From a virus, in the IMG/VR virus record IMGVR_UViG_3300032289_000641, positions 1 to 21,849 of that record: a DNA stretch of 21,849 nt; one strand, given 5' to 3'. Shown here piece after piece: positions 1 to 21,849 of this stretch. The position numbers and the translations under genes were made by a program. Position 1 is the stretch's first letter; each line of letters begins with the position of its first letter. The notes below the pieces were generated by a model, which was not told where the DNA came from, ran no database searches, and worked only from the letters and a program-made list of their open reading frames with translations.

Positions 1-657
1 ATCACTAGCTATATCAATATCTACTACATCATTCAGTTCACAAAGTAATGACTCTGCATCATCATCACTATCTGATTCCCCAGTGATCTCTGCTAACAGT
101 TGGTCTGCTTCATCTACATCCGTGACATCCTGATTAGATAATGCCAGTCGGAGAGATTGCATCAGCTTCTCTCGCATTTCTTCTGAGTTCGCATTGATGT
201 TCACTATCTCTCTGCGTTCAGTGAATGACTGGACTTCAGTAAGTTTACCAATTAGTTCCAGTGCCTTGAGTTGCTGACTATCTTTTACTTCAGGATCGAT
301 AGCCTTTTCCGTTAGCCTTTGTATAACCAATGCCCGAAGGTGCAGGGGCGTTGTATATTTCTGTGCTTCAATAGCCAGCTTGAAGGCATCTATCTGAGCC
401 TGTATTCTGCTATCACTTGCTAACTCTGCTCCTCTGCGACTGGCCGTCTTGGGTTTGGCATTACTCTTTCTGCCATTCGGTCTGCTCTGTCTGTAAGACT
501 CTGCTTTGGTTTTGCCAAGAGCCATCTCCTCTGCAAACTTGATCTGACTGGTTGTCAAGGTAGTTGTCTTACTCTGTGAGCCAATAAGCAATCTCTCTAT
601 CGGCATTTGATCTAATGCTTCTCTGACTTGCTTTCGGTTTAACTTAGGTATCTTCAT
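1..657 (-). CDS. Terminase small subunit-like protein (partial, C-terminus off left edge)
   Basis: The minus strand is open from ATG at 657 to the window edge (219 residues seen). The N-terminal part has a short lead (MKIPKLNRKQ), a segment ending in IERLLIGS, and then TTSQIKFAEEMALGKTKAES. This last segment matches the pattern of phage terminase small subunits, in which a 'Lt.kQ..Fa...a.G.t..eAyr' helix-turn-helix binds the packaging site. A long helical middle (about residues 75-150) and an acidic, Ser/Asp-rich tail follow, as in freshwater phage relatives known to me. The large terminase subunit would be expected to the left, outside the window. No convincing Shine-Dalgarno site precedes ATG 657. 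An in-frame ATG at 693 is also possible, with no better ribosome site, but the family N-terminus favours 657. The call is an inference from motif and length. Confidence 0.75.
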   Translation of the reverse strand, partial: MKIPKLNRKQVREALDQMPIERLLIGSQSKTTTLTTSQIKFAEEMALGKTKAESYRQSRPNGRKSNAKPKTASRRGAELASDSRIQAQIDAFKLAIEAQKYTTPLHLRALVIQRLTEKAIDPEVKDSQQLKALELIGKLTEVQSFTERREIVNINANSEEMREKLMQSLRLALSNQDVTDVDEADQLLAEITGESDSDDDAESLLCELNDVVDIDIASD

Positions 658-947
658 ATACTGGGTATAAATTAGGTATGACGATACTAGCATACTTTAG
701 GACACTAGGACAGTTCACTTGAACATTGTTCGGGTGAGGTAATGAGTAGTGTTCTCTCCTTGTATTACAGAAGCCTTTACACTGTTCCGCTTCGCTATCT
801 TCCCCCGCTTTTATCTTTTTAATCCGCACCACAATGCCATGCTTTACTTTTTTATGAGCCAAGATACACAAGCAAGTGCTTCTGATCTCTGGTCAATCGC
901 CCTGAGAGCCTTATCCAGTAAGGGCTAAAAATATTTTCAAAAAACAC

Positions 948-977
948 TTGACAGTCAAGTATTGTATGCTTGAGAAT
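948..977 (+). promoter_or_regulatory. Sigma-70-type promoter with palindromic operator over the -35
   Basis: A perfect -35 hexamer TTGACA lies at 948-953. With an 18-base spacer, GAGAAT at 972-977 matches four of six -10 positions. The -35 sits inside a perfect 15-base inverted repeat, ACTTGAC-A-GTCAAGT (946-960), which would let a dimeric repressor block RNA polymerase. The first plus-strand start codon is at 1033, leaving a leader of about 50 bases that contains a hairpin. The promoter and operator calls are read from sequence only. Confidence 0.6.
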
Positions 978-983
978 CTAATT

Positions 984-1004
984 ATCTTCTATGTCATAGG
1001 AGAT
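984..1004 (+). promoter_or_regulatory. Leader hairpin enclosing a Shine-Dalgarno-like AGGAGA
   Basis: ATCTTCTAT (984-992) pairs with ATAGGAGAT (996-1004) over nine positions, including one G-U pair, around a GTC loop. The right arm contains AGGAGA, so a ribosome-site-like sequence is folded away eleven bases before the real one at 1016-1026. It lies in the expected transcript from the promoter at 948-977. Confidence 0.5.
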
Positions 1005-1015
1005 TGATTAACTAA

Positions 1016-1026
1016 CTGCTAGGAGA
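1016..1026 (+). repeat. Leader motif CTGCTAGGAGA, copy 1
   Basis: Exact copy of an 11-base motif found six times in the window. Its AGGAGA half is the Shine-Dalgarno site for the TTG start at 1033, six bases away; the CTGCT half is not needed for ribosome binding. Upstream context is AA, as in copies 2, 3 and 6. Confidence 0.75.
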
Positions 1027-1032
1027 AATATC

Positions 1033-1389
1033 TTGAATACTGCTACTAAACTTGATTTATCCCAGTTCACTGGGACTGAGAATTACTACATGACCAATCG
1101 TATGTTTGCTCCCGATATGGTTCACACTGACGGAGTTCAATACTTCGCTGAGACTGCTCATGCTTACTGGTTCTTGGATATTGTTGCCACTGAGTATTTC
1201 CCACTGATGCATAAGCATGGATTGTTATCAATCCAGTTGGCAGTTGAGGATGGTATTGCTGACATTTGCGTTGAAGACGGAGACTGTAAAGTTCTCAAGC
1301 AAAAGCATATTGAGTTCACTGACTGCCCTGATGGTTTGTATAAGTTTTTCTTTACTAACAATGTTCTTATGCTGACTTCGGAGTATTGA
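1033..1389 (+). CDS. Phage protein of unknown function (DUF6876-like)
   Basis: This 118-residue protein is the first of the plus-strand cluster. The start is TTG at 1033, chosen because copy 1 of the leader motif (AGGAGA at 1021-1026) sits six bases upstream and no in-frame ATG lies near it. The segment from about residue 35 (DGVQYFAETAHAYWFLDIVA) has the pattern 'tdGv.ylae.a.AYWlLD.ia' that I associate with DUF6876, small proteins common on phages and plasmids. The second half is beta-rich and hydrophobic and ends in a Phe/Tyr-rich stretch. No catalytic motif, membrane segment or signal peptide is visible. The stop is four bases before the next ATG, so the two genes are very likely co-transcribed. 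The family name is from memory; the function is unknown. Confidence 0.75.
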   Translation: MNTATKLDLSQFTGTENYYMTNRMFAPDMVHTDGVQYFAETAHAYWFLDIVATEYFPLMHKHGLLSIQLAVEDGIADICVEDGDCKVLKQKHIEFTDCPDGLYKFFFTNNVLMLTSEY

Positions 1390-1392
1390 GCC

Positions 1393-1707
1393 ATGACTAC
1401 ACACCAAACCTATTTCATTGGTCGTGCTGAGTTCGATTGCCCCCTGATCCTTGAGGGGTCTTGGGGCGAGAAAGACTTAGGCACACACGAATCCACAATG
1501 GAGTTGTATTTCCATGATGACGCTACTGGGTTTATCGAGTGGGACATTCCCAGTATTGATAAGTTTGAATACATTGGCCTGTGGTTTTCTATTGACCAGT
1601 TTGGCATACGCACATTGACTGACTATGACGGAGTTATGAGCCTGTCTGACAAGGCCATTGAGTTGTTGCGTAAGTTCGATGTAGTTGTTCCAAAGGATTT
1701 TGAGTAG
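1393..1707 (+). CDS. Phage protein of unknown function
   Basis: A 104-residue acidic protein whose ATG lies three bases after the preceding stop. The ribosome site is weak (GGAG about ten bases upstream, inside the previous gene), so translation is probably coupled. The sequence is rich in Trp, Tyr and Phe and alternates polar and hydrophobic residues, which suggests a mostly beta fold (for example EYIGLWFSIDQFG near residues 56-68). A short helix at about residues 82-98 precedes the VVVPKDFE tail. I recognise no family and see no catalytic motif, cysteine pair or membrane segment. The gene is followed by a 70-base gap with two hairpins. Confidence 0.65.
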   Translation: MTTHQTYFIGRAEFDCPLILEGSWGEKDLGTHESTMELYFHDDATGFIEWDIPSIDKFEYIGLWFSIDQFGIRTLTDYDGVMSLSDKAIELLRKFDVVVPKDFE

Positions 1708-1719
1708 TCAAACTGATGA

Positions 1720-1751
1720 GGGTTCTATACCCGAAATTGGCGAGAGCCAAT
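1720..1751 (+). promoter_or_regulatory. Tandem hairpins before leader copy 2
   Basis: Two small perfect stem-loops lie back to back: GGGT-TCTAT-ACCC (1720-1732) and ATTGGC-GAGA-GCCAAT (1736-1751). The second has a four-base GNRA-type loop and ends ten bases before the CTGCTAGGAGA motif. There is no T-run after it beyond CTTT, so a terminator is less likely than a processing, stability or ribosome-access element. Confidence 0.45.
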
Positions 1752-1761
1752 CTTTGACAAA

Positions 1762-1772
1762 CTGCTAGGAGA
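1762..1772 (+). repeat. Leader motif CTGCTAGGAGA, copy 2
   Basis: Exact copy of the 11-base motif. The AGGAGA portion serves as ribosome-binding site for ATG at 1778, five bases downstream. It is preceded by AA and by the hairpin pair at 1720-1751. Confidence 0.75.
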
Positions 1773-1777
1773 GTCTG

Positions 1778-2011
1778 ATGAATTACTGTTTACATGAAAA
1801 CCAATATTCGTGGTGGGAAAACGATGCACAAGGTATCCCACTGGCGAGAGTTTGCGACAAGTGCGTGGAGCAAGTGTTGAGCAAATATAGACCTGAGATT
1901 CTTTCAGGGTATGACCAATCTGATGTTGATGAGCCAATTGATCCTGACGGAGAATTCCCCAGTGATCGCTATACATTGGCTGAAAACAAATCTTACAACG
2001 ACCAATTTTAG
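1778..2011 (+). CDS. Small putative zinc-binding protein
   Basis: A 77-residue protein beginning MNYCLHE and containing ARVCDKC at about residues 23-29. C4, H6, C26 and C29 together form a plausible CxH...CxxC zinc site, so a small zinc-ribbon-like fold is possible. The C-terminal half is acidic and contains DVDEPIDPDGEFP, a segment I recall from short phage and plasmid proteins of unknown role. The start is supported by leader copy 2 at 1762-1772. The stop TAG (2009-2011) overlaps the Shine-Dalgarno site of the next gene, which implies coupled translation. The metal-binding statement is an inference from cysteine spacing only. Confidence 0.65.
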   Translation: MNYCLHENQYSWWENDAQGIPLARVCDKCVEQVLSKYRPEILSGYDQSDVDEPIDPDGEFPSDRYTLAENKSYNDQF

Positions 2012-2020
2012 GAGACTGAT

Positions 2021-2581
2021 ATGGGATGGACAGGTAGCCAATATGTTGGCAATAGTCGTAAAGAGTTTTTGATTAAAGAGTTCTCTCAGGAGAACACCAC
2101 ACACAAGTGGTATCTGACTGATGTATCTATGCGTGGTTCGGTCTGCTATTGCATCCACTGGGTTGAAGATAAGACCACTGGATCAAAACAGCATGAAGCC
2201 CTAGTTATCCTCACTGAGAAACGCAGAGGAGACGATGGTTGGATTTACTACAAGAACATGGGCGAGAGTTGTGGGCCATATTACTATGGTGCTCCAGTAA
2301 GCCTTATCAAGAAGCTAAACAAACTGGGATTGCCATTCAATACCAGTGCTCAACAATGGCGTGAGAAGTGCTTGGCTAATGCTTCCAAGACTAAGTTGAA
2401 GTTGGAGTTTGGTCAAACTGTAAAGTTTGCCAAACCCCTGATATTTTGTGGTTCTGAATTTGATACTTTTACCTACACGCAATATGCCAACAAGAGAAAC
2501 ATATTCAAGAGTAGGGATGGAATGTTGGTTCGCATACCTAAATGGCAAACAAGAGAGTTTGAGGTGGTGAGCCATGTTTAA
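2021..2581 (+). CDS. MGWT-type phage/plasmid protein of unknown function (DUF6927-like)
   Basis: A 186-residue protein starting MGWTGSQY, with TAGGAGA five bases before ATG 2021. Residues 30-95 contain 'W.ltdvsmRGsv.y.ihwve' followed by GDDGWIYYKNMGESCGPYYY and a 'P.slI..l' segment. I know this order from DUF6927-type proteins, where a 'RG.v.W.V.ew...dgw.YKdm.Es..PyYy' core is conserved. A basic C-terminal half (about residues 105-186) has no motif I recognise. Function is unknown; such proteins travel on phages and plasmids. The last codons overlap the start of the next, tiny gene. Confidence 0.72.
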   Translation: MGWTGSQYVGNSRKEFLIKEFSQENTTHKWYLTDVSMRGSVCYCIHWVEDKTTGSKQHEALVILTEKRRGDDGWIYYKNMGESCGPYYYGAPVSLIKKLNKLGLPFNTSAQQWREKCLANASKTKLKLEFGQTVKFAKPLIFCGSEFDTFTYTQYANKRNIFKSRDGMLVRIPKWQTREFEVVSHV

Positions 2582-2681
2582 AGACCATGAGTGGGTGTTC
2601 AACGCATTACTGTTTGCATCACTGATATATACGGCCATTATTCTTGGCGAAACAATTTACTTGGGTTTATTGCTTTCATAA
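2574..2681 (+). CDS. Tiny single-pass membrane protein
   Basis: A 35-residue ORF starting at ATG 2574, inside the last codons of the previous gene (overlap eight bases) and preceded by GAGGTGGTGA. After a short polar lead (MFKDHEWVFN), residues 11-34 are almost entirely hydrophobic apart from GET (LLFASLIYTAIILG...IYLGLLL), giving one predicted membrane segment. No known family. Small membrane proteins of this kind in phage early regions may alter the host envelope, but nothing here shows that. The position, overlap and ribosome site argue that it is real. Confidence 0.5.
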   Translation: MFKDHEWVFNALLFASLIYTAIILGETIYLGLLLS

Positions 2682-2695
2682 GTGCTGTAATCCTG

Positions 2696-2734
2696 ATGCC
2701 CTTAACTGGGCATTGGGATTGCCATTTTGCAATC
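2696..2734 (+). promoter_or_regulatory. Tandem hairpins before leader copy 3
   Basis: Two perfect stem-loops in succession: ATGCCC-TTAACT-GGGCAT (2696-2713) and GATTGC-CATTTT-GCAATC (2717-2734). They end five bases before the CTGCTAGGAGA motif. The arrangement repeats that at 1720-1751, although the stem sequences differ. No T-run follows. Confidence 0.5.
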
Positions 2735-2739
2735 ATTAA

Positions 2740-2750
2740 CTGCTAGGAGA
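2740..2750 (+). repeat. Leader motif CTGCTAGGAGA, copy 3
   Basis: Exact copy of the 11-base motif, preceded by AA. AGGAGA lies five bases before ATG 2756. An earlier ATG at 2751 immediately follows the motif but is out of frame and too close to be used. Confidence 0.75.
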
Positions 2751-2755
2751 ATGTT

Positions 2756-3223
2756 ATGGGATTAGATATGTATTTAAGTGCTAAACGCTATCTTTGGTCT
2801 GATGAAGACAAAGATGTGTCTAAGCAAGTTGGCGAGATCATTGGAGTTGATGGTGATCCTGAAAAACGATTTAATGGTGCGAGTCTGGTCGTTAAAGAGA
2901 TAAGCCTTGAAGCTATGTATTGGCGAAAAGCAAATGCCATTCATGGATGGTTTGTGGAGAATGTTCAAGATGACGAAGATGATTGCAAAGAGTATGAAGT
3001 AGAAAGGGAGCAGTTGGAAGCCCTGAGAGACTTGTGCAAGGACATACTTGAGAATCCTGATGCAGAAAGGGATGAAGACTTAGAGCCTACTGAGGGATTC
3101 TTCTTTGGCGGTAATGAAAAAGACGAATGGTATTACCAATACCTTAAAAATACAGTTGAGGGTTTGGACAGGGTATTGGCATTACCTCATGAATATTCAT
3201 TTACTTATCAAGCCAGTTGGTAG
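2756..3223 (+). CDS. MGLDMYL-type phage protein of unknown function
   Basis: A 155-residue acidic protein beginning MGLDMYLSAKRYLW, an N-terminus conserved in a family of uncharacterised phage and bacterial proteins. Residues 45-75 carry VVKEISLEAMYWRKANAIHGWFVENVQ, with the 'yWRKan.iH.Wfv..vq' pattern that I consider the family core. A charged, helix-prone segment (about residues 76-105), then an FFFGG turn and a final helix (EWYYQYLKNTVEGLDRVL) follow. No enzyme motif is evident. The start is fixed by leader copy 3. The family resemblance is from memory and function is unknown. Confidence 0.75.
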   Translation: MGLDMYLSAKRYLWSDEDKDVSKQVGEIIGVDGDPEKRFNGASLVVKEISLEAMYWRKANAIHGWFVENVQDDEDDCKEYEVEREQLEALRDLCKDILENPDAERDEDLEPTEGFFFGGNEKDEWYYQYLKNTVEGLDRVLALPHEYSFTYQASW

Positions 3224-3232
3224 GAGACAAAC

Positions 3233-3469
3233 ATGAAATATACAGTTCGCATAAATGAAACCCAGTATTGGCAATTTGATTTTGAAGTAGAAGCCAAGAG
3301 CAGTGAAGAAGCCTTGCACTTAGGTGAAGCCCTTTACTACGAAGGTATGCAGTCTGATGACAATGAGATGGTGGATTGTCATACCACTGCGATTCAAATT
3401 AAAGATGCAATAAACAAAGAGTTTTTTAACCGCATTACAAACAATCTGCTAGGAGAAAAAAATGCCTAA
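3233..3469 (+). CDS. Small beta-alpha-type protein (member of a local paralogue family)
   Basis: A 78-residue protein with TAGGAGA seven bases before its ATG. It starts MKYTVRINET, continues with a beta-strand pattern (QFDFEVEAKS) and then a helix (SEEALHLGEALYY). The order 'KY.V......VeA.s.eEA...a...Y' is shared with proteins at 4247-4429, 4422-4580 and, on the other strand, 17094-17291. The C-terminal part holds the coding strand of leader copy 4, so the last residues (LLGEKNA) double as the ribosome site of the next gene. It overlaps that gene by eight bases. Function is unknown. Confidence 0.7.
   Translation: MKYTVRINETQYWQFDFEVEAKSSEEALHLGEALYYEGMQSDDNEMVDCHTTAIQIKDAINKEFFNRITNNLLGEKNA
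3446..3456 (+). repeat. Leader motif CTGCTAGGAGA, copy 4 (inside a coding region)
   Basis: Exact copy of the motif, here inside the 3' end of the gene at 3233-3469, where it encodes part of the LLGE segment. AGGAGA is five bases before ATG 3462. It is preceded by AT rather than AA, and I see no hairpin directly upstream. Confidence 0.75.
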
Positions 3470-4052
3470 TTGGTGCAATAACAATTTATATATTTCACAC
3501 CCTGATCCAAAGATGATGGAGAAGGCAGTAGAAGCATGGAACAGTGGCAAGTTCTTGGGAACACTTGTGCCTGAGCCTGACTACACAAAGGTAAAGGTAA
3601 AACATACATTTACAACAAATCTAGTTAGTGGAGAGCCAAAGCCTGAGTTCGTTGATCCTGACCAAGCATGGTGGGACTGGCGAGTTCAAAACTGGGGAAC
3701 AAAGTGGGATATTGGCAAGAGTGAAGACTATGACAATTCTGCTCAGTTGAATGGCGGTTCAATGTTTGTCTATTTTGATTCTGCATGGTCTCCACCTTGT
3801 GATGCGTATGCCACGCTAGTTGAAATGGGTTATTCCATTCGTGCCTACTACTACGAAGGCGGTTGTGCTTTCTGCGGTAAATGGGAAGATGGCGATGATG
3901 AGTTCTACAACATTGATCCACCTGAAGGAGTAAAGACTAGCGTATGGGTATCTGAGAACATTCCCAAAGACATAGATTCAGAAATGGATATTGCCAGTTC
4001 ATATGAATCTTATGAAGAAGATGAAGAGGAGGATGAAGATGCCGAAGTTTGA
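3462..4052 (+). CDS. MPNWC-type (YubB/API92-like ferredoxin-fold) protein
   Basis: A 196-residue protein starting MPNWCNNNLYI, the signature N-terminus of the DUF1281/YubB-type family (ferredoxin-like fold, found on plasmids and phages). Residues 62-85 contain DPDQAWWDWRVQNWGTKWDI, matching the family's 'W...nWGtKWd' core. A Trp/Tyr-rich middle follows (FDSAWSPP, then YYYEGGCAFCGKW at about residues 128-140, with a CxxC pair). The tail (about residues 168-196) is extremely acidic, almost all Glu and Asp, and is unusual compared with the core. The start is supported by leader copy 4. It overlaps its upstream neighbour by eight bases and its downstream neighbour by fourteen. Biochemical function is unknown. 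Confidence 0.8.
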   Translation: MPNWCNNNLYISHPDPKMMEKAVEAWNSGKFLGTLVPEPDYTKVKVKHTFTTNLVSGEPKPEFVDPDQAWWDWRVQNWGTKWDIGKSEDYDNSAQLNGGSMFVYFDSAWSPPCDAYATLVEMGYSIRAYYYEGGCAFCGKWEDGDDEFYNIDPPEGVKTSVWVSENIPKDIDSEMDIASSYESYEEDEEEDEDAEV

Positions 4053-4254
4053 GATTCTACAAAACACTATATGTGATGGTTGGGTAAATACTTGGACAAG
4101 CGATGGAGAGCCTGAGTATTTTGATTCTTTTGAAGATGCAATTGAGGAATTAGATCAATTCTTGTTTGACACTGACGAAGCCCATTTCAATGGCTATCTT
4201 GAAGACAGGTATCTGCGTAGAGATTTTAAAATTGTGGAGGTGGTAAATGCCTAA
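4039..4254 (+). CDS. Small acidic phage protein of unknown function
   Basis: A 71-residue protein. I chose ATG 4039 (MPKFEIL) over an upstream in-frame ATG at 3991 because GAGGAGGATG precedes it at good spacing and because the upstream extension would be a basic run antisense in character to the acidic tail it overlaps. The product is acidic: a beta segment with two Trp (DGWVNTW), then 'EpeyFDSFEDAIEELDQFLFD', a helix pattern often seen in small phage proteins. It overlaps the preceding gene by fourteen bases and the next by eight. No motif gives a function. Confidence 0.65.
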   Translation: MPKFEILQNTICDGWVNTWTSDGEPEYFDSFEDAIEELDQFLFDTDEAHFNGYLEDRYLRRDFKIVEVVNA

Positions 4255-4429
4255 ATACTTTGTAGTTTTTACCGAAGAATCAACAAAAGATCATGGCTAT
4301 TATGTTGAAGCCAGTGATGAAACAGATGCTTACATGAAAGCCGAAGAGAAATACTTTGACCACGAAGATGCCGACATTGTTAGCACTGGTTATTCTAAAA
4401 CTCTTGGTCATGAGGTGAAAAATGCCTAA
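4247..4429 (+). CDS. Small paralogue, KY.V...VEA.s..eA type
   Basis: A 60-residue protein, MPKYFVVFTEES..., with a beta strand, a YYVEASDE turn and a helix (DAYMKAEEKYF). The plan matches its neighbours at 3233-3469 and 4422-4580. Its start is the ATGCCTAA overlap shared with the end of the preceding gene (4247-4254), and GGAGGTGG lies about nine bases upstream. It probably arose by tandem duplication within the cluster. Function is unknown. Confidence 0.65.
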   Translation: MPKYFVVFTEESTKDHGYYVEASDETDAYMKAEEKYFDHEDADIVSTGYSKTLGHEVKNA

Positions 4430-4580
4430 ATACGAAGTGAGGTATTCATGCTATCTATGCTTTGAGGTAGATGGTGCGACAGAAGATGAAGCGGGAGATA
4501 GGGCTGACTTTTTGCTCAATCAAATGACTGGTGCAGATTTTCGTGAAGAATGTGAATGGGAAAGGACAGATGAATTATGA
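4422..4580 (+). CDS. Small paralogue, KY.V type, with extra cysteines
   Basis: A 52-residue protein starting at ATG 4422 in the same eight-base ATGCCTAA overlap used two genes earlier; GAGGTGA precedes it. MPKYEVRYSCYLCFEV gives a beta hairpin containing a CxxC pair (C10 and C13), followed by ATEDEAGDRADFLLNQ, the helix typical of this local family. A third cysteine lies in REECEWERTDEL. Zinc binding is possible but unproven. The stop overlaps the next start as ATGA. Confidence 0.6.
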   Translation: MPKYEVRYSCYLCFEVDGATEDEAGDRADFLLNQMTGADFREECEWERTDEL

Positions 4581-4735
4581 ACCAAGCAGATAGAGACGCA
4601 GAGCAGTGGATGAGAGACAACGCCAAGTGGCAATACAGGAAATGGATTGAAGCTACGGAAAGCGGTGATCCATATCACATTGACCAAAATGGTGATGTCA
4701 TCATTGAGAAAGAAAAGAAAGAAGAATCTAAATGA
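4577..4735 (+). CDS. Small charged protein of unknown function
   Basis: A 52-residue ORF joined to the preceding gene by ATGA (4577-4580) and to the next by ATGA (4732-4735). The N-terminal half (MNQADRDAEQWMRDNAKWQY) is a probable amphipathic helix with three Trp by residue 23. It ends in a highly charged Lys/Glu tail (VIIEKEKKEESK). No family recognised. The double stop/start overlap is the main evidence that it is translated. Confidence 0.55.
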   Translation: MNQADRDAEQWMRDNAKWQYRKWIEATESGDPYHIDQNGDVIIEKEKKEESK

Positions 4736-5064
4736 TTATGGTCGGTGGAACCAAAATAGGTGGTGATGAATCCGTCTTTTGGAACAACGATCAGGCGGTG
4801 CGGATGGTCAAGGCGGAATTGCAGTATCAAGCCAATGAGTTGATCCTTTATAACTATGATGGATCAACGGACTGGTGGAGCATGGTTGAGATTCCCGATC
4901 CCGATTTATATTTCAAGACTAAGTTTTGGGACATTAATATTTGGGAAGAGAATCTTGGCGATACAAAAGTAATGCGTATATCGGCATACCCATTAGAAGC
5001 AGAACCTAATGGGCATTTATTTAATCAATTAAGTGTATGGATTAACTTGGAGTATTTGATATGA
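4732..5064 (+). CDS. Phage protein of unknown function
   Basis: A 110-residue acidic protein that begins in the ATGA overlap at 4732; a second in-frame ATG (4738) is also possible. Beta-type segments dominate. DGSTDWWSMVEIPDPDLYFKTKFWDINIWEE (roughly residues 44-74) is rich in Trp and Phe. The end is hydrophobic (LSVWINLEYLI). No catalytic motif or known family is apparent. It is coupled to the next gene by another ATGA overlap (5061-5064). Confidence 0.6.
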   Translation: MIMVGGTKIGGDESVFWNNDQAVRMVKAELQYQANELILYNYDGSTDWWSMVEIPDPDLYFKTKFWDINIWEENLGDTKVMRISAYPLEAEPNGHLFNQLSVWINLEYLI

Positions 5065-5213
5065 AAACAATAGAAAAAGTGATTGAAGAAGCTATGATTC
5101 CGTGGCCTGAAACAGAAGATTCCCAGTTGTGGAACAAAAGGGTAGATGCCCTGATTGAATTGGTGAAAGAAATAGAAAGGAAAAAATATGAACCTGAAAA
5201 TGGGGAAGGGTAA
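5061..5213 (+). CDS. Small helical protein of unknown function
   Basis: A 50-residue ORF starting in the ATGA overlap at 5061. Most of the chain is a predicted amphipathic helix (MKTIEKVIEEAMIPW, then a Pro break, then VDALIELVKEIERKK), ending in an acidic tail. The final codons overlap the start of the next gene by 26 bases. No family recognised; placement and coupling support expression. Confidence 0.5.
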   Translation: MKTIEKVIEEAMIPWPETEDSQLWNKRVDALIELVKEIERKKYEPENGEG

Positions 5214-5547
5214 AGTGCCTATTGTCAATACCTATGGGGACTACCAGTATTTACTGGTGGACTTCCCCACTAGGGAATGGTTTGATGAAGCCTACAAACG
5301 CAACACGATTGAGCAAAGGGATAAGTATTGGGACATCCTCACAAAGCGTAGTGGCGGTGCTACGCTTGAGGATAGTGGCTATGCGTATGCCCTATCTAAA
5401 GAAAGGATCAGGCAGATTGAAGGTAAGTTTATTCGTAGAGTAAGGCAACACTATTTCAATAGACTTGGCAACGATCTTACGCATATTGAAAAGATGGCAC
5501 TTTCAAGCAAGACGATACAATCTTTTTTAGAGACTGAGACGCAGTAA
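5188..5547 (+). CDS. Small protein with sigma-70 region 4-like helix-turn-helix
   Basis: A 119-residue protein with AAAGGA eight bases before ATG 5188. Residues 47-90 resemble sigma region 4.2: an LTKRSGGATLEDSG lead, then the recognition helix 'ALSKERIRQIEGKFIRRVRQ', close to the 'vSreRvRQIe.kAl.kLR' pattern that contacts the -35 element. There is no region 2 or 3, so this is not a complete sigma factor. The N-terminal 45 residues (beta-type, YQYLLVDFPTREW) are unfamiliar. It may act as a transcription regulator, an anti-sigma decoy or a -35 binder. Its 3' end overlaps by 71 bases the 3' end of the convergent gene on the minus strand. Confidence 0.65.
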   Translation: MNLKMGKGKVPIVNTYGDYQYLLVDFPTREWFDEAYKRNTIEQRDKYWDILTKRSGGATLEDSGYAYALSKERIRQIEGKFIRRVRQHYFNRLGNDLTHIEKMALSSKTIQSFLETETQ

Positions 5548-6325
5548 ATATTCCTACCCTTTGGTGATAGTCGTTAAAGTCTTCACCATCTTTGTCTGAT
5601 AGCCAGTAAGGTTTGCCAGTATCCTTTGCGGATGACTCGCCTACCTTATTGGCATCATTATCAGCCACCACAATTCCACCTTTTACAGTTGATGCGACTT
5701 CCTTTAGATTGGATGCGGAGAAGCATACATAAATGGAACATGGCACTTTATTTGCTTGCATACACGCTTTAATAGATAAGGCGGTAGCGTAGCCCTCGCA
5801 AAATATAGGAATACCACCACCATCCATGCAAAAGTATGCTCCTTTAGTTCTTTGCCCATACAAGAATTTCTTTGAACCATCAGGATTGATTAACTGGACA
5901 CCACGCAAAGCCTTGCCGTGTCGCATAGGCAACACCAGTTTGGCTATGTTATTTTCATACCAAACAATGCCATGATCTTTAGGAAATCCTTTGGCAGCCA
6001 AGTAGGGATGCAGTTCGCTTTTTGCTTGGGCTATGATTTGATTTGCTTTGTCTATGGCTTCTTTTTCTTTTTGCTGGCGTTCTTCTAGGTCTTTTTTCAT
6101 AGCAGTTCGCATGGCGGTAGCGTCATAACTAGACTTACCATCAGGATGCCAAACAACTGGCTTATCCATTGTTGCCCAGTTCTGCACAAAAGCAACCTCG
6201 CCTAAATACTTATATCTGCCATTTCTTGCTCTTGGTTTATCTTCTGTTGGCACTGCGACCCATTTATTAGGAATTACAGAGGACATGATTAACCCGTGTA
6301 GTCTTGCAAAGTCTTCAAATCTCAT
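5477..6325 (-). CDS. TOPRIM primase-like protein
   Basis: A 282-residue protein, last gene of the leftward replication operon; ATG 6325 overlaps the helicase stop as ATGA. The N-terminal 70 residues contain a Trp/Pro-rich pattern (VVWHPDGK). A charged coiled segment follows (about residues 78-105), then HPYLAAKGF at 106-114, a motif typical of phage primase-like proteins. The TOPRIM core has CEGYATALSI (176-185) with the catalytic Glu, and VVADNDAN (219-226) with the acidic pair. DGEDFND (246-252) is also typical. There is no N-terminal CHC2 zinc finger, but the neighbouring helicase carries a zinc ribbon, so the two may work as a primase-helicase pair. The tail overlaps the convergent plus-strand gene. 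Confidence 0.8.
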   Translation of the reverse strand: MRFEDFARLHGLIMSSVIPNKWVAVPTEDKPRARNGRYKYLGEVAFVQNWATMDKPVVWHPDGKSSYDATAMRTAMKKDLEERQQKEKEAIDKANQIIAQAKSELHPYLAAKGFPKDHGIVWYENNIAKLVLPMRHGKALRGVQLINPDGSKKFLYGQRTKGAYFCMDGGGIPIFCEGYATALSIKACMQANKVPCSIYVCFSASNLKEVASTVKGGIVVADNDANKVGESSAKDTGKPYWLSDKDGEDFNDYHQRVGIFTASQSLKKIVSSCLKVPSFQYA

Positions 6326-7800
6326 TTATTTTTTCCTTTTTGCCAGCGAATGTTTTGACTCTTTACCCAGTTCATGGTGGTTAAAGTTGGCGGTGCTTTG
6401 ACCTCTTCCAATCCTCTTGGCCATACTCCAAACTTCTCTTTGTATTTGTGGTTTGCCCAGTAAGGGTTGTATGCCCTCTCTTCTGCAATGTAGAGTAGCT
6501 CTGAATAAAAAGTCTGTTTGTTTTGTTTCTTATCTACTGTGACATTGCCTGCCAGTTCTACCAGTTCGCCTGCCACGGATGACACTTGGTTTCTACGCTG
6601 TCTTACATGACCACAAGATGGACAAGTATCAGCATGGACAGGCCATAGGTATCCACATTCAGGGCATTTAGATTCTTTTTTCTCTCTTTCGGTAGGTTCT
6701 TTTTGTGTCTTCTCAGTCTTTTTATCTAAAGCGGTGACACCATTTGTATATACATCATCCCAGTCTTTACGAAATCTTAGGTAGTTTCCTGAATGATCTA
6801 GCCATAAAGCAAACTGTTTTGACTCATGCGGTCTCATTACTCGACCCATCTGCTGAATATGGGATGACAAAGACTTACTAAAAGGTCTGGCGGACACGCC
6901 TATCATGACATCAGCCACATCAAATCCTCTTGTCAGGATGTCAGTAGCAATCAGCCCGTTGATTTGCGTATCAGGTTTAGCAAAGTCTTCGATTGCAGCC
7001 TTCTTAAATTCGTCATTGTCTTTATAAGAGATAGATACAAAGTTATATCCTTTCTCTGCAAAGCGTTGAACAAGGTGCGAACCATGTGCCACGCCAGCGC
7101 AAAACACAATCGTCTTCATGGGCTTTCCGTATATCTCATGGGTTTTCTTGACCCATTCATCCACAATATCGCCTGTAATCTTCATTCCTCGTTCAGCTAC
7201 ATCGTCAGCCGACCACTCTCCAGCTAACTTCTTTGCCCCAGTCATGTCAATTTCTTTGGCAATATAGACTTTAAGTGGTGCTAACCATTTCTTATTAACC
7301 AAATCTTCGGTGGTAGCACCTGTGACTACATTGGAATAGATGTCTCCTAAACCCTTAGTAAATGGTGTGGCGGTCAGGCCAATCACTCGGATGTCAGGAT
7401 TGTCTTTAATGAAAGCGGAAGTCTGCGCCCTGGCGATATGACACTCATCTACGATAAGTAAATCCATCTTCGGAAAGTTTGCTCTGCGTTCTAAAGTCTG
7501 CGCTGAACACACTTGCAGTCTCATAGTAGGATCGTATGCCCAGTGGTCAGCCTGAAATACTCCATGAGAGATGTTGTATTTGTTTAGCCGTAGACTGGTT
7601 TGATCGACTAACACAATGCGGTCTAGAACCATCGCAGCCCGATTGTGCTTGTCATGAGTAGCCTTCATTAAAGAAATGGCTACCTCGGTCTTTCCAAAGC
7701 CTGTGGGAGCATAGAGCAGCTGCGTTCTATGTCCCGCTTTGAACCCTTCCCTGAGTTTGTCAATTACATCGGTTTGATGTTCTCGTAAGGTAAGTTCCAT
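6322..7800 (-). CDS. Superfamily 2 DEAD/DEAH-box helicase with zinc ribbon
   Basis: A 492-residue ATP-dependent helicase. Visible motifs: Q-tip LREHQTDVI (5-13), Walker A APTGFGKT (31-38), motif II DECH (118-121), motif III LTATP (142-146), motif V ATDILTRGFD (285-294) and motif VI QQMGRVMRP (316-324). A four-cysteine zinc ribbon follows at 379-396 (CPECGYLW...CPSCG). The C-terminal 95 residues are of the type seen in phage RecQ/UvsW-like helicases. It probably unwinds or remodels DNA during phage replication or recombination. The start overlaps the stop of the ParB-like gene by one base (TAATG), and the stop overlaps the primase start, so the three are translated together. Confidence 0.9.
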   Translation of the reverse strand: MELTLREHQTDVIDKLREGFKAGHRTQLLYAPTGFGKTEVAISLMKATHDKHNRAAMVLDRIVLVDQTSLRLNKYNISHGVFQADHWAYDPTMRLQVCSAQTLERRANFPKMDLLIVDECHIARAQTSAFIKDNPDIRVIGLTATPFTKGLGDIYSNVVTGATTEDLVNKKWLAPLKVYIAKEIDMTGAKKLAGEWSADDVAERGMKITGDIVDEWVKKTHEIYGKPMKTIVFCAGVAHGSHLVQRFAEKGYNFVSISYKDNDEFKKAAIEDFAKPDTQINGLIATDILTRGFDVADVMIGVSARPFSKSLSSHIQQMGRVMRPHESKQFALWLDHSGNYLRFRKDWDDVYTNGVTALDKKTEKTQKEPTEREKKESKCPECGYLWPVHADTCPSCGHVRQRRNQVSSVAGELVELAGNVTVDKKQNKQTFYSELLYIAEERAYNPYWANHKYKEKFGVWPRGLEEVKAPPTLTTMNWVKSQNIRWQKGKNK

Positions 7801-8645
7801 TATTCAATAAATTTGCTAAGTTTCTTTTTAAGGGATGCGTTGATACGCATAAGTTCTGCGTTTTGATTCTGATAAGAGTCTCTTGATTCACGAACAGAAG
7901 CGTTCTCAATTTCTAATATTCTAATACGTTCACGCAGTTCTTTAATGGTTTCTTCTGCATCTTTTTTCTCAATGTCTGAAGCATCCCATGAGCCAATAGC
8001 GATTGCATCTTTGAGTTTTACATTCTCTTCTTCTAAAGATTTGATTGTGTGTCCCAGTTCTGTGATTTCATCTTGGGTGGGATCATATTGCGATTCAGGT
8101 GGCGGTGGCGTAACGGCTGGCTTTTCTTTTTTATTGCCCCCTAAATTGCCAGTCTTCATGGTCTTTTCTTGACCATGCTTGTTGATGTATTTAACCTCTT
8201 CTTTTTTTGGTTCACCCAAAGAAACTTTAATTCTGCCAACAGTAACGTGCGAAACGCCAATCCATTCTGCAATCTTGGCATTAGACCATGTACCCCACTC
8301 AGCATCTTTAAGCATACGCAATACACTTCTACGCTTGTCTTTAGATGTAGCTGGTTTGCCATGTTGCTTGCTGTTGGCGGTCATGCTCTGCAGCTGCGCT
8401 TCACGCTGTGTGCCTTCTTTTACTTCTGATTCAATACTGACCATGCCATTTGATTTGGTGGCAAAGTAGCGGTGGAATCCATCTACTAGCCAGTAGTTAG
8501 AGCCATCAAAGAATGTCACTACTGGTGGAAACTGAACGCCATCACGCATGAGCTCTGCGTATTCGGCTACCATCTCTTGATCTAGTTCTTCTCTTGGTTG
8601 TGTATCGCCATCAATACGAATGACATCAAGGTTTAACTTCTTCAT
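7800..8645 (-). CDS. ParB-like nuclease-domain protein with coiled coil
   Basis: A 281-residue protein. Residues 7-75 form a ParB N-terminal domain: DVIRIDGDTQPRE, then FPPVVTF and the box YWLVDGFHRYFA, equivalent to the 'l.dGeRRy.A' nucleotide-binding box. Residues 117-141 are a helix-turn-helix (WSNAKIAEWIGVSHVTVGRIK), suggesting sequence-specific DNA binding. A basic, proline-rich linker leads to a long coiled coil (about 190-281) likely to oligomerise. In chromosomes and plasmids this fold partitions DNA using CTP. In phages, stand-alone versions near replication genes are usually unassigned. The GAA and TAA of the upstream gene's end and its stop also form the AAGGAATAA ribosome site of ATG 8645. 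Confidence 0.82.
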   Translation of the reverse strand: MKKLNLDVIRIDGDTQPREELDQEMVAEYAELMRDGVQFPPVVTFFDGSNYWLVDGFHRYFATKSNGMVSIESEVKEGTQREAQLQSMTANSKQHGKPATSKDKRRSVLRMLKDAEWGTWSNAKIAEWIGVSHVTVGRIKVSLGEPKKEEVKYINKHGQEKTMKTGNLGGNKKEKPAVTPPPPESQYDPTQDEITELGHTIKSLEEENVKLKDAIAIGSWDASDIEKKDAEETIKELRERIRILEIENASVRESRDSYQNQNAELMRINASLKKKLSKFIE

Positions 8646-8647
8646 TT

Positions 8648-8902
8648 TTATTCCTTTTTATTTTGGTTTCTACTAATTTCTCTTTCGAGACGCTTCATTA
8701 AAATCTTCACATCAAGATCGTAATCATTTTTAATTTGTTGTATTTGATTTGCTTGCTGGCGTAACATGGCGGCTGCTTGTTCTCTTGTGCCACCTTCCCA
8801 ATGTCCTTGTTCTAACTTATCAGCCAGTTGATTGGCGGTCATTGAAAGATCGTCTTCAATTTCCATCATCCCAAAAAAAGGAATCGGTTCCACGCTTGTC
8901 AT
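8648..8902 (-). CDS. Small helical phage protein, LADKLE...MLRQQ type
   Basis: An 84-residue protein. I chose ATG 8902 (MTSVEPIPFF) because GGGGG lies about seven bases upstream; a longer frame starting at 8974 lacks such a site. The core 'MTANQLADKLEQGHWEG...REQAAAMLRQQANQIQQIK' is a common phage pattern ('ANELAD.le......eaa.mLRqQ..ei..L'), followed by a coiled coil rich in Lys and Arg. A second member lies at 13271-13459. Function is unknown, though it heads the operon that encodes the ParB-like protein, helicase and primase-like protein. Confidence 0.7.
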   Translation of the reverse strand: MTSVEPIPFFGMMEIEDDLSMTANQLADKLEQGHWEGGTREQAAAMLRQQANQIQQIKNDYDLDVKILMKRLEREISRNQNKKE

Positions 8903-8931
8903 ATAACCCCCATATATATACAGATATACCA

Positions 8932-9177
8932 CTAAGAAATCTCGGTTGCTTTTTGGTGAACGCACCCCTGCCATCCTGGAGTGCCTTCAACAGTTTGCTT
9001 TTTGGAGCCACTGCACCCGCCAGACGTGTCGACTTGAGGCTCTGGCTTCGCCACCCCTTCTCCTATTTCAAATCTATCCCACAGTAAGAGATCTTCCCAT
9101 ATCGCTGTTGTGTTGACCGACCAATATGGTGAAGCTGCGGAGGAAATTAAGCAAAACGATTTGTTCGTTCTGTTCAG
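8932..9177 (-). CDS. Possible CTG-start ORF of unknown function
   Basis: An 81-residue reading frame on the minus strand with no ATG, GTG or TTG near its beginning. CTG at 9177 is preceded by AGGAGG (9187-9182, four bases away), within GGGCTAGGAGG, which recalls the repeated CTGCTAGGAGA leader. An in-frame TGA at 9207-9205 rules out a longer form. The product has five Trp and four Cys, in segments such as SPYWSVNTTAIWEDLLLWD and DTSGGCSGSKKQ. It ends 29 bases before the next gene of the replication operon. I recognise no family. It could equally be a non-coding leader; the frame may be fortuitous. Confidence 0.3.
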   Translation of the reverse strand: MNRTNKSFCLISSAASPYWSVNTTAIWEDLLLWDRFEIGEGVAKPEPQVDTSGGCSGSKKQTVEGTPGWQGCVHQKATEIS

Positions 9178-9243
9178 TTTTCCTCCTAGCCCGACTAGAT
9201 TAAATCAGAACACAAATATTTGCAATAGAAATTTACTAAAGGA

Positions 9244-9272
9244 AAACCCCCAGTTTTTTAGGCTGGGGGTTT
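9244..9272. terminator. Strong hairpin, probable terminator
   Basis: AAACCCCCAG (9244-9253) and CTGGGGGTTT (9263-9272) form a perfect ten-pair stem with a nine-base loop. On the minus strand the stem is followed by TTTTCC, and on the plus strand its last three Ts are followed by CGGGG. A Rho-independent terminator is likely, with direction unclear; it may insulate the two divergent units. It lies 37 bases before leader copy 5. Confidence 0.6.
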
Positions 9273-9309
9273 CGGGGATCATGGATCCAAGGGCTTGCGT
9301 TGCACAAGT

Positions 9310-9320
9310 CTGCTAGGAGA
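9310..9320 (+). repeat. Leader motif CTGCTAGGAGA, copy 5 (orphan)
   Basis: Exact copy of the motif, but with no usable start codon at the normal distance: ATG at 9320 meets TGA at once, and GTG at 9322 is only one base from AGGAGA. Short hairpins lie upstream (GGATC-ATG-GATCC, 9276-9288) and downstream (ATACCAAG...CTTGGTAT, 9335-9356). It is a relic of a deleted gene's leader, or the motif has a role beyond ribosome binding. Confidence 0.6.
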
Positions 9321-9334
9321 TGTGAACAAAACGC

Positions 9335-9356
9335 ATACCAAGAGTGGGCTTGGTAT
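9335..9356. repeat. Inverted repeat ATACCAAG-N6-CTTGGTAT
   Basis: Perfect eight-base arms around AGTGGG. TATACT, a five-of-six match to a -10 hexamer, overlaps the right arm at 9354-9359, although no matching -35 is evident at 17 bases. It could be an operator or a transcript hairpin. Confidence 0.4.
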
Positions 9357-9417
9357 ACTAAATATAGCACAAAAGATTAGAATAGATCAACATATAGTGC
9401 TTTGTGTTGTAAAAATA

Positions 9418-9450
9418 TATGTAAATACTTACATAATTTTATGTTATATT
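9418..9450 (+). promoter_or_regulatory. Putative promoter with operator palindrome for the phosphoesterase gene
   Basis: TATATT at 9445-9450 matches the -10 consensus in five of six bases, and TG at 9442-9443 lies just before it. The -35 position has no good hexamer. An 18-base inverted repeat, TATGTAA-ATAC-TTACATA (9418-9435), occupies the -35 and spacer area, where a repressor or an activator would bind. The leader to ATG 9493 would be about 35 bases and includes AAGGGG. Confidence 0.4.
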
Positions 9451-9492
9451 CCGAAAAGTGTATTAAATTCCGTTTAAATACAAGGGGTTGGG

Positions 9493-10473
9493 ATGGCACA
9501 GTATAGCGAAAAGTCTGATAAAGAGTTTATAAAATTGTGGAAAAAACTCGGCAGCCCACTATTAGTTGGGAAAGAATTAGGAATAAATCCACGAACGGCC
9601 ATGACTAGAAGAAGAAATATTGAAATACGTTATGACATCGAATTACCCACCACCAATTCCCAGCGAGATGAAAAAAAAATAAAAAAGAAAGTAGATCTTG
9701 CAGCGCACAATGTCCGCAGAGGCATTGATGTAGATAAAGTTAAAAGAGTAATTGTCTTCTCAGATGCTCACTTCACCGATACAACTACCACGGCATTTAA
9801 AGCGCTGTTGGTAATGATTAAAGAATTTAAGCCACAAGTCATTATCTGTAACGGAGATGCTTTTGATGGCCAAGTTTTGAGCCGCTTTCCATCTATCAAT
9901 TACGACCAAAAACCCAGTGTTCTGCAAGAGTTAAATGCTTGTCGTTATCATCTTGATGAGATTGAAAAGGTCAGGCCAGCAGGATGTCGATTGATATGGA
10001 CGCTTGGCAATCACGATATGCGCTACGAGTCATGGCTGGTAAACAAGGTCCCTGAGTACAGCGGAATTGATGGTTTCAGTCTCAAATTTCACTTTAACAA
10101 CTGGGAGACTTGCTGGAGCTTTTGGATAGGTGAAGAGACTGTTGTAAAGCACCGTTTTAAGGGTGGCCGCACGGCAGGTTACAGCAATTTGGTCGCAGCG
10201 GGGAACACGAACATCATTACGGGTCATACGCACGTATTAGCTGCCCAGCCGATCAGTAATTACCAAGGAAACTTTTGGGGCGTACAGACTGGCTGCCTTG
10301 CAGATCCTATGTCAGCCACCTTTGAATACTGTGAGGATAGCCCCAAGGACTGGCGGTCAGGCTTTGTAATGCTGTCATTTGACCAAGGCAGAATGTTAAT
10401 GCCAGAGCTTATTATGGTCAGCGATGAAGAGAATGGTGAGTTTGAGTTCCGTGGCTGCATAAACAAAGTATGA
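9493..10473 (+). CDS. Calcineurin-like metallophosphoesterase
   Basis: A 326-residue protein with AAGGGG eight bases before ATG 9493. All metallophosphoesterase signature blocks are present: FSDAH (89-93), NGD (120-122), LGNHDM (171-176) and ITGHTHV (242-248). H220 in the VKHRF segment is a further candidate metal ligand. The fold would hold two metal ions and hydrolyse phosphodiesters or phosphomonoesters; the substrate cannot be read from sequence. Residues 1-48 form a separate lead with a helix-turn-helix look (FIKLWKKLGSPLLVGKELGI, then RTAMTRRR), which suggests DNA binding. Between the two parts is a lysine-rich linker (59-66). It is coupled to the next gene by ATGA and stands between two leftward operons. 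Confidence 0.88.
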   Translation: MAQYSEKSDKEFIKLWKKLGSPLLVGKELGINPRTAMTRRRNIEIRYDIELPTTNSQRDEKKIKKKVDLAAHNVRRGIDVDKVKRVIVFSDAHFTDTTTTAFKALLVMIKEFKPQVIICNGDAFDGQVLSRFPSINYDQKPSVLQELNACRYHLDEIEKVRPAGCRLIWTLGNHDMRYESWLVNKVPEYSGIDGFSLKFHFNNWETCWSFWIGEETVVKHRFKGGRTAGYSNLVAAGNTNIITGHTHVLAAQPISNYQGNFWGVQTGCLADPMSATFEYCEDSPKDWRSGFVMLSFDQGRMLMPELIMVSDEENGEFEFRGCINKV

Positions 10474-10814
10474 AACTAACCCCATCTATCATTAAAAATT
10501 TATACTCGGCCATGTATTGCATGAAGCCGTTTAATCGCTGGCCTATGCCATTGCCAGAGCAAGTTAAATTTATCATAGATCAAGACGATGCTATGGGAAC
10601 CTATTTATATGATGATGGCGAGAAGTACGAGCACGTCATAACTATCTCAGAAAAGAAATGTGGACACCTATCAACAGTAATCCGTGTCCTAGCTCATGAA
10701 GCCGTCCATATGAGCCGTTGGAAAACCTCCAAATGGTCTCACCATGATGCTGAGTTCAGAAGGCGCACCAAGGTCGTATCAGAAGAGCTGGGATTCGATC
10801 CGCTAGAACTATAG
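10470..10814 (+). CDS. SprT-like zinc metallopeptidase
   Basis: A 114-residue protein whose ATG overlaps the preceding stop (ATGA, 10470-10473). RVLAHEAVHMSRW (72-84) contains the HExxH zinc site, here HEAVH with catalytic Glu77. HHDAEFRRRT (91-100) follows, as in SprT/SprT-like domains, where a third ligand and a 'Hd.eF' box come after the motif. The size fits a minimal domain without the C-terminal zinc ribbon. SprT-like proteases act on DNA-bound or crosslinked proteins in cells; whether that holds for this phage protein is unknown. Phage zinc peptidases of this size also include endolysin-type enzymes, a less likely alternative given the neighbour. Confidence 0.75.
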   Translation: MKLTPSIIKNLYSAMYCMKPFNRWPMPLPEQVKFIIDQDDAMGTYLYDDGEKYEHVITISEKKCGHLSTVIRVLAHEAVHMSRWKTSKWSHHDAEFRRRTKVVSEELGFDPLEL

Positions 10815-10838
10815 GGGTGAGCAGTTTCTACCCACCCC
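10814..10838. terminator. Weak hairpin between convergent genes
   Basis: GGGGTG (10814-10819) and CACCCC (10833-10838) can pair around a thirteen-base loop. It sits right at the 3' end of the SprT-like gene, opposite the end of the long leftward operon. Neither side has a T-run, so it is at best a weak or Rho-assisted terminator. Confidence 0.3.
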
Positions 10839-10851
10839 GTGGCTTACGCCA

Positions 10852-10977
10852 TTACTTGCCTGTCTTAAAGAAAGTCTTTAAGCTAGATAAAACTGAGTGA
10901 ATCCAGAAATCATTAATTTGCTTGTAATGATCTGCTAACTGCTCAACCTTCTTATATTGGTCTTCAAATGTAAACAT
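10852..10977 (-). CDS. Tiny helical protein, last gene of the leftward operon
   Basis: A 41-residue ORF with TAGGAG about seven bases before ATG 10977. The sequence MFTFEDQYKKVEQLADHYKQ followed by INDFWIHSVLSSLKTFF is a continuous amphipathic helix with aromatic residues, a plan reminiscent of short phasin-like phage proteins, but too short to assign. It is the last gene of the leftward unit. The good ribosome site and clear start make it credible despite its size. Confidence 0.55.
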   Translation of the reverse strand: MFTFEDQYKKVEQLADHYKQINDFWIHSVLSSLKTFFKTGK

Positions 10978-11015
10978 GGTGTAACTCCTAAGTTATGTTG
11001 CAATGCACCATTCTA

Positions 11016-11162
11016 CTATTTGGTTGCCATCATGTAAAGCCCCACATTAGCCCCTGCATAGCAAAAATAAGTAATTCCCATAGGTAGATTACCTTTGATA
11101 GCTTGCTCTACCCCTATATAGGCGTAGATAAGCCCAGTAACAATGATTAGCCAGGAGCTCAT
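11016..11162 (-). CDS. Small two-pass membrane protein
   Basis: A 48-residue protein. ATG 11162 (MSSWLIIVTGLIYAY) is chosen because AAAGGAAA precedes it; a longer frame to 11198 adds a polar lead without a site. Residues 4-17 and 27-47 are hydrophobic, separated by VEQAIKGNLPM, giving two membrane segments with a short loop. The pattern 'GLIYAYi..eq...gn..mgi.y..YA..NvGLY' is one I recall from small phage proteins of unknown role. A holin is possible from the topology, but there is no neighbouring endolysin. Confidence 0.6.
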   Translation of the reverse strand: MSSWLIIVTGLIYAYIGVEQAIKGNLPMGITYFCYAGANVGLYMMATK

Positions 11163-11180
11163 TGGTTTCCTTTGTTTGGT

Positions 11181-11222
11181 GGAGGTGTTGCGCAACAAAA
11201 AGCCAAACCTGACCTTACCTCC
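11181..11222. repeat. Palindrome nested in a longer inverted repeat
   Basis: TGTTGC-GCAACA (11186-11197) is a perfect 12-base palindrome. GGAGGT (11181-11186) and ACCTCC (11217-11222) can pair around it, and GTTTGG/CCAAAC arms nearby offer an alternative pairing. It fills the 70-base gap before the membrane protein in the leftward operon and may fold in the mRNA. Confidence 0.35.
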
Positions 11223-11232
11223 GTCTAGTATT

Positions 11233-11517
11233 TTAACCTATATGCCCATTTTCAAATAGCCAGCCAATTGTTTTGCGGTGGGCATCCTCCCACATCTCAA
11301 TCCTTTCGGCCTTTGAGAGCTTCTGTCCTTGATCGAGCTCCGAGTGGCAGCTAAAACACAAGGCCGCAATCCGATAATCATGGGCTTTAAGTCCTCTACC
11401 CTTACCGTCTCGAAGCTGATTGGAATGTGCAGCCACAACTGTCCCGTCTTCTCTACCACACGTCTGGCATGGAGATTGTCTAACAATGTCTAGTAACTTT
11501 CTATTTCTATAGATCAG
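11233..11517 (-). CDS. HNH-type endonuclease, probable CTG start
   Basis: A 94-residue protein. It contains CQTCG (about 17-21), VVAAHSNQ (27-34), KAHDYRIAALCFSCHSELDQG (about 44-64) and KTIGWLFENGH near the end. The CxxC, AHS and CxxCH arrangement fits phage HNH/DUF1364-like nucleases. The obvious GTG at 11436 would remove the first CxxC, so the true start must be upstream. The only near-cognate codon in frame is CTG at 11517, which overlaps the previous gene's stop as CTGA, the same geometry as the many ATGA junctions here. It probably cuts DNA during replication, recombination or packaging. The start is inferred. Confidence 0.72.
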   Translation of the reverse strand: MIYRNRKLLDIVRQSPCQTCGREDGTVVAAHSNQLRDGKGRGLKAHDYRIAALCFSCHSELDQGQKLSKAERIEMWEDAHRKTIGWLFENGHIG

Positions 11518-11714
11518 AAAATATCTTTCATTTTTAAGATGTCATATTGCCACAGAAGACGTTTGCGTAGTTTTTCTAAAGCTGAAGTCTCAATTAATTG
11601 AACGTAAGTCTTACTTACACCCAGTTCTTTAGCTATCTCAGCATAGGACATACTGGCATCGTCTCCAGCCCCACGCCCTGCGTTTTCTCTATCTTCTGTG
11701 GTAAATGTTGTCAT
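11514..11714 (-). CDS. Sigma-70 region 4-like HTH protein
   Basis: A 66-residue protein with AAAGGAG eight bases before ATG 11714. Residues 22-52 (MSYAEIAKELGVSKTYVQLIETSALEKLRKR, given in two parts: MSYAEIAKELGVSKTYV then QLIETSALEKLRKR) match sigma region 4.2, which binds the -35 element. No region 2, 3 or 4.1 is present. It is thus a free-standing HTH regulator rather than a sigma factor, possibly redirecting or blocking host RNA polymerase. The stop overlaps the HNH gene start (CTGA). A second protein of the same kind lies at 5188-5547, otherwise unrelated in sequence. Confidence 0.72.
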   Translation of the reverse strand: MTTFTTEDRENAGRGAGDDASMSYAEIAKELGVSKTYVQLIETSALEKLRKRLLWQYDILKMKDIF

Positions 11715-11724
11715 CTAAACTCCT

Positions 11725-12504
11725 TTACGCTGATCTTGGAAGTTGTCCACTAAATGTATAGGTTCCAGTATGACCGAATTGCGCCCAAGGTGCAGCATAA
11801 ACTTTAAAACCAGCCTCACGTGCAATCTTGCAGAAGTGATAGTCCTCTGATAACAAGCGGTTAGATTCTTCATCAATAGAAGTGGCAAAGAACTCTTTAA
11901 TGACCTTAACTTCACGTACAGTATCTACGGCATGGTACATATCATTGGTATAGCTAGGAACCTTATCAGCCAGCTTATCAAACACTTCCCGTTTAATTAG
12001 CATAAACCCTGTACCGCCATTGGCAATTTCCATTGGCTCTCCTATTGGGCCTGATTTAGTGTTTGTCCCATGAGGTAAGTTAACCACGAAAGCGCCTGTA
12101 AACTTGCTAAGTTCTGCTGCTGGAACACCACGTTTAACGGCAGCCTCTACCTCAACCCAGTTAATCTCCTTCTTTGGGTATAGGCCACAGATAATGTCTT
12201 TATCAGCCTTAATCATCAAAGGAATGTCATTAGGATTAAAGTTAATGTCCGCATCAATAAACATTAGGTGAGTAGCATCAGACTTTATAAAGTCATAAGC
12301 CATGCTATTTCGAGCACGGGTAATTAAAGACTCATTCATCATAAAACTGAAGTACATCTTGATTCCATTCTGACCACAAGCTCCTACCAGCTGCATAATC
12401 CCAGAGGCGTACATACCAGTACACATACCGCCATACATGGGAGTTGCTACAAAGATAGTTGCCCCAGACTGGGGTGGAGCAATAGTAACTGTTGGCTTCT
12501 TCAT
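11725..12504 (-). CDS. Glycosyltransferase (GT-A-like, DxD motif)
   Basis: A 259-residue protein; ATG overlaps the previous stop as ATGA at 12504. Motifs: IFVATPMYGG (17-26), SLITRARNSMAYDF (59-72), FIDADINFN (82-90) with the nucleotide-sugar and metal-binding DxD at 84-86, and NGGTGFMLIKREVFDKL (around 165-181). A SEDYHFC segment near the end resembles the acceptor-side acid motif. The arrangement fits a GT2-type enzyme of a class that I know from phage and bacterial genomes. The donor sugar and acceptor cannot be read. It is the last of the five glycan-type genes of the long operon. Confidence 0.8.
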   Translation of the reverse strand: MKKPTVTIAPPQSGATIFVATPMYGGMCTGMYASGIMQLVGACGQNGIKMYFSFMMNESLITRARNSMAYDFIKSDATHLMFIDADINFNPNDIPLMIKADKDIICGLYPKKEINWVEVEAAVKRGVPAAELSKFTGAFVVNLPHGTNTKSGPIGEPMEIANGGTGFMLIKREVFDKLADKVPSYTNDMYHAVDTVREVKVIKEFFATSIDEESNRLLSEDYHFCKIAREAGFKVYAAPWAQFGHTGTYTFSGQLPRSA

Positions 12505-12731
12505 TTCTTTTTTCCTTTGTTTTTAATGTTACGATTAATACCCATAAAATCTGATGATAATTTTTCAAGTTGTTCGCTATATTGTTTTAATATTTCAGCT
12601 GCAGCCCATAGAGCACCGCTTTCAGCGTTATCTGTAATTCGTTCAGCAACCAATTCTACGATCATGGCAGCGCTATGTATTTTATAGCCAACTTCGCTTA
12701 CTTGGTTGGCTTTTTCCCATAATCCATCCAC
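12501..12731 (-). CDS. Small helical phage protein
   Basis: A 76-residue protein starting at GTG 12731, immediately after the preceding stop, with GGGAGA nine bases upstream. It is nearly all helix: a lead (LWEKANQVSEVGYKIH), ALWAAAEILKQYSEQLEKL in the middle, and a lysine-rich end (NKGKKK). The C-terminal half recalls the 'AA..L..q..ei..L' part of the small proteins at 8648-8902 and 13271-13459. Function is unknown. Coupled to the glycosyltransferase by ATGA. Confidence 0.6.
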   Translation of the reverse strand: MDGLWEKANQVSEVGYKIHSAAMIVELVAERITDNAESGALWAAAEILKQYSEQLEKLSSDFMGINRNIKNKGKKK

Positions 12732-12941
12732 TTAGCATCTCCCGTCTATGTCAATTTCTTTAGATAACTTCTTACGCAATTTAGCTCCTGCTTTAGCGTT
12801 CTCGTTCTGTTTAATATAGGCTTCTAGTATATGTATGATGCCTTCTTGCACTAAGAACTCTAATCCTTCTTTATCAAAGTCAATTTCTGCATTGGCGGAT
12901 CCATCTTTATTTTCTTTGATAATTCGTAACTTAATTTCCAC
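12732..12941 (-). CDS. Small phage protein of unknown function
   Basis: A 69-residue protein, GTG start at 12941, with GGGAGA eight bases before it; the start follows the previous stop without a gap. The N-terminal part is a beta pattern (MEIKLRIIKENKDGSANAEIDFD), followed by helix (LEFLVQEGIIHILEAYI) and a basic tail. 'IKL.IIKE..DGSA.AE.D.D.EG..FL' is a recurrent phage motif I have seen in uncharacterised proteins. No enzyme signature. Confidence 0.6.
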   Translation of the reverse strand: MEIKLRIIKENKDGSANAEIDFDKEGLEFLVQEGIIHILEAYIKQNENAKAGAKLRKKLSKEIDIDGRC

Positions 12942-13058
12942 TTAATTCTCCCTGTGGTAGTAGTGTGTTGGGTTATCTAACATTGATTTAATTGCTTGAT
13001 CCACGGTATCAAACCACGCTATATGCCAGCCATCTTCCGTATAGACCTTAAAACTCAT
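12942..13058 (-). CDS. Tiny protein of unknown function
   Basis: A 38-residue ORF from ATG 13058 with GGAAGATAATCC just upstream. MSFKVYTEDGWHIAWFDTVD is a beta hairpin pattern, then a short helix (QAIKSMLDN) and a Tyr/His end. It fills the gap exactly: its stop codon abuts the GTG of the next gene, and its own start follows the preceding stop by three bases. No family recognised. Confidence 0.5.
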   Translation of the reverse strand: MSFKVYTEDGWHIAWFDTVDQAIKSMLDNPTHYYHREN

Positions 13059-13061
13059 GGA

Positions 13062-13268
13062 TTATCTTCCATAGTAGTTTTTTTCTTTTGTCCACTCGTC
13101 CATTGCTTTATCAAACAAGCGTTGTATCTCTGCAATTTCTTTTGCTTGATTTTCAATTACCCTAGCTGCAGTAATTACTAAAGCAGAACCAGCAATTTCC
13201 TTGTCTTGCATATCATTAAATAGTTTGTCAAGGTCTTTTACAAATACTTCAATGTCTAAATGTTTCAT
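13062..13268 (-). CDS. Small helical protein
   Basis: A 68-residue protein starting at ATG 13268. It is almost wholly helical: MKHLDIEVFVKDLDKLFNDM, then 'AGSALVITAARVIENQAKEI' and a charged end with Tyr-Tyr. The middle part has the same 'A..i.....q..EI..l' plan as its neighbours at 13271 and 8648, so distant paralogy is possible. The stop precedes the next start by three bases. Function is unknown. Confidence 0.55.
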   Translation of the reverse strand: MKHLDIEVFVKDLDKLFNDMQDKEIAGSALVITAARVIENQAKEIAEIQRLFDKAMDEWTKEKNYYGR

Positions 13269-13270
13269 TT

Positions 13271-13459
13271 TTATCGTGCCTTTATTGTTTTGTAAATTGC
13301 TTCAAGGAATAAATTTCTTTCTTTCAACGTATCCAGTTCAGCTTGTTGCTGGCGTAGCATCTTTGCTCCTTCAATAACTGGAACACCGCCCTTCATGTTT
13401 AGCGAAAGCAAATCTCTACCCCACATTTCTACTTCATCAGCCAGTTCATTTGCGTTCAC
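13271..13459 (-). CDS. Small helical protein, paralogue of 8648-8902
   Basis: A 62-residue protein. I use GTG 13459 because GGGGGG lies seven to twelve bases upstream and translation from here begins with the family start, VNANELADEVE. A longer frame from an upstream ATG would add unrelated residues and overlap the preceding gene by more. 'NANELADEVE...EGAKMLRQQQAELDTLK' aligns with 'TANQLADKLE...EQAAAMLRQQANQIQQIK' of the replication-operon protein. Function is unknown. It overlaps the upstream gene by fourteen bases. Confidence 0.6.
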   Translation of the reverse strand: MNANELADEVEMWGRDLLSLNMKGGVPVIEGAKMLRQQQAELDTLKERNLFLEAIYKTIKAR

Positions 13460-13616
13460 TGTATGTTCCCCCCAATGCAATAGCATCGTAAACTTGCGCT
13501 GATATTTTAAGCACGTAAGCAATATCATTCGGGGTTAACTGGCCCATTAGTTGCAATATCTTCATTACTGCAACATCGTTATCTAGAGCCTGGGGCTTAA
13601 CTAAAGTTTCAATCAT
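13446..13616 (-). CDS. Small protein of unknown function
   Basis: A 56-residue protein. ATG 13616 (MIETLVKPQALDN) is preferred over GTG 13628 because GGAGAAAGAA precedes it and it overlaps the upstream stop as ATGA. The rest is helical (VAVMKILQLMGQLTPNDIAYV, broken here only for length, then LKISAQVYDAIALGG), with a plan like a short HTH-type regulator, although I cannot assign it. Confidence 0.55.
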   Translation of the reverse strand: MIETLVKPQALDNDVAVMKILQLMGQLTPNDIAYVLKISAQVYDAIALGGTYSERK

Positions 13617-14314
13617 TTCTTTCTCCACGGAAGGTCTTTATATGCTTTTTTCATTGTTTCATTACCATCTTTAAACATTGTAAGTAGTCTGTCTGGCGCT
13701 CTGTAATTAACTGTAGCCTCTCCCGTGCATCCGAAGGAAGGCAAATTTGTGGAGGCAGCTCTATAAAATGGACGGTCTGCGCCCCATTGACCATAAAACG
13801 CATGGGCAATAGATACCAAATACTCCCTACGAAAGCAATAGCAATTAGTATCAACAAAATTAACTGTGTGGTCATAGAAGGTAGGCCATCTTCCGAGTGA
13901 TTCACAGTCATCGTCTTCGATGTATTCTCCAGCTTCATTGCAGATTCTCCTCAAAGAGTAAGACCACATAAGGTCTTTGGATTTAATCTTATCAATCATG
14001 GTCTCTACATGATTTGGCTCAAACCAGTTATCTTCATCCAAGAATAGAATGTAATCAGCGTTTACCATTAAAGGCATAGCCGCATAGACTCGGTGTCCAT
14101 ACCACCCATTACCCCCTACGTTTTCGGGTAAGTCAACAAAAGAAACACATTTTGGTATGTGACCATACGGCATTTTATTCATTGCAAGAATTGCATCAAA
14201 CCCATCCGCAACAATCAAATGTTCCGTATATACGGTCTGATTTTCTACACTTTGCATAGCCTTGTTTACCGTATCTTTCCCAGTAGTCGGGGTGATTACC
14301 ATGATCCTAGACAT
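13613..14314 (-). CDS. GT2-family glycosyltransferase
   Basis: A 233-residue protein. It opens with a Rossmann-like strand and turn (IMVITPTTGKDT, 4-15), followed by HLIVADG (32-38), then YILFLDEDNWFEPNHV (88-103) with the DxD-type metal site at 93-95. AHAFYGQWGADRPFYRA and CTGEATVNYR in the C-terminal half are the acceptor region. The layout fits glycosyltransferase family 2. The start ATG 14314 overlaps the end of the previous small gene, whose stop is TAG 14307-14309. It most likely transfers a sugar onto a glycan; the substrate is unknown. Confidence 0.82.
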   Translation of the reverse strand: MSRIMVITPTTGKDTVNKAMQSVENQTVYTEHLIVADGFDAILAMNKMPYGHIPKCVSFVDLPENVGGNGWYGHRVYAAMPLMVNADYILFLDEDNWFEPNHVETMIDKIKSKDLMWSYSLRRICNEAGEYIEDDDCESLGRWPTFYDHTVNFVDTNCYCFRREYLVSIAHAFYGQWGADRPFYRAASTNLPSFGCTGEATVNYRAPDRLLTMFKDGNETMKKAYKDLPWRKK

Positions 14315-14468
14315 TACTAATCTCCCTTTCTTTTAGCATGGCATCCGCTATCTCATATGCACGGGCTACTGCTAATTCATCCCAGCTTTTAACTGATGTA
14401 TCAAACTTCCAATCACCAGCACATATGCCAGCCATAATTCTTGCGGCAAACTCATCTCTTAAATTCAT
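14307..14468 (-). CDS. Small phage protein, LRD.FA...ADAMLKER type
   Basis: A 53-residue ORF, ATG 14468, overlapping the radical SAM stop as ATGA. LRDEFAARIMAGICAG and then ELAVARAYEIADAMLKERE form the two helices of a small phage family that I recognise by the ending 'AY.iADAMLk.RE'. A paralogue lies at 16904-17101, also inside this operon. Function is unknown. It sits between two glycan-type enzymes, but such proteins are found in many unrelated phage contexts. Confidence 0.65.
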   Translation of the reverse strand: MNLRDEFAARIMAGICAGDWKFDTSVKSWDELAVARAYEIADAMLKEREISNV

Positions 14469-15328
14469 ATCTTCCTCACGTTTTCACAAGATTTACAAAT
14501 ACTGCATTTATTAAATTCTGGAGCCTCGTTTAGGGCAATCAAGTCCTGCAAAGGTTTACCTTGCATTACTTCTTCATAAGTCTGGGTAAGTAGATTACCT
14601 AGAACATAAGTGAGGTTGTAATCCATACAACATAGAACCACAGAGCCATCAGGAAGAAGAACATTCCGATCATAGAATGGTGTTGACCTACAAGTTAGCG
14701 AGAAATCATTGTGGGGCGTGATACTGATTACTTGCCCTTCAATCTGCTCTAAATTGAGGCTATCCGCCCTGGTATGGCCCACCCATCCAGATAATCTTCC
14801 CACAATTGGCTGTAAATCAGGATGCACAACACCTGACCTATCCATAGTCATTGCACCTACACCGCAAGGGATATTAAGAGTAGACATTACTTGTAGGGCT
14901 TTCATCCACTCTTCACTATTCTTCCATCCCTTCATATTCCCGTTGGCATCAGGCAAGTGCAACATCACTACTTCTACTTGATTTGGATGGTCTTCAAGTA
15001 CCTTTTTAACTCTCTCAGGGTCAGTCATACCATAAAGAGTTGTATATATAGCAACGGTATATCCCATGTATAAGACTTCTTCTAGCATAGAGGTACATTC
15101 AGGGTTGGCCCAGGGCTCTGACATACCTGAAAAATCAATGCGGGTATCTTTAGGCAATTTAACCAGCATTGCGGTTAGATCGGTCTGGCTCATGTATTTA
15201 GTAGCCGTACCATATTGCGTACGTAAGTTATCTTGAGGGCAAAATGTACACATCAATGGGCAGCCGATCATTGTCGTTAGCTCCATTACTGGGCCTTCAA
15301 AGTGTTTGATACCGTACTTCTCTTTCAT
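14465..15328 (-). CDS. Radical SAM enzyme with SPASM-type C-terminus
   Basis: A 287-residue protein. ATG 15328 is chosen because it overlaps the previous stop (ATGA) with AAGGA eight bases upstream; an ATG at 15337 would add three residues. CPLMCTFC (residues 23-30) is the CxxxCxxC motif that binds the [4Fe-4S] cluster and S-adenosylmethionine. IDFSGMSEPWANP (64-76) is the 'GE'-type strand. The C-terminal third has seven Cys: CRSTPF, VLCCMDY, then CSICKSC before the end. This is the SPASM/twitch arrangement for extra clusters. Substrates of such proteins range from peptides to sugars. Its place among glycosyltransferases suggests a sugar or peptide modification, but this is inference. Confidence 0.85.
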   Translation of the reverse strand: MKEKYGIKHFEGPVMELTTMIGCPLMCTFCPQDNLRTQYGTATKYMSQTDLTAMLVKLPKDTRIDFSGMSEPWANPECTSMLEEVLYMGYTVAIYTTLYGMTDPERVKKVLEDHPNQVEVVMLHLPDANGNMKGWKNSEEWMKALQVMSTLNIPCGVGAMTMDRSGVVHPDLQPIVGRLSGWVGHTRADSLNLEQIEGQVISITPHNDFSLTCRSTPFYDRNVLLPDGSVVLCCMDYNLTYVLGNLLTQTYEEVMQGKPLQDLIALNEAPEFNKCSICKSCENVRKI

Positions 15329-16053
15329 TTGTACCATCCTTCAGGTAACGGTCTGTCAGGTTTATCTAATACATTTGGTTGATCTAATGGATGAGGAAAC
15401 TGATCACAATAGTCCAACGCAATCGTTCTATCTTTACGCATCAAAGTTAATTCAAATACCGTTGGCATTAAAATCCCATCAACATCTATAAATGGACAGT
15501 TATTGTTAGGGTGGTTATGAACTACACGGAAATCTTCTAATAACTTCTCAAAGAAGGTTGTAACTACAGGCCATGCTAAAGAGTCAAACCATGTATGTAC
15601 ATTGTGGATCTCTACTGCAATGATTCGAAACTTTCGTAGCACATCAGGCGGTGTACACAGTAGCGTTGTGTATTCGCCACCCTCTATATCCATTTGAAGA
15701 ATTAAATCCCCTTTAACGTAGTATTCAGGCTTGCTTAACACCCATTCCATTAAAGTCATATGGGTAGCATTGTTACACCCACCTAGAAACTTCTTAGTAA
15801 ACGATAAGGGGGTAAAGTTTTTGGGTGGTGCATCGACAGACCCATCGGCAAGATGGGAGCCAATGCCACGCTTACAAAGGTCTATTTCAAATGATGCAGT
15901 TACATCTACCCCAGGAGAGAAACAAGCTGTAATGCCCATTAAATCATTAGGAATAAGGTATCCACCATCATTGTTACCACCCACCCGAATCAAATCAAAC
16001 TTAGTCTGAACTGGGCGCAATGAGTCAATTAGCTTTTGTATTTCTTCTTTCAT
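15325..16053 (-). CDS. FkbM-family methyltransferase
   Basis: A 242-residue protein whose ATG overlaps the fucosyltransferase stop (ATGA). ACFSPGVDVTASFEIDLC (43-60) is the SAM-binding glycine/acid block, and LILQMDIEGGEYTTLL (117-132) is the second hallmark of FkbM-type methyltransferases. AVEIHNVHTWF (146-156) and DGILMPTVFELTLMRK near the end also fit. FkbM enzymes O-methylate sugars or polyketides. With the glycosyltransferases next door, methylation of a glycan hydroxyl is the natural inference. No membrane segment is visible. Confidence 0.85.
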   Translation of the reverse strand: MKEEIQKLIDSLRPVQTKFDLIRVGGNNDGGYLIPNDLMGITACFSPGVDVTASFEIDLCKRGIGSHLADGSVDAPPKNFTPLSFTKKFLGGCNNATHMTLMEWVLSKPEYYVKGDLILQMDIEGGEYTTLLCTPPDVLRKFRIIAVEIHNVHTWFDSLAWPVVTTFFEKLLEDFRVVHNHPNNNCPFIDVDGILMPTVFELTLMRKDRTIALDYCDQFPHPLDQPNVLDKPDRPLPEGWYK

Positions 16054-16907
16054 TTCACTATGCTCCTTACGAATTGAATTGCATCATCTAGACTTGGAGC
16101 TTTATTAAGTAGCGGTCTTTCATAAAAATATTTGTATAAATCATTGTCTTGATCACATTTTTTTATATGATTAATAAACCAATCCATACTTTGAATATCG
16201 TAATAATTTAAATATGGCCCATCATCTAGTTCCTCATCATTACAAACAGAACCGCTCCAAATAGGCACAGTACCGCCAGCATAGGCATCAACTAACTTCT
16301 CAGTTATATATCCGTCATAGATTGAGTTCTCAGGGCATAAACTAAATTTATAATCTTTTAAAAGATCAAACTTAGACTTGCGTAAAGGACGGTTAAACAT
16401 ATTCCCATAGCCATCTACTCGCCTGTATTCTGAAATAGAGTTAAATAAATTAACCCGCAGCCCCTCTGGATTTCCAGCAACCATGGCACAGAACTTAGTC
16501 TTTTGGCTCATATCAAGAGTGCGTCCCCTTGTGAGGGATTCAATTGAAATAAGGTCTTCATAGCCATGATTGTGGAAATTGGGTTTCCTAGGTTTTTGAA
16601 TGAACCCAGGCCAAGCTAAACGAGCATACCAGATCGGTAAACGTAGATTCCTACCGCCATAAGTATCGTAATCAAAAGACAGGCTGCGACTATAGCCCAC
16701 AAAACTAGGTCGTACATTTTCGCCAATGTAGGCAAGAGTCTTATTGGGATCTGTTTGCGTGTTTCCAAACACAGAAGTAACAATGAGATCAGCGGTGTAA
16801 GGGTCGCTAATGTAATTAATGTCCCCAAAACAGCTGCGAAAGAAAAAATCAAAGAAATCTCCATCAAACGCTCCCTCCCAAAAGTTAACTACACATATGT
16901 TTTTCAT
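16050..16907 (-). CDS. GT10-type (alpha-1,3/4-fucosyltransferase-like) glycosyltransferase
   Basis: A 285-residue protein whose ATG overlaps the preceding stop (ATGA). The C-terminal catalytic domain is clear: KFCAMVAGNPEGLRVNLF (138-155), YKFSLCPENS (186-195) and GYITEKLVDAYAGGTVPIWSG in two parts (GYITEKLVDAYAGG at 199-212, TVPIWSG at 213-219). These match the donor-binding 'f.l.fENs..d.YiTEKl.da..agtVPvv.G' region of family 10. ENVRPSF (63-69) fits the N-terminal acceptor domain. Family members move fucose from GDP-fucose onto GlcNAc-containing glycans. No GDP-fucose synthesis gene is in the window, so the donor would be host-made. It is the first of the glycan-type genes. Confidence 0.85.
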   Translation of the reverse strand: MKNICVVNFWEGAFDGDFFDFFFRSCFGDINYISDPYTADLIVTSVFGNTQTDPNKTLAYIGENVRPSFVGYSRSLSFDYDTYGGRNLRLPIWYARLAWPGFIQKPRKPNFHNHGYEDLISIESLTRGRTLDMSQKTKFCAMVAGNPEGLRVNLFNSISEYRRVDGYGNMFNRPLRKSKFDLLKDYKFSLCPENSIYDGYITEKLVDAYAGGTVPIWSGSVCNDEELDDGPYLNYYDIQSMDWFINHIKKCDQDNDLYKYFYERPLLNKAPSLDDAIQFVRSIVK

Positions 16908-17101
16908 TTTCCCTTGGCCTTCCTTGCCCGTACTGGAGGCAAGCCAATAGATCCTTTTCCAGCTCTAGCCTCAAGCATTGCGTCAGCTAATGTATAAGAT
17001 AACTCTGCAATCTCTGGAATTACGTAATCACCATCAGACGCAACAAGTAAACCATTCAAAGCAAACATGGCAAAACAATCTCTTAAGTCTTGTTCATTCA
17101 T
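16904..17101 (-). CDS. Small phage protein, paralogue of 14307-14468
   Basis: A 65-residue protein starting at ATG 17101, overlapping the previous gene by eight bases. LRDCFAMFALNGLL near the start and AELSYTLADAMLEAR in the middle align with the protein at 14307-14468. The tail is basic (ARKAKGK) and unlike the paralogue. Function is unknown. The stop overlaps the GT10 start as ATGA. Confidence 0.65.
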   Translation of the reverse strand: MNEQDLRDCFAMFALNGLLVASDGDYVIPEIAELSYTLADAMLEARAGKGSIGLPPVRARKAKGK

Positions 17102-17291
17102 TATCGTTCTCCACTAAAAGAACTTGTTCGCCATCTACCAACTTCCAACCAGTAATCCACTTGTCTTCTGGAGTTTCATACTTATATTCTCTAAGTGCCT
17201 TACGTCTGGCTTCCTTTTCACCCCTAGCTTCTACGGTGTAAAGAACAGTGTGATATTGGACTTCTCTTAAAAGAACCTCATACTTTTTCAT
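17094..17291 (-). CDS. Small protein, minus-strand member of the KY.V paralogue family
   Basis: A 65-residue protein starting in an ATGA overlap at 17291. MKKYEVLLREVQYHTVLYTV is two beta strands, EARGEKEARRKALREYKY is the following turn and helix, then WITGWKLVDGEQVLLVEND closes the domain. The plan 'KYeV.......VEA..E.EA...A...Y' matches the plus-strand proteins at 3233, 4247 and 4422. Unlike those, it is basic in the helix. Function is unknown. Confidence 0.65.
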   Translation of the reverse strand: MKKYEVLLREVQYHTVLYTVEARGEKEARRKALREYKYETPEDKWITGWKLVDGEQVLLVENDNE

Positions 17292-17572
17292 TTTTTAATC
17301 TCCAGACTTTCAATCTGTTCGGTCAAAATAGATCCAAGATCTTTGCCTTGAATGGCAATCATCTGAGCCTCTTTGCTGTCATAAACAATTTTGGCAGCAT
17401 CATTAATTGCCTTGTTATAACCACTGTTATAAAGATCAGTGCCTTTTAGCATCATATCCACCGCATCACGGATCAGCCCAGACGCTTTTCTTGTTTTAGC
17501 AAGTTTTTTTATCTGGGCGTGTTGGTCTTCAGGCAAGAAGACGGAATATGGAATTAGCTTGCGTGATTCCAT
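17288..17572 (-). CDS. Ribbon-helix-helix-type small regulator
   Basis: A 94-residue protein. ATG 17572 lies in the end of the preceding gene (overlap nineteen bases). Residues 5-42 have a ribbon-helix-helix plan: a strand (LIPYSVFLP), helix one (EDQHAQIKKLAKT) and helix two (KASGLIRDAVDMML). Such proteins bind DNA as dimers through the strand. The C-terminal half (from about residue 50) is a charged helix that may add an interaction surface. It could regulate this operon; no operator can be assigned. The stop overlaps the next start as ATGA. Confidence 0.65.
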   Translation of the reverse strand: MESRKLIPYSVFLPEDQHAQIKKLAKTRKASGLIRDAVDMMLKGTDLYNSGYNKAINDAAKIVYDSKEAQMIAIQGKDLGSILTEQIESLEIKK

Positions 17573-17976
17573 TTGTTGTAGTCCTTATGTAATTTATCCA
17601 ATAATTCACGGGCTTTATGGTTAGTTTTAAGTTCTGATCTAGACTGAATTAATAAGTAGTCTCTTAACCAGTCAGTAGCCAACTCTTCATTTGCTTCGAA
17701 TATTTGATTGTCTTCTACCAAATATTCCCAAAAACGAGAATCTCTACACAGTAACCCAGCTATACGAATTGATCTATTACCACCAAATTCATCAGCTTTA
17801 TCCATAGGTTGTTCATCGCTGCCAATCCTGACCATAACTACTTGATACCTTGCACCAACGAAATCCCTGAGTAAGTCTTCAGGAATATCGTCAGGATGCA
17901 AAGACAAAGTTAATACATAGCCAGTCTTATCCTGCTTGAGAGCAACTTTGGTAGCCTCAAACTGAAGGGTTTTCAT
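17554..17976 (-). CDS. Conserved phage protein of unknown function
   Basis: A 140-residue protein whose ATG overlaps the previous stop (ATGA at 17976). It contains TLQFEATKVALKQDKTGYVL at the N-terminus, followed by LSLHPDDIPEDLL and FVGARYQVVMVRIG, then CRDSRFWEYLVED and a C-terminal helix (IQSRSELKTN). I recall this pattern, 'f.a.kvalkqdk.GyvLtl.ihPdd.p..llrdfvGarYqvvmvri', from uncharacterised phage proteins near recombination genes. No catalytic motif is seen. Confidence 0.72.
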   Translation of the reverse strand: MKTLQFEATKVALKQDKTGYVLTLSLHPDDIPEDLLRDFVGARYQVVMVRIGSDEQPMDKADEFGGNRSIRIAGLLCRDSRFWEYLVEDNQIFEANEELATDWLRDYLLIQSRSELKTNHKARELLDKLHKDYNKWNHAS

Positions 17977-18275
17977 TGCCTAGCCTTTAGGTATTCAGAT
18001 AAAGATTCTTCATCTTCTTCTTCATTAGTAAGATCAAACTCACCATGACTAATTGCAATAGCTAAACAACCTTCTAAGTGCTCAATGCGCTTTCTTTTGA
18101 TAGATAAAAGACAAGTTAAATACTCCAACTCTTTTGCATGGTTTTCACTATCTACGTAAGATTTGGCTAAAGCATTTTGAAGTTTTTGACAAAGCTCTTC
18201 ATAATTTACTTTTTCTACACGTGGCTCTGGCTCCCAATCGGAAATATCTCTTTCTAAAGGTCTGCTATATTTCAT
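17973..18275 (-). CDS. Small coiled-coil protein
   Basis: A 100-residue protein with AAGGAG eight bases before ATG 18275. A polar lead (MKYSRPLERDISDWEPEPRV) is followed by a long helix (about 26-75) with YVDSENHAKELEYLTCLLS and RKRIEHLEGCLAIA, then an acidic stretch (NEEEDEESLSEYLKARQ). It has no known domain. The stop overlaps the next start as ATGA. Confidence 0.6.
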   Translation of the reverse strand: MKYSRPLERDISDWEPEPRVEKVNYEELCQKLQNALAKSYVDSENHAKELEYLTCLLSIKRKRIEHLEGCLAIAISHGEFDLTNEEEDEESLSEYLKARQ

Positions 18276-18284
18276 GTGATCTCC

Positions 18285-18542
18285 TTAATAGGGCAAGTCA
18301 TCTGAAACAGATGGTTTTTCATAGGGCTCAGAAGCGGTAATAGACAATACTTTTTTACCCTTAATTTCTTTACTCCATCCTGCGATGGCAATCTTTACAA
18401 GGTCTCCCTTAGATTTGAGGATAAGATTCTCTAGCAAAGTCTTTTCAATATTGACATCTCCCCGAACATCAGGGTGGTTGTCTTGCTTCTTATACTCATT
18501 AGGCCAAAGACTGCCTGTGTTTGGTTTTGGTTCAAAAGCCAT
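18285..18542 (-). CDS. Small conserved phage protein (NTGSLW type)
   Basis: An 85-residue protein with AAGGAG six to seven bases before ATG 18542; this site overlaps the last codons of the ERF gene. It begins MAFEPKPNTGSLWPNEYKKQ, then NHPDVRGDVNI, a helix, and the strand pair VKIAIAGWSKEIKGKKVLSI. 'NTGSLF/W.N..k....HPd..G.' followed by 'i..W.K....gk..sl' is a recurrent phage pattern next to recombination genes, proposed by others to be OB-like. I can only support the resemblance. It follows the ERF gene directly. Confidence 0.65.
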   Translation of the reverse strand: MAFEPKPNTGSLWPNEYKKQDNHPDVRGDVNIEKTLLENLILKSKGDLVKIAIAGWSKEIKGKKVLSITASEPYEKPSVSDDLPY

Positions 18543-18544
18543 GA

Positions 18545-19270
18545 TTACTCCTTAAATTTGTTAGTTGTTTCTGTAAACTTCGCCATGATTCCTTTGAAGA
18601 AATCAGGGTCAGTCGCTTTTACTTCATCAAAAATTACCTTATTACGCTTAAAGATAACCATGACATCTTCCTCACTGGATGCAAGATCAAGCAACATAAA
18701 TGCTGATGTCTTAACCAGTTCTAGCCAGTCTTTTGGGTCTCCTTCAGGCTTGGCAGTCAGCTTCATTTGAAACTCTCCTGAGCTACCTGATAAAGGTTTG
18801 TTCTTTACAGTGACAGTACCGCCAGCTGGTGCATTTATTGTGGTTGATGCAGCAGCCGTCACAGTGCTGACTGAAACGGCTTCAGACTTTTTTGCTGGCT
18901 GCTCACCTGCATCAATCGCATCATTCTCGGTAATTTCCATGGCCATGAGCCAGAGGTATCTCCGAAAATAGGTGTGCGTACTGCCCAAAGACTGGATTGC
19001 CTGTCCTTTAGCGTTCTCTGCCATGACGAGAGGTGATGTAAATGTAATGAATCCATCACCCTCAGTTTCATGCACAGTCAGATAAGCCGTATCTTGGGTA
19101 AAAGATACAACCCCACAAAGACCAACATTATTAAAAATGTCAGTCACTTGTGGAATAAAGTCACTTAATTCAAAATAACTAAACCCAGCAAACTTATTCT
19201 TGCCAGACTTATTTAATTGAGTTTTATGCAAGATTACCCGTGCTTCCTGCAGCTTTTTATAGATACTCAT
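18545..19270 (-). CDS. erf: ERF-family single-strand annealing recombinase
   Basis: A 241-residue protein. I prefer ATG 19270 (MSIYKKLQEA) over TTG 19282; a weak GGATG lies nine bases upstream and the stop of the previous gene ends just before. The N-terminal domain has the ERF pattern: SIYKKLQEARVILHKT (2-17), FAGFSYFELSDFIP (27-40) and the hallmark GSTHTYFRRYLWLMAMEI (96-113) with ND and D downstream. Such proteins anneal complementary single strands after exonuclease resection. The C-terminal half (125-241) is Ala/Thr-rich and then charged, likely a flexible linker and an interaction tail. The PD-(D/E)XK gene upstream and RusA across the promoter complete a recombination set. Confidence 0.85.
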   Translation of the reverse strand: MSIYKKLQEARVILHKTQLNKSGKNKFAGFSYFELSDFIPQVTDIFNNVGLCGVVSFTQDTAYLTVHETEGDGFITFTSPLVMAENAKGQAIQSLGSTHTYFRRYLWLMAMEITENDAIDAGEQPAKKSEAVSVSTVTAAASTTINAPAGGTVTVKNKPLSGSSGEFQMKLTAKPEGDPKDWLELVKTSAFMLLDLASSEEDVMVIFKRNKVIFDEVKATDPDFFKGIMAKFTETTNKFKE

Positions 19271-19271
19271 A

Positions 19272-19415
19272 TCAGCATCCAATTGGCTTAAATGGGCCTT
19301 GTGAACCTACATCCCAGCAGCAGATACCACCACGACCATCTGGTACACATTTGGTTTGGGCATATACGCCAGTTGAGATTAGGACAATGATTGCAAATCC
19401 GATTAGCTTCTTCAT
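19272..19415 (-). CDS. Small secreted Cys-rich protein
   Basis: A 47-residue ORF with AAGGAG six bases before ATG 19415, inside the end of the nuclease gene. MKKLIGFAIIVLISTGVYAQ is a clean Sec signal peptide with cleavage expected after VYA (residue 19). The mature part, about 28 residues, contains CVPDGRGGICCWDVG and ends in C. Four Cys in so short a chain imply disulfides in the periplasm. I recall short phage proteins with 'CVPDGrGG.CCWD....P..PI.C' but know no function. Periplasmic exclusion or envelope alteration is possible, without direct evidence. Confidence 0.7.
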   Translation of the reverse strand: MKKLIGFAIIVLISTGVYAQTKCVPDGRGGICCWDVGSQGPFKPIGC

Positions 19416-19417
19416 AA

Positions 19418-20293
19418 TTACTCCTTAGTTGATAAATAATCCCGATACTGTTGGCAGTACTGGGAAACTGGACAATAATTCTCACAACGAGTACGTTCGC
19501 CCTTACGTACTTCTAATTCATAAACGCTATCCATTACTGCAAGTGCTTCTAAAGCGTGTTTCTCAGTTTCATAAACCTTGAAAGCACGAACTCCACCCTT
19601 CTTTTTTATTGCCCAGGTGGTAGGCTTTTCCCACATCTCAGATGGTGTGCAATCAGGCAGATCACCGTCTGTTTCAATGGCAAAATCACAGGAACTATGT
19701 ATGGCTATACGGCTTGAGATATAAGCTGTACGCTCCTCCATAGACCATAATCTGATAGGTATTTCTTTAATAGGAGCTTCAGGGTAGTTTTCCTTCTGTT
19801 TACTTTCCCGTTCTTTCCAGTCCCGTAGGATTGCTACAATACCCAAGGAAGTTACTGGGGTATTCTTGACCTTCTCAACTAGCCAAGCATAGACATTAAG
19901 TTGGTCTTCCCATTCAGGCTTTTCATTCATAGCTGCCCAAACAGATGTTGTTTTGTAGTCACGAATGTCTACACCATCAGGATTTAGGATCTGTAAATCT
20001 ACCGCACCAGAGATATGCCAGCCTTCATGCTCGGCATGAATACGCTCCTCAACCAAATGATGGTCATCTCTGCCATGCTCTAGAATGTTATGAACAGCAG
20101 AGCCAAATATAGACCAAACCATCTCAGATGCATCCTGTTCTAGTTCATCTTCAAATTTCTTCGTCAGAGCCACGATTTTAGGGCTGTTAAGCAGCTGCGT
20201 AGCAGATAGGTGAGCCTTACCCTTGTTATAGGTAGGACGCTCCAAAACGTTCATAAACGTCTGTGGGATGCCATATTTATTAGTTAGCTTCAT
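19418..20293 (-). CDS. PD-(D/E)XK (RecB/Cas4-like) exonuclease
   Basis: A 291-residue protein; ATG 20293 (MKLTNKYG) overlaps the previous stop as ATGA and is preferred over GTG 20305. Motifs: FGSAVH (63-68) with the metal-ligand His, E82/E83, SGAVDLQ (95-101) with Asp, DYKTT (112-116) with Lys, and WEDQLNVYAWLVE (128-140), the usual QhxxY helix. The C-terminal Cys set C270, C274, C280 could be three ligands of an iron-sulphur cluster, as in Cas4/AddB-type nucleases, although the fourth Cys is not obvious. It would resect DNA ends to give single strands for the ERF protein encoded two genes further on. Confidence 0.82.
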   Translation of the reverse strand: MKLTNKYGIPQTFMNVLERPTYNKGKAHLSATQLLNSPKIVALTKKFEDELEQDASEMVWSIFGSAVHNILEHGRDDHHLVEERIHAEHEGWHISGAVDLQILNPDGVDIRDYKTTSVWAAMNEKPEWEDQLNVYAWLVEKVKNTPVTSLGIVAILRDWKERESKQKENYPEAPIKEIPIRLWSMEERTAYISSRIAIHSSCDFAIETDGDLPDCTPSEMWEKPTTWAIKKKGGVRAFKVYETEKHALEALAVMDSVYELEVRKGERTRCENYCPVSQYCQQYRDYLSTKE

Positions 20294-20514
20294 ACTCTCA
20301 CCCACATAGCAAGCATGATTAAAGCTGCAATTGATGTAAACCCAATAATGACAAGGCGCTCAATCCTGCGAGCCTTGTGCCATTGCGGTGTATGAATAAA
20401 CCAGCCTTGTATGATAATCATATCTGGATCATCAATAGGCATGGGCTTTGGGGACTCATTCCAGCGTGAACCAATTTTCACTCCAGTTGAGGTTGTGTAA
20501 GGAATAGTTTTCAT
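20290..20514 (-). CDS. Small membrane-anchored protein, first gene of the leftward operon
   Basis: A 74-residue protein. ATG 20514 is five bases after the AGGAGA of leader copy 6. The lead MKTIPYTTSTGVKIG and a DDPDMIIIQ segment recall tiny phage proteins found at the start of early operons. A single hydrophobic segment at about residues 53-73 (LVIIGFTSIAALIMLAMWV) is preceded by basic KARRIER, suggesting an N-in topology. Function is unknown. The stop overlaps the nuclease start as ATGA. Confidence 0.7.
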   Translation of the reverse strand: MKTIPYTTSTGVKIGSRWNESPKPMPIDDPDMIIIQGWFIHTPQWHKARRIERLVIIGFTSIAALIMLAMWVRV

Positions 20515-20519
20515 TTAGT

Positions 20520-20530
20520 TCTCCTAGCAG
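20520..20530 (-). repeat. Leader motif CTGCTAGGAGA, copy 6 (minus strand)
   Basis: Exact reverse-complement copy of the motif, the only one on the minus strand. It provides the AGGAGA for ATG 20514 and is preceded by AA, as in copies 1, 2 and 3. It lies about 15 bases downstream of the -10 of the leftward promoter. Confidence 0.75.
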
Positions 20531-20544
20531 TTAAACTACAGATA

Positions 20545-20573
20545 AGTATCCGTTAAAAGAAATACTATGTCAA
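20545..20573 (-). promoter_or_regulatory. Leftward sigma-70-type promoter of the long operon
   Basis: On the minus strand, TTGACA (20573-20568) is followed after 17 bases by GATACT (20550-20545), four of six to the -10. The expected leader is about 25 bases and contains copy 6 of the leader motif. The same -35 sequence and overall layout occur in the plus-strand promoter at 948-977, but no palindrome covers this -35. Confidence 0.65.
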
Positions 20574-20586
20574 GAGATTGTACCCA

Positions 20587-20642
20587 TATAATAGTATGAC
20601 ATTACAAATAAATTCTCACCCTTACAATGTTATAGTGACAAA
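20587..20642 (+). promoter_or_regulatory. Possible rightward promoter of the RusA gene, short or absent leader
   Basis: A perfect -10-like TATAAT sits at 20587-20592, and TATAGT at 20631-20636 is only six bases before ATG 20643. Neither has a clear -35. If the second is used, transcription would begin at or near the start codon, giving a leaderless mRNA. That would fit the absence of a Shine-Dalgarno site before the RusA ATG. Confidence 0.35.
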
Positions 20643-20984
20643 ATGAAAACAGTTACCCTACCCTGGCCTCCCAAAGAACTTTCCCCTAACTCCAGTCTCC
20701 ACTGGGCTAAGAAGGCGAAAAAGAAAAAAGAATATAGGACTGCTTGCTGGGCTTTAGCCTTAGAAGCAAAGCTAATAGCCCCTACTGGAGAAGGGAAAAT
20801 ACCTATAGAGATTACTTTTTATCCACCAGATAAACGCCATAGAGACGCAGATAATATGGTTGCATCTATTAAATCTGGTTTAGATGGGCTGGCTGACGCA
20901 TTAAAGGTCAATGACAAACGATTTTTACCCAGCTTTTTCTTTAAAGAAGAGGTTGCTGGTATGGTCAAAATAGAGATAAAATGA
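20643..20984 (+). CDS. rusA: RusA-family Holliday junction resolvase
   Basis: A 113-residue protein. It begins TVTLPWPPKELSPNSSLHW, the RusA N-terminal pattern, and continues with PIEITFYPPDKRHRDADNM, which contains the catalytic Asp pair in 'RDaDN'. SIKSGLDGLADALKVND (85-101) holds the next conserved Asp residues. RusA cuts four-way DNA junctions. Its product complements the nuclease and ERF genes transcribed in the opposite direction. No ribosome site is visible upstream. A strong terminator follows after about 40 bases. Confidence 0.9.
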   Translation: MKTVTLPWPPKELSPNSSLHWAKKAKKKKEYRTACWALALEAKLIAPTGEGKIPIEITFYPPDKRHRDADNMVASIKSGLDGLADALKVNDKRFLPSFFFKEEVAGMVKIEIK

Positions 20985-21024
20985 AAGTGCCACTACCGAT
21001 TGTGGCTTCTTCACGTTAGTCCTT

Positions 21025-21053
21025 AGGGGAGGCTCAAAAACCTCCCCTTTTTT
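21025..21053 (+). terminator. Rho-independent terminator after RusA
   Basis: AGGGGAGG (21025-21032) pairs with CCTCCCCT (21041-21048) around an eight-base loop, followed by a run of six T ending at 21053. This is a clear plus-strand terminator; it separates the RusA transcript from the convergent virion gene, whose stop codon is at 21052-21054. Confidence 0.85.
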
Positions 21054-21849
21054 ACAGCCCAGCTTTTTTACGAACCTCAATTACATCTTTGAGCATATTG
21101 TTTTTGACGTTTTGTAATTCAGTCATACGCTCACGCTTGGCATCTGGAGACATTACTGCGGATGGTAAATCAGATGTTCTGCGAATCTCGGCATTAAGTT
21201 TCTTCAGCTGCGCTTCAATACCAGCAGTGTAACCATGAGCAACAATTAATCCTTTGTTCTCTTGGAAATACTTCTTAGCCTCTTCAGCGTGTAAAGGTTT
21301 ATTCAGGCTCATAAAGGTGTTGTACTTCTCATTGGCTCTCTCTGCCAAGTCATAGTACAGGTCTTCTCTGCCACGGGGAACTTCTCTAGCAACAAATGGG
21401 CCATAGAGTGGGTTCTTACGATCTTCTGGGGTTACACGTTCACCAGAGAACATATTGGAACCCCACATAACAGCTGCGCCTACAGTACCAGTTAAGCTAC
21501 GAATGAAGTGATCTGCCTCAATTGGATTCAAAGTTCCACCAGCTACTTTGCTAATCATCTTTCCGAGCTCGGAAGTATCAGCCGTGTACTGACGGAAAGC
21601 CTCTAATCCTTGCAAAGACCTTGGGGTAATGCTGCCACCAGTCAAGAAGTTATGGTTAAACATGATCTCAACACCAGGCTTGATAGCAGTTGGGATTGGG
21701 TTTGGTCCAAGCAACGCATCAAATCCTCCATCTTTTAAGGCTTTCCCTAATCTTGTATTGTCAATATTATTTTTAGTTCCTTCTTTTTTAATCTTGTTAA
21801 AGATCATTTCTGGAACAGATTTAAAGAAGTAAGCAGCTGAAGTGTTCAT
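21052..21849 (-). CDS. C-terminal part of a large virion-associated protein (LPD38-like), partial
   Basis: The minus strand is open from 21052 to the window edge (265 residues). The last three bases happen to read ATG, so the true start is likely outside. The sequence has the layout of large polyvalent-protein-associated domain 38: FNHNFLTGGSITPRSLQGL, then YTADTSELGKMISKVAG and LNPIEADHFIRSLTGTVGAA ('TSe.ak.i....g.sPi..dh.irg.tG.lg'). A helical, charged C-terminus follows. Such domains end very large proteins carried in the virion and delivered into the host. It marks the edge of the structural module. The domain name is from memory. Confidence 0.72.
   Translation of the reverse strand: MNTSAAYFFKSVPEMIFNKIKKEGTKNNIDNTRLGKALKDGGFDALLGPNPIPTAIKPGVEIMFNHNFLTGGSITPRSLQGLEAFRQYTADTSELGKMISKVAGGTLNPIEADHFIRSLTGTVGAAVMWGSNMFSGERVTPEDRKNPLYGPFVAREVPRGREDLYYDLAERANEKYNTFMSLNKPLHAEEAKKYFQENKGLIVAHGYTAGIEAQLKKLNAEIRRTSDLPSAVMSPDAKRERMTELQNVKNNMLKDVIEVRKKAGL

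Follow-up and report, generated by a model that had tools for sequence, protein, structure and literature searches.

A five-enzyme glycan cassette

The window, the whole 21,849-nt stretch of IMG/VR virus record IMGVR_UViG_3300032289_000641 analysed here, comes from an aquatic bacterial virus and carries on its minus strand a cassette of five predicted glycan enzymes: a GT10 fucosyltransferase-like enzyme, an FkbM-type methyltransferase (FkbM), a radical-SAM enzyme (rSAM), a GT2 glycosyltransferase and a further, GT-A-fold glycosyltransferase (GTA). All five open reading frames (ORFs) lie where an earlier note on this DNA had placed them, interleaved with small ORFs (Table 1). The ATGA coupling that it described was seen at the s65/GT10, GT10/FkbM, rSAM/s53 and s76/GTA junctions, and also occurs at FkbM/rSAM and GT2/s60 if starts at 15328 and 13616 replace the longest-ORF starts. 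In many relatives the small ORF s53 keeps its place between rSAM and GT2; it has a C-terminal module in common with s65, homologues of which often adjoin GT10 or GTA. Hydropathy analysis revealed no membrane segment in the five enzymes, all of which look soluble.

Table 1 Genes of the cassette (11725-16907) and its immediate neighbours
Feature	Coordinates	Strand	Evidence and remarks
Sigma-70 region 4-like small protein	11514..11714	-	PF04545 3.6e-7; follows GTA; neighbour, not a cassette enzyme
GTA, GT-A-fold glycosyltransferase	11725..12504	-	phrog_1574 2.8e-50; invariant DAD motif
Small ORF, 76 aa (s76)	12501..12731	-	ATGA-coupled to GTA; homologues in relatives
Small ORF, 69 aa	12732..12941	-	Homologues in relatives
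Small ORF	13062..13268	-	Homologues in few relatives
Small ORF, start uncertain	13271..13528	-	Homologues at shifting positions in relatives
Small ORF, 60 aa (s60)	13446..13628	-	Likely start 13616; same-place homologues in relatives
GT2 glycosyltransferase	13613..14314	-	PF00535 1.1e-6; invariant DED motif
Small ORF, 53 aa (s53)	14307..14468	-	phrog_2201 3.6e-12; synteny
Radical-SAM twitch enzyme, BtrN-like	14465..15337	-	PF04055, PF13186; likely true start 15328
FkbM-type SAM methyltransferase, 242 aa	15325..16053	-	PF05050 in 22/23 homologues
GT10 fucosyltransferase-like enzyme, 285 aa	16050..16907	-	PF00852 2.9e-17; FucT_N 4e-6
Small ORF (s65)	16904..17101	-	phrog_2201 5.6e-9; ATGA-coupled to GT10

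Because the neighbouring genes encode Erf, a PD-(D/E)XK exonuclease, ParB, a helicase and a primase, we infer from gene position that the cassette belongs to an early-type operon and is transcribed with the recombination genes. A promoter scan scored below the shuffled mean and thus not above chance, and terminator-like sites numbered 13 against 9.0 expected. The profile searches proposed for each enzyme were run, and Pfam and PHROGs profiles matched the expected families, with the FkbM copy alone falling below its Pfam cut-off. Four of the five enzymes have no function assigned in PHROGs, a PADLOC scan gave no defence match, and an NCBIfam scan gave sub-cut-off matches only.

Conservation and exchange of the cassette

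The earlier note made a joint pathway depend on the enzymes co-occurring in other genomes, and the order GT10-[FkbM]-rSAM-GT2-GTA indeed recurs in 58 distinct related IMG/VR contigs (about fifty related viruses), where it adjoins two different replication modules within one podovirus-like lineage. GT2 is followed by GTA in 49/49 contigs, GT10 lies upstream of rSAM in 48/48, and no non-core gene of at least 180 aa intervenes between GT10 and GTA. A GT2-seeded search recovered GTA in 61/65, rSAM in 41/65 and GT10 in 41/65 cases, and a GT10-seeded search found GT2 in 17/20, rSAM in 16/20 and GTA in 15/20; the contigs recovered by these seeds are in part the same ones. The catalytic motifs are invariant in the alignments, and dN/dS values of 0.05-0.33 against six relatives, where measurable, indicate purifying selection. 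FkbM is missing or lies elsewhere in some relatives; in one locus (L056) GT10 and FkbM are swapped for another GT-like protein and a Methyltransf_24 protein, and in another (L030) the cassette gains a PIG-L deacetylase.

The enzymes might instead be independent morons that share a neighbourhood and not a pathway. Pairwise identities among the cassette genes correlate moderately over 39 contigs (r 0.49-0.87) and weakly over seven long relatives, and therefore members are exchanged separately; GTA, moreover, often occurs alone. Against such independence stand the strict order over 58 contigs and two replication backbones, the ATGA coupling and the lack of large intervening genes, and we regard it as very improbable. 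The cassette genes are exchanged between replication backbones, and the data support a joint pathway.

The combination, which had been called unusual, is so among named phage records but not among environmental contigs, where it recurs. A nucleotide search of the phage collection found no match, and tblastn gave none there for FkbM or GT2. Phage glycosylation clusters are already known; in the literature searched, neither this enzyme combination nor a radical-SAM step in a phage glycan was found described.

GT10 and the supply of fucose

GT10 exceeds the curated PF00852 cut-off by a wide margin (63.3 versus 23.9 bits), and the family was found in 17/18 related records. Its closest solved relative is the Helicobacter pylori alpha-1,3-fucosyltransferase (PDB 2nzw, 8.7e-20), with which it shares the donor-binding C-terminal domain (aligned residues 136-266), although the cassette enzyme is shorter and fucose-donor genes are absent from the window. 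The claim that no sugar-nucleotide gene is present holds for the window and for seven related 52-67 kb contigs, but not for T4-like relatives (L058, L059, L060 and L063), in which genes for GDP-mannose dehydratase (GMD) and GDP-fucose synthase adjoin GT10, rSAM and GT2 in the cluster. In cyanophage S-SKS1, GMD and GDP-fucose synthase genes likewise adjoin GT10. Unlike the cassette, these T4-like relatives and S-SKS1 have their own GDP-fucose synthesis and further glycosyltransferases, and FkbM and usually GTA do not adjoin. The GMD and GDP-fucose synthase genes that adjoin GT10 in these relatives support fucose as the sugar and GT10 as a putative transferase of L-fucose from GDP-fucose.

GT2, FkbM and the radical-SAM enzyme

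The DED motif of GT2 is invariant in the alignment, and a GT2 profile, which was needed for matches to solved structures, retrieved RmlT, TarP and chondroitin synthase. The FkbM copy of the window scores 18.6 bits (0.0022) against a PF05050 cut-off of 22.7, whereas 22/23 FkbM homologues match the family (best 2.8e-7); searched singly against the PDB with phmmer, it gave no match.

rSAM matches PF04055 (1e-6) and the SPASM family PF13186 (1.9e-10). Its description as a radical SAM/SPASM protein stands for the radical-SAM part, but the C-terminal domain resembles a twitch and not a full SPASM domain. The CxxxCxxC motif (Cys 26, 30 and 33) and Cys 216, 236, 237, 281 and 284 are invariant (30/30), whereas Cys 278 occurs in only 21/30, a pattern that looks like one auxiliary cluster with four candidate ligands (Cys 216, 236/237, 281 and 284). 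A single-sequence phmmer search of the PDB gave no match; a profile was required, and it retrieved BtrN (3.7e-7), a twitch-type radical-SAM dehydrogenase from the butirosin pathway (PDB 4m7t). BtrN is the best match by both profile and fold (model Z 16.6, 227 aligned residues, 3.5 Å) and has a compatible cysteine pattern, although identity is about 15-18% and rSAM sits in a phage glycan cassette rather than in an aminoglycoside pathway. Because rSAM is BtrN-like and BtrN oxidises an aminocyclitol, our best guess is that rSAM would carry out a two-electron oxidation of a sugar-type alcohol.

The BtrN substrate is a free aminocyclitol (PMC9012708), which, with the early-looking cassette position, would fit a takeover function, with a host protein or a small molecule, such as a nucleotide sugar or cell-wall precursor, as the target and not a structural glycan. 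A cassette that combines three glycosyltransferases with a methyltransferase instead suggests oligosaccharide building, and we consider a takeover role quite unlikely.

GTA is the hub of the cassette

GTA, a member of phrog_1574 with a weak, sub-cut-off Anp1 match, is the hub of the cassette. It is far commoner than its partner enzymes and is usually found alone beside recombination genes, very often adjoining RecT/YqaJ or PolA/SNF2 genes; in phiM7 it lies between gp46- and gp45-type genes, and Cr30 and DLP6 are further phages that bear the family. The acidic metal motif D84-A85-D86 is invariant. Neither single-sequence phmmer nor a profile search retrieved anything for GTA from the PDB, whereas its model (pLDDT 80) shares its fold with the GT-A enzymes STIV A197 (Z 16.5), LH3 (16.3), Mimivirus R699 (15.6) and COLGALT1 (Z 14-16.5 across the four), with a PBCV-1 capsid-glycosylation enzyme lower in the list. 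The absence of a family from the structural match lists of GTA and rSAM was not counted as exclusion, and the PDB search included no solved DNA-acting GT-A enzyme. STIV A197 is an essential glycosyltransferase with a proposed role in capsid glycosylation (PMC10551542).

The acceptor of the glycan

The earlier note had listed phage DNA as one possible target. The cassette might glycosylate DNA on a modified base, in the manner of T-even phages, as protection against restriction: GTA lies within the replication and recombination operons of many phages, the T-even DNA glycosyltransferases occupy similar regions, and DNA glycosyltransferases with a GT-A fold (TAGT) exist (PMC13216743). However, a hydroxymethylase of the thymidylate-synthase family was found in 0/19 records (which may be incomplete, as is the genome of the window) with nine positive controls, and TAGT (PF20691) in 0/15 records with a positive control. 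GTA and GT2 have no profile similarity to T6 TAGT (an hhalign comparison gave probability 0.3), and no base-modifying enzyme is among the Pfam matches that two long relatives (G001 and G010) gave for their non-structural proteins. The alpha- and beta-glucosyltransferase families (PF11440 and PF09198) were unmatched in a Pfam scan of the cassette proteins only. The Tet_JBP dioxygenase was found in 0/18 records, a result made uninformative because no control gave a match either. The likeness to the T-even enzymes consists in phage glycosyltransferases in replication regions, whereas the cassette lacks a family match and the relatives searched lack a hydroxymethylase; base modification is disfavoured and, in our judgement, unlikely.

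GT10 and FkbM are enzyme types characteristic of LPS and capsule loci, which points to the host envelope: the cassette, early-looking in position, could extend or cap LPS or another surface glycan during infection, blocking competing phages or progeny readsorption. A cellular rSAM relative in Rhodoblastus (L119) adjoins GT4, GT17 and GT2 genes and an apparent acyltransferase gene. Glycosyltransferase genes of pelagimyophages have been interpreted as O-chain modification (PMC7029224); those aquatic phages likewise carry glycosyltransferase and radical-SAM cassettes, compared here by description only, but in a hypervariable region with tail-fibre genes. On the other side, all five enzymes look soluble, and Pfam matches (E<=1e-4) in the partial non-structural gene sets of G001 and G010 include no flippase (gtrABC-type or other), polyprenyl-phosphate glycosyltransferase such as membrane GtrB, or integrase. 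Among ten neighbours of bacterial rSAM genes scanned, a tally in which high GC impaired gene calling, only those at the Rhodoblastus locus and one GT2-like neighbour (L127) were glycan-like. We regard envelope editing as possible, although we would not expect it.

Virion protein is narrowly favoured over the host envelope as the acceptor, with DNA less likely. The modelled GTA fold, matching STIV A197, LH3, R699 and COLGALT1, supports a virion or other protein acceptor, as do distant rSAM relatives that are flanked by tail-fibre genes (DSL-LC02) or surrounded by head genes (vir524). Against it, the cassette is set within recombination and replication genes and does not adjoin structural genes, unlike mycobacteriophage-type virion glycosylation genes; such adjacency is common for virion-glycosylation enzymes and not required. 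The lone GTA copies that adjoin RecT/YqaJ or PolA/SNF2 genes suit an early or DNA-linked role equally well, fold similarity alone does not prove function, and cassette divergence in the long relatives fails to track terminase or portal divergence. Collagen-like GXY runs and Ser/Thr-rich stretches, which could serve as acceptors, were also sought in the virion genes; several long relatives have short GXY runs (up to 8), a control-free and hence uninformative observation.

A putative assembly line for a phage glycan

We tentatively propose, at somewhat less than even confidence, that the cassette encodes a cytoplasmic assembly line for a small glycan that is fucosylated, methylated and oxidised, primed by GTA and most likely built on a virion protein. 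In this pathway, whose step sequence, substrates, fucose identity and acceptor we infer, GTA would place the first sugar on a phage-made acceptor and GT2 the second; the BtrN-like rSAM would oxidise or otherwise rearrange a hydroxyl of one sugar; GT10 would add L-fucose from host GDP-fucose; and FkbM would O-methylate a sugar as a cap. GTA would be the constant base, with the enzymes upstream of it serving as exchangeable tailoring steps, so that related phages would end with different sugar coats. The fuller form of this proposal, in which GTA primes protein, a radical-SAM enzyme alters one sugar and glycan coats of hitherto unknown kinds differ between related virions, is doubtful.

If the proposal is correct, phages that are common in fresh water and sediment would carry genes for a modular route to a tailored oligosaccharide, and this route would include a radical-SAM step. 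It would also explain how often phage recombination operons contain the uncharacterised glycosyltransferase family phrog_1574, and would allow serotype-like variation of phage glycan coats to be tested directly.

Organization of the probable glycan cassette

By ORF reading, the 21.8-kb window, a virus record from IMG/VR, encodes a cassette running in the order GT10, FkbM methyltransferase, radical SAM protein, a 53-aa ORF (s53), GT2, five more small ORFs and a second GT-A-fold glycosyltransferase (GTA). GT10, the radical SAM/SPASM protein and GT2 passed the Pfam cut-offs, and GTA was assigned to phrog_1574; the FkbM protein of the window is by itself a weak match to PF05050, a family matched in 22 of 23 homologues. 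ATGA overlaps occur at the s65–GT10, GT10–FkbM, radical SAM–s53 and s76–GTA junctions (s65 and s76 being small ORFs), and starts at 15328 and 13616 would add the FkbM–radical SAM junction and that between GT2 and s60, a 60-aa ORF. None of the five enzymes contains a hydrophobic segment. Genes for an Erf annealing protein and a PD-(D/E)XK exonuclease lie upstream of the cassette, and ParB-like, helicase and primase genes lie past GTA.

A 66-aa sigma-70 region 4-like protein is encoded immediately past GTA. The s53 and s65 ORFs share a phrog_2201 C-terminal module, and small ORFs resembling this pair occupy varying cassette positions in relatives. Elsewhere in the window, an Api92-like ORF shows a weak DUF1281_C match, slightly under the cut-off. 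A Betaproteobacteria-1 RNA (RF02932, E 1.4e-17), found too in three relatives, G001, G002 and G003 (L101, L108 and L114), hints at a betaproteobacterial host.

Coordinates of the cassette and of other features in the window and in related loci
Feature	Location	Coordinates	Strand
Cassette, GT10 to GTA	window	16907 to 11725	minus
s65 (phrog_2201 C-terminal module)	window	16904-17101	
s53 (phrog_2201 C-terminal module)	window	14307-14468	
s60	window	13446-13628	
s76	window	12501-12731	
Sigma-70 region 4-like protein	window	11514-11714	
Betaproteobacteria-1 RNA	window	9015-9131	minus
Api92-like ORF	window	3462-4052	
PIG-L family deacetylase	L030	6774-7274	
Lone phrog_1574 gene	phage phiM7 (L144)	5959-6936	

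Conservation of the cassette as a unit

IMG/VR was searched with the radical SAM protein alone, the best 80 of 135 stretches were retained, and gene order was counted over 58 contigs (L002-L057, L065 and L067). In this set GT10 lies upstream of the radical SAM gene in 48 of 48 cases and GT2 ahead of GTA in 49 of 49. GT2 comes no more than 2 kb after the radical SAM gene in 44 of 52 cases, and in the other 8 the two are separated by other genes, mostly FkbM. No non-core gene of at least 180 aa lies between GT10 and GTA in any of these contigs carrying both. The dN/dS values of the cassette, where measurable, are 0.05–0.33. Searches seeded with GT2 or GT10 retrieve the partner enzymes, the seeds in part re-finding the same contigs. 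GT10, the radical SAM protein, GT2 and GTA thus co-occur in a conserved order, as expected of the joint glycan cluster proposed in the earlier note, and the five enzymes likely act together.

Probable radical SAM chemistry and donor sugar

The top relative of the radical SAM protein is BtrN, in both profile (3.7e-7) and Foldseek (6.5e-8) comparisons. The modelled protein aligns with the BtrN structure over 227 residues at 3.5 Å (Z 16.6), peptide-modifying enzymes rank behind (Z about 14), and the cysteine pattern of the cassette protein appears compatible with a twitch domain. Since BtrN acts oxidatively on an aminocyclitol (PMC9012708), our best inference, by analogy, is that the cassette enzyme would oxidize a sugar hydroxyl.

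GT10 aligned to the Helicobacter pylori FucT across the donor domain. In the T4-like relatives L058, L059, L060 and L063, a GT10–radical SAM–GT2 set is accompanied by some or all of GDP-mannose dehydratase (GMD; PF16363, 5e-151), a GDP-fucose-synthase-like epimerase and a DegT aminotransferase, and in cyanophage S-SKS1 GMD and GDP-fucose synthase lie near GT10, which supports fucose as the donor sugar. These four T4-like clusters contain several glycosyltransferases and adjoin sliding clamp and clamp loader genes. Neither GMD nor GDP-fucose synthase was found in the window or in seven long relatives, so host GDP-fucose would be needed there; the claim that sugar-nucleotide genes are missing accordingly holds for these two enzymes in these genomes, but not for the T4-like relatives.

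GTA and its partners

GTA is far commoner than the other cassette enzymes, its search matching at least 600 stretches. Among 78 new GTA loci, GT2 is present in only 16 and the radical SAM gene in 6; the neighbours are mostly RecT, YqaJ exonuclease or PolA/SNF2 genes, and sometimes FkbM or other methyltransferases. The T4-like phage phiM7 carries a lone phrog_1574 gene, annotated as hypothetical and flanked by genes for a recombination endonuclease subunit and a sliding clamp, and a further group (L278-L289) has a GT2–GTA pair without radical SAM. This wide distribution, mostly without partners, together with the GT2–GTA pairs, suggests that GTA is the base enzyme and the other members are tailoring steps. 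This tailoring part differs between relatives: FkbM is absent or relocated in some, a GT-like protein and Methyltransf_24 take the place of GT10 and FkbM in L056, and L030 has an added PIG-L family deacetylase (PF02585, 1.1e-12) between GT10 and FkbM. Separately, a C5-cytosine DNA methyltransferase-like ORF was recognized by eye near GTA in L177, L192, L193, L283, L284 and L289.

Candidate acceptors

The predicted GTA model (pLDDT 80) is best matched by, and in fold resembles, STIV A197, LH3, Mimivirus R699, COLGALT1 and Mnn9. STIV A197 is an essential glycosyltransferase with the capsid as its proposed target (PMC10551542), and distant radical SAM relatives are flanked by tail-fibre genes in DSL-LC02 and lie amid head genes in vir524. 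We counted these observations for a protein acceptor, and tentatively favour a virion protein. The host envelope is a somewhat less probable acceptor: one cellular radical SAM relative is located with glycosyltransferase genes, and GT10 and FkbM are common members of lipopolysaccharide loci. Pelagimyophage glycosyltransferase sets have likewise been interpreted as host-envelope modification (PMC7029224). DNA is an unlikely acceptor, with gene position the sole point in its favour; neither a thymidylate-synthase-family hydroxymethylase nor the T-even DNA glycosyltransferase TAGT (PF20691) was found in the relatives searched, and base-modifying enzymes are absent among the non-structural proteins scanned. 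A Tet_JBP search gave no match, but its control was silent as well, so this counts neither for nor against DNA. Among the surface, virion and DNA targets originally considered, DNA recedes, and the choice between protein and envelope is close.

Exchange between phage backbones

Phage glycosylation clusters are of a known kind. A cluster combining these five enzymes, one of them BtrN-like, was absent from the named phage records and the open-licence literature searched; its supposed rarity is borne out for named phages, but it recurs in 58 IMG/VR contigs. The replication module beside the cassette is of the Erf/PDDEXK/ParB/helicase type in 26 of these and of the PolA/SNF2/exonuclease type in 20, 12 being too short to tell. 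Terminase and portal are common to the long relatives (63–85% and 66–93% identity to G001, respectively), and these identities are not tracked by those of the cassette, indicating that it has been exchanged among related phages. The cassette is conserved and exchangeable, and probably assembles a glycan.
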